Source: Lachnospiraceae bacterium (GTDB lineage Bacteria > Bacillota > Clostridia > Lachnospirales > Lachnospiraceae). Taken from it: a stretch of 51,953 nt of DNA. Below, piece by piece: positions 1-51,953 of this stretch (position 1 is its first letter; every line of letters starts with the position of its first letter). The notes below the pieces were generated by a model. That model did no database searches, was not told the DNA's origin, and worked only from the letters and a program-made list of their open reading frames with translations. A program made the position numbers and the translations under genes. Location: contig JAFVAL010000011.1 in assembly GCA_017480565.1 (NCBI GenBank), forward strand, positions 1 to 51,953, given 5' to 3'.

Positions 1-43
1 TGCCTATTCCATTTTCAATAAAATTTGTTACACTTAAATACAT

Positions 44-108
44 AGAGGGCCTCCCTTCGTGTGATTTATTTTGGCAAACAAATCTTACCACAAAGAGACA
101 AGCCCTCT
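44..108. other. Imperfect long inverted repeat / possible terminator
   Basis: AGAGGGC near 44-50 pairs with GCCCTCT at about 102-108. Just inside, CTTCGTG pairs with CACAAAG with one mismatch. A 25-base A/T-rich loop remains, and a T-rich tract follows on the plus strand. It could be the terminator of a gene left of the window or the end of a small structured or mobile element. No coding sequence was recognised in bases 1-236. Confidence 0.4.
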
Positions 109-168
109 CTTTTATTTTCCCGAATGTAATGTTACGCTACTGTCGCATCAACAACAAAGAACCCTCGG

Positions 169-197
169 TTGCGGAATCTTTTTCTAGATGCTATAAT
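169..197 (+). promoter_or_regulatory. Sigma-A type promoter
   Basis: TTGCGG (169-174) and a perfect TATAAT (192-197) are separated by 17 bases. They lie 40 bases upstream of the first gene, whose AAGGAGG ribosome site is at 223-229. Confidence 0.7.
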
Positions 198-236
198 CAT
201 CTTGACAAATTGTCGTTTTTATAAGGAGGCACAACT

Positions 237-842
237 ATGGACATGTCTTTTGGGCATATGAAGTGGACGAGGGAACCTGCAGACTATTCGATTCAGCCGG
301 ATCGGATCGAGATCACCACAGAACCTCACACGGATCTGTGGCAGCGAACCTATTATCATTTTAGAAATGATAACGCACCGGTTCTTCAGTTAGAGACAGA
401 GGAAAAATACTTTTCTTTCATCGTGAAAACAGACTTTTCAGAAAGCCACCATCGCTTTGATCAGTGCGGCATTGTCATGTATCTGGATAGCGAAAACTGG
501 CTGAAAGGATCTGTCGAATATGAGAATGAGACCTTCCAGCATCTCGGTTCTGTCGTGACCAACCACGGCTACTCTGACTGGGCAACAACCGAGATACCCG
601 CAGATGTAAAAGTGATGTGGTATCGCCTAAGCCGCCGGGAAGATGACTACTGCATTGAGTGCTCTAAGGACGGAAAAATCTTCAGCCAGATGAGAGTTTG
701 CCACATGTGGGAAGGCGCAGAAAAGATCCGTTTCGGCATCTATGCCTGCAGCCCCGAAGAATCCAGCTTTCAAGCGGTCTTTACGAATCTTAGCATCACC
801 GAATGCGCATGGAAACCACATGACGGCCAACAGCCGGATTAA
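237..842 (+). CDS. DUF1349 concanavalin-A-like lectin-fold protein
   Basis: The 201-residue soluble protein resembles the DUF1349 family (beta-sandwich, concanavalin-like; distantly related to yeast 'regulator of enolase' proteins). Family-like features are the Trp/His-rich start (residues 9-40), the stretch around residue 75 where a His, an Asp and a Gly precede a buried strand, and the repeated aromatic strands up to residue 190. No signal peptide or membrane segment is visible, so it should be cytoplasmic. The start is set by AAGGAGG eight bases upstream and by the promoter at 169-197. The biochemical role of the family is not firmly established; carbohydrate binding is the usual guess. 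It probably heads a three-gene unit with the next two genes. Confidence 0.75.
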   Translation: MDMSFGHMKWTREPADYSIQPDRIEITTEPHTDLWQRTYYHFRNDNAPVLQLETEEKYFSFIVKTDFSESHHRFDQCGIVMYLDSENWLKGSVEYENETFQHLGSVVTNHGYSDWATTEIPADVKVMWYRLSRREDDYCIECSKDGKIFSQMRVCHMWEGAEKIRFGIYACSPEESSFQAVFTNLSITECAWKPHDGQQPD

Positions 843-875
843 TCAATCTTTCCGCATATAAGGAGGCAGAAGCAA

Positions 876-1211
876 ATGAAAGTATTTATTTCAGAACATA
901 TCGACTTAGTTTTCATGCTGATTGCACTGTGCGTTTTTATTTTTCTCGTCGTAAGAACGATCAAAAAAGCAAGGAAAATCGACACAGAAGGCATCGTGGC
1001 AAGCGCTGTAGTTTCTAAAATCGTGGAAGACAATGACCCGGATTCAGCCGGCATTTCTTATGTCACCTATGTCACATTTACAGACCAGGATGGAACTGTG
1101 CGGGAAGCCGCGATGAAGCTAACGTCGAGGCCAGAAAACACTGTGGGACAAGAAGTGTACATCAAGTACCTTCCCGGCAATTATAAGATGGTTCGCGAGT
1201 TTAAAGGATAA
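876..1211 (+). CDS. Small single-pass membrane protein
   Basis: This 111-residue protein has one clear membrane helix at residues 9-27, then a basic stop (KKARK) and a soluble tail of about 80 residues. The tail looks like a small beta-barrel of the DUF3592/NfeD-like kind, as in short membrane-anchored OB-type domains with a 'TYVTFTDQDG' strand pair. AAGGAGG lies nine bases before the ATG. It starts 34 bases after the previous gene and is probably co-transcribed with it. The family resemblance is weak, so no function is given. Confidence 0.65.
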   Translation: MKVFISEHIDLVFMLIALCVFIFLVVRTIKKARKIDTEGIVASAVVSKIVEDNDPDSAGISYVTYVTFTDQDGTVREAAMKLTSRPENTVGQEVYIKYLPGNYKMVREFKG

Positions 1212-1225
1212 CCACCAAGGGGTTT

Positions 1226-1795
1226 ATGTACTATCACGCTTCACCAGTCAAAGGCATCACGCAGTTAGAACCACGCATTTCAAACCACGGCATTCCACTG
1301 GTTTACTTCTCCAAAAAGAGGGAAAATGTGCTGGTCTACTTAAGCAATGCCATTGAGAAATATTGTAAAGAAACTGGCTTTTCCTATGATGGGCAATGGC
1401 AAAAATGGGGACCCTACGGTTTTGACAAAGACGGACGTCTGCGCCTGGAAGAATACTACCCGAACGCCCTAAAAAGCACCTATCAAGGCGTCTCCGGATA
1501 CATTTACAGCACGGAAACCATTACCGACTCCGGCTTCGCTGTACAAATCCCCGATGCCGCCACCAGCAGCGTCCCCGTCAAAATCACTAACGTAGAATAC
1601 GTACCCGACGCATACGAAGCAATCCTACAGGCAGAACACCAAGGCCTGATCACGATCCTCCGTTACGAAGATATGTCCCCGCAGATGCGCGCCTGGAACG
1701 AAAAAACAATACTGGAAGAATACAAAAACGCTGGGGAACACCCAGAATACCGGCACTTCCTCAAAGGGAATTTCCCGCAAATCATCAAGGAATGA
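1226..1795 (+). CDS. Conserved hypothetical protein, possibly ADP-ribosyltransferase-like
   Basis: The 189-residue soluble protein was not matched to a named family. Its N-terminus (YYHAS at residues 2-6, then a 'GI..LEPRIS' strand and 'PLVYFS' near residue 26) has the pattern seen at the start of ADP-ribosyltransferase-like folds, where a His and a later Tyr sit in the NAD site. That is inference only, and no clear catalytic Glu motif was found. AAGGGG sits only three bases before the ATG, so translation may depend on coupling to the gene that ends 14 bases upstream. Confidence 0.6.
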   Translation: MYYHASPVKGITQLEPRISNHGIPLVYFSKKRENVLVYLSNAIEKYCKETGFSYDGQWQKWGPYGFDKDGRLRLEEYYPNALKSTYQGVSGYIYSTETITDSGFAVQIPDAATSSVPVKITNVEYVPDAYEAILQAEHQGLITILRYEDMSPQMRAWNEKTILEEYKNAGEHPEYRHFLKGNFPQIIKE

Positions 1796-1800
1796 CATCA

Positions 1801-1835
1801 CAAGAGGCAGCTGTTTTTTTCACGGCTGCCTCTTG
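1801..1835. terminator. Hairpin between convergent genes
   Basis: CAAGAGGCAGC (1801-1811) pairs perfectly with GCTGCCTCTTG (1825-1835). The 13-base loop is T-rich. It lies between two converging genes and probably ends both transcripts, although no good T-run follows on either strand. Confidence 0.65.
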
Positions 1836-1838
1836 CAG

Positions 1839-2969
1839 TTAAAAAACAGGTCTTTCTACATGAGCCCTCGGTGTCGTCCCGTAGTAGCGGGAAAATGCCC
1901 GACAAAAGCTGCTGGTATCCGCATAGCCGACTAGCTCACCCACTTCAGTGACAGAGATATCGCCCTGTGTCAGGAGCGCGGAAGCTTTTTCCATTTTGAG
2001 CTTCAACACCAGCTGGGCGTAGCTCAAATCAAAACAACTCTTGACTACACGGCTGATCTGTCTTGTGCTATAATGAAACTCCTGCGCCACGTCCTCGATC
2101 CCAGCCTCAGTGAAATGCTGCTGGATGTAACTCAATATTGCGGAATACTCGTGCTTCCAGTAAAATTCCTCGGTTCGCGAAAGACGCGCGGAGCTCTCAT
2201 ACCGTTTTAGCGTCAGGATGAAAAACTCTGTCATCAGAGTGTTGAGCAGCTGCGGACTGTAGCTTCCGGCTTCCCGGAATTCCCGGTGCATCCTGTCCGT
2301 CAATTCCAGCAGTTCGTTGTCTTCTTCGGTATCAAAGAACAGCCAGGACGCCCCGCCCTCGCCTGAGAGAGATTTGCGGAAGAAGGAGGCCAACAGGCTA
2401 CCCTCCGGCAGCTGGCTCCAGAACACCTGCTCGAAGGTGCTGGCACGGACCATGAAGTAGTGCAGGATCGCGTCGTCCGCGTAACAAGGGCTGGCGTGCA
2501 GAACATTCGGCGCAGTGATCAGCACCGCCCCGCGTGCGAGGGTGACGACCTCGTTTTCAAAGTGGATGGGGCACTCGCCGCAAGGCGCATAATAGATCTC
2601 AAAATAGTCCGAGGTGTGCCATTGCCCCGGCATATAGCGCAGCATCCGCCCGAGAGAGATATCGTGGCTTTGCAAAATATAACGTCGCTCGCTTTGCTTA
2701 CCGTAACCGGTGGCAAGCTGCTCCAGCGCTTGCTTGTCCGTCGGGTTCTTTAATACACGTTCAGCCAGCTTTGACTGGGTTTCATCCCCGATATAGACAG
2801 GGAGGCTCTCCAGACTGGGGCTGTTTGCTCCATATTCTGCGGCCATCCAGGAAATATAGGCTGTCAGCTCCTCTGCGGTCGGGATCTTAGTCTTTATGTC
2901 CGGCCTCTGTTCAAGAAGCAACTTCAGTCCCTTCTCTAACGGTGTCATAGCCAAATCACTTCTGCCCAT
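1839..2969 (-). CDS. AraC-family transcriptional regulator
   Basis: The 376-residue protein ends in a typical AraC/XylS double helix-turn-helix. The first helix pair is around 'GIEDVAQEFHYSTRQISR' and the second around 'SVTEVGELVGYADTSSFCRAF', followed by the Phe-Tyr-Gly-Thr-Thr-Pro signature near the end. The middle third looks like a cupin-type sensor barrel. Its best start is the ATG at 2969, since AAGGAGG ends seven bases before it; a longer TTG start at 2993 would translate that ribosome site. It is divergent from the oxidoreductase-VOC fusion gene 110 bases away, so it probably controls that gene and the GH43-like gene, with a sugar or glycoside as effector (inference). Confidence 0.9.
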   Translation of the reverse strand: MGRSDLAMTPLEKGLKLLLEQRPDIKTKIPTAEELTAYISWMAAEYGANSPSLESLPVYIGDETQSKLAERVLKNPTDKQALEQLATGYGKQSERRYILQSHDISLGRMLRYMPGQWHTSDYFEIYYAPCGECPIHFENEVVTLARGAVLITAPNVLHASPCYADDAILHYFMVRASTFEQVFWSQLPEGSLLASFFRKSLSGEGGASWLFFDTEEDNELLELTDRMHREFREAGSYSPQLLNTLMTEFFILTLKRYESSARLSRTEEFYWKHEYSAILSYIQQHFTEAGIEDVAQEFHYSTRQISRVVKSCFDLSYAQLVLKLKMEKASALLTQGDISVTEVGELVGYADTSSFCRAFSRYYGTTPRAHVERPVF

Positions 2970-3079
2970 AGTTTCCTCCTTGGATGTCTTCAAATGCTAA
3001 TTTGATGGCTTCTATTGTAAATGCTTTTTTCTGCTTTTTCAAGTATGATTAGAGCATCAAAAACCAGGAGGATGTTGTC

Positions 3080-4570
3080 ATGAGCAAATTCGGATGGTGC
3101 TACATCGGCTGCGGCGCGATCGCCAATACCACGGCCAAGGAAATCAACAAGTCGGAGAATAACCGCATTGTAGCGGTCTGGAATCGCGGCTTCGCGAAAG
3201 CGGAGGCCTTTGCAAAGAAATACGGCGGCACAGCATACAAGACCTTTGAGGAGGCGGTAAATGCCCCTGAGGTCGAGGGCGTGTATATCGCGCTTACCGC
3301 CGACTGTCACGCGGAATATATCAAAAAGTGCATCAAACTGCACAAACCCGTCATGTGTGAAAAGCCCTTCACTGTCAGCGCGAAGGAAGCCGAGGAGATC
3401 TTCGCGTTAGCCAGGGAAGAAGGCGTGTATGTCACCGAAGCCATGTGGACCTGGTACAATGCGCCGGCACAGCAGGTGAAAAGCTGGCTGGAGGCTGGGC
3501 GGATTGGCAAGGTCAAGGACGTCAACATCGTCTATGCTTTCCCTTTGATCCAGTTCTCCCACAGCGACAGGCTGACAGACCCGAAGCGTCTCGGCGGCGC
3601 CATCATGGACATCGGTATCTACGGTCTGCGCTACTGCGTCGAGCTCTTCGGCATACCGAACAAGATCGCCTGCGAGGGCCGTGTTGTAGGCGGAACCGAC
3701 CGGGGCGAAATGGTCGACCTCTATTATAACGACTTCACCGCACACTGCCACTTCGCGCTTGACAAAAAGGTGGGCGAGTCTGCCACAATCACCGGATCGG
3801 ACGGTGTGATCACTGTTCCTTTCTTCCATATGGCAAAATCCGCCAAGGTCAAGGGCAAGTTCAATGACGAGATCAAGGTCAATGAGATGCTCTATGACAG
3901 GCAGTTTTCAAATGTTGCTTCCGAAATCCGAGCAGGCCTGATAGAAAGCCAGATGATCAAACCGGAAAATGTGATCAACTGCATGAAGGTCTTAGATGAG
4001 TGCCGTAGGCAGATGGAGCTTGTATTCCCCAGCGAGATGGATGTCGATACCGATGTGAGCTACATCCGCACCATCAGCCACCTGGGCTTTAACTGCAAGG
4101 ACATTGAAAAGTCCATCGCCTTTTATCGGGATATTATGGGCTGCAAGGAGAAGTTTACACTCACCTACGGCGACGTGGCAGCCGACGTGCGCAAAAAGTG
4201 CGACGCCGAGGGTAAGAAATATCCGCTCTACCTCCAGGGCATGAAGCGGATGGAAAACATAAAATGGTCGGTCTATATGAGTTGGACAGACAACACCTTT
4301 ATCGAACTGTTCTATGTGCCCGGCACTCACAATAAGCATGTTCCCAATCCCCAGAAGGACTTAAACTATACCCATTATTCCATCGAGGTCAGCGACCTCA
4401 AGGCCTTCCGGAACCAGATCCTCAAGCGCGGCGGCGCGCAGTACATTGAAACGGAGATCGAGCGCGGCCTTGAGAACACTTACACCATGTGGATGCACGA
4501 TCCCGACGGCAACCGCTTCGAGATCATGGAGTATACGCCCGAGTCCTATCAGGTGACAGGACGAGCATAA
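3080..4570 (+). CDS. Gfo/Idh/MocA oxidoreductase fused to a VOC (glyoxalase-fold) domain
   Basis: The 496-residue protein joins two enzymes. Residues 1-320 are a Gfo/Idh/MocA NAD(P)-dependent dehydrogenase: Rossmann GCGAIA at 10-15, catalytic-type EKP at 94-96, and the D177/Y181 pair typical of the dihydrodiol-dehydrogenase branch. Residues 330-490 are a vicinal-oxygen-chelate domain with all four expected metal ligands, H334, E409, H432 and E481. No stop or linker repeat separates them. AGGAGG lies eight bases upstream. The GH43-like gene follows 17 bases later, so the pair is probably co-transcribed under the AraC regulator. Gfo/Idh/MocA enzymes oxidise sugar hydroxyls, and VOC domains do metal-assisted isomerisation or elimination chemistry on keto compounds. 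A two-step reaction on one sugar is plausible but unproven. Confidence 0.85.
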   Translation: MSKFGWCYIGCGAIANTTAKEINKSENNRIVAVWNRGFAKAEAFAKKYGGTAYKTFEEAVNAPEVEGVYIALTADCHAEYIKKCIKLHKPVMCEKPFTVSAKEAEEIFALAREEGVYVTEAMWTWYNAPAQQVKSWLEAGRIGKVKDVNIVYAFPLIQFSHSDRLTDPKRLGGAIMDIGIYGLRYCVELFGIPNKIACEGRVVGGTDRGEMVDLYYNDFTAHCHFALDKKVGESATITGSDGVITVPFFHMAKSAKVKGKFNDEIKVNEMLYDRQFSNVASEIRAGLIESQMIKPENVINCMKVLDECRRQMELVFPSEMDVDTDVSYIRTISHLGFNCKDIEKSIAFYRDIMGCKEKFTLTYGDVAADVRKKCDAEGKKYPLYLQGMKRMENIKWSVYMSWTDNTFIELFYVPGTHNKHVPNPQKDLNYTHYSIEVSDLKAFRNQILKRGGAQYIETEIERGLENTYTMWMHDPDGNRFEIMEYTPESYQVTGRA

Positions 4571-4587
4571 GAAGGAGGACAGGCATT

Positions 4588-5655
4588 ATGTATACTAGCT
4601 TTCAACCAGGCAAGCGCTGGCTTGACACCAACGGTAACCCCATCCACGCCAACGGCTTTTCGGTCTTTTATGATGAGAAAGAGCAATGTTATTTTTGGCT
4701 TGGCGAGAATAAAGAGAAAACCACCGGAAAAAACACGATCTGGCATTGGGGCGTGAGGCTCTATGCCTCTAAGGATCTGTATAACTGGGAAGACCGCGGG
4801 CTCATCATCCCGCCTACGCCCGACGACCTCCAAAGCCCTCTGCATCCCACCTACTGCATGGATCGCCCTCATTTCCTGTACTGTGAAAAGACCGGAAAAT
4901 ACGTGATGTGGCTTAAAATCATGGCGGGCGAGATCAGCCAGTTTTTCAGTATTCTGGAAGCAGATCAGCTCGAAGGCCCTTATACCTTCGTTCACAAAGT
5001 GTATAAGCCATTAAAAATGGACTCCGGAGACTTCACTCTGCATGCAGACGCGGAAACGGGCAAGGCTTATGTTTTCTTTGAACGGCCACATTTCCAGCTC
5101 ATCTGCGCGACGCTGACGGATGATTACACCGGCGTGACCGGAGAGTATAGTGTACACTATGATGGACTGATTCCACCGCTGACCCGAGAAGCTCCGACCT
5201 TCTTCGAACGTAACGGGAAAAAATATCTTTTTACCTCCGGAACCACCGGCTATTTCCCGAATCCCTCGAAGGTCTGTGTCTTTGACGACTATCACGGTGA
5301 GTATGTCGATCTGGGAGATCCCTGCATCGGCGACAAGAGCGGTACGACTTTCAATTCGCAAATCACCAGTGTGCTGAAGGTGCCGGGGAAGGATCTTTAT
5401 ATCGCCTGCGCTGACCGCTGGAATCCACAGTGGTGGGTACCGATGATATCCAAACAGATCATCAAAGGGATGGAACGACATTTTGCAGGCTATACGCCGG
5501 ACACCACTCCGAAGGAGGTCCATCCGCTCCCTGGTGTGGAGACACCTCACAAGGAAAATACCAGCATCGCCCGTTATGTGTGGCTGCCGATCGACTGGCA
5601 CGGCGACAAGCCTACCATTCACTGGCACGAGGAATGGCGCTGGGAGGAGTACTGA
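4588..5655 (+). CDS. GH43-like five-bladed beta-propeller glycosidase
   Basis: The 355-residue soluble protein has the layout of GH43-type propeller enzymes, close in style to the exo-galactanase-like branch. An early 'YFWLGENKE' blade is followed by 'MDRPHFLYCEKTGKYVMW', the 'R-P-h-hY-N/E-K-TGKYVMW' hallmark. A 'DGDFT/SGDFTLHAD' blade carries candidate acidic residues, and a 'REAPTFFERNGKKYLFTSG' blade has the Glu expected for the general acid. No signal peptide is seen, so it acts in the cytoplasm. The ATG at 4588 is chosen because GAAGGAGG precedes it; a longer frame would overlap the previous gene by 80 bases. Substrate is not predictable from sequence alone. Confidence 0.78.
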   Translation: MYTSFQPGKRWLDTNGNPIHANGFSVFYDEKEQCYFWLGENKEKTTGKNTIWHWGVRLYASKDLYNWEDRGLIIPPTPDDLQSPLHPTYCMDRPHFLYCEKTGKYVMWLKIMAGEISQFFSILEADQLEGPYTFVHKVYKPLKMDSGDFTLHADAETGKAYVFFERPHFQLICATLTDDYTGVTGEYSVHYDGLIPPLTREAPTFFERNGKKYLFTSGTTGYFPNPSKVCVFDDYHGEYVDLGDPCIGDKSGTTFNSQITSVLKVPGKDLYIACADRWNPQWWVPMISKQIIKGMERHFAGYTPDTTPKEVHPLPGVETPHKENTSIARYVWLPIDWHGDKPTIHWHEEWRWEEY

Positions 5656-5689
5656 TAGGCGGATCTGATTCGGTCTGTTGACAAAAAGA

Positions 5690-5735
5690 ATATCCCTTAA
5701 GAAAAAACAATTCAAAGTTCTTTCTTAAGGGATAT
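5690..5735. terminator. Bidirectional intrinsic terminator
   Basis: A 15-bp perfect stem, from ATATCCCTTAAGAAA at 5690-5704 to its complement at 5721-5735, has a 16-base loop. T-rich tails follow on both strands (ATTATTTCTT on plus, TCTTTTTG on minus). It lies between the convergent GH43-like and flavodiiron genes. Confidence 0.85.
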
Positions 5736-5792
5736 ATTATTTCTTAGCAAAACCCTTGCCAGGCTCTGTTAGATTCGATTCATCTGCGGAAC

Positions 5793-7595
5793 TCACGCCA
5801 TCTTTCTAAAATCACTCGCAGGATGCTTGCACAGCGGACAAATAAAGTCCTCCGGCAGCACCTCGCCCTCATAGATATATCCACAGATCTCGCAGACCCA
5901 GCCCTTCACCTGCTCCTGCGGTCTCGGCTTCACATTCTTCTGATAGAACGTATACGTCATCGTCTCAATATCATTTAACACCACCGACTCCGTGATATCA
6001 CACAAGAACATCCAGTGCGAACCCATATCCACGACATCAAACACCTTCAGTGAGATATATCCATTTGCATACTTATTCAGGTAAGGCACCCCGTTGGAAG
6101 CCACTTCATAGCGCGTAAAGTCTGCAAACTTATCCACCATTCTTCCCGACTGGAAGCCGAAATGCTGGAAGATCTTAAACGGGCACTCTTCGTTGAGGGT
6201 GCAGACGTTCATGACGCCAGTCTTTCTGATCACATCCGCGGAATAATTTGCCTTATTGATATTGACAGCCACGCGGTCAGGATTGCTCGCCACCTGTGAA
6301 ACTGTATTGACGATCTGTCCATTAAACTTCTTCCCGTCATTGCAGGTCACAACATACAAACCGTAGCCGATCTTAAAGAGCGCCTTCGGGTCGATCTTCT
6401 TCTCATCCGACACTTCCACCGCATTGTAATCCGCTGCCAGCTCATCCGCCAGCGCCAGAATCTTCGCAGTGCTCTCCTTGTTAAGGGCAGAGAGGATCGT
6501 CACATTATTTTCCGCAAAGGTAATGTTCTTGCTCTTCTCAAACTTCGCCTTCATGACCTTCATCGCGGTCGGCGCCCAAGAGCCATTTTCGATAAATGCA
6601 ATCGTTCTCTTCTGGTAATTGCGTTCCACGAGACTGTCGATGAACTCACGCATGTAAGGGAAGATCTCCGCGTTAAATGTCGTCGTTGCCAGCACGAGCT
6701 TATCGTACCGGAACGCATCCTCCACGCACTCCGCCATGTCGCTTCTCGCAAGATCATTTAACGCAACGGCAGGCACCCCACGCTTTTTCAGCTCTTCTGC
6801 CAACAGCTCCGCAGCCGCCTTCGTATGACCGTAAACGGAGGTGTAGCAGATGCAGACACCATCAGATTCCGGCAGATAGCTGGACCACGTGTCATACAGA
6901 CCAATATAATAGCCAAGATTCTCTGTCAGCATCGGGCCGTGCAGCGGCAGGATCTTCTGGATGTCAAGCGTTGCCGCCTTTTTCAGGACGTTTTGCACCT
7001 GCTGGCCATATTTGCCCACGATACCGAAATAATATCTTCTCGCCTCGCATGCCCAGTCATCATCACCGGTATCGAGCGCACCAAACTTACCAAAGCCATC
7101 CGCGGAGAACAGCACCTTGTCGTAGGCATCATACGTCATCATAACTTCCGGCCAATGCATCATCGGTGCGAACACAAAGGTCAGCTCACGCTTGCCAAGG
7201 TTTAGCGTCTCGCCATTCTTTACTTCTAACTTCTTCTCGTTCTTTAAGTTCGGGAAGAACTGACCGATCATTGTGAAAATCTTTGCGTTGCCGACCACGG
7301 TCGTCTCCGGATAGATCTCCAAAAACGCCTGAATCGACGCAGAGTGATCCGGCTCCATGTGCTGGATGATCAGATATTCCGGCTTCTCGCCCTGCAGGGC
7401 AACCTTTAAGTTCACCAGCCATTCCTTGGTCTTTCTCTGATCGATCGTATCCATGATCGCAGTCTTCTCATCATGGATCACATAAGAATTGTAGGCCATG
7501 CCCTCCGGCACAACATAATGTCCCTCAAAAAGATCGATATCGTAATCATTTGCACCGATATAGACGATAGAATCCGTAATCTGTTTATTCATCAT
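5793..7595 (-). CDS. Multidomain flavodiiron protein (O2/NO reductase) with flavin reductase and rubredoxin domains
   Basis: The 600-residue protein has four modules in order. A metallo-beta-lactamase-fold diiron domain has ligands H79, E81, D83, H147, D166 and H219; the first three numbers equal those of classic Desulfovibrio rubredoxin:oxygen oxidoreductase, which supports the chosen start. A flavodoxin domain spans about 245-395 ('YTSVYGHT' FMN loop). A flavin-reductase-like FMN domain spans about 400-545. A C-terminal rubredoxin has two CxxC pairs ('CEICGYIY' and 'CPLCKHP'). Such proteins reduce O2 to water or NO to N2O in anaerobes. GGAG lies seven bases before the ATG at 7595, and a TTG four codons upstream overlaps that site. 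The P-loop ATPase gene ends 18 bases upstream. Confidence 0.93.
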   Translation of the reverse strand: MMNKQITDSIVYIGANDYDIDLFEGHYVVPEGMAYNSYVIHDEKTAIMDTIDQRKTKEWLVNLKVALQGEKPEYLIIQHMEPDHSASIQAFLEIYPETTVVGNAKIFTMIGQFFPNLKNEKKLEVKNGETLNLGKRELTFVFAPMMHWPEVMMTYDAYDKVLFSADGFGKFGALDTGDDDWACEARRYYFGIVGKYGQQVQNVLKKAATLDIQKILPLHGPMLTENLGYYIGLYDTWSSYLPESDGVCICYTSVYGHTKAAAELLAEELKKRGVPAVALNDLARSDMAECVEDAFRYDKLVLATTTFNAEIFPYMREFIDSLVERNYQKRTIAFIENGSWAPTAMKVMKAKFEKSKNITFAENNVTILSALNKESTAKILALADELAADYNAVEVSDEKKIDPKALFKIGYGLYVVTCNDGKKFNGQIVNTVSQVASNPDRVAVNINKANYSADVIRKTGVMNVCTLNEECPFKIFQHFGFQSGRMVDKFADFTRYEVASNGVPYLNKYANGYISLKVFDVVDMGSHWMFLCDITESVVLNDIETMTYTFYQKNVKPRPQEQVKGWVCEICGYIYEGEVLPEDFICPLCKHPASDFRKMA

Positions 7596-7613
7596 GCTAA
7601 TCTCCAATCTACT

Positions 7614-8219
7614 TTATTTTGTCTCTAAATACGCATTGATCTCTCCGATCAGATGCTCCATCTTCTCTTCAAATGTGGTCTCGCTGTAAATGATCCGAAG
7701 CCTCGGATGGCCTTCCCAACAGGCAATCAAACGATCATCCAACTCCACGGCCTCCTCCACAGACTCGTAACGAGCGATGTTATTCTCCATCGTGTAATCT
7801 TCCGAACGTCCTTTGGCAGCCGTTGTCAGATGGAAAACCGCATCATAACGGTTTAAAAGAGTCTCCGCGGTCTCATCAACTTCCGCAAGCACCTCCGCAA
7901 ACTCTTTCTCGTTCATGTAGGCCTTGTTGTCCATCGCACCGCGGTCACAGATCATCAAGACCTTCTCCACAGGCATCGTCCGAATACCCTGTTCAAAGAT
8001 CGCCTCCTTGGAAAGCTGCAACTTCATCTGACACTTCTGGTACTCCGCGTTCGTGCCGCACGTCCAGGGACAGACCCCTCCGGAAATCAATTCTGTCGCA
8101 GTCTCAGGCACGGCAATCACGGTGTACCCCTTTTGCGAAAACTCTCGCACAATCCACCGGATTGCGGATGACTTGCCACCGCACGGACCGCCTGTGATAA
8201 CAATCTTTGTAATCTCCAT
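7614..8219 (-). CDS. AAA_28-type P-loop ATPase/kinase-like protein
   Basis: The 201-residue cytoplasmic protein has a Walker A motif, GGPCGGKSS, at about 9-17. A Walker B-like hydrophobic strand ends in 'ICDRG' near residue 93. This is the NadR-kinase/AAA_28 arrangement of small ATP-binding proteins, whose members include NadR-like kinases and proteins of unknown substrate. AAGGAG lies seven bases upstream of the ATG. The flavodiiron gene starts 18 bases downstream, so the two are probably translated from one transcript. The true substrate is unknown; a nucleotide or cofactor kinase role is only inference. Confidence 0.8.
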   Translation of the reverse strand: MEITKIVITGGPCGGKSSAIRWIVREFSQKGYTVIAVPETATELISGGVCPWTCGTNAEYQKCQMKLQLSKEAIFEQGIRTMPVEKVLMICDRGAMDNKAYMNEKEFAEVLAEVDETAETLLNRYDAVFHLTTAAKGRSEDYTMENNIARYESVEEAVELDDRLIACWEGHPRLRIIYSETTFEEKMEHLIGEINAYLETK

Positions 8220-8254
8220 CTGTCTGTCTCCTTTTGATCCTCACGAATCACATT

Positions 8255-8944
8255 TTAGTCGCATAAAAACGCAGTAAAGCCCAAATCATACAGGTGAATC
8301 TGCCTGCCATGCATCTCCATCGGAACACCAGGCACTTCCCCCGCCAGGATCGCCTCTGCCCCGGCAATCAGCTTCGGGATCACCTCCGGCTTGATCGGAA
8401 TATCCGCATGCGAAGGCCAGATCTCGTCAAATGTATCCGCAAACTGTACCAGCCGCTTCAGGCTCTCCACATAAGCCGGCATATTGCGGTGCTCTCCAAA
8501 CATGAAGATCCGCCCATGCTCCTGAATGGGATCACCGCTGATCAGCACGCGATTCTTCACATCCAGAATCGCAATGCTCCCCGGCGTATGACCCGGCAAA
8601 TGAATCACCTTCAGTTCACGCTCGCCCAGGTCCAGTACATCACCGTCAACGACCGGAAGCAACGTTCCCTTTCGTCCGCCCCTGCGATAATTCGCCTCTT
8701 CCTCCGGGTGCATGTAAAAAGCGTCAAACTCTTCATTGCTTCTCACATGATCCATATCTGCATGCGTATTGAGAAGTTCCACCGGCAGATCCGTCAAGCT
8801 CTGCGCAATCTCCTTCGCATTGCAGACGCTAATCCCGGAATCAATCAAAAGCGCCCGCTTCGTTCCGACAAGCAGGAAGAACCGCACGTGGCCATCCTCA
8901 ATACGCCACGTCCCCTCTCCCATCGGAATGATCTTATACTCCAT
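8255..8944 (-). CDS. Metallo-beta-lactamase-fold hydrolase
   Basis: The 229-residue protein carries the HxHxDH signature as 'HADMDH', followed by His in 'HLPGHTPGS' and Asp in 'LISGDPIQ'. These are the usual two-metal ligands of glyoxalase II-like hydrolases. A His near 'WPSHADIP' completes the site. It is cytoplasmic, with no signal peptide. The ATG at 8944 is preferred because AGAGG lies five bases upstream; an in-frame GTG at 8965 precedes that site. The ATPase gene begins 35 bases downstream. Substrate is unknown. Confidence 0.88.
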   Translation of the reverse strand: MEYKIIPMGEGTWRIEDGHVRFFLLVGTKRALLIDSGISVCNAKEIAQSLTDLPVELLNTHADMDHVRSNEEFDAFYMHPEEEANYRRGGRKGTLLPVVDGDVLDLGERELKVIHLPGHTPGSIAILDVKNRVLISGDPIQEHGRIFMFGEHRNMPAYVESLKRLVQFADTFDEIWPSHADIPIKPEVIPKLIAGAEAILAGEVPGVPMEMHGRQIHLYDLGFTAFLCD

Positions 8945-9032
8945 GGTAACCTCTTTTCTTTTCACACGTTAGTCTCACAACAAAATATTATACCACAAGG
9001 AGAAGGCTTCTTTCTACTGTTTCTTGCAGAAA

Positions 9033-9059
9033 AATGAAGCCGCGATTTGCGACTTCATT
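9033..9059 (-). terminator. Terminator of the HNH gene
   Basis: AATGAAG/CTTCATT plus CGC/GCG form a stem with one mismatch and a five-base loop. On the minus strand it is followed by TTTTTC. It sits just past the stop of the HNH nuclease gene. Confidence 0.75.
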
Positions 9060-9062
9060 GCA

Positions 9063-10358
9063 TCACTGATTCCGATTCGCTTCATCATAGATTTTTTTGT
9101 ACAAGACAAAAGGCTCTCTCCAGCTCTCATAAAACCTCATGATAGATCCCATGGAAGGAAGCCCGCACTTTGTCAAATCTTTTGCCAGAGGAATCTCATT
9201 TCCACTAAAGATCCAGCGATGTACTGCATCATCAATCTCTTTTTTGGAGTAAGACGCCTTCTTCACTTTCAAGAATTTAATCCCTGTCACTGCACAAAAT
9301 TCGTCAAATGATCCGTATCTCTTATAGATAACGTCCGGCTTATAAGGAAATGTCGCAAAAAAGGTCTTCCTAGAATCGACAACCCGTTCCCTGTCGCCAA
9401 AATAGTCATCCACGGCTTTTTCGATCGCTTCTTTGGTAATAAAGGCCGTCACATCCATCACCGGGGCACCGATTGCACGCTGATATTCGGTTAAAGATCC
9501 GAAAAACTTATAAATGACCTTTGAGGTTGCCAAGCCATTTTTCGCTTTCAGATCCTTCTCCGTAAGGCTTCCATGTGCTTTTACAAAAGCAATTCCGCTT
9601 TCAAGAACTTCTTCCTTCGTCCAAACCTTATAACCATTTTGAATTCCCAAAACCTCTTTCTTAAATGTCGAGAATGATCCGCATTCTGGGAAATTTCTCA
9701 TGATACAGGGACAAGACGGTAGTCCATTTCTCTTTTTCAAGTCTTTTTGGGTGACATCCCCGTGAGTTTCAACATAATCAAGCAAGACCTGCTTAATATT
9801 TTCTCTTGTCCAATTCTGAGAAATATCTTCGATCCCGAAGGCTTTTTTGAGTGAATTTAAATCACCATAATACTCCCGAACATACCAAACGGAAGGCAGA
9901 TGATTGTATTCTCTGCTAAAATCGACTTTGTGTATATCACCTTTTCGGTTGATAAAGTTTTGAATCTCTCTGTCGAATTCTTCCTTTGTCAGCTTTTTAG
10001 ATAGCTTTTGCGTGTTATCTTCTGTTTTAACGGTCTCTTGTTCTACCGGTGGATTCTCTGCCACTTCCCTCCCTAATTGCATTCCGGCAAGGAACTGCTT
10101 TGCCTTCTCTTCCAGCATAAAATCTTGCAGCTCTTTATCATTCTTACGCAGATTGCATTCACTACACAAGATTTGACAGTTCTCCAGCGTCGATTTACCT
10201 CCTTTGGCAAATGGGTAGATATGGTCAAAATGGCATTCATCAATAGAATTTAACTTGGTTCTGCAAATCTCACAACAAATGGATCCTTGATTGGCTTTTA
10301 AATTATTCTTGATGACTTCAAGCTTCACGGAATCCGAAAACTCTCTACTATTTCCCAT
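9063..10358 (-). CDS. HNH endonuclease with five homing-endonuclease-associated repeats
   Basis: The 431-residue protein begins with an HNH zinc nuclease (residues 28-75). It has CEIC, then the 'CHFDHIYPFAKGG' catalytic turn, then 'NCQILCSECN' with the second Cys pair. After a variable linker (80-120) come five copies of a roughly 55-residue helical unit starting near 122, 180, 240, 297 and 357. Each has 'T+EE....hhh..hG', 'L...LPS...I...FGS' and a final Leu/Phe helix, as in the repeat found in homing endonucleases, where it binds DNA. It is free-standing, not inside an intron or a split gene. The gene is visibly richer in A/T than its neighbours, suggesting transfer. GGAGA lies about ten bases upstream. 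Confidence 0.85.
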   Translation of the reverse strand: MGNSREFSDSVKLEVIKNNLKANQGSICCEICRTKLNSIDECHFDHIYPFAKGGKSTLENCQILCSECNLRKNDKELQDFMLEEKAKQFLAGMQLGREVAENPPVEQETVKTEDNTQKLSKKLTKEEFDREIQNFINRKGDIHKVDFSREYNHLPSVWYVREYYGDLNSLKKAFGIEDISQNWTRENIKQVLLDYVETHGDVTQKDLKKRNGLPSCPCIMRNFPECGSFSTFKKEVLGIQNGYKVWTKEEVLESGIAFVKAHGSLTEKDLKAKNGLATSKVIYKFFGSLTEYQRAIGAPVMDVTAFITKEAIEKAVDDYFGDRERVVDSRKTFFATFPYKPDVIYKRYGSFDEFCAVTGIKFLKVKKASYSKKEIDDAVHRWIFSGNEIPLAKDLTKCGLPSMGSIMRFYESWREPFVLYKKIYDEANRNQ

Positions 10359-10472
10359 CAGAAATCACTCTCCGTTTTCATCATTCTTTGATTTTGAAAC
10401 CCTGCTAATGATACTGAGATTATATCTTATGATTTTTCTTTATTCAAGCGAATCTCAATTTCTCCAGCGTAT

Positions 10473-11345
10473 CTACTCCATACTCTCATAGAACAACTCC
10501 GCCGCCGCATTGCCGCTGTTTTTCCTCTGATACAAAAACACAGGAAATGTGCACTCCGGATCCGTTATGCGCAGTGCCAGCGTACGCTGATATAAGTGTG
10601 CTTTCAAATGATGCGGAATGATCATTACGCCCTCTCCCAGCTCCACTTTTAAGATCGCATCCGCTGTGCTTTCACAAGGCAGTTTTTTCAACGCTTCCCC
10701 ACATTTTTTAACCGCCAGAAAATGATTTCTTGCATAAGGCCCAAACAGTTCATCAGAAAAAGGAACCAAAAGCGTCTCTCCTTTCAATTCCTGCAACGAG
10801 ATCTCCCGCCTGTCACTGAAGTGATGGTATGGCGGGATTGCGAGCAGTGCGCGCTGTGCATACACTTGCTTTCCAGCGTAGTCCCGAAACAGCCGGTTCA
10901 TGAAATCACACGGACTGATCAAAAGATCCGAATCTCCCATCGCACTGATATCCCCGGCACTTTCAATGACGCGGGTATTGATTTCGATGGATTCATACTT
11001 CTTTTTAAATCCCTCGATCAATCGAAGCACGTAATCACACATACACTGTTCATGGCAGCGAATCTGAATCATGCCTTCCGTTCTGTGATGAGACTTCGAA
11101 ACAAGCGCTTCCATTTTCTCGGCCTTCTCTAAGATCATAGCCGCCTGATGGAATAACAGCCTCCCTTCATCCGTAAGCCGCACGCCGTGGGTATCCCGAT
11201 CGAACAGTTTCACCTGCAATTCCTCTTCCAAGTCGGCAATGTGTTTGCTCAAAACCGACTGGGAAATGAACAGCATGTCCGCAGCCCTGCTAAAATTCAG
11301 CGTGTTCGCGAGGATCGTAAACTCCTGCAATCGTTCCGTCGTCAT
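10473..11345 (-). CDS. LysR-family transcriptional regulator
   Basis: The 290-residue protein has the LysR winged helix-turn-helix at residues 1-60 ('TLNFSRAADMLFISQSVLSKHI' region) and a two-lobed periplasmic-binding-like effector domain from about 90 to 285. Its ATG overlaps the TGA of the upstream LysR gene by four bases (ATGA), so the two are translationally coupled. Tandem LysR genes next to a transporter-esterase pair suggest two effectors or a hetero-regulatory arrangement for the polyphenol-like locus (inference). Confidence 0.9.
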   Translation of the reverse strand: MTTERLQEFTILANTLNFSRAADMLFISQSVLSKHIADLEEELQVKLFDRDTHGVRLTDEGRLLFHQAAMILEKAEKMEALVSKSHHRTEGMIQIRCHEQCMCDYVLRLIEGFKKKYESIEINTRVIESAGDISAMGDSDLLISPCDFMNRLFRDYAGKQVYAQRALLAIPPYHHFSDRREISLQELKGETLLVPFSDELFGPYARNHFLAVKKCGEALKKLPCESTADAILKVELGEGVMIIPHHLKAHLYQRTLALRITDPECTFPVFLYQRKNSGNAAAELFYESME

Positions 11346-12235
11346 AGCCTCATCTCCCTGTACTTTAAAAATTGTTCCATAAAATCCGCAATGATAGGAT
11401 TCGGATTCTCTTTGTGATATAACATAAAAAAGAAGGTTTCATATCCGGAATCACGAATCGTCAGATTGACGGTATTTGGTGTAATTCTGTCATCCCAGTT
11501 GCAAAACTCGATCCCCTTTCCGATGGGCACCAACAGATCAAAATAAAGTGGGGAGCAATCATTTTCATATAAATGATAGGGAATGCCGGATCTCTTTAGC
11601 ATCGATAGCTGCAGATTCCTGATATGCGCTTCCTTTTTGACCGGATAAGGAATGAAGCTCTCGCCAGCCAACTCCCGGAAGAACACCTCTGACTCACCCG
11701 CGAGCCTGTGATTTGCAGGCACATGCACCATCAGGTGATCATATTTAGCAAGAACCACTCTTCCGGAGACGTCGAGGAAATCATCCTTCTCCCCCGGGAT
11801 AAATGCGATGTCCGTTTTTCCGGATAAAAGACCCTCCCGAACGGGACAGTAATCATCATCGTATAAATCCAAGAGCAGTCCCGGGTGGTTTTTGTTATAA
11901 AGATCCAGGAAGGGCCCGAGCTCCGAAGGCATGGTCTGCGCACAAAGCTGAAGTTTCAGCGAACTGACTTCCGTACCTTTTAAGCTCTTTACCGACTTCT
12001 TCACGGTCTCCCAGTTTTGAATCAGGTCTTTCGCATTATGGATCAGGAGTTTCCCGCTATCGGTTAGTTCAATGTACTTGCTGTTTCGAACCAACAGTTT
12101 TGTCCCGATCGATGATTCAAAATTCTTAAACCTGGTCGATAACACACTTGGTGCGATGTCAAGCACCTTAGCGGCCGACCGAAAGGAGCCCGTTTCATAG
12201 ATGAGCAAGAACTCTTTTAATCTCTCAATGTCCAT
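11342..12235 (-). CDS. LysR-family transcriptional regulator
   Basis: The 297-residue protein has an N-terminal LysR helix-turn-helix ('TGSFRSAAKVLDIAPSVLS') and a C-terminal effector-binding domain. The DNA-binding part is typical and the sensor part divergent. The start at 12235 (MDIERLKEF) has AAGGA eight bases upstream, whereas an in-frame ATG at 12244 touches that site and cannot use it. It is divergent from the GPH transporter across a 120-base gap holding a T-N11-A dyad, so it is probably its direct activator and autoregulates. Confidence 0.88.
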   Translation of the reverse strand: MDIERLKEFLLIYETGSFRSAAKVLDIAPSVLSTRFKNFESSIGTKLLVRNSKYIELTDSGKLLIHNAKDLIQNWETVKKSVKSLKGTEVSSLKLQLCAQTMPSELGPFLDLYNKNHPGLLLDLYDDDYCPVREGLLSGKTDIAFIPGEKDDFLDVSGRVVLAKYDHLMVHVPANHRLAGESEVFFRELAGESFIPYPVKKEAHIRNLQLSMLKRSGIPYHLYENDCSPLYFDLLVPIGKGIEFCNWDDRITPNTVNLTIRDSGYETFFFMLYHKENPNPIIADFMEQFLKYREMRL

Positions 12236-12263
12236 AAAAGCCATCCTTTGAAAATATTTTCAA

Positions 12264-12279
12264 ATTCCGTAAATGGAAT
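12264..12279. promoter_or_regulatory. LysR-type operator (T-N11-A dyad)
   Basis: ATTCC-N6-GGAAT is a perfect inverted repeat containing T-N11-A, the LysR box. It lies between the divergent LysR and transporter genes. A second perfect palindrome, GAAAATATTTTC, is at 12250-12261. A TATAAT at 12302-12307 faces the transporter but has no good -35 element, as expected for an activated promoter. Confidence 0.7.
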
Positions 12280-12356
12280 AACCATGCCTACTTGTGTCCA
12301 TTATAATACAAGCATAGACAAAAACAACCCATCAATTTTCGTCGGAGGGAATAAAC

Positions 12357-13676
12357 ATGGAAACCAAGAAAAAAGTACCAACCATCAACAAAGTTGCCTA
12401 CGCACTCGGAACCGGCGGCGGCAATGTCTTCAGTCAAATCGCAGCAGCCTTTTTGTTACAGTACTATACTGACACTGCATTGATCGGTGCAGGCGCGATC
12501 GCAACAATGTTCCTCGTCTGCCGCGTCTTTGACGGAATCAGTGACCTGGTGATGGGCGGCGTCATCGACAAGACCCGTACCAAGTGGGGAAAAGCAAGAC
12601 CGTGGCTGATCATCTCCGGCCCTCTCTCTTTGCTCGGCATCGTCTTATTAATGAATGTGCCGATGAGCCTGTCAGACGGCGGAAAACTCGTCTACGCTTA
12701 CGTCACTTACATTTTTATGGCAGTCATCGTCTATACCATCTATGGAATTGCCAACACTGCCATGCTTCCTTTGATGACAAAGAACCCGGATGAGCACACG
12801 ATGTTGGCAACCTTTGCCGCAGTCGGCAACAATGCGATCGGTCTGGTCGCAGGTTCTGCCATCACACCGCTCGTCATGAACTATGGCTGGAAGGTCTCCA
12901 GCATTGTCCTTGGTCTGGTCGCTTGTGTCCTGATTCTCTTCTCCGGACTGATGAATAAAGAGGTCGGAACTGAAGATAATCTGCAGAAAAAAGAAGCCAT
13001 CCCGATGAAGCAGCAGCTTCCCGCTGTCCTGAAAAACAAATATTTCTTCTTGCTTCTTTTGGTTGGAGTATTTACACTATTAATGAACGCAAATGCAATC
13101 GGCGCTCAGATTTACTACTGCAACTTCGTGCTTGGCAACATGGGATTCATGTCCGTGCTGATGATTGCAGGACAGCTGCCGGGACTGTTGATTCTGTTCC
13201 TGATGCCCTACATTTCCAAGAAATACTCTAAGCAGGCATTCTTGTTGATCGGATCCGTCTTTTTGATTCTTGGATTTGTCATCTCGGGCCTTGCTGGATC
13301 CAATACCACAATGTTAGTCATCGGAACCGTCATTCGTTCCCTTGGTGCAGGTCCGCTTCTGTCCGCAGTCTTCGCACTCGTCCCGGATGTGGTGGAGTAT
13401 GGCTACTGGAAGTTCGGCATTCGTTCCGAAGGTTTGATCTCCTCTGCGCAGTCTGTCGGCTCCAAGGTTGGTATCGGTCTTGGCTCCGCACTCACTGGCT
13501 GGATCCTTGCAGCCGTCGGTTACAATCCGACAGAGCTCGTGCAAAGCGCAGCAGTCGTCAACGCTGTGAAGTTTGATTACACCTGGTTAGGCGCGATCTT
13601 CAGCGTTGTGATTCTTCTCATCGTCCTCATGTTAAATGTAGAGAAGTACGCAGATCAGTATCGGAAAGCAGAATAA
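12357..13676 (+). CDS. GPH-family (glycoside-pentoside-hexuronide) sugar/cation symporter
   Basis: The 439-residue integral membrane protein has about 12 predicted helices and the GPH hallmarks. These are 'CRVFDGISDLVMGGVIDKTRTKWGKARPW' spread over residues 50-82 (the D..DP/D...G...D+T+..G+.RPW signature), a central cytoplasmic loop near 205-220, and a C-terminal half ending in a Lys/Glu tail. Family members import glycosides or glucuronides with Na+ or H+. GGAGGG lies seven bases before the ATG. The tannase gene starts 15 bases after the stop, so the two form an operon. This suggests import of a gallate- or phenol-bearing glycoside (inference). Confidence 0.9.
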   Translation: METKKKVPTINKVAYALGTGGGNVFSQIAAAFLLQYYTDTALIGAGAIATMFLVCRVFDGISDLVMGGVIDKTRTKWGKARPWLIISGPLSLLGIVLLMNVPMSLSDGGKLVYAYVTYIFMAVIVYTIYGIANTAMLPLMTKNPDEHTMLATFAAVGNNAIGLVAGSAITPLVMNYGWKVSSIVLGLVACVLILFSGLMNKEVGTEDNLQKKEAIPMKQQLPAVLKNKYFFLLLLVGVFTLLMNANAIGAQIYYCNFVLGNMGFMSVLMIAGQLPGLLILFLMPYISKKYSKQAFLLIGSVFLILGFVISGLAGSNTTMLVIGTVIRSLGAGPLLSAVFALVPDVVEYGYWKFGIRSEGLISSAQSVGSKVGIGLGSALTGWILAAVGYNPTELVQSAAVVNAVKFDYTWLGAIFSVVILLIVLMLNVEKYADQYRKAE

Positions 13677-13691
13677 GAAATGGAGTATAAA

Positions 13692-15182
13692 ATGTCTGAA
13701 AACCTTATTTTTCCAGTCAATCAATTCGAAGTAAAAACCTGTGAAAGAGACGGACAAACCATCTGTTACAGATCCTTTGAGAATATCACATACTGTGCAA
13801 ATCCAAAGCACGATATCCAGAAGCTCAATCTGTTTGTCCCGGAAATATTTTATGAGGGTGCCTGCATCAACGGATATGACTTAAAGACCGCACCCATTTT
13901 CATCCCAAATACGGTCGGCGGATATATGGAAGGCCCCACCGATGTTCCCGGTGTCGATTTTCTTGGCAGAACCAACACCATTTTCAAAGCCTTGCAGCAT
14001 GGTTATGTGGTTGTCGCTCCCGGAATCCGTGGCCGCAACACCGGCCTTGTCTCAAAAGAATTTTTCGTGGGCGGCACGGTGCATGAGGAAGCAGACGATG
14101 CGCCTCAGAAGGCGGTCGGAAGAGCGCCGGCACTCATCATCGATATGAAAGCGGTTGTCCGCTATCTGCGGCATAACAAAGAAGTGATTCCCGGCAATAC
14201 CGAGCGCATCATCACCAGCGGAACCTCTGCCGGTGGTGCACTCTCCGCTCTGACTGGTGCAACGGGCAACGCCAAAGACTATGAACCTTATCTGAAGGAA
14301 ATTGGTGCTGCAGACGAACGCGATGATATCTTTGCAGCGAACTGCTACTGCCCGATCCACAACCTGGATCATGCGGACGCAGCTTATGAATGGCTCTTCT
14401 GCGGCCACAACGAATACCACAAAATTCGGTTTGAACACCACGATGGGCATGTGGCGATGATTCCGGTAAATGGCATCCAGACGGACACTCAGATCGCTCT
14501 ATCCAAGGAATTAAAGCAGTTGTTCCCTGCTTACGTAAACAGCCTCGCTTTAAAAGATTTTGAAGGAAATGAACTCGCTCTGGATTCCGATGGCGAAGGG
14601 AGTTTCAAAGACTACATTAAAATGTGGCTTTTAAAATCCGCCCAGAAGGAACTGGATACCCACGACAGTGGCGTTAGATTGAAAGACCTCGCAGTTCCGG
14701 GAAGTGAGATTGATGACCAGGATTATCTTACCGTAGAGAATGGAAAAGTGGTGGATCTCGATTGGGATCGTTTCGTCACAAAGATCACCCGCATGAAGAC
14801 GACCCCAGCCTTTGACGCCGTGGATCTGAATTCTCCTGAAAATGAAGAATTTGGCGACGAAAATGTCTTCGCAAGACATTTCACAGAATTTAGCCAGGCT
14901 CACGACACAGCTGGCGGAGAAAAGGCTTCCGATGAAATGATTCGGCTGCTCAACCCGACCATGTTCATCGGCAAGGCGGACACGACAAAGCATTGGAGAA
15001 TCCGCCATGGTGCGTTTGACAGAGATACTTCTCTCGCAATTCCGACCATTCTTGCGACCCTTCTTCAAAATCACGGCTATGACGTAGACTTCGCACTTCC
15101 TTGGGGCCTGCCTCACAGCGGTGATTACGACATCGACGATTTATTTGCCTGGATTGACAAGCTTTGCCAGGCAGACGCATAA
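13692..15182 (+). CDS. Tannase-like serine esterase (bacterial subtype B)
   Basis: The 496-residue alpha/beta-hydrolase has nucleophile S179 in GTSAGG, D443 and H475. The Asp-to-His spacing of 32 equals that of Lactobacillus plantarum tannase (S163, D419, H451, from memory). The three galloyl-contacting residues of that enzyme (K343, E357, D421) correspond here to K369, E383 (the same 14-residue gap) and D445. The C-terminal '[11 protein letters not shown]' run is the family signature. No signal peptide is visible, so it is intracellular and depends on uptake by the adjacent transporter. GGAG lies six bases before the ATG at 13692; the in-frame ATG at 13680 has no good ribosome site. Feruloyl- or chlorogenate-type esters remain possible substrates. 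Confidence 0.9.
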
Positions 15183-15202
15183 CAAAACCTACGTTTATAA
15201 AC

Positions 15203-15233
15203 CAAGAGCCGAGCGTTGATCGCCCGGCTCTTG
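15203..15233. terminator. Terminator between convergent tannase and ene-reductase genes
   Basis: CAAGAGCCG (15203-15211) pairs with CGGCTCTTG (15225-15233), with an inner GCG/CGC step and a five-base loop. A short T-containing tail follows on the plus strand. Confidence 0.75.
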
Positions 15234-15273
15234 TTCGTGTTACATGTCATGAAATGAATAATAATCTCTTGCC

Positions 15274-17217
15274 TTACTGTCCGTAGACAAATGCACGGTC
15301 ATGTGCAGAATGCATTGCATCGTAGATCTGCCCAGGTCTTAAGGAATCGCCCACCAGGATCAGCTTATCATCGTAAGCTTCGCGCAGAGCATCGACCTCA
15401 GGGCGATTTGCTCTCACGCCCATCGCAAGAACAACGGTCTCAGCAGGAATCTCGCTCTCCTCGCCTGTCTTGGTATCCTTCACGGTCACGGTATTCTCAC
15501 CGACACTGACGAGCTGTTTGCCCTTTGCAATCGCACCGCCACTCTTCATGATCTCCTGTGCCAGATGCATCACGATGCTCGGATACAGATTGCCGCCGAC
15601 CTTATCAAGCATTTCCACAACCGTGACTTTGTGCTTCGCGCCAAGCGTCTCCGCGGTCTCAAGTCCGGTCACGCCGCCACCGATGACAACCACCTGCTCA
15701 CCGGTCACTTCTGCCTTGCCTGCGAGTACATTTTCCGCAGTGACTGCACGCTCAATGCCAGGAATGTTCGGAAGAATCGGATTGCCGCCTGCTGCTAAGA
15801 AGACTGCTTCCGCGCCAACTGCCTTCACAGCCTCTACACTTGCCTTTGTGCCGGTGCAAATCTCCACGCCCGCAGCCTTCAGCTGCGCTTCCAACGTATC
15901 GATGAACTCATTTAACATGCCCTTGCAAGGAGGAATCGCTGCAAGTGCAACGGTACCGCCGATCCGCTCTTTCGCCTCAAATAAAACGACACGGAATCCA
16001 CGCTTGCGAAGCGTCAGGGCAGCCTCGCAGCCTGCAGGACCACCACCGATCACAGCAACCGTGCGGCCTTCACCGTTCTTTGTCAGTTTCTCATCGCCCC
16101 ACTCAAACTCACGGCCGAGAACCGGGTTTAACGTACAGCCAAGCGGAAGTCCATCGTTCAGGATGCGGAAGCACTCCATACAGCCAAGACATTTACGGAT
16201 CTGATCTTCCTTCCCAGCTTTGGCCTTCACGCCCCATTCCGGGTCTGCAAGATGACCACGTGCAATACCGACGAAGTCTGCAAATCCTTCCTCCAGAAGC
16301 TGCTCTGCCGTCTGCGGATGCTTGATATTACATACTGCAATGACCGGAACCGAAACTTCCTTGCGAATATTCGCAGCCAGATGCTTCTTCCAGCCTTCCT
16401 GGAAATAATTTGGCTCGATGATCGTAGCACCGGAATCGTAGGTACCGCAGCTGACATTGATATAGCAAACACCTAACTTTTCGAAATACTTTGCCTGTGC
16501 AATCGCATCCTCTTCGGTGATACCATCCTCCAGATAGTCACTGCCGTTGATACGAATACCGATCGGGAACTTCGGGCCGCAGTAAGCACGAATTCCCATA
16601 ATGATCTCAGTTGCAAAACGCATTCTGCCCTCGAAGCTGCCACCGTACTTGTCGGTACGCTTGTTGGTATGCGGAGAAAGGAACTGGCTCACCAAATAGC
16701 CATGCGCGCCGTGGATCTCGACACCATCAACACCGGCCTTCTGTGCAATCACTGCACCGAAAACAAACTTTTTGACCAGTCCTTCCACCTCTTCCGTCGT
16801 CAGCGCTCTCGGCTGCTCGCCGATCACCTTACACGTGACATCCGATGCAGACACCGGCTGCTTGCCGCCGATCAGACGGCTGGGCGTCTGGTTGCCTGGA
16901 TGGTGCAGTTGCACAAACAGCTTGGTATCATACGCATGAACCGTCTCGACCAGTCTGGATAACTGACCAACCACATGCGTGTTCGTAACCGAAAGCTGAT
17001 TGGGCGTACCCACGCCAGTCTCATCATCAATCCTGGTAATCTCGGTGATGATCAATCCAGCACCGCCCTTCGCGCGGTCTGCATAGTACTTGATCATGCG
17101 CGGACCCGCTTCACCGCTCGGCTCTGCCAGCGAACATCCCATCGCAGGCATCACAATACGGTTCTTGAGCTCAAGGTTCGCAATCCTTCCAGGTGCAAAA
17201 AGTTTCTCGTAAGACAT
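15274..17217 (-). CDS. Old Yellow Enzyme-type NADH:flavin ene-reductase (enoate/2,4-dienoyl-CoA reductase family)
   Basis: The 647-residue protein has the three-part plan of FadH, BaiCD/BaiH and clostridial enoate reductases. An FMN TIM barrel spans about 1-340, with 'GVEIHGAHGYL' containing the active-site His pair. A 4Fe-4S loop reads CLGCMEC, then a fourth Cys after 11 residues. A two-dinucleotide-fold part (380-640) has GGGPAG for FAD and GGGVTG for NADH. Such enzymes reduce alpha,beta-unsaturated acids, including cinnamates, or bile-acid and flavonoid enones. AGGAGG lies six bases upstream. It is convergent with the tannase, so shared function is only suggested by proximity. Confidence 0.9.
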   Translation of the reverse strand: MSYEKLFAPGRIANLELKNRIVMPAMGCSLAEPSGEAGPRMIKYYADRAKGGAGLIITEITRIDDETGVGTPNQLSVTNTHVVGQLSRLVETVHAYDTKLFVQLHHPGNQTPSRLIGGKQPVSASDVTCKVIGEQPRALTTEEVEGLVKKFVFGAVIAQKAGVDGVEIHGAHGYLVSQFLSPHTNKRTDKYGGSFEGRMRFATEIIMGIRAYCGPKFPIGIRINGSDYLEDGITEEDAIAQAKYFEKLGVCYINVSCGTYDSGATIIEPNYFQEGWKKHLAANIRKEVSVPVIAVCNIKHPQTAEQLLEEGFADFVGIARGHLADPEWGVKAKAGKEDQIRKCLGCMECFRILNDGLPLGCTLNPVLGREFEWGDEKLTKNGEGRTVAVIGGGPAGCEAALTLRKRGFRVVLFEAKERIGGTVALAAIPPCKGMLNEFIDTLEAQLKAAGVEICTGTKASVEAVKAVGAEAVFLAAGGNPILPNIPGIERAVTAENVLAGKAEVTGEQVVVIGGGVTGLETAETLGAKHKVTVVEMLDKVGGNLYPSIVMHLAQEIMKSGGAIAKGKQLVSVGENTVTVKDTKTGEESEIPAETVVLAMGVRANRPEVDALREAYDDKLILVGDSLRPGQIYDAMHSAHDRAFVYGQ

Positions 17218-17262
17218 ACTAACCTCCTGTTCTATTCAATTGTTAACGGTCAACTTTTCTTT

Positions 17263-17291
17263 ATCATACCATATACGAACAAGAGGAGCAA
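17263..17291 (-). promoter_or_regulatory. Promoter of the ene-reductase gene
   Basis: On the minus strand TTGCTC (17286-17291) and TATGAT (17263-17268) are 17 bases apart. They lie 45 bases upstream of the ATG. The -35 overlaps the neighbouring hairpin. Confidence 0.6.
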
Positions 17292-17327
17292 CACCTAAGA
17301 GGTCTAAGGATCTCTTAAGGTTGCTCC
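17285..17327. terminator. Long imperfect hairpin downstream of the pseudogene
   Basis: GGAGCAAC pairs with GTTGCTCC, and an inner CCT-AAGAG pairs with CTCTT-AGG. It lies 12 bases past the pseudogene's terminal stop and probably terminated it. A short T-rich tail follows on the minus strand. Confidence 0.55.
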
Positions 17328-17338
17328 GTGAGGAGTAA

Positions 17339-17706
17339 TCAATTATGCTTTTGTCTGATAAGCAGCTTTTTTATTGACTCAAATACTTCTATATATCTTT
17401 TCTTCGGTGACGACCATCCTCATTGGTTTATCCCAGAACGCAGTCGGAATATGATCAGCCTTCTGTCCAGGAATCATCTCCAAGAGGAGCCAGCGCAATC
17501 ATCTCTGTATTGCTTACACAAAGAGGAAATACAAAGCGTTTCTTGTCTTCTTTCGAAAGGTCCTCCAATGCCTTTAAATTTGCCTCTCCCCTCGTAGCAC
17601 GATAAACCGATCTTGTCTTTGCATTCCGGTATTCACGTGTCGATGCAAGACGATGAACAATCTTCGCAGACAGATCGTTTCTCTCTTTTTCTGTCAGGAA
17701 ATTTCA
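17339..17706 (-). pseudogene. Frameshifted remnant of an unrecognised protein gene
   Basis: Three minus-strand reading frames each carry protein-like sequence that joins end to end. One reads '..NFLTEKERNDLSAKIVH' through 'RFVFPLCVSNTEMIAL' to a stop near 17456. A second frame continues with 'ADHIPTAFWDKPMRMVV'. A third ends in 'YIEVFESIKKLLIRQKHN' and a stop at 17339-17341. This pattern needs at least two frameshifts, so the gene is dead unless the sequence has errors. The N-terminus is missing: a stop lies directly before NFLTEK. I do not recognise the family. Confidence 0.6.
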
Positions 17707-17735
17707 ATTCTCTGCCTGCTTTACCGAAGAGTAAA

Positions 17736-17922
17736 CTGCACTGTTCTGCGCACTGGCCGACAAGCTGAGCACGCATCTGGAGAGCAGACAGGAAGAGGAG
17801 GCACCCCGCAGCCACGACAAGGATCACGGCGAAGGGCATTGTCACGGTCACGGCTCGGGACATAGCCATCTGTACCACGCTCACGGAAGAATACGCAGAT
17901 GCGACCCCCGTTTTTGACAAGA
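17736..17922 (+). pseudogene. Histidine-rich C-terminal fragment
   Basis: One plus-strand frame reads 'LADKLSTHLESRQEEEAPR', then a metal-binding-like run alternating His, Gly and Asp (HDKDHGEGHCHGHGSGHSH), to a stop near 17920. A stop lies just upstream and there is no start or ribosome site, so this looks like the tail of a lost protein. It could also be chance coding in a decayed stretch. The interval 17219-18046 otherwise holds no intact gene. Confidence 0.35.
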
Positions 17923-17940
17923 GATTCTGACGCAAAAAAG

Positions 17941-17976
17941 TCCCTACAATCCGCATAAATACACGGTTTGTAGGGA
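17941..17976 (-). terminator. Terminator, first copy of a duplicated element
   Basis: TCCCTACAA pairs with TTGTAGGGA, with an inner CCG/CGG step. On the minus strand the tail is CTTTTTT. It ends the small membrane protein transcript. The hairpin, including most of its loop, is nearly identical to the guaA terminator at 19375-19410. Confidence 0.85.
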
Positions 17977-18046
17977 TTTGTTACCGAGTGTTTTGATTAT
18001 CTGTATTCTCCATCGGATATGGGTTATCCGATTATTTGTTGCCCGG

Positions 18047-18373
18047 CTATATAAAAAGCATAGCCAATAGCGATCCGATACCATAAACGAAAAATATGGC
18101 AGGAATTCCATAAGCGTCTCTTTTTCTAATTTTATCCCAGTTCACTCTGTCCGGTGTCATTGACATATGATATGCATTCTGGTAAGAACAATAAATATGT
18201 CTCCATCGTAATATATATCCGAGAAAAGACCAAATTGAGAATATAATACAACTAACGATTATAGCATATACACTTTTAGTGATATACAGCATCAAAAGCA
18301 TCAAGGCTGTCCATCCATAGCGATGAAAATAGGCCAAAAAGATAACGAAATGAGAGCTAATTGAACCAAACAA
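18047..18373 (-). CDS. Small integral membrane protein of unknown function
   Basis: The 108-residue protein has three likely membrane helices (about 8-28, 33-53 and 90-107) and a charged middle loop with Trp-Arg-His and 'SYQNAYHMSMTP'. A TTG start fits well: AAGAGG lies nine bases upstream, and no ATG is near. Its start is two bases after the stop of an upstream coding remnant, as in coupled gene pairs. A role as an immunity protein for a lost toxin is possible but rests only on that layout and on size. Confidence 0.6.
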   Translation of the reverse strand: MFGSISSHFVIFLAYFHRYGWTALMLLMLYITKSVYAIIVSCIIFSIWSFLGYILRWRHIYCSYQNAYHMSMTPDRVNWDKIRKRDAYGIPAIFFVYGIGSLLAMLFI

Positions 18374-18375
18374 AA

Positions 18376-18570
18376 TCAGTTACCTCTTAATTTATAAGTA
18401 ATGTTTAAAGTGTAATCAAAACGTTGCCAAGCGCCGTTTTTGAATCTCATAAATCCAGTATTTATGCGGGTTTTCGGCGTCTTTGCGATTATTCCAGTTC
18501 TATACTGGTAGACCGTTACTAAACGTATTCCAGTTAAGTTTTGTGCACTTATAACGGTTTTTTCTCTCAG
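18376..18570 (-). pseudogene. Truncated coding remnant upstream of the small membrane protein
   Basis: This open stretch of 64 codons has no usable start; its only ATG is 24 codons from the end and lacks a ribosome site. It ends in a protein-like tail ('GFMRFKNGAWQRFDYTLN', then KLRGN) and a TGA two bases before the next gene. It overlaps two copies of the guaA-end sequence, so part may be att-site rather than coding DNA. A second frame just upstream gives a Lys/Arg-rich 42-codon tail reminiscent of an integrase end. Neither is a convincing gene. No other gene lies in 18374-18653. Confidence 0.35.
18489..18503 (-). repeat. Copy of the last 15 bases of guaA (possible att site)
   Basis: ATAGAACTGGAATAA on the minus strand exactly repeats the end of guaA, stop codon included (19420-19434). 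A 10-base partial copy, AACTGGAATA, lies at 18526-18535. The 3' end of guaA is a known integration site for genomic islands in Firmicutes. Confidence 0.6.
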
Positions 18571-18653
18571 TTATACTGTGTCTCTTCCCTTTCTGATCTT
18601 CTGTTGCCATTTTGTTACCAGAAATCATACGCTGAGGACCTGTTTACGATCAC

Positions 18654-18920
18654 TCATTTATCATCGTAATGCCCGCCACATTGAATAACAGTTACCTTGT
18701 TATCATCTGCACTGAAAATGATCCGGTTCTTCTTATCAATCCGGACGCTGGCATATCCGCTAAAATCACCCTTAAGCATTTCCACTTTACCATAAGAGCA
18801 ATCATAACCATTCCGCATGATGTCCTTTAAGAGTTTGTTTACCTTTTTCAGAGTCGCCTTTTCTGCCTGTAAGCTTTCATACTCTTTCCAAGCTTCCGAT
18901 TGCCATAAAAGATTCCGCAT
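18654..18920 (-). CDS. Txe/YoeB-family toxin (mRNA interferase)
   Basis: The 88-residue protein matches YoeB in length and layout. It has an N-terminal 'W..EAWKEYESLQ' helix, 'KKVNKLLKDI', the catalytic-type Glu in 'GKVEMLKGDFSGY', Arg in 'DKKNRIIF', and His-Tyr near the C-terminus. These correspond to E46, R65, H83 and Y84 of E. coli YoeB. One difference is Gly-Gly in place of the usual Arg-Tyr before the His-Tyr pair. Family members cleave mRNA on the ribosome. It starts three bases after the antitoxin stop. Confidence 0.85.
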   Translation of the reverse strand: MRNLLWQSEAWKEYESLQAEKATLKKVNKLLKDIMRNGYDCSYGKVEMLKGDFSGYASVRIDKKNRIIFSADDNKVTVIQCGGHYDDK

Positions 18921-18923
18921 AAT

Positions 18924-19193
18924 TCAAGCCTCAATAAGAGTATGTGCAGATGCATTTCCTGCTGTAACGTCATCGATCCTGCGCTTCAACTCAGCAGCTT
19001 CTGCAGGCGTAAACCCATTAGCATCAAGCATAGAAAATGTCATAGATTGAGAGCGAACAGCCTGCCTTACAAGAGCAAGTGTAGCAGCAGACATGGAGAG
19101 GCCGAACGCTTCGCAAAGTGCACTATAACTTTCTCTGGTTTTCCTATCCATTTTAAAAGTAAAATTCGTCATATCTTCTGCAGTTGAGATCAT
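18924..19193 (-). CDS. RelB/DinJ-type antitoxin
   Basis: The 89-residue protein begins with a ribbon-helix-helix segment ('TNFTFKMDRKTRESYSALCE' and a following helix), as in RelB/DinJ antitoxins. Its acidic, flexible C-terminus should wrap the toxin. The ATG at 19193 is chosen because AAAGGAG lies nine bases before it; longer versions would start inside the promoter. It precedes the toxin gene, the usual order. Repression at the palindrome upstream is expected. Confidence 0.8.
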   Translation of the reverse strand: MISTAEDMTNFTFKMDRKTRESYSALCEAFGLSMSAATLALVRQAVRSQSMTFSMLDANGFTPAEAAELKRRIDDVTAGNASAHTLIEA

Positions 19194-19217
19194 GCTAATC
19201 ATCTCCTTTCTGGCTTT

Positions 19218-19246
19218 ACTATGCCATATACAGTTCGATTTGTCAA
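19218..19246 (-). promoter_or_regulatory. Promoter of the toxin-antitoxin operon
   Basis: A perfect TTGACA (19241-19246) and CATAGT (19218-19223) are 17 bases apart on the minus strand, 25 bases upstream of the antitoxin ATG. Confidence 0.7.
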
Positions 19247-19255
19247 GTGCGTTTC

Positions 19256-19271
19256 GTGTGCTATAGCACAC
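19256..19271. promoter_or_regulatory. Perfect 16-bp palindrome, likely toxin-antitoxin operator
   Basis: GTGTGCTATAGCACAC is a perfect palindrome lying ten bases upstream of the -35 of the toxin-antitoxin promoter. Ribbon-helix-helix antitoxins bind such sites to autoregulate. Confidence 0.7.
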
Positions 19272-19374
19272 TTTTGGAAGTTTTGCATCATTTGTCAGTT
19301 GAAATCAACCAGAATCTCATAAGAAAAGAAAGAATAAAATGTGTACCCAAAATGTACTCAATGCAAATAAATAA

Positions 19375-19410
19375 CCCCTACAACCCGCATAAATACACGG
19401 TTTGTAGGGA
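19375..19410 (-). terminator. guaA terminator, second copy of the duplicated element
   Basis: CCCTACAA pairs with TTGTAGGG. The loop contains CCGCATAAATACACGG, shared with the copy at 17941-17976. On the minus strand a T-rich tail (TTATTTATTTG) follows. It lies ten bases past the guaA stop. Confidence 0.85.
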
Positions 19411-19419
19411 TTTGTGTGT

Positions 19420-20961
19420 TTATTCCAGTTCTATCGTCGCAGGAGGTTTTCCAGTATAGTCATACAACACCCTGTTAACGCCTTTTACCTCGTTCACGAT
19501 CCGGTTTGTAATCTTCGTCATGACGTCCCACGGAATCGGTGCTGACTCTGCGGTCATAAAGTCTGAAGTCGTCACGGCTCTTAACACCACCGCATAATCG
19601 TAGGTTCTGCCATCGCCCATCACACCCACAGAACGCATGTTGCTGAGCGCAGCAAAGTACTGGGCAAGGTTTTTATCGACGCCTGCTTTTGCAATCTCTT
19701 CGCGGAAAATGTAGTCTGCATCCTGCACGATCCGAATCTTCTCGGGGGTGACTTCTCCGATGATACGAATGCCAAGGCCTGGTCCCGGGAATGGTTGCCT
19801 GGAGACCAGATGCTCTGGGATTCCCAGTTCTCGCCCTGCATCTCTCACTTCGTCCTTAAAGAGCATGCGCAGAGGCTCCACGATCTCTTTAAAATCAACA
19901 TAATCCGGGAGTCCTCCCACATTGTGGTGCGACTTGATCACCGCACTCTTGCCAAGGCCGGACTCAATAACATCCGGGTAAATCGTTCCCTGTACCAGAT
20001 AATCGACTGCACCGATCTTCTTTGCCTCTTCTTCAAAGACGCGGATGAACTCTTCACCGATGATCTTACGCTTCTTCTCTGGCTCTGTCACACCTGCAAG
20101 TTTTGCATAGAAACGCTCTGCCGCATTGACACGGATAAAGTTTAAGTCATAGGGTCCATTTGGTCCAAAGACCGCTTCCACCTCGTCGCCTTCATTTTTG
20201 CGAAGCAAGCCATGATCGACAAAGACGCAGGTCAACTGCTTGCCAACCGCCTTGGCGAGCAAGACTGCTGCAACAGAAGAATCCACACCGCCAGAAAGCG
20301 CACACAGCACCTTGCCGTCTCCGATCTTCTCCCGAAGAGATCGGATGGATGTCTCCACGAAGGAATTCATCTTCCAGTCACCAAGGCATCCGCAAATCTT
20401 TAACACAAAGTTGGCAAGCATCACCTTGCCCTGCACAGTATGCATCACTTCCGGGTGAAACTGCACCGCATAAAGCTTGCGCGATGCATTCTCCATTGCT
20501 GCGACGGGACAAACCTTGGTTGAGGCGGTCACTTCAAAGCCATCCGGGATTCGCTCAATATAGTCCGTATGACTCATCCAGCAGATTGTATTCTCAAACA
20601 CGCCTTCGAACAGGGCAGAATTCGTATTAACCTTTACTTCGGTCTTGCCGTATTCGCTCACCGGTGCGGTTGCCACACGCCCGCCCAGGGTGTGAGCCAT
20701 CAGCTGTGAACCATAGCAGATTCCAAGAATCGGGATGCCCAATTCATAAATCGCCTTTCCATACTGCGGTGAATCCTCTCCATAGACACTGTTTGGTCCA
20801 CCTGTAAAAATGATGCCCTTCGGATTCATTTCCCGGATCTTTTCAAGACTAAGTGTATACGGATGTACCTCGCAATAGACGTGACACTCTCTCACACGTC
20901 GTGCAATCAACTGATTGTACTGTCCGCCAAAATCCAGGACGATGATCATCTCTCTGCTCAA
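19420..20961 (-). CDS. guaA: GMP synthase (glutamine-hydrolysing)
   Basis: The 513-residue enzyme makes GMP from XMP, ATP and glutamine. The amidotransferase half has Cys in '[11 protein letters not shown]' and 'QFHPEV' (residues 1-190). The synthetase half has the pyrophosphatase loop '[14 protein letters not shown]' and the C-terminal dimerisation domain with '[18 protein letters not shown]'. The TTG start giving [13 protein letters not shown] matches the usual clostridial N-terminus, with a G-rich ribosome site a few bases upstream; an internal ATG has no correctly spaced site. Its stop region is duplicated at 18489-18503. Upstream, a GCGCGTACGCGC palindrome flanked by GTCAA/TTGAC (21005-21029) may be regulatory. 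Confidence 0.97.
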
Positions 20962-21004
20962 GCCCTTGCCCCCACTTTCTATCAGAACGTTTCCCTGTTA
21001 CATC

Positions 21005-21029
21005 GTCAAACTGCGCGTACGCGCTTGAC
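21005..21029. promoter_or_regulatory. Palindromic hairpin between yfbR and guaA
   Basis: The 12-base palindrome GCGCGTACGCGC sits inside GTCAA...TTGAC arms. There is no T-tract, so it is more likely an operator or attenuating structure than a terminator. Confidence 0.35.
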
Positions 21030-21067
21030 GCAAACATCTTACCGCAATTATTTTGAAAATACCAGAA

Positions 21068-21661
21068 TTAATTCAGTTCATCTAAGTTCTTATAGTAGGA
21101 TGGCAGAAACTCTTTTAAAAACATCTCTGCCTCTTCCAAATTCATCGCTTTGACCGAAGATTCTAAAGTCTGCTTTGCGCTGAAAAACTCTGTATTGCCG
21201 TTCTTTTCTTCCTCGATGCACTTGATCAGAGCAGAGATCTTGTCAGCCGCTTTCACCAGTTTCCACAGGTATGCGTCTTCCTCTTCTTTGAAGAAAATGG
21301 GCCGGTAGGTTTCCTGCAAATCCTCGGGGAGCATCGACAGCAGCTTATGTCCGGCGACATCTTCCACCGCTTTGAATGCATCCTTAATCTGCGGATTGTA
21401 ATACTTAATCGGGGTCGGCATATCTCCCGTAATGATCTCCGTCGAATCATGATACAAGCCAATCAGGGCTGCACGATCCGCGTTCAGTGCTTTCCCCAAC
21501 CGCACGTTGCCAAGCGTGGCAAGCAGATGCGAGATCATCGCTACTTCCAGGGAATGTTCACTGATATTCTCTTTGATGGAATTGCGCATCAGCGCCCAGC
21601 GCTCAATGTATTTCATCCGCGACATCATCGCAAAGAAATGGCTTTCTTTTCTCTCGCTCAT
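21068..21661 (-). CDS. yfbR: YfbR-like HD-domain 5'-deoxynucleotidase
   Basis: The 197-residue protein matches E. coli YfbR in length and motifs. These are 'ERWALMRN' near the start, HSLEVA, the HD pair in '[22 protein letters not shown]' (nearly identical in YfbR), and a late Asp in '[12 protein letters not shown]'. YfbR removes the phosphate from deoxynucleoside monophosphates. Its ATG overlaps the uvrA stop by four bases, so it is translationally coupled to excision repair and may recycle nucleotides from excised DNA (inference). Confidence 0.9.
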
Positions 21662-24561
21662 ACCTGCTTCTCCTTCTGCTTTTCGCGTTCCGCCTCCAGA
21701 ACCTCCATCACCTTCTCGTGACGGTCTCTGGTATCGTTAAGTGCTTTATCAATGTAAAAACCGGTATAAGAATACTTACACTTTGCCACCTCTTCTGGTG
21801 TACCACGTGTGAGTACAGTACCGCCAGCGTCACCGCCTTCCGGACCCATATCGATGATATAGTCTGCACACTTGATGACATCCAGATTGTGTTCAATGAC
21901 GATGACCGTATTGCCTCCTTCGGTCAATCTCTGCAGAATCTTGGTCAGTTTATGCACGTCTGCAAAATGAAGTCCCGTCGTCGGCTCATCGAGAATGTAG
22001 ATCGTCTTGCCGGTGCTTCTGCGGGAAAGCTCAGTCGCCAGCTTAATTCTCTGCGCCTCGCCCCCAGAAAGAGTTGTGGATGGCTGTCCAAGCTTAATGT
22101 AGGACAACCCCACATCATAAAGTGTCTCCAGTTTTCTGCGGATCGTCGGCACATGCTCAAAGAAACGCAGCGCCTCCTCCACCGTCATATCCAGCACTTC
22201 GTAAATGTTCTTCCCTTTATAACGCACTTCCAGCGTCTCACGGTTGTATCTCTTGCCGCCGCAGACTTCACACGGAACATAGACGTCAGGCAGGAAGTTC
22301 ATCTCAATCTTGATGATACCGTCACCGCTGCAGGCTTCGCAGCGGCCGCCCTTCACGTTAAAGGAGAAACGTCCCTTCTTGTAGCCCTTCGCCTTCGCGT
22401 CCGCGGTCGATGCAAACAAATCACGAATCATATCAAAGACACCAGTGTAGGTCGCCGGATTGGATCTCGGCGTTCTTCCAATCGGGGACTGATCGATCGC
22501 GATGATCTTATCTAACTGTTCCCAGCCTTCAATCGCATCATGCTTACCTGCGATGATACGTGCACGGTTTAACTTGCGTGCCAGGCTCTTATAGACGATC
22601 TCATTGACAAGGGATGACTTGCCGGAACCGGACACACCGGTAACACAGGTAAATACGCCCAGCGGGAAACTCACATCAACGTTCTTTAAATTGTTCTCTC
22701 TCGCACCCCGCACGGTCATCCATCCGGTCGGCTCTCTTCTGCTCTCCGGAATCGGAATCTCCAGACGTCCCGCAAGATAAGCGCCGGTCACAGATTCCGG
22801 CGTATTCATCAGATCCATCGCGGTTCCCTGTGCCACAACTTCGCCACCGTGCTCTCCGGCCCCAGGTCCGATATCCACGATGTGATCTGCCGCATACATC
22901 GTCTCTTCGTCGTGTTCCACGACAATCAATGTATTGCCAAGGTCCGTCAGGTGACGCAATGTCTTTAACAGCTTGCCATTGTCCCGCTGATGTAGACCGA
23001 TACTGGGCTCATCTAAAATGTAGACCACACCAACCAGCCCGGAACCGATCTGAGTTGCCAGGCGGATTCTCTGCGCCTCACCGCCGGAAAGCGTTCCGGT
23101 TGCACGGTCAAGCGACAGATAGTCAAGACCGACGTCATTTAGGAAACCGATACGTGCTTTGATCTCGCGCAGCACCAGTTGGCCGATCTCCATCTGTCTG
23201 GGTGTCAGCCGCATGTCATTCAGAAATGACTTCAGATCCCTCGCAGACATCTCCGTGATCTCCGCAATATTCTTCCCGGCAACGGTCACTGCCAGGGATT
23301 CTCTCTTTAATCTCTTGCCGCCGCACTCCTTACAAGGGGTAATGCGCATCAACTGCTCATACTCTGCCCGGGAAATCTCCGAAGCAGTCTCGCGGTAACG
23401 ACGCTCCAAATTGCGGATCAGTCCTTCAAAAACGACATCGTACACACCGACGCCGCGTTGGCCGCGGTAATGCACCTTCACCGTGCGGTTTGTTCCATGG
23501 ATCAGCATGTTCTTGACTTCCGGTGTCAGATCCTGAAAAGGCGTGTCCAAAGAGAAATTGAACTCGTCCGCAAGCGCAACCAACATACTGTGTGTAAAGC
23601 TTCCCGGCTGATTGCTTGACTGCCAGCCCATGACAGAAATCGCCCCATCATTCAGGCTCAGCTCTGGATTCGGAATGATCAGCTCTGCGTCGAATTCCAT
23701 CTTAAACCCGAGACCGTGGCAAACCGGGCAGGCACCAAAGGGATTGTTAAACGAAAAGCTTCTAGGCTCGATCTCGTCTATGCTGATCCCGCAGTCCGGG
23801 CAGGCAAAGCTCTGGCTAAATGTGATCGGTTCATGATCTGCCACATCGACAATCATAAGGCCATCCGCGAGCGCCAGTACATTCTCGATAGAATCTGACA
23901 GACGCTTCTCAATCCCAGGACGGACAGACAGACGATCCACCACCACTTCGATGTTATGCTTTTTATTCTTCTCCAGTTTGATCTCATCGGTCACTTCATA
24001 GGCTTCGCCATCCACTCTCAGACGCACGTAACCGCGTTTTTTCGCCTGTTCAAAGACTTTGGCGTGTTCACCCTTACGTCCGCGCACAACGGGCGCTAAA
24101 AGCTGAATTCTCGTCCTCTCCGGCAGGCGCATAATCTCATCGACCATCTCGTCCACCGTCTGTCTGCGAATCTCTCTGCCGCAGTTCGGGCAGTGCGGGA
24201 TTCCCACGCGCGCATAAAGCAGACGGAAGTAATCGTAGATCTCCGTCACCGTTCCCACAGTCGATCTAGGGTTGCGGTTGGTCGACTTCTGATCGATCGA
24301 AATGGCCGGTGACAAACCTTCTATACTTTCCACGTCCGGCTTCTCCATCTGCCCCAGGAACTGCCTTGCGTAGGAAGAAAGCGACTCCATGTAGCGCCGC
24401 TGTCCTTCCGCATAGAGCGTGTCAAAGGCAAGGGAAGACTTGCCGGATCCGGACAGTCCGGTAAATACGATCAGCTGATCTCTCGGGATGTCCAGTGAAA
24501 TATTCTTTAAATTGTTCTCTTTCGCTCCGCGAATGCGGATCATATGCTTCTGTGTTTCCAT
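21658..24561 (-). CDS. uvrA: UvrABC excinuclease subunit A
   Basis: The 967-residue ATPase recognises bulky DNA damage and loads UvrB. It has two ABC cassettes, each with Walker A (GLSGSGKSS and GVSGSGKSS), 'LSGGEAQRI' signatures and '[10 protein letters not shown]' / '[10 protein letters not shown]'. Zinc-binding Cys pairs are at 'CPDCGIS', 'CPVCHG' and 'CEACSG..CEVCGG'. The length is slightly above the usual 940, with an Arg/Glu/Lys-rich tail. GGAG lies five bases upstream of the ATG. It follows uvrB by 36 bases in one operon. Confidence 0.97.
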
Positions 24562-24597
24562 CCAAGCTCCGTTCTACTCCATCAATACCACAGTCTA

Positions 24598-26583
24598 TCA
24601 ATCCATCTCCTGCAGCCGCTTCTTGATCTCAATCATCTGGTCACGCAGCTGCGCAGCCAGCTCGAAATTCAGTTCCGCTGCTGCGGTATGCATCCTCTTA
24701 CTCAGGGAAGCCGCCAACTTCGACAATTCATCGCGGCTCATCGACTCCGGATCCTTGTCAATCCGATAACCGACATTCTCTGCCTTCTTCGTAATTCGAA
24801 TCAAATCTCTGACATTCTTCTGAATCGTCGTCGGCGTGATCCCGTGCGCCTTGTTGTAGGCATCCTGAATCCCGCGTCTGCGGTTGGTCTCTGTAATCGC
24901 GTTGTGCATCGACTCCGTGATCGTGTCCGCATACATGATGACACGTCCCTCACTGTTACGTGCTGCACGTCCGATCGTCTGAATCAGGGACGTCTCCGAG
25001 CGCAGGAAGCCCTCTTTATCTGCATCCAGGATCGCCACAAGTGTAATCTCTGGAATGTCGAGACCCTCTCGCAACAGGTTAATACCGACAAGCACATCAA
25101 AGACGTCCATACGCATATCACGGATGATCTCTGATCTCTCCAGCGTATCGATATCCGAGTGCAGATACTTCACGCGAATTCCCACCTCGCGCATATAGTC
25201 GGTCAGATCCTCCGCCATGCGCTTCGTCAGCGTTGTCACCAACACCTTGTGATGATTCTCGGTCTCCTTGCGTACCTCCGCCAAAAGGTCATCAATCTGG
25301 CCTTCAACCGGCCGCACCGACACCTCCGGATCCAACAGTCCTGTCGGGCGAATCACCTGCTCGGTCCGCAAAAGCTCATGTGTCCGCTCATACTCGCCCG
25401 GTGTCGCAGAGACAAACATCATCTGATCAATCTTGCTCTCAAACTCCTCGAAATTCAAGGGACGGTTGTCCTTCGCGGAGGGCAGACGGAAGCCATAATC
25501 CACCAGCGTTGTCTTACGCGACTGGTCTCCGTTGTACATCCCGCGAATCTGCGGAATCGTCATATGCGACTCATCAATCAAGATCAGGTAATCATCCGGA
25601 AAATAATCCATCAACGTGTGCGGTGTCGCTCCGGCAGGAAGGCCTGCCAAATGTCTCGAATAGTTCTCAATCCCGGAGCAGAACCCGGTCTCCCGCATCA
25701 TCTCGATATCAAAATGCGTCCGTTCCGAAATCCTCTGTGCCTCCAGAAGCTTATCGTTGCTGCGGAAATACTCGATGCGATCCTCCAGCTCCTCTTCAAT
25801 GGTGTGAATTGCAGCCTCCATCTTCTCCGCCGGCACGACGTAATGCGACGCAGGAAAGATCGCGATATGTTCCAGCAGACAACGCACTTCCCCCGTCAGT
25901 ACATCGATCTCACTGATGCGATCCACCTCATCGCCAAAAAATTCCACACGAATCGCGGTGTCATCGGAGTAAGATAAGAACACCTCGACGACATCGCCGC
26001 GCACGCGGAAGGTTCCTCGCTTAAAGTCCATATCGCTGCGTGTATACTGCATATCTACAAGCTTCCTGAGCATCACATCGCGGTCTTGCTCCATCCCCGG
26101 ACGCAAGGACACTACCATGTTCTTATAATCGATCGGAGAGCCCAAACCGTAAATGCACGAAACCGACGCGACGATGATTACATCGCTGCGCTCAGAAAGT
26201 GCGGCCGTCGCTGAATGACGCAGACGGTCAATCTCATCATTGATCGCAGAATCCTTCTCTATATAGGTATCCGTCGAAGGCACATACGCCTCCGGCTGGT
26301 AATAATCGTAGTAAGAAACAAAATACTCCACCGCATTCTCCGGGAAAAACTCCTTAAACTCCCCGTAGAGCTGGGCGGCCAATGTCTTGTTATGCGCGAT
26401 GACCAGGGTCGGTTTATTGAGCGCCTGGATCACGTTCGCCATCGTAAATGTCTTGCTGGAACCGGTCACGCCAAGCAAGGTCTGAAACTGGTTCCCTTCG
26501 CGAAATCCTTCCACCAGATCGCGGATTGCCTGCGGCTGATCACCGGTTGGCTCATATTCAGAATGAAGTACAAAATGATCCAT
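24598..26583 (-). CDS. uvrB: UvrABC excinuclease subunit B
   Basis: The 661-residue helicase-like repair protein has the '[16 protein letters not shown]' beta-hairpin, DESH box, '[13 protein letters not shown]', '[13 protein letters not shown]' and a C-terminal UVR domain. Its Walker A reads GVTGSSKT: Ser43 replaces the Gly that normally precedes the catalytic Lys44 (AGC instead of GGC at 26455-26457). Everything else looks intact. It is led by an AAGGAGG ten bases upstream, an extended -10 and a LexA-like box, so it is likely SOS-inducible with uvrA and yfbR. Confidence 0.96.
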
Positions 26584-26614
26584 AGGCTCTTACCCTCCTT
26601 TCGCGTGTAGCAAG

Positions 26615-26620
26615 ATCATA
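26615..26620 (-). promoter_or_regulatory. Extended -10 promoter of uvrB
   Basis: TGGTATGAT on the minus strand is an extended -10 lying 32 bases upstream of uvrB. The -35 position falls beside the hairpin holding the LexA-like box and is not a consensus match. Confidence 0.55.
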
Positions 26621-26641
26621 CCACATTTCCCTCGAAAAAGG

Positions 26642-26675
26642 AAGAGGTTTTCGAACAAAAGTTCGAAAACCTCTT
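26642..26675. terminator. Terminator hairpin containing a LexA-like box
   Basis: A perfect 15-bp stem (AAGAGGTTTTCGAAC with its complement) and an AAAA loop lie between the SPFH gene's stop and uvrB. On the minus strand CCTTTTTC follows, so it can end the SPFH transcript. The centre, CGAAC-N4-GTTCG (26652-26665), is the Gram-positive LexA box pattern. Confidence 0.75.
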
Positions 26676-26701
26676 TGGAATCATCACTTTAACCTGCGAG
26701 A

Positions 26702-28024
26702 TTATTTCACAATATCTTCCTCGCCAAAAGGATCTCCGCACTCCGGGCAGAACTTCGGCGGATTCGTCGGATCTTCCGGCTCCCAGCCGCACTTGTCACA
26801 CTTATAAACCAGTGCGCCTGCAGGCTTCTTCGTTCCGCACTCGCTGCAGAACTTGCCCTTGTTCACCTTGCCGCAACTCGGGCAGGTCCAGCCATCTTCC
26901 GGCTTCTTTGTGCCGCACTCCGGGCAGAACTTGCCGGTTGCCTTGTTGCCGCAGGTAGGACAAGTCCAGGTGTTTAACGCTGCCTCTGCTTCCTTCGCTG
27001 CCTGATCTGCTGCAGACTGTGCGCCCATCTGATACAGGCTCTGTGCATTGACCCCGCCGGCCTGGGTCGCCATGTTAAGGCCCATGAAGCCGGTCATCGC
27101 ACCGCCAGGATTCTTCGCCGCATCCTGCATTGCCTGTGCCTGAGCACCAACCAGCGTCGCAGCACCGATAGAAGGATCCTTGTAAGCCGCATTCTTCTGC
27201 ATTTCCTTGAGCATCTTCTCGTCTTCTTCGCTTGCCTTCAAGCTCGAGATACCGAAGGAAACAATGGAGATGCCGCGCAGCTTCTGCCACTTCTCAGAAA
27301 GTGCATCATTTAACGCATCTGCCATCTCGGTCGTATGACCAACCACTGCAGAATAACGAATGCCCATGTCAGACATCTTCGCAAATGCCGGCTGAAGCGC
27401 GGTCAAAAGCTCTGTCTTCATCTGGCCTTCCAGTCTATCTCTGGTATACTGTGTCGTCACATTGCCGCACACATTCGTATAGAAGAGAATCGGGTCCACC
27501 ACACGATAGCTGTACTCACCGAAGCAGCGCAGGGAAATGTCGATATCGATACCTGCTCTCTGATCCACAACACGGAATGGAACCGGATTCGCGGTACCAT
27601 ACTTGTTGCCGACAAGCTCCTTGGTGTTAAAATAGTAAACTCTCTGATCCTTCGCAATATCGCCGCCAAACGTAAATCTCTTGCCGATCTGCGCAAAGGT
27701 CTCCTTGATGCTGTCCCACAGATTGCCTGTGAAAATGGAAGGAGACGTCGATGCATCGTAGACGAACTCACCAGGTTCTGCACAAAGCTCTGCAACCTTA
27801 CCCTGATCTACGATGATCATACACTGTCCGTCAGCTACCGCGATCACGGAACCGCTGGTAATGATATTATCGCTGCCCTTTGTGTTGGAAGATCCGGATC
27901 TGACTTTTTTCTGACCTCTGGTTACCAAAACGTTCTCCGGAATTGCGTCACAGTAAAAATACTCTTTCCATGTATCCGCAAGCACGCCCGAAGCTGCTGT
28001 CATTGCCGCCTGAATTAAACCCAT
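26702..28024 (-). CDS. SPFH-domain protein with three C-terminal zinc ribbons
   Basis: The 440-residue protein has an SPFH/band-7 core of the virion-core/YdjI type (about 25-310), a Gly/Ala/Gln/Met-rich linker, and three zinc ribbons. The ribbons are CPTCG..FCPECGTKKP, CPSCG..FCSECGTKKP and a rubredoxin-like 'CDKCGWEPED..FCPECGD'. It is likely cytoplasmic or membrane-peripheral, since no membrane helix is clear. The start is the ATG at 28024, with AAAGGAG seven bases upstream; an extended -10 TGTTATAAT lies at 28076-28084. A longer frame would overlap citrate synthase. Function of the family is poorly known, with stress or membrane scaffolding as the usual idea. Confidence 0.8.
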   Translation of the reverse strand: MGLIQAAMTAASGVLADTWKEYFYCDAIPENVLVTRGQKKVRSGSSNTKGSDNIITSGSVIAVADGQCMIIVDQGKVAELCAEPGEFVYDASTSPSIFTGNLWDSIKETFAQIGKRFTFGGDIAKDQRVYYFNTKELVGNKYGTANPVPFRVVDQRAGIDIDISLRCFGEYSYRVVDPILFYTNVCGNVTTQYTRDRLEGQMKTELLTALQPAFAKMSDMGIRYSAVVGHTTEMADALNDALSEKWQKLRGISIVSFGISSLKASEEDEKMLKEMQKNAAYKDPSIGAATLVGAQAQAMQDAAKNPGGAMTGFMGLNMATQAGGVNAQSLYQMGAQSAADQAAKEAEAALNTWTCPTCGNKATGKFCPECGTKKPEDGWTCPSCGKVNKGKFCSECGTKKPAGALVYKCDKCGWEPEDPTNPPKFCPECGDPFGEEDIVK

Positions 28025-28137
28025 AGTAATACTCCTTTCGTTCCATCGCGGAATCCTCTCCGCTGCCTTATTTGCATTATAACATATAAATTTCATAAAT
28101 GATACCATGAATTCTTTGTGATCTTCAAGGATATTGC

Positions 28138-28167
28138 TTGACGAAACCACGCCATGTAGTCTAGAAT
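28138..28167 (+). promoter_or_regulatory. Promoter of the citrate synthase gene
   Basis: TTGACG (28138-28143) and TAGAAT (28162-28167) are 18 bases apart, 47 bases upstream of the ATG. Confidence 0.65.
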
Positions 28168-28214
28168 AAACGGATAATTTAACAAATGAATTAGACGAAC
28201 AGGGGGACGATGAT

Positions 28215-29588
28215 ATGAAGCAAGAATTGATGAATATGGGGGCATCGTTAGAGAACGATCTTCGTTTGTTAACTTCCAATTACTCTGAGAATAACCAGAT
28301 CAATCCGAAGGCTTACCAGAACCAGACGGTCAAGCTGGGTCTTCGTAATGCCGATGGCTCCGGTGTCGTTGCCGGTCTGACCAAGATCTGTAACGTACAC
28401 GGCTACGTGTTAAATGAAGGCGAGAAGGTCGGTGTCGAAGGCGAACTGACGTACCGCGGCATCCCGGTGGGTGACATCATTCACGGCTGCCAGAAGGAAG
28501 ATCGCTACAGTTTCGAGGAGACTGCATTTTTACTGCTGCAGGGGTATCTGCCGAATCGCAATCAGACCCGCATTTTCTACAATTTACTCTCCGAGTGCCA
28601 CGAACTCCCGGACAGCTTCATCGAAGACATTATCATGAAGGTGGCAAGCCCCAACATCATGAACATGCTGGCGCGTTCTGTCCTGGCGCTTTACACCTAC
28701 GACCCGCGCCCAGAAGATACATCGATGGAGAATGTGATGCGTCAGTCCATCGAGCTGATCGCAAGAATGCCCGCGATCATGGCCGCGGCTTATCAGGTCA
28801 AGCGCCGCATTTACGATGGCAAGAGCATGTACATTCACAACCCGAAGGATGAATACAGCACCGCACAGAATATTTTGCGTATGCTGCGCTCCAACAAAAC
28901 ATTTACCGAAGAAGAGGCGAAGCTTCTGGATCTGTGCCTGACGCTGCACAGTGAGCACGGCGGTGGTAACAACTCCACCTTTGCTGTGCGTGTGCTCTCC
29001 TCTTCCAAGACCGACACCTACTCTGCGATCTCCGCGGGCATCGGTTCCTTAAAGGGTCCTCGCCACGGCGGTGCGAACTACAAAGTGATCGAGCAGCTGG
29101 AGTATTTAAAGGGCAATGTCCGCGACTGGAAAGATGACGACGAAGTGCGTGATTATTTGCAAAAGGTTGTCCAAAAAGAAGCCGGTGACCGTTCCGGTCT
29201 GATCTATGGCATGGGCCACGCAGTCTATACCCTTTCCGATCCTCGTGAGAAGCTTCTGAAAGAGAATGCGATGAAGCTCGCCGAAGGCACCGACTTCTAC
29301 GATGAATTCCTGCTGCTTGACGCTGTGGAGCGCATTGCGCCGGACGTCCTTCGTGAGAAATGGGGCTACGACCGCCCGGTTTGCGCCAACGTTGACATGT
29401 ACTCCGGCCTGGTCTACCGCATGCTTCGCATCCCGGATGAGCTGCACACGGCTATCTTCGCTACCGCAAGAACCGCCGGCTGGTGCGCACATCGTCTGGA
29501 AGAGCTCAACACCTGCAACAAGATCATCCGTCCGGCATACAAGCCGATGCTCAAGAAGCAGGTCTACAAGCCGTTAGTTGACAGATGA
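28215..29588 (+). CDS. Citrate synthase
   Basis: The 457-residue enzyme condenses acetyl-CoA with oxaloacetate. Catalytic motifs are 'LHSEHGGGNNSTF' (first His), 'YGMGHAVYTLSDPR' (second His), and Asp in 'ANVDMYSG', with the CoA-site 'KGPRHGGANYK' before them. It has an N-terminal extension of about 50 residues typical of the Clostridia-type enzyme. AGGGGGA lies eight bases before the ATG. No other TCA gene is nearby; in such anaerobes it feeds glutamate synthesis through a partial cycle. Confidence 0.92.
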   Translation: MKQELMNMGASLENDLRLLTSNYSENNQINPKAYQNQTVKLGLRNADGSGVVAGLTKICNVHGYVLNEGEKVGVEGELTYRGIPVGDIIHGCQKEDRYSFEETAFLLLQGYLPNRNQTRIFYNLLSECHELPDSFIEDIIMKVASPNIMNMLARSVLALYTYDPRPEDTSMENVMRQSIELIARMPAIMAAAYQVKRRIYDGKSMYIHNPKDEYSTAQNILRMLRSNKTFTEEEAKLLDLCLTLHSEHGGGNNSTFAVRVLSSSKTDTYSAISAGIGSLKGPRHGGANYKVIEQLEYLKGNVRDWKDDDEVRDYLQKVVQKEAGDRSGLIYGMGHAVYTLSDPREKLLKENAMKLAEGTDFYDEFLLLDAVERIAPDVLREKWGYDRPVCANVDMYSGLVYRMLRIPDELHTAIFATARTAGWCAHRLEELNTCNKIIRPAYKPMLKKQVYKPLVDR

Positions 29589-29606
29589 TTGACAAATGTT
29601 TTGTCA
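29589..29606 (+). promoter_or_regulatory. Promoter -35 with a perfect dyad upstream of rubrerythrin
   Basis: TGACAAA-TGT-TTTGTCA is a perfect inverted repeat beginning directly after the citrate synthase stop. It overlaps a perfect TTGACA -35 (29589-29594). No strong -10 follows (TGCGAT at 17 bases). An operator for redox or peroxide control is plausible. Confidence 0.5.
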
Positions 29607-29660
29607 GCATTTGCGATAAACGAAGTATCAATTGGATTGTTATATTTTGGAGGTAATACC

Positions 29661-30200
29661 ATGAAGAATCCTTACGCAGGCACACAGACCGAGAAGAACC
29701 TGGAGGCTGCATTTGCCGGAGAATCCCAGGCACGCAACAAGTACACCTACTTTGCTTCCAAGGCAAAGAAAGAAGGCTTTGAACAGATCTCTGCCCTGTT
29801 CTTAAAGACCGCTGACAATGAAAAAGAGCACGCAAAGATGTGGTTTAAGGAGCTTGGCGGCATCGGATCCACCGCAGAGAATCTGGCTGCTGCTGCAGAC
29901 GGTGAGAACTATGAGTGGACCGACATGTACGAAGGCTTTGCACAGACCGCAGAGGCGGAAGGCTTCCCGGAGCTTGCCGCAAAATTCCGCGCAGTCGGCG
30001 AGATCGAAAAGCATCATGAGGAGCGTTACCGCGCACTGCTAAAGAACGTCGAGATGCAGGAAGTCTTCAAAAAGAGCGAAGTCAAGGTCTGGGAGTGCAG
30101 AAACTGCGGCCATATCGTGGTCGGAACGCAGGCACCTGAAGTCTGTCCGGTCTGCAATCATCCGCAGGCATACTTTGAAGTGCACGCAGAGAACTATTGA
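29661..30200 (+). CDS. Rubrerythrin
   Basis: The 179-residue diiron peroxidase reduces hydrogen peroxide in anaerobes. A four-helix ferritin-like domain has the E..E/H ligand pattern in '[16 protein letters not shown]', '[11 protein letters not shown]' and '[10 protein letters not shown]'. A C-terminal rubredoxin has 'CRNCGHIV' and 'CPVCNHP'. The ATG at 29661 follows TTGGAGG by seven bases. A longer in-frame extension would start inside the operator region. It likely shares electron donors with the flavodiiron protein. Confidence 0.95.
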
Positions 30201-30228
30201 TTCATCCGCAAAACCGTTGAAAATGACG

Positions 30229-30251
30229 AACCCCCTCGCATAGAGGGGGTT
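30229..30251. terminator. Terminator between rubrerythrin and rlmD
   Basis: AACCCCCTC pairs perfectly with GAGGGGGTT around a five-base loop. TTTT continues on the plus strand. It separates two convergent genes. Confidence 0.85.
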
Positions 30252-30254
30252 TTC

Positions 30255-31628
30255 TCATGTCGTTATCTCTTCTTTTTTCTCCAACAGACAAATGGTTTCT
30301 AAATTTCCGGTGTTCACAAACATGTCCACGCCTGCGCTCCTTTTCACCTCGTATCCGGCTGCCTGAATCATCTCCAGATCCCGCACCAGACTCGTCGGTT
30401 TGCAGGAAATGTACACCATCCGCTTCACACCGTACGCCAGAATCTTTGCAAGTGCCTTCGGATGAATCCCGTCCCGCGGCGGATCCAGCACAATCAGATC
30501 GGGCTTCTCTTCCACCGTATCCAGCACTTTTAAGACATCACCCGCAATAAAATCACAGTTTGCGAGGCCATTTGCCAAAGCATTTTCTCTGGCTGCTTCC
30601 ACGGCTTCCTCGACGATCTCCACACCGATCACTTTCTTGGCCACCGGTGCGAGCATCTGCGCGATCGTTCCCGTCCCCGAATACAGATCAAAAATCACCT
30701 TGTCCTTCGTCTCTCCGACAAACTCCCGAGCCTTCGCATAAAGCACTTCCGCACCGTAGGAATTGGTCTGGAAGAAGGAAAACGGGGAAATGTGAAAGCG
30801 AAGTCCCAGCAGTTCTTCCGTGATCGACGCCTCGCCCCAGAGCACTTCCATCGCGTCCGCCTGCACCACGTCCGAGAGGCTGTCGTTGGTCGTATGCAAG
30901 ATCCCCACCAGATTATCGGACAGTTCCAAAGAACGCACACAGGAAGCCCAGGCCGTCAGATCCAGCCCTTCCGGCTCTTGTGATGACGTCACCAGATTCA
31001 CCAGAAGCTGCTGTGTCTTTGCCGCGCGCCGCACAACCAGGTGTCTTAAGTAGCCCTCGTGCGTATAGGTGTGATAAAAAGGCACATTTCTTTCCGCAAA
31101 ATGCACCTGCGTCGCACGAAGAATCTTCCGGTAATCCTCTGTCACAATGTGACACGCGTCAGCCAGCACAATATCGTGAAAGCTGCCGCGCTTATGAAGT
31201 CCGAGCGTGAGCGGTCCATCCTTATACTCATCGCCAAAGGTGTACTCCATCTTGTTGCGGTAACCCTCCGTGATCGGACTGCCAAGAAGCCCCTCATAGT
31301 GCGGCTCGCAGACCGTCTCCAAAAGCTCTCTGACCTGCGCCTCTTTGATCTTCAATTGCTCCTCATAAGGAACCGACTGATACAAGCACCCGCCGCAGAT
31401 CCCAAACTGCGGGCAGATGTCCGGCACGCGCTCTAAGGGAGACTTCTCTATCACAGCAAGAAGCCTCCCTTCCGCTTTTCCGTTACGATTTTTGCTCACC
31501 GCAAAGCAGATGCGCTGGCCGGGGATTGCATTTTTCACAACCGCCGTACCATCTTCGCACACCACCACTGCTTTGTTCGGGAACTTCACTTTCTCTACGG
31601 TTCCCTCGTAGATTTGACCTTTTTTCAT
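30255..31628 (-). CDS. rlmD: 23S rRNA (uracil-C5)-methyltransferase, RlmD/RumA family
   Basis: The 457-residue SAM-dependent enzyme methylates a uracil C5 in 23S rRNA (or tRNA in some relatives). It has an N-terminal TRAM domain, an Fe-S cluster motif C-x5-C-x2-C in 'CPQFGICGGC' plus a later Cys in 'ADACHIV', the SAM loop 'DLYSGTGTIA', 'LDPPRDG', and the catalytic Cys in 'YISCKPTSLVRDL'. The ATG at 31628 has AGAGG six bases upstream. Several Firmicutes carry more than one paralogue, so the exact uracil is uncertain. Confidence 0.88.
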   Translation of the reverse strand: MKKGQIYEGTVEKVKFPNKAVVVCEDGTAVVKNAIPGQRICFAVSKNRNGKAEGRLLAVIEKSPLERVPDICPQFGICGGCLYQSVPYEEQLKIKEAQVRELLETVCEPHYEGLLGSPITEGYRNKMEYTFGDEYKDGPLTLGLHKRGSFHDIVLADACHIVTEDYRKILRATQVHFAERNVPFYHTYTHEGYLRHLVVRRAAKTQQLLVNLVTSSQEPEGLDLTAWASCVRSLELSDNLVGILHTTNDSLSDVVQADAMEVLWGEASITEELLGLRFHISPFSFFQTNSYGAEVLYAKAREFVGETKDKVIFDLYSGTGTIAQMLAPVAKKVIGVEIVEEAVEAARENALANGLANCDFIAGDVLKVLDTVEEKPDLIVLDPPRDGIHPKALAKILAYGVKRMVYISCKPTSLVRDLEMIQAAGYEVKRSAGVDMFVNTGNLETICLLEKKEEITT

Positions 31629-31703
31629 CGGCAACCTCTATCTGAATGGATTTCTATCATGAATGATAATGGAAACTTCATTCAGTGTACCAGTTTTGCC
31701 CGG

Positions 31704-33107
31704 TCATTTCAAGGTAATCACAAGGCTTTGCTGGCGACTGTTTCTGCGAAATGTATACGTGGCAGTCCCAAGCTCGCCTCTCGCCGTCCGCTCACCAGCC
31801 ATCACCTCATACAAGATCTGTGCTTCTCCTGCTTCTACTCCCATGTCCCCAAGAAAAGCTTCCAGTGTAGTTTTTTGCAGTTTGGAAAATGTCTTCGCCA
31901 GCCCATTCATTTTCCCATTCGCAGGACTTAGGATCTCCATCTCCTTCAGTGTCGCTCCCTCATAAGTGCAAATGATCTTCGACGCGAGATCTTCCTGCTC
32001 ATATGAAGCACTGTTGCGCAGCTCAATCTGCTGCACCAGGCCGCCCGAAGCCGTGTGATAGACCATGTAGCCGCTCTTTAAATTCTTCTTCAGAATCTCT
32101 GCAAGCTCCGGCCGGTACTGACAGTTGTCCTCCGTAAACAGAATCGAAAGCTGCTCTGCCTCATAGATGAACTGCACTCCATTTTGTATGCGCGTTCCGG
32201 TGTTGCGCCAGTAAGGCTGATCCTCGCCTTCCGCGATCTGAAATCGGAAGCCCTCATAGAAATTGGAATCCTCACGGAACTGTGGGCTCTCCTCCACGGT
32301 TCGCATCCATTCTTTGATCCCGGTAAATCCTTCCTCTTCCAGGGCATCCGCAATCCACGTGTGGCTCACCTTTAGGAGCATCGGCTGTCCTAGTTCGCAG
32401 ATCTTACCGCAGGTCTCACAAACCACGATATCGCCGATCTCCCCGATGTGATGCAAAGAAAGCACACCCTCGGAGGTAGGCTTCTCATTCAGATGGACGC
32501 AGGTTGCATGATCCTCGTTGTAGGCCTCCAGGATTCTCCGATCTTCCTCGGAGATATCCTCGCAGTTGATGAACAGCTGGTAAGGATCCAGTTCGAATTG
32601 CACCTCGCTGAAATTCATCTCCACCCACAGCATCCCAGGAGCTAATGCTTCGCCGGTCTCTTCATCGTAGACTTCCTGGACGATGGGAAACTCTTCCCCG
32701 CTTTTGGCAAAAAACTCTGCCAAGCCAGGGTCTTTCCCAAACCGGTTGTAGTACGTCTCTCTGACCTCTTTCGTCGTCCACAGTGAATTCTCTCCTGTTC
32801 TGCTTAAGAGCCAAAGGCCGATACCCGGATGATCTTCCTGCAGCAGCCTTTCAGAAAGCCTATCATATAAATCCGCCATGTTTTCATTTAGGATATGCGA
32901 ATTCATTTCATCGATTTGATTGCTGTCATCAAACTTCTTTGCCATGACATCAAACACTGCCTCATCCATCGGCGCACTGCCTTTTGCCTGCGCACTTTTT
33001 GCAGTCTGAAATGGCTGTTTTCCACCTGATGTTACAAGAAGTGGAATCATAAGAAACGCAAGAATCACAGCTCCGGCAATGAGCCAAGTCTTCGATTTAT
33101 TCTTCAT
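31704..33107 (-). CDS. Membrane-anchored extracytoplasmic protein of an ABC exporter operon
   Basis: The 467-residue protein has one N-terminal membrane helix (residues 8-27) with no lipobox Cys, then a large exposed domain rich in acidic and aromatic residues. Four Cys near residues 190-215 ('CVHLNEKP', later 'CETCGKIC') could bind metal or form disulfides. No family was recognised. It starts inside the end of the upstream permease gene (11-base overlap), with AAAGGAG five bases before the ATG. Its place as last gene of the Ytr-type operon resembles the accessory lipoprotein-like partner of that system. Confidence 0.65.
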   Translation of the reverse strand: MKNKSKTWLIAGAVILAFLMIPLLVTSGGKQPFQTAKSAQAKGSAPMDEAVFDVMAKKFDDSNQIDEMNSHILNENMADLYDRLSERLLQEDHPGIGLWLLSRTGENSLWTTKEVRETYYNRFGKDPGLAEFFAKSGEEFPIVQEVYDEETGEALAPGMLWVEMNFSEVQFELDPYQLFINCEDISEEDRRILEAYNEDHATCVHLNEKPTSEGVLSLHHIGEIGDIVVCETCGKICELGQPMLLKVSHTWIADALEEEGFTGIKEWMRTVEESPQFREDSNFYEGFRFQIAEGEDQPYWRNTGTRIQNGVQFIYEAEQLSILFTEDNCQYRPELAEILKKNLKSGYMVYHTASGGLVQQIELRNSASYEQEDLASKIICTYEGATLKEMEILSPANGKMNGLAKTFSKLQKTTLEAFLGDMGVEAGEAQILYEVMAGERTARGELGTATYTFRRNSRQQSLVITLK

Positions 33108-34272
33108 TGCCACTCCTTTCTGCTCGTCTTTTTGGACGCAGATCCATCAGACTTCCTAGGAAAATGTAAACGATCACCGCAATGATTCCCATCAAAAGGA
33201 GCACCACGCCAAACCGAAACCGTTCAATATTTACCATGCGTCCGGCAAACATACCAAAAAGCACACTGGCAACGATACGAAATGTCTGATCAATCCATGC
33301 CGTGCGAAAAACATGTTCCGTCTCCTCCGCATGCATGGTTGCTGCGCGCCCCAACACATAAGCCACTGCCGCAACTACGATGACAAAAATCAGTTTCTGC
33401 CAGAACTGCGGCAGATAGATCACACAGACCATAGCGTCTACGGCACCATCATAAAATTGAACCTCTGCGGCTTCCGCGAAACGAAGCGGTGCTGCCATTC
33501 CCAGCACATTGCTTGCATAAGGTAGAAACTCATGATCAAAGAATAACAACATCAGATGATTGATGACATTTCCCACATAAAACGGGACAAACCATACCGC
33601 AAAGGAAAGCGCAAGCCCCAAAAGGAAGGAATTGCAGACCGTAAACAGCAAGCAGCTGACCAGGTATACCATCAATCCCAAAGCGAATCCAAAAAGCAAG
33701 AACAGGATCAAATGTCCAAAGCTCTCAGACCCAAGAATGACTTCGTAAAACGTTGATGGCAGATTATAAATGCGGATCCAATTCCGATGATAAACCCAAG
33801 CATAAATGCTGGCAGCAGAGAACGCACCCACTGTAAGTAAGATACCGAATGCACCAGCACGGATTCGTGCCTGCCAGATCTCTGCTCTGGAAACTGGAAG
33901 GGAGCGTACATATTCCTCTCCGCCCGGTTGTCTCGCATGAAAAAACTGAACCACTGCCGTCAAGATCCCTTGCAGCATTAAGAACAAAGTCATGTGATAA
34001 AAAAAGTGTTGAAACACTTCCTGATACAACGAGCCATACATCTGTAAATCCATGATTCCTCCCTGTGAAATCATGAAGTTTCCAGGCAGTGTATAGGAGT
34101 TGCCAATGCCAGCCCAGACTGTTCTGGAATCCTGATAACTGTTCATCCAGCTCTGGTAATGGCCTTCCAAGTTTAACTGAACACTGATTCCTAGAAGGAG
34201 CCCAACCGCGGGATAGACCCAGTAAAAGAGACGAAGACGCTTTTTCTCCCAGCGCATCCAAGCTTTTCTCAT
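33097..34272 (-). CDS. ABC-2 type transporter permease
   Basis: The 391-residue membrane protein has about seven to eight hydrophobic segments (about 19-38, 90-115, 140-165, 185-215, 230-260, 300-330, 355-380) and a 'SLPVSRAEIWQARI' coupling-type turn after residue 105. It is the second permease of the operon. AAAGGAG is seven bases before the ATG at 34272, and that ATG overlaps the previous stop by four bases. Substrate is unknown; in Bacillus the Ytr system responds to cell-wall antibiotics. Confidence 0.85.
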   Translation of the reverse strand: MRKAWMRWEKKRLRLFYWVYPAVGLLLGISVQLNLEGHYQSWMNSYQDSRTVWAGIGNSYTLPGNFMISQGGIMDLQMYGSLYQEVFQHFFYHMTLFLMLQGILTAVVQFFHARQPGGEEYVRSLPVSRAEIWQARIRAGAFGILLTVGAFSAASIYAWVYHRNWIRIYNLPSTFYEVILGSESFGHLILFLLFGFALGLMVYLVSCLLFTVCNSFLLGLALSFAVWFVPFYVGNVINHLMLLFFDHEFLPYASNVLGMAAPLRFAEAAEVQFYDGAVDAMVCVIYLPQFWQKLIFVIVVAAVAYVLGRAATMHAEETEHVFRTAWIDQTFRIVASVLFGMFAGRMVNIERFRFGVVLLLMGIIAVIVYIFLGSLMDLRPKRRAERSGNEE

Positions 34273-35543
34273 GCGATTTTCTCCTTTCTCTTTCCAAATT
34301 TCTCCGGATACAGATACGTAAGCGGGATCCAAAGAATGCCCACCGTAACCCCTAAACTGATCACACAAAGGATGGCGAAATGTCCTGGCTGTGCAGGAAA
34401 TCCATACAGTGCATCTGAAGGTCGTGCCTGAATATCCTGAAGGCCAAACCCGGATTGTCCATATTCAAATTCCGTATTCACGGTTTTATAAGGTGAATCC
34501 AAATCAAAATACAGTGGCTTAAGATCACTCGATCCGATCAATTCGTTGTCTTTTGTAATCACGTAGCCTTCTCTGACAAATTCCTGGAACAATTCTGGAT
34601 CATCTTCTGGAGATCGCCCGCTTAATTCTTCATAAAGTCCGGCATAATCAAAACGATGTGTTTCGTAGTAAGGATAATAGACCAGATTGCCAAAACTTAC
34701 CGATGCGAGCAGATGCATCACCACCACAAGGAGGCATACGACAGCGATCAGAATGGCACACCAGCGTGGCTTACTCGCTATCATCTGATCCGAAGCGAGC
34801 TCATTTTCCGAAAAATGTTTCTGTCCACTTCTCACCATCAGATAGCTCAGAAAAAGAACACCGATGCAGAGTGACAGATAAAGCCACCACCAATGAGGCG
34901 CAATCGGATCTTGATAGAGCGCAAATGCAGCTTTCGCATTCCCCAGAATCGCTTTCGCAATGAGAAGCAATGTGTAAGGCGTTTGGTGCGGTCTGATTGC
35001 CAGATAGGCTGCACCAAGCTCTTCTGCCGCGGTTAGAATCTTTGGAAACACTACTGTTAACCCCAGCGCAATCACATATCCCGCAACCGCATAACGCACC
35101 ATCGAGATGACAAGCATGACGAGTGCCAAAAAGATCACAGAATAAAGAAAGCGTCCCAAAACCGCAGGAAGCAATGCAATTGCAGTCGCTGCGCGATCCA
35201 CGTACTGTAGAGAAAACATTGCCCAGGTGATTAGATACATCCATGATAAGATGATGGCAAGCGCCAGAAACCAGCCGAGATAAATCTCTCTCTTGGTCAG
35301 CGGCAGACTCGATAAATAGATGCCTTCCTCACTTCTGCGATATCGCGTAAAGATGACAACGGAAAGAACCCCGATTACAATCATCAGATATTTCTCGATA
35401 ATGCCGGTATTCTCCCAAAACACCCACCAGATCTGCTGGGGATCACCATATGTTTCTCCGACGCTAAAGATGATCCCAATCACAAACGCTGCAAACGCCA
35501 TCATCCCGTAGGTCCGCAAGGTGTGCTTTAACACGGACTTCAT
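34269..35543 (-). CDS. ABC-2 type transporter permease
   Basis: The 424-residue membrane protein shows about seven hydrophobic helices, the 'SSLPLTKREIYLGW' coupling turn near residue 75 (matching the second permease's 'SLPVSRAEIWQ'), and an extracytoplasmic loop of about 90 residues before the last helix. The ATG at 35543 has AGGAGG seven bases upstream. A GTG two codons earlier is too close to that site. It starts two bases after the ATPase stop. Confidence 0.87.
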   Translation of the reverse strand: MKSVLKHTLRTYGMMAFAAFVIGIIFSVGETYGDPQQIWWVFWENTGIIEKYLMIVIGVLSVVIFTRYRRSEEGIYLSSLPLTKREIYLGWFLALAIILSWMYLITWAMFSLQYVDRAATAIALLPAVLGRFLYSVIFLALVMLVISMVRYAVAGYVIALGLTVVFPKILTAAEELGAAYLAIRPHQTPYTLLLIAKAILGNAKAAFALYQDPIAPHWWWLYLSLCIGVLFLSYLMVRSGQKHFSENELASDQMIASKPRWCAILIAVVCLLVVVMHLLASVSFGNLVYYPYYETHRFDYAGLYEELSGRSPEDDPELFQEFVREGYVITKDNELIGSSDLKPLYFDLDSPYKTVNTEFEYGQSGFGLQDIQARPSDALYGFPAQPGHFAILCVISLGVTVGILWIPLTYLYPEKFGKRKEKIA

Positions 35544-35545
35544 GC

Positions 35546-36430
35546 TCACCCCTCCTCGCTCTTGGTCAGGTAGATGAACACTTCCTCCAGGGAGATCGGC
35601 GTCTCCTCCGCAAGCAGGGCGCCGTCTGCAAGAAGTCTCTCGCAGGTATCCGCACTGTCGTCCCGGATGATCAGATGATAGATGCTTCCGGTGTTTGAAA
35701 GATCCAAAATCTCGTACTTCTTTCGCAGTCCCGCCGGTAAGCCGTCCGGGAACACTGCCTGGATCTTCTTCACACTCTGCTTCACCTCATCGATCGCATC
35801 ACTCGTCTTAACTTCTCCACCCTTGATCAGCGTCAAACAATCACAAATCTTCTCAAGCTCTGCCAAATGATGCGACGAGATAAAGATCGTCATCTCCCGC
35901 GCTTCCACTTCCTCCACGAGCAGATCCAGGACTTCTTTTTTCGCCACCGCATCTAGGCCGGACGTAGGCTCGTCAAGAATCAAGACCTCCGGGCGGATCG
36001 CCAGATTCAAGCAGATCGCAAGCCGCATCTTCTGGCCTTTTGAAAGCCCACGCACTTTCTGTGCATCACTCAGCCCAAATAACTTTTTGTAACCTTCAAA
36101 GGCCTTTTTTTCAAATGTCTGATACATTTCCGCATAAAAAGAGGCCATCTGCCCGATCGTGTAGCCGGAGAAAAATGGATTGCTGTCCGCGACATACCCG
36201 ATCTTTGCCTTCACGACAGGATTCTCAAAGACCGGTTCACCGTCGATCAGGACTTCTCCGGCATCGGGACGAAAGATACCGGTCATACACTTGATTAACG
36301 TTGTCTTGCCGGAACCATTTTCCCCGATTAGCCCGTGAATCGTGCCCTTTTTCACCGCGATCGAGACGTCGTGCACCGCCTCCAAAGACCCGTAACTCTT
36401 GCTGACATGTCTCACTTCGATCTTACTCAC
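35546..36430 (-). CDS. ABC transporter ATP-binding protein
   Basis: The 294-residue ATPase carries Walker A 'GENGSGKTT', signature 'LSKGQKMRL', Walker B 'VLILDEPTSGLD' and the switch His in 'ISSHHLAEL'. A C-terminal extension of about 80 residues is typical of YtrB/BcrA-type exporters. It overlaps the GntR gene by four bases and powers the two permeases that follow. Confidence 0.93.
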   Translation of the reverse strand: MSKIEVRHVSKSYGSLEAVHDVSIAVKKGTIHGLIGENGSGKTTLIKCMTGIFRPDAGEVLIDGEPVFENPVVKAKIGYVADSNPFFSGYTIGQMASFYAEMYQTFEKKAFEGYKKLFGLSDAQKVRGLSKGQKMRLAICLNLAIRPEVLILDEPTSGLDAVAKKEVLDLLVEEVEAREMTIFISSHHLAELEKICDCLTLIKGGEVKTSDAIDEVKQSVKKIQAVFPDGLPAGLRKKYEILDLSNTGSIYHLIIRDDSADTCERLLADGALLAEETPISLEEVFIYLTKSEEG

Positions 36431-36816
36431 GCTTCTACCTCCCCTGGAAACTCTTCCCAGAGCTTCTTCACCTTTTCTTCCAGAGCATCCTCCGTCAAAC
36501 CGCTCAGGCGATACTCAATCACCAGCTTTTTTAACTTCTGATCCAGTTCCTCAATCTTGCCTTCATCTGCTAAAATCTCCGGCTTTTTCGCGATAAAAGT
36601 ACCCTTCCCCCGCACGGTGACGATCAGCTTCTGCCGCTCCAACTCCGCGTAAGCCTTCGCGACCGTATTCGGCGTCACCGAAAGATCCAGGGCAAGCTTG
36701 CGCACCGAAGGCACCGCATCGCCTTCCCGCAGATATCCCTTCATCACCGCTTCTTTATAACCATCAATGATTTGTTCATAGATCGGCGTGACTGAAGTCA
36801 AATCAATCCGAATCAT
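36427..36816 (-). CDS. GntR-family regulator (YtrA subfamily)
   Basis: The 129-residue repressor has a GntR winged helix ('PIYEQIIDGYKEAVMKGYL', then 'SVRKLALDLSVTPNTVAKAY'). A short C-terminal helix pair replaces the usual large effector domain, the mark of the YtrA subfamily. It heads the ABC operon and likely represses it by binding the dyad at 36848-36877. GAGG lies about eight bases before the ATG. Confidence 0.9.
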   Translation of the reverse strand: MIRIDLTSVTPIYEQIIDGYKEAVMKGYLREGDAVPSVRKLALDLSVTPNTVAKAYAELERQKLIVTVRGKGTFIAKKPEILADEGKIEELDQKLKKLVIEYRLSGLTEDALEEKVKKLWEEFPGEVEA

Positions 36817-36847
36817 ACCCTTCTACCTCACAACTCGAGCTTTTCAA

Positions 36848-36877
36848 TGTATCAACTGTATTACTTCATGTGATACA
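36848..36877. promoter_or_regulatory. Candidate YtrA-type operator
   Basis: TGTATCA and TGATACA are inverted and separated by 16 bases. They lie just downstream of the promoter -10 and upstream of the GntR gene, where repressor binding would block transcription. Confidence 0.6.
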
Positions 36878-36880
36878 CTT

Positions 36881-36909
36881 ATCATAGTAAAAAAAGAAGG
36901 GCTTGTCAA
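36881..36909 (-). promoter_or_regulatory. Strong promoter of the ABC operon
   Basis: On the minus strand a perfect TTGACA (36904-36909) and TATGAT (36881-36886) are 17 bases apart. The -35 overlaps the last codons of the MFS gene. Confidence 0.8.
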
Positions 36910-38114
36910 CCCCTCTTTGAAACATTTCTCTTATAGATCGTATACGAGAGCAAAATCACTAGCGTCAACGCGCAAACCGATGCCGAGATCGTGGTAAATG
37001 CAGTCTTAAGCCCCAAGCTCTCGACGATCCTGCCGCCGAAGATATTGCCCAGAATGCTGGCAAGGCCAAGCTGCAGCATGGCGAGAATACTCTGTGCCTG
37101 AGAAAGCTTGCCCTCCTTGACATTGTCATACAGCCACGACACGCTGCAAAAATGTTCAATCATATACGTCAGTCCTTGCATCGCCTGCCCGCAGATAAAA
37201 AGCGGGAGCATCCCGCGGGAGACAAAGAACAGCCGCAACACCACCATGAAACAGGCGAAAAACAACATTTTCACCGGCCCGGTCTTCTTTACGATCCGGC
37301 TGATCAAGATCAAAATCGGGATCTCGGAAAAGGAAGACACCGCATTTAAAAGCCCGATCGTGCTCTGCGCCTTTCCGATCTGCAGCACATACATGCCAAG
37401 AAAGCTTGCATTAAAATTCACACCGAGCTGACTGATGAACGCCAGTCCCAGCACGAAGATGAACTCTTTGCTTTTGAAAATGCCTTTCTCCCCGGAAGTG
37501 CCTTTGCCAACGACCACTTTCTTTCTCTGGTGATGCATGATGTCACGCTCACCCTCATCCACATGCTTCGGCAGGCAAAGCCCCAGAATAAATAAGATCA
37601 GATAGCCAAGGCTGCCCAGCGCAAACAGGTAATTCGGGTGCTTGTTCATCAACAGCCCGCCCAGATACACCGTGATCGTCCAGCCGATCGTCCCGCCAAG
37701 ACGCAGCGTCGAGTAATTCAGGTGATACTTGTGCGCCTCACTGACCAAAATCGCATCCGAGAGCGGAATGATCGCGTTGGCAAAGCAAGAATACATAAAG
37801 ATTGTCAGGAAGTAATGCCAGAAGCCCTCGCCCACATAGGTGGTAAGCATCATCATTGACGCACCCAGGGCGACCAGGGAGAACACAAGACGTCTTTTGC
37901 CCGTTGAGTCTGACAACCTCGCCCAGAGCGGCTGAATCACCAGCGCGGCAAATGGCCCGATGGCAAGCAGAATGCCTACCTGTGACGGCTTGATGCCTTC
38001 CGACGTTAAAAATGCGCTCAAATACGGTGAATACATCGACATCGCGATGTAGACAAACGCATTGATCGCAAACAAATTCACTGCCACCGAACGTGTGGAA
38101 CGTTCTCTCTCCAT
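36906..38114 (-). CDS. Major facilitator superfamily transporter (LacY-like/MFS_1-like)
   Basis: The 402-residue protein has 12 likely membrane helices. A conserved 'GPFAALVIQPLWARLSDSTGKRR' loop between helices 2 and 3 is the MFS signature. A cytoplasmic Lys/Arg-rich central loop ('HHQRKKVVVGKG') separates the halves. This branch includes oligosaccharide- and nucleoside-proton symporters, but the substrate is not readable here. The ATG at 38114 has GGAAGGGG seven bases upstream. A longer frame begins within the -35 of its promoter, so it is rejected. Confidence 0.85.
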   Translation of the reverse strand: MERERSTRSVAVNLFAINAFVYIAMSMYSPYLSAFLTSEGIKPSQVGILLAIGPFAALVIQPLWARLSDSTGKRRLVFSLVALGASMMMLTTYVGEGFWHYFLTIFMYSCFANAIIPLSDAILVSEAHKYHLNYSTLRLGGTIGWTITVYLGGLLMNKHPNYLFALGSLGYLILFILGLCLPKHVDEGERDIMHHQRKKVVVGKGTSGEKGIFKSKEFIFVLGLAFISQLGVNFNASFLGMYVLQIGKAQSTIGLLNAVSSFSEIPILILISRIVKKTGPVKMLFFACFMVVLRLFFVSRGMLPLFICGQAMQGLTYMIEHFCSVSWLYDNVKEGKLSQAQSILAMLQLGLASILGNIFGGRIVESLGLKTAFTTISASVCALTLVILLSYTIYKRNVSKRG

Positions 38115-38169
38115 TGAAAAACCCCTTCCCGTTGATCCATACCACATGTGCACCATCGCACAAATCAGA

Positions 38170-38198
38170 AGTATAGAACAACGAGAAGGGGAAATCAA
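38170..38198 (-). promoter_or_regulatory. Promoter of the MFS gene
   Basis: TTGATT (38193-38198) and TATACT (38170-38175) are 17 bases apart on the minus strand, 56 bases from the ATG. Confidence 0.65.
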
Positions 38199-38218
38199 TA
38201 GTCACTTAAAGATTCATT

Positions 38219-39613
38219 TTATCTGCTTCCCAGCGTTACAGAGATATCGCCCTCGACATACTGTCCGTTTAAAACTCTCTGCACCGTAATCGTCACGGTA
38301 TCGCCAGGTGCATATTCAGCCAACTGATCTGCCAGATCTTCCGTCGTCTGAATGGTCTTTCCCTGGAAACCGGTGATGATATCGCCCATCTGGAAGCCTG
38401 CTTTTTCTGCCGGAGAGCCTGCACTCACTTCGCTCACATACACGCCGATTGGCATGTGGAACTGTTCGGAATACTGCTCGGTCACGTTATAAGGAACGAT
38501 ACCTAAGAAGGCTTCTCCTGCTTCCGACTGTGTCGGCTGCTGATTGATCAGCTCATTGATGATCGGGAGTGCGTCCGTGATCGGAATGGCAAATCCAACA
38601 CCTTCGACCTCTGTGCTCGCATATTTCACAGAATTGATACCGATGACCTCACCGCGCGCATTTAACAAAGCACCGCCGGAGTTGCCCGGATTGATCGCAG
38701 CATCGGTCTGAATCAGTTCCATCGAGAAATCCTCGTAGGAAACCTCACGGCTCAGTGCACTGATATAACCGACGGTCACGGTCGGTCCATAGCCAAGCGC
38801 GTTGCCGTAAGCAATCGCCATCTCGCCAACTTTCAGCTCTTCAGAGTCACCAAGGGTTGCGATCCGGATATAATTTAACGTCTCTTCGTCAATGTCTGCC
38901 AGCTTCACAGAAACCACCGCCAGATCGTAATTGCTGCTCGTGCCCCCGATCGTCGCATCCACTGATGTCCCGTTACCAAACTCGACGGAAACAGACTTTG
39001 CGTCTGCAACCACATGGTTGTTGGTCACAATCAGAACCTCTTCGCTGCTCTGCCCGATGATGATACCAGAGCCGCTGCCGGTACCTTCCTGCGTATAGAC
39101 CCTGCCGAACATATCCTGGATCTGCTGCACGATATTGCAGTTGATCGAAACAATCGAAGGCGCTACATTTTCCACGATATCGGACACATCGGTCAGTGCC
39201 GCAGAACCGTTGTAATTGGTCTCCACCGACGCAATCTGCGTCTTCTCATTCGAAGCCTCAATCTGCATGGCTTCCTTGCTCGTCGACTCTATGGTCTCCT
39301 CCTGCGCCTGAAATGCCTCGCTCACGCGGCGATCCACCATCGACCCAATCGCTCTTCCGCCCATACTCACAAGAAGCGCCAGCACGATGATTGCAGCCAT
39401 TGCAGCCAGAAAACCATGTTTGTTCTTCTTCGGCGGCTTGCCCGAACCGGAAGGTATATCTCCTACATGATTTGTCGCAAATGAATCCTCATAGGGATCT
39501 TTCTCGTCGATGTTCTCGTGAGATTCCTCTGTATATTCGACATCGACAGGCTCTTCCTTCGGTGTCTCTTCATGTTCTTCAAACCCAAACATATCGTCAT
39601 AATAATCGCTCAT
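38219..39613 (-). CDS. HtrA/DegP-family serine protease
   Basis: The 464-residue membrane-anchored protease has an acidic cytoplasmic N-terminus (1-60), one membrane helix (68-86), a trypsin-like domain with triad H200, D230 and S312 ('NPGNSGGALL'), and one PDZ domain (about 375-455). It degrades misfolded proteins outside the membrane. TAGGAGG lies nine bases before the ATG. A GTCAA-N2-TTGAC dyad at 39680-39691 upstream may be an operator. Confidence 0.93.
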   Translation of the reverse strand: MSDYYDDMFGFEEHEETPKEEPVDVEYTEESHENIDEKDPYEDSFATNHVGDIPSGSGKPPKKNKHGFLAAMAAIIVLALLVSMGGRAIGSMVDRRVSEAFQAQEETIESTSKEAMQIEASNEKTQIASVETNYNGSAALTDVSDIVENVAPSIVSINCNIVQQIQDMFGRVYTQEGTGSGSGIIIGQSSEEVLIVTNNHVVADAKSVSVEFGNGTSVDATIGGTSSNYDLAVVSVKLADIDEETLNYIRIATLGDSEELKVGEMAIAYGNALGYGPTVTVGYISALSREVSYEDFSMELIQTDAAINPGNSGGALLNARGEVIGINSVKYASTEVEGVGFAIPITDALPIINELINQQPTQSEAGEAFLGIVPYNVTEQYSEQFHMPIGVYVSEVSAGSPAEKAGFQMGDIITGFQGKTIQTTEDLADQLAEYAPGDTVTITVQRVLNGQYVEGDISVTLGSR

Positions 39614-39761
39614 TCTGATATCCTCCTATTCTGCGGAGAAAACCATAACGCTTCTCCGTTTCTGTGAATTAGTCTATCAGTCAAAATTGACGGATTTGTG
39701 ATCGAAATCTGTCGCATTTGTGTTCAAAAAATGAAGAAAAAATGATGATTCTAAAGTAATT

Positions 39762-40907
39762 CTAAACATCCTTATAGTTTCCAAGCACCCGCATCTCCTG
39801 CGCTTCCGCTTCAATTCCGCGCAGCGCATTTAACACACTCGCTTCAGCCAGATTTCCCTCAAAATCAATGAAAAACCGGTACTCAAACGGTCTGCCTGGT
39901 AATGGCCTTGATTCGATCTTTGTCATGTTCAGATTGTTAAACATGATATGCGAAAGAATCTTATAAAGTGACCCCTCTTCATGCGGCAAGGTCAGACACA
40001 GGCTGATCAGATTCGCATCCTTTTCATACATTCGCTTGGAAGAAATCGCGATAAATCTGGTCGAATTCGAGTCTTCCTGATTGATCGCAGGCGCCAGCAC
40101 GGTAAGTCCGTAGACCTGCGCGGCGCGAATTCCTGCAATCGCCGCGTGCTTCGGGTTTTGTTCGTCTGCGACATGTTTTGCCGCGCCGGACGTGCTTCCA
40201 AAGACCTCTGCTTCAATCTGTGGATGCTCACGCAGGAAAGACGCACACTGTCGAATGCCCTGCTCGTGCGAGTAAACCTTGGTCAGCTCCTCCACCTTTG
40301 CTCCGGGCAGCCCCACCAGTGCCTGATCGATTTTTAAAATGTGCTGGCCGACGATGATGTTGTTGTATTCCACAAGCAAATCATAGATATCATCGATTCC
40401 GCCGGTCGACGTATTCTCGATCGGAAGGATGCCGTAATCTGCATCCCCGTCCTGCACGCGCTGCATGATCTCACGGAACGACCCGACGCTCTCGCTCTCG
40501 TAGCCCATCAGTGACATGTCACCGAAGAATTCCTGCATCGCCTGCTCCGTATAGCTGCCCACCAAGCCGAAAAAGACGATCTTTCGGCCTGCACCGACCG
40601 GAATTCGCGGCACCGGAGTAAAGTCCCGCACAAAACCTGCACCAGGCATCATTGTATACTGCAGTTTCCGGCTGTTGCCCATGATCTGCTCAAAGATGCC
40701 GCGAAGCGACGCTGCATACATCTCATTCGGCGCTTTCTCCTTCAGCCCATCGAGCTTTTGCTTCTCGCGCACCGGATCATAGACCGGCATCCCCACAGAA
40801 ATCTTATAATTTGCGACCTCACGGCTCACATCCATGCGCTCATTTAACAGACGCACCAGCTCCGCATCGATTCGGTCGATCTCTTTCCTGCACTCTTGTA
40901 AATCCAT
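39762..40907 (-). CDS. pheA: Bifunctional chorismate mutase / prephenate dehydratase
   Basis: The 381-residue enzyme converts chorismate to phenylpyruvate for phenylalanine synthesis. Domains in order are a chorismate mutase AroQ helix bundle (1-88; 'EIDRIDAELVRLLNERM'), a prephenate dehydratase (110-285; 'GSYTEQAMQEFF', 'NTSTGGIDDIYDLL' and the 'STRFIAIS' Thr-Arg-Phe motif) and an ACT regulatory domain (298-375; 'EEGSLYKILSHI' and 'ESRPLPGRPFEYRFFIDFEG'). Phe feedback at the ACT domain is expected. It is the last gene of the folate operon, 21 bases after folBK. Confidence 0.95.
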   Translation of the reverse strand: MDLQECRKEIDRIDAELVRLLNERMDVSREVANYKISVGMPVYDPVREKQKLDGLKEKAPNEMYAASLRGIFEQIMGNSRKLQYTMMPGAGFVRDFTPVPRIPVGAGRKIVFFGLVGSYTEQAMQEFFGDMSLMGYESESVGSFREIMQRVQDGDADYGILPIENTSTGGIDDIYDLLVEYNNIIVGQHILKIDQALVGLPGAKVEELTKVYSHEQGIRQCASFLREHPQIEAEVFGSTSGAAKHVADEQNPKHAAIAGIRAAQVYGLTVLAPAINQEDSNSTRFIAISSKRMYEKDANLISLCLTLPHEEGSLYKILSHIMFNNLNMTKIESRPLPGRPFEYRFFIDFEGNLAEASVLNALRGIEAEAQEMRVLGNYKDV

Positions 40908-40928
40908 CTCACTAACCCCAAACCTGAT

Positions 40929-41768
40929 TTATAACGCTTTGATCTTCCCTGACGATGCCCGAAGGCGCTCTCTGAGCTCCCAAACGGTCTGCCGAAATAC
41001 CGGATGCATGATCTCCGGACAGATCTCACAGAGCGGATCCAGCACAAACGCCCGCTCTTGCATGAGCGGATGCGGAAGTGTGAGTCTCTCCGTGTGCATC
41101 ACTACATCCTCATAGAAAATGAGATCGAGATCCAACGTTCTTGGTCCCCAGTGCACCTCTCTGGTGCGTCCCGCCGCAAGCTCAATCTCCTGCATTTTTG
41201 ACAGGAGCTCTTCCGGCTCGTAAAGTGTCTCCACCAAAACCGCACCGTTTAGGAAGTCCGGCTGCTCCGTAAATCCCCAGGGCTTTGTCACGATATGCTT
41301 TGCTTTTCGCAGCACGCGGATCTTTTCCTCTGCCGCCAGCGCCTGCTCTGCCTGCACTAAGATCGCCTCGGAATCCCCCACGTTGCTGCCAAGTGCAATC
41401 ACAGCTGTGTGCCAGCCACGCTTCACTTCCACGGAAAGCATCCCAAAAGGCAGCTTTACCGGTGCTTCCGGCTTCTTCACTTCCACGCGCACAGACTTTG
41501 TGATCGGAAACTCGATCAGAATCCGCTCAGCGATCACTTCCGCCGCCCTCTCGATCAAGTCGTAGCTTCGCACCTTCATTTCTCTCGCAATCAGCTTGCA
41601 GACATGTCCGTAATGCGCGGTTTTTGTCAGGTCATCACTCTTTCCCGCCGCGGACAAATCCAGATACAAGTCCGCATCCACATAAAAGTTCTGACCAATC
41701 TCTTTCTCTTCCGGGTTGACGCCGTGATAGGCAAACACCCGCAAATCCCTGATCTTAATCTGATCCAT
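40929..41768 (-). CDS. Bifunctional dihydroneopterin aldolase / HPPK
   Basis: The 279-residue protein fuses FolB (about 1-120; 'RVFAYHGVNPEEKEIGQNFYVD', 'YDLIERAAEVIAERIL') to FolK (about 125-279; 'VIALGSNVGDSEAIL', 'WGPRTLDLDLIFYEDV', 'LPHPLMQERAFVLDPL'). Together they turn dihydroneopterin into its 6-hydroxymethyl diphosphate. The start at 41768 has GAGG six bases upstream; an ATG four codons earlier has only a weak site. The gene lies between folP and pheA. Confidence 0.94.
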   Translation of the reverse strand: MDQIKIRDLRVFAYHGVNPEEKEIGQNFYVDADLYLDLSAAGKSDDLTKTAHYGHVCKLIAREMKVRSYDLIERAAEVIAERILIEFPITKSVRVEVKKPEAPVKLPFGMLSVEVKRGWHTAVIALGSNVGDSEAILVQAEQALAAEEKIRVLRKAKHIVTKPWGFTEQPDFLNGAVLVETLYEPEELLSKMQEIELAAGRTREVHWGPRTLDLDLIFYEDVVMHTERLTLPHPLMQERAFVLDPLCEICPEIMHPVFRQTVWELRERLRASSGKIKAL

Positions 41769-41791
41769 GTGCGACCTCATCTCTCCGAAGT

Positions 41792-42598
41792 TTATCTGCG
41801 AAATGCCCGAATGGTCTCAAGCATCCGAATCATCCGCACATTTGCCTCGACATCATGCACTCTGACAAATAAATACCCTGCCGCAACCGCTTCCGCTGTC
41901 GTAGCAAGCGTTCCTTCCACTCTCTCATTCTCCGGTAGTCCAAGGGTCAGTCCGATCACTGATTTCCTTGAAGCGCCAAGCAGCATCGGATAGCCAAGCT
42001 CTGCAAATGTCTGAAGTCTCGCCAGCACCTGAAGATTCTGCTCTCTCGTCTTTCCAAAGCCAATGCCCGGATCCAGTACGATCTTCTCCGGTGCGATGCC
42101 CGCGGAAATCGCTCTCTGGGCAGCCTCGAAAAGTGCGTTAGAGACCTCCGGAATCAGGTCCTGATACTCGCATCCCTTCTGGTTATGCATCAGACAAACC
42201 GCCGCACCGTGCTCTGCGATGACCTTTCCCATCGCAGGGTCTTTTAGCCCGCTCACATCATTGATCATATCCACGCCTGCCTCTAAACCGGCCTTCGCAG
42301 TTTCCACGTGATACGTATCCAAAGACAACGGAATATCATACTTCTCGCGGATCGCCTGGATCACTGGAATGACCCTTCGCATCTCTTCGTGCGCTTCCAC
42401 AGGCTCTGAACCGGGACGTGTCGACTCACCGCCAATATCGATGATCTCCGCTCCTTCTTCGATCATCTCCCCCACACGCGCCATTGCGGCAGGGACATAG
42501 ATATAATTCCCTCCGTCGGAAAAAGAATCCGGCGTGATATTTAAGATGCCCATGACATGGGTATGTCCGGGCATAAATTTCTTCTTACCGATAATCAT
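41792..42598 (-). CDS. folP: Dihydropteroate synthase
   Basis: The 268-residue TIM-barrel enzyme joins p-aminobenzoate to the pterin diphosphate and is the sulfonamide target. Motifs are 'MGILNITPDSFSDGG' near the start, 'DIGGESTRPGSEPV', 'DVSGLKDP', 'DPGIGFGKT' and 'GASRKSVIG'. It follows folE by nine bases and precedes folBK by 23. Confidence 0.96.
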   Translation of the reverse strand: MIIGKKKFMPGHTHVMGILNITPDSFSDGGNYIYVPAAMARVGEMIEEGAEIIDIGGESTRPGSEPVEAHEEMRRVIPVIQAIREKYDIPLSLDTYHVETAKAGLEAGVDMINDVSGLKDPAMGKVIAEHGAAVCLMHNQKGCEYQDLIPEVSNALFEAAQRAISAGIAPEKIVLDPGIGFGKTREQNLQVLARLQTFAELGYPMLLGASRKSVIGLTLGLPENERVEGTLATTAEAVAAGYLFVRVHDVEANVRMIRMLETIRAFRR

Positions 42599-42607
42599 CG
42601 ATTCTCC

Positions 42608-43162
42608 TCATTTTGCGTTCATTGCAAGAAATGTCTGAAACAATCCTTCCTCTTCTTCACACACGCCGCGCCGCACCAGCGTCACGGTCTGCGTGCCAGG
42701 CTTTTTCACACCACGCATCGACATGCAAAGATGCTCTGCCTGCATCATCACGATCACGCCCTTCGGCGCAAGCTCTTCCATAATCGCATCCGCGATCTGT
42801 GCGGTCAGCTGCTCCTGAATCTGCGGGCGCTTCGCATAGACCTCCACGGTTCTCGCAAGCTTGCTCAGTCCCACCACCTTACCGTCCGGCACATAGCCAA
42901 TCGCACACGTGCCGAAAAACGGCAGCAAGTGATGCTCACAAACCGAATAAAACGGGATATCCTTCTCCACAATCAGTTCATTATTCTGCGCATGAAATGT
43001 CTTCGCAAGCTCCCTCGTCGCATCCTTGCCAAGCCCGCCGAAGATCTCCTCACACATCGCAGCGATCCGCGCAGGCGTCTCTAAAAGGCCTTCCCGCTCC
43101 GGATTTTCCCCAATTCCTTCTAAAAACAGCGTAACCGCTGACATAATCTTTTCTCTATCCAA
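42608..43162 (-). CDS. folE: GTP cyclohydrolase I
   Basis: The 184-residue enzyme makes dihydroneopterin triphosphate from GTP. It has the zinc ligands Cys and His in 'YSVCEHHLLPFFG', a later Cys, and 'GLSKLARTVEVYAKRPQIQEQL'. A TTG start at 43162 (MDREKI) is proposed, with GGAG six bases upstream. A GTG four codons earlier would include that site. Confidence 0.95.
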   Translation of the reverse strand: MDREKIMSAVTLFLEGIGENPEREGLLETPARIAAMCEEIFGGLGKDATRELAKTFHAQNNELIVEKDIPFYSVCEHHLLPFFGTCAIGYVPDGKVVGLSKLARTVEVYAKRPQIQEQLTAQIADAIMEELAPKGVIVMMQAEHLCMSMRGVKKPGTQTVTLVRRGVCEEEEGLFQTFLAMNAK

Positions 43163-43230
43163 ATGATTCTCCACCTATTTCATGGTTTGAAACGAAACGA
43201 TCGTTCGTCTCGCTTCTGACGCAAACAATA

Positions 43231-44469
43231 TCATCTTTCGCCCAAGAATGCAAGAAACTTCTCCCGGATGTCTGAAAGAAAAGACAACGAACCGCAGCAG
43301 ACGATCACATCGTCCTCACCCGCGATCTTAAGTGCCACGTCCACTGCCTCCACTGCGTCTTCTGCCACCGTCACCGCAAATCCAGCCTTCCTTGCTGCCT
43401 CTGCGAGCTCTTCACCAGGAAGTGCACGTCCGCTCTTCGTCGTAAATGCAACCATCTCCCCGGCACATCCGCGTAAGATCTGAAGCTCCTTCTCATACGC
43501 TTTATCCCGAAACACACCCATGCATAAAATCACGCGTTTTCCCGGGAAATCGTGCTCTACATTTTCCACAAGACGGATGATTGCATCTTCATTGTGGGCA
43601 CCGTCAAGTACCACACAAGGCTTCTCAGACACGACCTCAAACCGTCCCGGCCAAACCGTGTGTGCAAGGCCGTCGCGGATCTCCTCCTCGCTGCAGGCCA
43701 TCCATCTGGCAGCCTGTGCCGCGATCGCAGCGTTCTCTCTCTGATAGATGCCTTTCAGTGAAAGCTCCACATCCTCGGGAAGCGGCTCTGCGACGCCAAA
43801 CATACAGTGCTTTTCCTTCACGGTCTCCTCGATCACCGCCATCACTTCCGGTGCCTGCGGCCCGGTTAACACCGGACAATACTCCTTGATGATGCCTGCT
43901 TTTTCCCTGGCGATGGACGCAAGATCATTTCCCAAAAAGGCCATATGATCCATACTGATCGAGGTCAAGAGGGAAAGGATTGGCCGCTCGATCACATTGG
44001 TCGCATCAAGCCGCCCGCCCATGCCGACCTCCACAAGCACGACATCACACAGTTCCGACGCAAAATAAGCAAATGCCATCGCTGTCTGAAGCTCAAATGG
44101 GGTCGCATGGATCTGAAACACCTCATCGATGTTTTTTACATTCTCGGTCATGATCGCATACTCTTCTTCGGAGATCCATCTTGGCGTCGTCTCTCCGATC
44201 CGGAAAACTTGGATGATCTCCCTCTCCCCGAATACAGCAGGCGAGACGTATCTTCCGATTTTCAACCGTTTGTTGCTTCTTGCCAGAATCGTCGCAAGCA
44301 TCGCTCCGACCGAGCCCTTGCCGTTCGTCCCGGCGATGTGTACAACTCTTAAATCTCTCTCCGGATGCCTTAGGGCATCCATGAGCCGGTTCATTTTCTC
44401 TAACCCCAGGACACTGCCGCGCCCGGCAATCTCTTTATAATAAGCTCTCGCTTCTTCGTATGTCATCAT
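43231..44469 (-). CDS. folC: Folylpolyglutamate synthase / dihydrofolate synthase
   Basis: The 412-residue Mur-ligase-fold enzyme adds glutamate to folates. It has 'HIAGTNGKGS' as the P-loop, 'EVGMGGRLDATNV', 'SMDHMAFLG' and 'LDGAHNEDA'. The start is the ATG at 44469 (MMTYEEA) with AGGAG about ten bases upstream. The longer in-frame version starts within the promoter -35 at 44518-44523 and is rejected. It heads the operon folC-folE-folP-folBK-pheA. Confidence 0.95.
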   Translation of the reverse strand: MMTYEEARAYYKEIAGRGSVLGLEKMNRLMDALRHPERDLRVVHIAGTNGKGSVGAMLATILARSNKRLKIGRYVSPAVFGEREIIQVFRIGETTPRWISEEEYAIMTENVKNIDEVFQIHATPFELQTAMAFAYFASELCDVVLVEVGMGGRLDATNVIERPILSLLTSISMDHMAFLGNDLASIAREKAGIIKEYCPVLTGPQAPEVMAVIEETVKEKHCMFGVAEPLPEDVELSLKGIYQRENAAIAAQAARWMACSEEEIRDGLAHTVWPGRFEVVSEKPCVVLDGAHNEDAIIRLVENVEHDFPGKRVILCMGVFRDKAYEKELQILRGCAGEMVAFTTKSGRALPGEELAEAARKAGFAVTVAEDAVEAVDVALKIAGEDDVIVCCGSLSFLSDIREKFLAFLGER

Positions 44470-44494
44470 CTCTACAATGCTCCTGTCCTCTCCT

Positions 44495-44523
44495 ATTGTA
44501 GCGGTTTTTTTGACACCTTTCAA
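44495..44523 (-). promoter_or_regulatory. Promoter of the folate operon
   Basis: On the minus strand TTGAAA (44518-44523) and TACAAT (44495-44500) are 17 bases apart, 25 bases upstream of the folC ATG. Confidence 0.75.
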
Positions 44524-44534
44524 CCCATAGAAAA

Positions 44535-44555
44535 AAGCCGGCTAATCACCGGCTT
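44535..44555 (-). terminator. Terminator before folC
   Basis: AAGCCGG/CCGGCTT with a seven-base loop, followed on the minus strand by a T-run (TTTTTTCT). It ends the upstream hypothetical gene just before the folate promoter. Confidence 0.85.
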
Positions 44556-44567
44556 CTCTTACTTGAT

Positions 44568-44966
44568 TTAAGCGCACTTTCCTTCCCCTTCGGAAATGCG
44601 CTCCCACAGCTCATGGAAGACTCTGCTCTTACCTCCGCGGTAGAGCGCTTGGAGCCGCAGGATGAAATTCTCTCCGACAAACTGCACCACCGTGCGCTTG
44701 CCGTCCGTCGTCGGAATCAACCTCACGCTGACTTCCTGCTTCCAGATCTCAGGAGGCAGTGTGGGAAGCAGTTCCACCTCTGCGTATCTGATGCAGAGCG
44801 CTTCCATCCGCACCTGGGTGTCCGTCTTCGCCCCCTTGTAAGCCTGCGAAAGCTTTCTCTCCCACAGGGAATGCGGGCAGACCGCCTTCTCGAAGTAGCT
44901 CCCTGCAATCATAAAGAGCGCATAGTCAAAGGCCAGTTGATTGTTTCTTGCATTTGCATGTTCCAT
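44568..44966 (-). CDS. Conserved hypothetical protein
   Basis: This 132-residue soluble protein is not recognised. It has an alpha-helical start ('NQLAFDYALFMIAGSYFEKA'), then beta-strand-rich middle and end segments, several basic patches, and a Cys near the C-terminus. TAGGAGG lies nine bases before the ATG, so it is surely expressed. It sits alone between the tRNA-Leu and the folate operon, with its own terminator. Confidence 0.7.
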   Translation of the reverse strand: MEHANARNNQLAFDYALFMIAGSYFEKAVCPHSLWERKLSQAYKGAKTDTQVRMEALCIRYAEVELLPTLPPEIWKQEVSVRLIPTTDGKRTVVQFVGENFILRLQALYRGGKSRVFHELWERISEGEGKCA

Positions 44967-45094
44967 CGCGATATTCCTCCTATGGAATCAAAGATTTTGG
45001 TGACCAGAGGGCAGACTTCTAGCCCACACTCTGACTTACTCCATCTCTGTTACTTTGCTTAGGTTAACGGGAATCACTCGATTTGCTATAGAAA

Positions 45095-45123
45095 ATGGCG
45101 TTCCCCCCAATGTGAAACGCCAT
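45095..45123 (-). terminator. Terminator of tRNA-Leu
   Basis: ATGGCGTT pairs perfectly with AACGCCAT around a 13-base loop. TTTTCTAT follows on the minus strand. It lies eight bases past the tRNA 3' end. Confidence 0.8.
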
Positions 45124-45130
45124 GTGACTA

Positions 45131-45214
45131 TGCAGAGAAAGGGACTTGAACCCTCATGATATTGCTATCACACGGACCTGAACCGTGCGCGTCTGCCAAT
45201 TCCGCCATCTCTGC
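45131..45214 (-). tRNA. tRNA-Leu (anticodon CAG)
   Basis: The 84-base molecule folds with acceptor GCAGAGA/TCTCTGC and discriminator A, anticodon loop TTCAGGT (anticodon CAG, reading CUG), a long class II variable arm (TGATAGCAATATCA), and a T-arm with GGTTCAAGTCC. No CCA is encoded; the next bases are TAG. A promoter TTGACA-N17-TAATAT is at 45241-45269. Confidence 0.95.
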
Positions 45215-45240
45215 ATCGGCTTCTTTCGAAGCACTTAACT

Positions 45241-45269
45241 ATATTACTTCAATCTTGTTTTCTTGTCAA
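45241..45269 (-). promoter_or_regulatory. Promoter of tRNA-Leu
   Basis: On the minus strand a perfect TTGACA (45264-45269) and TAATAT (45241-45246) are 17 bases apart, 27 bases before the tRNA. Confidence 0.7.
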
Positions 45270-45311
45270 TCCCTTAATTGATTTTTTTCGGTTCACGGAT
45301 TACAGCGTAAC

Positions 45312-45788
45312 TTACAGTCCTTCCGGCGATTCCAACGTGGACAGATGCGCATTCGAATACCGTCGATCTGCGCTCACGTCCCGGTCGAACCACACCGGCG
45401 GCACAAAAGAATACGAAGCCTCAATGCTCGGGAACTCCACTTCACAGAAGACCAGCCCTTCTAACAGGCCGTGAAACACATCAAGCTCTGCCGTCAGACC
45501 ATCCTTAAGAGGAATCAGATATCTGGTCTTTACGATTACATGATTGTCTGCTTTTTCCTTCAGATGCGCATAACCCTCCGCGGTGAGCGCGGCCTCGATC
45601 TCATTGTTCACACACAGATCGAGATTCTGCGTCTGCTTCGCCTTATAGGTTAAAATGTACTTATCATTGCTTTTTCGGATGCGCACGACCGGATTGGCAC
45701 ACAGATATGCCTGCTCGATCTCCTTCGTCTCGTACTGTTCCAAGTGTTCCGGCAAATACTTGATCTTATACTTACGTTCAATTTCCAT
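45312..45788 (-). CDS. CYTH-domain protein (triphosphate tunnel fold)
   Basis: The 158-residue protein begins with MEIERKYKI, containing the ExExK motif that binds triphosphate. It continues with strands carrying 'VVRIRKSNDKYILTYKAK' (Arg and Lys of the tunnel) and 'ELDVFHGLLEGLVFCEVEF' (Glu ligands). Family members hydrolyse inorganic triphosphate or thiamine triphosphate, but some act on other substrates. It begins four bases after the phosphatase gene stop. Confidence 0.88.
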   Translation of the reverse strand: MEIERKYKIKYLPEHLEQYETKEIEQAYLCANPVVRIRKSNDKYILTYKAKQTQNLDLCVNNEIEAALTAEGYAHLKEKADNHVIVKTRYLIPLKDGLTAELDVFHGLLEGLVFCEVEFPSIEASYSFVPPVWFDRDVSADRRYSNAHLSTLESPEGL

Positions 45789-45792
45789 CGTC

Positions 45793-46566
45793 TTATTTTA
45801 AAAGCTCCAAAAGCTCATCCTGAATCTTTTTGCAGCAGGCAGAACAAACCGTGCCGCCGCGGTCAAAGGTGACCGGCTCGCCCTTCCAGTTCGTGATCAC
45901 GCCGCCAGCTTCTTCAAGAATAATCGAACCCGCCGCATAATCCCAGGGCTTTAAGGCAATCTCAAAGAAACCTTCGGTCTTGCCGCTCGCCACATAACAA
46001 AGATCGATCGCCGCAGACCCGGACCGTCTTAAATCCTGGCAGACCATATAGATCGATTTCAACTTTCTGAAGTTCTCGTCTGCGAGCTCTTTTTGATAAG
46101 GGCCGGTGCCAAAGGCCAGCAGGCAATGTCCCATGTCCTGCGCTTTGCTCACCGCAATCTTTTTCCCGTTGTAAAACGCACCGCCGCCTCTTGTTGCGGT
46201 CCAGATCTCCTTGGTAAATGGATTGTACACCACGCCAAAGATGATCTGACCCTTCTCCCAGAGTCCTAGCGAGATTGCGCTGCAATTGTAATGGTGAATC
46301 AGATTCGTCGTGCCATCGATCGGATCTAGGATCCAGCAGCTTCCTTCCGGATGCAGCTGATTTTCTCCGTCCTCTTCGCCCATAAACGCAATCTCCGGGT
46401 ATCTTGCGGCCAATTCTCTCTGCAGAAAATGCTGCACGCCCAGATCCACATATGTCACGTAATCCGCGAGGCCCTTCTCTTCTACATGGCTCAGAGCCTT
46501 CTCATCAAAGATAATATCATCGGCCTGTTTGACTAACGCGATGATCTCCTCGTAATTCACACTCAT
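45793..46566 (-). CDS. Inositol-monophosphatase family protein
   Basis: The 257-residue sugar phosphatase has the metal motifs 'FMGEEDGEN', 'WILDPIDGTTNLIHH' and 'KPWDYAAGSIILEEAGG'. Relatives act on inositol phosphates, fructose bisphosphate or PAP, and E. coli SuhB also affects transcription. Its start overlaps the folA stop by four bases. The substrate is not set by sequence alone. Confidence 0.92.
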   Translation of the reverse strand: MSVNYEEIIALVKQADDIIFDEKALSHVEEKGLADYVTYVDLGVQHFLQRELAARYPEIAFMGEEDGENQLHPEGSCWILDPIDGTTNLIHHYNCSAISLGLWEKGQIIFGVVYNPFTKEIWTATRGGGAFYNGKKIAVSKAQDMGHCLLAFGTGPYQKELADENFRKLKSIYMVCQDLRRSGSAAIDLCYVASGKTEGFFEIALKPWDYAAGSIILEEAGGVITNWKGEPVTFDRGGTVCSACCKKIQDELLELLK

Positions 46567-47060
46567 CTCTCTTTCACCCTCTCATATCGATAGAAATAAA
46601 ACTCCAGATCATAATAGGTCTGCTCTTCCGAATCTGCGACAACCTCCCAGTCCGGGTCCTCATCCAGATTCGGGAAATACGCATCCGCCTGATACGCGTA
46701 ATCGATCTTCGTCACATGCGCCACATCGCAGTACGGAAGCATTTGCCGGTAAATCTCCTCACCGCCGATCACAAAGATGTCTTCCTCGACGTACTCTTTA
46801 CACATTTCAAGCACTTCCTCGATACTGTGTGCAACAAGAACGCCTTTTTTCTGGTAATCCGGCTTTCTCGTGATCACGATATTCGTCCGGTTCTTAAGCG
46901 GCTCCCCGCCTGGGAAGCTCTCTAACGTCTTTCTTCCCATCACAACCACCTTACCGGTTGTCGTCTCTCTGAAAAAACGCTGATCCGCCGGAATCCGCAC
47001 CAACAGGTGGTTCTGGTGTCCGATCGCCCAGTTCTTATCCACAGCCACAATCAGATTCAT
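46563..47060 (-). CDS. folA: Dihydrofolate reductase
   Basis: The 165-residue enzyme reduces dihydrofolate with NADPH and is the trimethoprim target. It has 'NLIVAVDKNWAIGHQNHLLVRI', 'GKVVVMGRKTLESF', 'NIVITRK', and 'FVIGGEEIYRQMLPYCD'. Position 27 is not the usual Asp spacing, as seen in several Firmicutes. It lies 15 bases after thyA, the normal partner that generates dihydrofolate. Confidence 0.95.
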   Translation of the reverse strand: MNLIVAVDKNWAIGHQNHLLVRIPADQRFFRETTTGKVVVMGRKTLESFPGGEPLKNRTNIVITRKPDYQKKGVLVAHSIEEVLEMCKEYVEEDIFVIGGEEIYRQMLPYCDVAHVTKIDYAYQADAYFPNLDEDPDWEVVADSEEQTYYDLEFYFYRYERVKER

Positions 47061-47075
47061 TTCTCACATCTCCTA

Positions 47076-47924
47076 TCAGATTGCAATCGGAATGTTTTCC
47101 ACCTTCGGCCCGGTCACATAATCGATCAGCTTCACATCATCCGTCGTAAACTGATAGAAATCCTTGATCTCCGGATTCAGCCAGAACTTTGGCGCCGGAT
47201 ACTGCTCTCTCGTGATCAGTTCCTCGATGATCGGAATGTGTCTGTCATAAATGTGTGCGTCTGCGATCATGTGTACCAGCTCGCCGGGGATCATGTCACA
47301 CACCTGCGCCAGCATATGCACCAACACCGCATACTGGCAGACGTTCCAGTTATTTGCCGCAAGAACATCCTGGCTTCTTTGATTTAGAATCGCGTTGAGC
47401 ACCAGTTTCTCCTCGTTCGGATCCTTCGTCACGTTAAACGTCATGCTGTAGGCGCACGGATACAGATTCATCTCATGCAGATCCTGATGCACATACAGAT
47501 TCGTGATGATCCGGCGGCTGTAAGGATTGTTCTTCAGGTCATAGATCACGCGGTCCACCTGGTCAAACATTCCCTCTTTGTACTGATGCTTTACGCCCAT
47601 CTGATAGCCATATGCCTTGCCGATCGAGCCGTCCGGATCCGCCCATTCATCCCAGATATGACCGTTCAGATCATGGATATTGCTCGATTTTCTCTGCCAG
47701 ATCCAGAGCATTTCATCCGTCGCAGTCTTAATGCCGGTGCGTCTGAGCGTCAGTGCCGGAAATTCCTTTCTAAGGTCGTACCGGTTGCACACGCCAAACT
47801 TCTTGACCGTATACGCAGGCGTTCCGTCCTCCCAGTGCGGACGCACCTTCTCCCCTTCGGTACTCGTTCCGTTGTCTAAAATGTCGCGGCACATCGCCAC
47901 AAACACCTGATCCGCATAACTCAT
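47076..47924 (-). CDS. thyA: Thymidylate synthase, divergent active site
   Basis: The 282-residue enzyme methylates dUMP using methylene-THF. It has the dUMP-binding Arg pair in 'NPYSRRIITNLYV', the 'NQRSQDVLAANNWNVCQYA' loop and 'IADAHIYDRH'. The nucleophile Cys lies in LYPCAYSMTFNV, where the common form is PPCHxxxQFYV, so the usual His and Gln are replaced. AGAAGGAG ends seven bases before the ATG at 47924. It sits upstream of folA and downstream of hflX by 52 bases. Confidence 0.92.
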   Translation of the reverse strand: MSYADQVFVAMCRDILDNGTSTEGEKVRPHWEDGTPAYTVKKFGVCNRYDLRKEFPALTLRRTGIKTATDEMLWIWQRKSSNIHDLNGHIWDEWADPDGSIGKAYGYQMGVKHQYKEGMFDQVDRVIYDLKNNPYSRRIITNLYVHQDLHEMNLYPCAYSMTFNVTKDPNEEKLVLNAILNQRSQDVLAANNWNVCQYAVLVHMLAQVCDMIPGELVHMIADAHIYDRHIPIIEELITREQYPAPKFWLNPEIKDFYQFTTDDVKLIDYVTGPKVENIPIAI

Positions 47925-47976
47925 GGCTCTCTCCTTCTTTGATAACCTATTTCTTTGCAAATGCATCCGCACCCCG

Positions 47977-49251
47977 TCAGTGATGCGTCCAGCCAAGCTT
48001 ACCCATCAACCGCAGATAATCTTCCTTTGGCAGATACGCTTTGACCAAAATTCCATCTTCCTGATACTCCTCCGAGAGCAGCTGTCCGGCCTTTCGCACC
48101 GTCTGCACCAAGCCTGCCTGTGTGTACGGAAAGACCTCTTCCATGTACACCTTCTGCTCGCGCAGCACATCCTCGATCACTTCTAAGAGGGTATCCAGTC
48201 CATCCCCGTTCTTGGCAGAGATCTTCACGCTCCGATCCGCTTTTAAATCCTTCACCTGCTCTTCCGGATTCGCGATGTCCTGCTTATTGAGTACCGCGAT
48301 CACCGGCTTATCGCCGACCTTCAGATCTGCAAGAGTCGCATACACGGTGTGCATCTGAATGTAACAATTCGGATTCGCGGCATCAATCACATGTAGGATA
48401 ACATCCGCATACTTTGCTTCCTCCAGAGTACTCTTAAATGCCTCAATCAAATGATGCGGCAGCTTTCGGATAAATCCAACCGTGTCTGTCAGCAAGATCT
48501 CCTGCCCGTCCGGCAGCTTCAGATTCCTCGTGGTCGGATCCAGGGTCGCAAACAGCTTATCCTCTTCTAGCACACCCGCACCGGTCAGCTGATTCAGGAG
48601 CGTAGACTTTCCGGTATTCGTATATCCCACCAGCGCAACCACCGGAATGTGCGTCTCCATGCGCTGTTTTCTTGCGGTCTCCCGCTGCGCCACGACCGAT
48701 TCCAGATCTTTTTTTAACTTAGAAATGCGTTCGTGAATCCGTCGTCTGTCCACTTCCAGCTGCGTCTCACCAGGACCTCTCGTACCGATACCGCCGCCAA
48801 GCCTAGACATCGAACTGCGCATACCGACCAGCCTTGTCGCACGGTAGCGAAGCTGCGCAAGCTCCACCTGGATCTTACCCTCTCTGGTCGACGCCCGCGT
48901 CGCGAAGATGTCCAGAATCACCATCGTACGATCCATGACCTTCATCTGCAATGCGTTTTCCAGATTGCGCAGCTGCGCAGGCGAAAGCTCATCATCGCAG
49001 ACGATTCCATTTGCCTCAAGTTCCTCGGCAAGTTCCTTAATCTCCTCGATCTTACCGGTTCCCACATAAGTTCCCGGATGAATCCGTTCACGGTTCTGGA
49101 TGATCTGACCGACCGTCTCCGCCCCCGCCGTGCGCACAAGCTCCGCCAGTTCCTGCAGCGACTCCTCAGTCGTTGAATCCTCGTGGCCACTCTCATCCAG
49201 CGAAACCGCCACGAGAATCACACGTTCCTGTGTCTGTGTATGATCAATCAT
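47977..49251 (-). CDS. hflX: Ribosome-associated GTPase HflX
   Basis: The 424-residue GTPase splits stalled or stressed ribosomes in known relatives. It has the N-terminal HflX domain with 'DDELSPAQLRNLENAL', the glycine-rich 'SRLGGGIGTRGPGETQLEVDRR', and the G-domain 'LVGYTNTGKSTLLN', 'TDTVGF' and 'NKQD'. The two-GTP-loop layout and 424-residue length are normal. It lies 19 bases downstream of the TPR lipoprotein gene. Confidence 0.95.
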   Translation of the reverse strand: MIDHTQTQERVILVAVSLDESGHEDSTTEESLQELAELVRTAGAETVGQIIQNRERIHPGTYVGTGKIEEIKELAEELEANGIVCDDELSPAQLRNLENALQMKVMDRTMVILDIFATRASTREGKIQVELAQLRYRATRLVGMRSSMSRLGGGIGTRGPGETQLEVDRRRIHERISKLKKDLESVVAQRETARKQRMETHIPVVALVGYTNTGKSTLLNQLTGAGVLEEDKLFATLDPTTRNLKLPDGQEILLTDTVGFIRKLPHHLIEAFKSTLEEAKYADVILHVIDAANPNCYIQMHTVYATLADLKVGDKPVIAVLNKQDIANPEEQVKDLKADRSVKISAKNGDGLDTLLEVIEDVLREQKVYMEEVFPYTQAGLVQTVRKAGQLLSEEYQEDGILVKAYLPKEDYLRLMGKLGWTHH

Positions 49252-49270
49252 AAAATCTAGAAACTCCTTT

Positions 49271-50185
49271 TTATCCCTGCGTCTCAGACTCTGTGGTTAT
49301 CTCCTCAGAAGTGTCTTCGGAAACGATCCCCAGGCGAGTGCGAAGGAACATCTCCTCCTTTGCCATCGCCTCATTTTCAGGTGCTAACGACAGATACTGT
49401 AACGCTTTCGCACGCGCATTTTCATAATCCAGATGTGACTCAAAAACCGCTACTTCATTCCAGAGCACAGCGAGCAGTTCATCGCCGGAGAGCGCACCCT
49501 CGGCCTTCTCATAATACTGCATCATCGTCTCCAGATCCCCCATCTGATGATAACACTCTGCGATCTTTAACAGCAACGTCGCATCAGGATCCTTCTCATA
49601 GGCCTCCTCATAAATCTTGATCGCCTGCGCGTAATTCTCACCCTTCTCAAAGACGACTGCTAGGTAATAGCTTGCAAGCACATTTCCCTTTGAGACATAC
49701 TTGTTAAGCTCCCCTTCCGCCTCCTGATCCGACATCTTGCCAGTCTTCCACTGCAAATACATCCGCTTCATCGAGAGGATCTCATCCTTGCGCCGATCAA
49801 GCGACTTCGACCACGCCTGAATTGCCTCGTCCTCGCGGCCGCATCTCTCATAAACCTCTCCGAGATACGCAAATGCATCCGCAATCACTTCCTTCACGTC
49901 CGAGTAATCCACTGCTTTTAGCAGATACTCCTCCGCCTTCTCGTAGTCCTCTTCCTCATACGAAATGATGCCGAGATACCGATAAGCCGCCCCCGTCATC
50001 CGGCGGTACCGCTGTCCGCCCTTACTCGAAAGCGCAGCCTTAAAACAAACCTTTGCATCCTCATATTTTCCATCCTGCATCGCCGTAATCCCTGCCTCAA
50101 TCGCATCCGACTGCTTGTCAGAACAAGCCGTCAAGGCCAGAACAAACACCAAACACAGGAGCAATAGCCATTTCTTAAAATACAT
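49271..50185 (-). CDS. TPR-repeat lipoprotein
   Basis: The 304-residue protein has a signal with lipobox LTAC at about 18-21, so the mature form is anchored at Cys21 outside the membrane. It is followed by about six tetratricopeptide helix pairs ('AITAMQDGKYEDAKVCFKAAL', 'LGIISYEEEDYEKAEEYLLKA', 'YLGEVYERCGREDEAIQAW', 'AVVFEKGENYAQAIKIYEEAY' and others). It likely scaffolds protein contacts at the envelope. The acidic tail (TSEEITTESE) is typical of a flexible end. Confidence 0.88.
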   Translation of the reverse strand: MYFKKWLLLLCLVFVLALTACSDKQSDAIEAGITAMQDGKYEDAKVCFKAALSSKGGQRYRRMTGAAYRYLGIISYEEEDYEKAEEYLLKAVDYSDVKEVIADAFAYLGEVYERCGREDEAIQAWSKSLDRRKDEILSMKRMYLQWKTGKMSDQEAEGELNKYVSKGNVLASYYLAVVFEKGENYAQAIKIYEEAYEKDPDATLLLKIAECYHQMGDLETMMQYYEKAEGALSGDELLAVLWNEVAVFESHLDYENARAKALQYLSLAPENEAMAKEEMFLRTRLGIVSEDTSEEITTESETQG

Positions 50186-50287
50186 GTAGGGTTCCTCATT
50201 TCAGATAAGTTCTAAGAGTATTATAACTGAAAGCAAAAGAAAAGCAATGAATCTAGCCTTTAGAAATGTAATTTCTCAAAAATGAAA

Positions 50288-50316
50288 GACTGCCACATCT
50301 CCTTGATGCAGCAGTC
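50288..50316 (-). terminator. Terminator of the Rpn-family gene
   Basis: GACTGC/GCAGTC and CATC/GATG form a two-part stem with a small internal loop. On the minus strand TTTCATTTTTGAG follows. Confidence 0.75.
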
Positions 50317-50344
50317 CTCTCTTCTGTCATAAGCACTCATTGAA

Positions 50345-51211
50345 TTATACTGGTTGTAGAATTCTCTCAACCTCTTCTACTGGCCAGCTAAGCATCTCTG
50401 AAATCTGATAGATGCTCTGGCCATTTTCATAAAGACGCTTAATCAGATTGATTTCGCCCTCTTTAATACCTTCTTTGATGCCTTCTTGCCGCGCATCGCG
50501 TTTTTCCAGCTCAACATACTTTTCAAATGTCATCGATGTCGCATACATTTCTCTCACCTCTGCCCGGTGTGCCTTAAGGAATTGTGTTAGGTGTCCATCA
50601 TTAATACAGCTTTCAACGGCCTGATCCACAGCATCTTCGATGGAACAATCTTGTTTCTGAAATTCCCGAATTCGATGAATCAGAATCGAAAAATCCGACA
50701 GCGCACGACACTTCTCCATAAGTTCCCGGTTGTGACCATAATTAATATTGATCATCGTGCAAGTAACCTCAATGGAAGACTTCTCCGGATGTTCAAAAGA
50801 ATCCGAAAGACGTAATGTCTTTACATCAGGGTAATCCATTGTTCCCAGGTAAAAAACAAAATACCGAGGAGTGGGAAGCTTCAGTTGTTTCGTCCCGTAA
50901 AGATTCAGATCGTGCTGAGCTTCATATTTGCTAAAAAGTTTTGCAAAATAATCCATGCCTCGCAGAGGCATATTAGGACTAAATGTGCTTTGTTCTTCCC
51001 AAAGATTCATCTCATCTTCGATCAGAAAGGATGCATCGTTTTTGACCCCCATATAAACAACATCGTCAATGGTTGTCAATTCCAATGCATTCAGATCAGT
51101 ATAGCAAGTATCATTTATTGCATTATACAGGTCTAATGCATTTTGCTTATACGTCTCTGTTCCAAAAAGAAGATGGAACAAAGAATCTTTCATCGTCCTT
51201 TTCAATTTCAA
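50345..51211 (-). CDS. Rpn-family recombination-promoting nuclease (PD-(D/E)XK type)
   Basis: The 288-residue protein resembles the Rpn/YhgA-like nucleases, often labelled 'putative transposase'. It opens with 'MKDSLFHLLFG', has a PD-(D/E)XK-like core around 'ELTTIDDVVYMGVKNDASFL' and 'EEQSTFSPNMPLR', and ends with 'EGIKEGIKEGE' coiled repeats and a small helical domain. A TTG start at 51211 is chosen, with AAAGGAG seven bases upstream. The longer frame would begin inside the -10 at 51255-51260. No terminal inverted repeats were seen, so it is not a mobile element here. Confidence 0.8.
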   Translation of the reverse strand: MKLKRTMKDSLFHLLFGTETYKQNALDLYNAINDTCYTDLNALELTTIDDVVYMGVKNDASFLIEDEMNLWEEQSTFSPNMPLRGMDYFAKLFSKYEAQHDLNLYGTKQLKLPTPRYFVFYLGTMDYPDVKTLRLSDSFEHPEKSSIEVTCTMININYGHNRELMEKCRALSDFSILIHRIREFQKQDCSIEDAVDQAVESCINDGHLTQFLKAHRAEVREMYATSMTFEKYVELEKRDARQEGIKEGIKEGEINLIKRLYENGQSIYQISEMLSWPVEEVERILQPV

Positions 51212-51254
51212 TTTTATTCTCCTTTTCCCTAGAAAAAGGAGCTCTCGCACAATC

Positions 51255-51283
51255 ATTATATCATAGGCCTTCCAAAATGGAAA
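51255..51283 (-). promoter_or_regulatory. Promoter of the Rpn-family gene
   Basis: On the minus strand TTTCCA (51278-51283) and a perfect TATAAT (51255-51260) are 17 bases apart. Confidence 0.65.
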
Positions 51284-51330
51284 GATGGCATTTTCAACAA
51301 GCCGTTTACCTAAATAAACGACATAAAGAT

Positions 51331-51953
51331 TTATTCACTCAGCTCTCGATACGTCTTCGCAATCACCGCCGCAGCAATCACAAATGTCAAAAGGTCCGAC
51401 ACCGGCATTGAGTAAAGCACGCCGTTCAGGCCGAAAAATACAGGTAAAAGCACTGCAAATCCTACGCCAAAGACGATCTCACGGATCATGGAAATTGCCG
51501 TGGACGCCAGAGCCTTTCCGACTGACTGCAGATAAATAAACGTTCCTTTATTGACGGTCGCGAAGACCATCATGCACAGGTAGATCCGGAAGGATCTGAC
51601 GGCAAATTCCGTGTAATAAATGCTCTCATTTGCCGCACCGAACAGCCCGATCAGTTGCTGCGGGAAAAGCTCCACAATCACGAGTGCAATCGCTCCGACA
51701 ATAGCTTCTCCCGTGAGCAATTTTGTAAATAAATCCTTTACACGGTCATTTCTTCCAGCACCCACGTTATAACCGACAACCGGAATACATCCCGCAGCCA
51801 TACCAACCGCGATCGAGATCACAATCTGGAAAAACTTCATCACGATGCCGACAACCGCCATCGGAATCTGCGCATAGGTTTCCTGCGAAAAAATGGGATC
51901 CAATGCACCATATTTGCGCAGCATATTGTTGACTGCTGCCATCGATGCGACCA
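51331..51953 (-). CDS. MATE-family multidrug/Na+ antiporter, C-terminal part
   Basis: The reading frame runs off the right edge, so the N-terminal half is missing. The visible roughly 207 residues hold about six membrane helices. They include 'FQIVISIAVGMAAGCIPVVGYNVGAG', a MATE-typical Asn-Val-Gly-Ala-Gly turn with 'NDRVKDL' after it, and a late 'FGLNGVLYSMPVSD' segment with the usual Gly/Pro/Asp pattern. Family members export cationic compounds using Na+ or H+. Confidence 0.88.
   Translation of the reverse strand, partial: VASMAAVNNMLRKYGALDPIFSQETYAQIPMAVVGIVMKFFQIVISIAVGMAAGCIPVVGYNVGAGRNDRVKDLFTKLLTGEAIVGAIALVIVELFPQQLIGLFGAANESIYYTEFAVRSFRIYLCMMVFATVNKGTFIYLQSVGKALASTAISMIREIVFGVGFAVLLPVFFGLNGVLYSMPVSDLLTFVIAAAVIAKTYRELSE

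Follow-up and report, generated by a model that had tools for sequence, protein, structure and literature searches.

The window examined here is a stretch of 51,953 nucleotides from the genome of a Lachnospiraceae bacterium. At the locus of interest (Table 1), one chain combines a Gfo/Idh/MocA dehydrogenase with a VOC domain, a GH43-like protein is encoded downstream, and an AraC-family regulator is divergent. The fusion frame opens with ATG and has no internal stops. Its stop, at position 4570, is followed after 17 bases by the ATG of the GH43-like gene, which has AAGGAGG, a strong ribosome site, upstream. For the regulator, the list of open reading frames gives a TTG start at 2993, but the ATG at 2969, with AAGGAGG (Shine-Dalgarno) ahead of it, appears to be the likelier start. 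In the divergent intergenic region the promoter scan found matches to a promoter-like consensus on the minus strand only. The hairpin beyond the GH43-like gene, which the terminator scan assigns to the minus strand, is possibly the end of the transcription unit.

Table 1. Genes, domains, and other features of the locus, in window coordinates
Feature	Position	Strand	Basis
AraC-family regulator	1839..2969	-	PF12833, PF00165, PF02311
Divergent intergenic region, 110 bases (with the AraC start at ATG 2969)	2970..3079		sequence
Gfo/Idh/MocA-VOC fusion gene, 496 aa	3080..4570	+	single ORF; Pfam matches to both families
Gfo/Idh/MocA dehydrogenase part, residues 1-319	3080..4036	+	PF01408, PF22725; end matches that of standalone relatives
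VOC domain, residues 326-496	4055..4567	+	PF00903; ligand columns in alignments
VOC ligand codons H334, E409, H432, E481	4079-4081, 4304-4306, 4373-4375, 4520-4522	+	
GH43-like protein, 355 aa	4588..5655	+	PF04616; best solved relatives 6eug, 6euf, 7bys, 3vsf, 5flw
19-pair hairpin 3' of the GH43-like gene	5690..5735		terminator scan

Both halves of the fusion look coding, because GC content by codon position is similar in the VOC part (0.48/0.345/0.749) and the Gfo part (0.519/0.381/0.72). A frameshift or assembly artefact as the origin of the fusion is ruled out by the open frame, the alike codon composition, and the existence of further fusions in the same and in another genome (711 aa and 701 aa, described below). 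An earlier note on this DNA, which had itself raised the possibility of a frameshift, had described one chain in which both the dehydrogenase and the VOC metal site are intact, the GH43-like gene 17 bases downstream, and the divergent AraC regulator. This description stands, based on the Pfam matches, on K95/D177/Y181 and H334/E409/H432/E481 in the fusion, and on the position and strand of the two neighbors.

Domains and active-site residues of the encoded proteins

The dehydrogenase half matches GFO_IDH_MocA (PF01408) at residues 8-119 (E 4e-25, 89.3 bits, cut-off 24) and GFO_IDH_MocA_C3 (PF22725) at residues 131-244 (E 5.9e-11, 42.9 bits, cut-off 27). It keeps E94-K95-P96, D177, and Y181 when aligned with its nearest solved relative, the dimeric dihydrodiol dehydrogenase 2o48; the catalytic lysine of the EKP motif and an Asp/Tyr motif are the active-site residues of Gfo/Idh/MocA enzymes. 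With both domains above curated cut-offs, this half is predicted to be a complete Gfo/Idh/MocA oxidoreductase. Its standalone relatives stop near fusion residue 319, and thus the fusion joins a whole dehydrogenase, through a linker of about ten residues, to a full VOC domain.

The VOC half matches Glyoxalase (PF00903) at residues 332-482 (E 3.7e-9, 37.5 bits, cut-off 20.6), and H334, E409, H432, and E481 occupy conserved alignment columns. Glyoxalase-I-type VOC sites have four metal ligands in the order H/Q-E-H-E, so the domain carries a complete predicted metal site of this type (H-E-H-E). In the PDB, the VOC profile matches lactoylglutathione lyases best, and methylmalonyl-CoA epimerase is also among its matches.

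No NCBIfam equivalog names the substrate of the fusion, because the models tried all score far below their cut-offs: for the Gfo part, TIGR04380 (inositol; 73.5 bits, cut-off 355), NF041392 (xylose; 57.3, cut-off 350), and NF052479 (levoglucosan dehydrogenase; 40.6, cut-off 650), and for the VOC part, TIGR00068 (lactoylglutathione lyase; 35.9, cut-off 120), the match to which spans the length of the model. DgpA (7xr9) is a weak match to the Gfo part (E 2.8e-9, residues 1-183).

The earlier note had raised the possibility that the VOC metal site is degenerate in close homologs. Among single-domain VOCs this is not what we found: H-E-H-E is kept in all 36 that were scored (35 standalone domains plus that of the window), in a ligand table that omits L068, L086, and non-control VOC rows below 60 bits, and leaves L167 unscored. 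The ligand set is not unique to the subfamily, as it also occurs in 4 of 19 control VOC rows, most of the remaining rows being gapped in the alignment. Three unfused tandem VOCs were read by eye. Two of them, L165 and L166, keep both sites; the third, the 293-aa L068 beside a recombinase, is without a complete site and counts against universal conservation.

The GH43-like protein matches PF04616 at residues 49-224 (E 1.5e-14, 54.5 bits, cut-off 32.2) and can be aligned with solved structures over most of its length (e.g., 6eug, E 3.6e-39; 6euf, E 1.8e-31, residues 3-280). Of these structures, 7bys is named galactan 1,3-beta-galactosidase and 5flw exo-beta-1,3-galactanase; 6eug and 6euf are named Beta-glucanase, and we take them to have galactanase activity. 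D92, E201, and Q258 lie at motif positions aligned with the solved GH43 relatives. The catalytic residues of GH43 exo-beta-1,3-galactanases are Glu, Glu, and Gln; compared with that group, E201 and Q258 are kept and Asp92 replaces the aligned Glu of 'ERP'. These similarities suggest a substrate of the beta-1,3-galactoside type. The protein is probably intracellular, since no signal peptide was seen by eye.

Recurrence of the Gfo-VOC partnership

In the window's genome (2.78 Mb, 98.8% complete), four Gfo domains exceed the cut-off, and two of these are fused to VOC domains. The second such fusion, detected in the VOC scan, is a 711-aa Gfo-VOC-VOC protein (L008, 932-3067). Profile searches of four overlapping genome samples, comprising 392 genomes (order), 19 (family of G107), 398 (phylum), and 397 (own family), yielded one additional fusion, a 701-aa Gfo-VOC-VOC protein (L153, 3467-5572) in G1008, which represents another genus of the same family. 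The 701-aa and 711-aa proteins are 60% identical in the Gfo part and 58% in the second VOC part. The form with a single VOC domain was seen in the window's genome only, and in none of 72,556 plasmid records did any one place cover 80% of the fusion. A scan of genome contigs, in which peptides had to match exactly, turned up 11 relatives of the window Gfo, all of them standalone genes. We recognized no description of a Gfo-VOC fusion in a literature search that covered titles, the starts of abstracts, and passages of a few papers, and no member is known to have been tested biochemically.

The ligand positions in the tandem fusions are informative. In the 711-aa protein VOC1 reads H-E-K-Q and VOC2 reads Q-E-H-E, and in the 701-aa protein these are H-E-K-V and Q-V-H-E, respectively; both proteins retain the first pair (H,E) of VOC1 and the last pair (H,E) of VOC2. 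In homodimeric glyoxalase I, ligands 1 and 2 come from one subunit and ligands 3 and 4 from the other. The sites of the homodimeric enzyme are described as lying at the subunit interface, and maize glyoxalase I as a tandem in which one Ni site is functional and the other cryptic (PMC5412262). Given such an interface arrangement and the surviving pairs, one composite H-E-H-E site can remain in each tandem fusion, the second site presumably having been lost. The same arrangement implies that the single VOC domain of the window would need a VOC-VOC dimer. A caution for the interface model is the glyoxalase I of Clostridium acetobutylicum, in which the sites are reported to lie inside single subunits.

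The trees place the window Gfo with standalone genes (97/95), the Gfo of the 711-aa fusion with the VOC-linked genes L062, L065, L077, and L074, and the window VOC with the VOCs of L062 and L065 (96/96); one row, L009_alone, is a wrong-frame ORF and should be disregarded. These groupings imply that the two kinds of fusion joined different dehydrogenases to related VOCs, and most simply they would have arisen in separate events. It should be noted that the clustering of VOC-linked Gfos is partly ascertainment, because those Gfos were gathered through their VOCs.

The partnership extends to unfused genes, for which chance co-location was tested by comparison with VOCs outside the subfamily. A Gfo gene lies in the flank (about 6 kb on each side where the contig permits) of 13 of 39 unfused subfamily VOC loci, versus 1 of 31 other VOCs (Fisher p 0.002). 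With two orthologous sets collapsed (L062/L065/L151 and L066/L067, our own choice), the count is 10/36 (p 0.008); because rows are related, both p-values are only indicative. The pairs are distributed as 8/23 in the first set (with one duplicate dropped), 5/13 in the second, and 0/3 in the third. In the other 26 of the 39 loci, Gfo is absent from these flanks. All 13 pairs have Gfo on the same strand as VOC, and in eight of them the gap is <125 bases (L062, 3; L065, 15; L067, 5; L077, 48; L088, 8; L151, 122; L152, 23; L155, 31). A GH1-Gfo-VOC set recurs across two families (L062, L065, and L151).

Several choices define these counts. The 31 controls are from the same genomes and were hand-picked from the PF00903 list, with at most four per genome; the subfamily profile recovered no VOC ORF in 12 of them. 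L086 was dropped as an 11.3-kb copy of L074 (100% identical), and the weaker VOCs L073 and L075, neither of which has a Gfo, were left uncounted. L164 was counted, though its partial VOC went unrecovered by the local ORF search. L074 was first chosen for having Gfo and VOC matches on one contig, and was later found independently via its VOC. Of the loci that could be measured (38 targets and 19 controls), 10 targets and 4 controls have a contig end <3 kb away on one side. The 19 seeds of the Gfo profile included one wrong-frame ORF (L009), and counts were identical when the profile was rebuilt without it.

In the reverse direction, the subfamily profile found no VOC in the examined flanks of the 11 nearest relatives of the window Gfo, and for the other Gfo type, two of the next 20 relatives in rank have a VOC in the flank, both weak matches and of a different VOC type (Glyoxalase_4). 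The concern of the earlier note that most homologs might be separate genes without a VOC partner is thus borne out in part, the closest relatives found for the window Gfo being standalone.

Glycoside hydrolases (GH1, 2, 3, 10, 78, and 95) occur in at least 7 of the 13 pair clusters, a count that comes without a control frequency. The Pfam scan of cluster neighbors included none for L066 and L157, and only a few for L067, L077, L083, and L163. The families are GH1/GH95 in L062 and L065, GH1 (by similarity) in L151, GH3 in L074, GH10 in L088, GH2 in L155, and, in L152, a rhamnosidase (GH78) together with a rhamnose isomerase. Four Gfo-VOC clusters (L067, L083, L155, and L163) also encode AP_endonuc_2 TIM barrels, which could be the real eliminases there. 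On the window's contig AP_endonuc_2 has no match, and there are six matches on other contigs of the genome.

Proposed chemistry and competing explanations

Architecture, intact motifs, recurrent pairing, and glycoside-hydrolase neighbors are directly established by these data, and from them we infer what reaction the fusion catalyzes, on which substrate and in which order of steps, as well as its dimer site. We give about even weight to a bifunctional protein that oxidizes a sugar hydroxyl and then carries out metal-assisted removal of an alpha C-H (elimination or isomerization), as part of the intracellular breakdown of glycosides or modified sugars. The Gfo/Idh/MocA part would use NAD and yield a keto sugar in which C=O and C-OH form a vicinal pair. 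Metals of VOC enzymes chelate such a pair, as found in a 3-keto sugar, and glyoxalase-type chemistry strips an alpha proton to give an enediolate. Here, a divalent metal on H334/E409/H432/E481, probably held across a VOC dimer interface, would chelate the pair, and a VOC glutamate acting as base would take the alpha C-H to form the metal-bound enediolate. Collapse of the enediolate would either expel the C1 substituent (beta-elimination) or proceed by reprotonation (isomerization or epimerization). The GH43-like enzyme may supply or trim the substrate, and the AraC regulator may sense it.

The known systems offer partial parallels. Glyoxalase I acts on glutathione adducts; it shares fold family and ligand set with the window VOC, and the plant tandem with one working site resembles the Gfo-VOC-VOC fusions, but it has no dehydrogenase fusion and its TIGR00068 cut-off is missed. 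We know of no VOC enzyme in the levoglucosan pathway, from which the fusion also differs in that the model of the pathway's dehydrogenase (NF052479) scores the window Gfo so low. That pathway is outlined as oxidation, elimination, hydration, and reduction, and a dehydrogenase followed by elimination is the point of likeness (PMC7676230). In C-glycoside deglycosylation, DgpA, a Gfo/Idh/MocA enzyme, starts by oxidizing the sugar (PMC11239390), and adjacency of the DgpA and DgpBC genes is not required (PMC11170127). Systems of this type oxidize the sugar at C3. The known C-glycoside partners and 3-keto glycoside beta-eliminases are metal-dependent TIM barrels (PMC10628242). DgpA-DgpBC, DfgE-DfgAB, and O-glycoside beta-elimination by AtOGE resemble our proposal, in that sugar oxidation comes first and a divalent-metal enzyme then frees the aglycone; they differ in using a separate TIM barrel as the metal enzyme, a role that a VOC domain in cis would take here.

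A broader proposal, which we advance more tentatively, is that metal-assisted alpha-proton removal from keto sugars has a second, independent solution in the VOC fold, apart from the TIM barrel. Gfo dehydrogenases would have recruited this fold several times (as an adjacent gene, in a single fusion, and in tandem fusions that share one composite site among two VOCs). The fused products would be oxidizing eliminases or epimerases in one chain, with a labile keto sugar handed from site to site. If so, sugar catabolism also makes use of a small metal-binding fold otherwise known mainly for its part in detoxification and antibiotic resistance, and Gfo-VOC linkage is a signature by which uncharacterized glycoside routes can be searched for. 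With the two layouts of the fusion, coupling of oxidation and enolization becomes testable in one purified protein.

The redox glycoside cleavage put forward in the earlier note gains from the recurrent partnership and the glycoside-hydrolase setting, but its suggestion of C-glycosides finds no support: the known partners are TIM barrels, AP_endonuc_2 is absent from the window's contig, and the GH43-like neighbor suggests a beta-1,3-galactoside-type substrate. What the data fix is the partnership and the intact sites; the reaction, in which a Gfo enzyme with a VOC partner would initiate the catabolism of a sugar or glycoside, we infer.

The oxidation and enolization steps could also belong to a redox-neutral isomerase or epimerase. 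The Gfo part would oxidize a carbon, the VOC part would invert or shift the neighboring center via the enediolate, and the same NADH would re-reduce the ketone; no bond would be cleaved, and the GH43-like enzyme would only free the monosaccharide. Alpha-proton chemistry is known for VOC enzymes, methylmalonyl-CoA epimerase is among the PDB matches of the VOC profile, and the Gfo matches include glucose-fructose oxidoreductase and aldose-aldose oxidoreductase, which recycle their own cofactor. Such a closed redox cycle fits a fusion. However, transporters, GarR, and further dehydrogenases lie near the 711-aa fusion and near some of the unfused pairs. This setting suggests a catabolic route that is open, and we consider the redox-neutral version unlikely.

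The glyoxalase-like features of the VOC domain (i.e., the ligand set of glyoxalase I, lactoylglutathione lyases as top PDB relatives, and a TIGR00068 match along the model's length) could instead indicate a damage-control or glyoxalase-like module that clears reactive dicarbonyls, or breakdown products of keto sugars, that the dehydrogenase generates. This is distinctly improbable given the TIGR00068 score (35.9 bits against a cut-off of 120) and the excess of Gfo neighbors in the subfamily over other VOCs (13/39 versus 1/31).

There is a very small chance that the VOC domain is a non-catalytic binding or dimerization module. The Gfo family has dimeric members (2o48 is named dimeric), three or four of the eight ligand positions in the tandem fusions deviate from H-E-H-E, and the unfused tandem L068 is without a complete site by eye; against this, a complete composite set is left in both tandem fusions and every scored single domain keeps its four ligands.

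Finally, that the Gfo part is a trans-dihydrodiol dehydrogenase and the VOC part acts on its aromatic product, as in an extradiol-dioxygenase-like pair, is scarcely credible despite the nearest solved relative being a dimeric dihydrodiol dehydrogenase, given H-E-H-E in 36/36 single domains versus the H-H-E of extradiol enzymes, the glycoside hydrolases in the setting, and the record titles of the window Gfo relatives, 5/11 of which name chicken, faeces, reticulum, or rumen samples, settings that are probably poor in oxygen.

Clusters around Gfo genes

The second fusion of the window's own genome (Gfo-VOC-VOC, locus L008) is accompanied by a serine-dehydratase-alpha-like gene, an ApbA-like reductase, an ATC_hydrolase-like gene, a LIV-type ABC transporter and a tartronate semialdehyde reductase (NF008592, score above the cut-off). 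The cluster at L074, where the Gfo and VOC genes are unfused, holds a GH3 gene, two SDR genes and a transketolase in split halves, and its GarR is 66% identical to that of L008. This single cluster also contains two VOC genes of differing kind; a second VOC type lies near Gfo genes at five loci (L153, L163, L074, L124 and L128).

Features in the window and at other loci
Feature	Locus	Position	Strand	Assignment
DUF1349 protein gene	window	237-842	+	PF07081, E 1.2e-66
Flavodiiron-type protein gene	window	5793-7607	-	flavin reductase + rubredoxin-like domains
Second-fusion cluster	L008 (G000:C57)	932-11996
Gfo cluster	L074	698-9289	-
Second-type VOC	L153	5590-6060		Glyoxalase_4
Second-type VOC	L074	6230-6700		Glyoxalase_4
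Second-type VOC	L124	3590-4090		Glyoxalase_4
Second-type VOC	L128	7971-8429		Glyoxalase_4
Second-type VOC	L163	7319-7837		by similarity only
Tandem VOC, ligands decayed	L068	7390-8271	+

Tandem VOC and DUF1349 genes

The tandem VOC at L068, immediately preceded by a recombinase gene, is similar to the tandem part of the Gfo-VOC-VOC fusions and looks like a remnant. DUF1349 and the VOC type of the window fusion may possibly be functionally tied. At L064 (10839-11429), a further DUF1349 gene overlaps the start of a VOC gene of that type.
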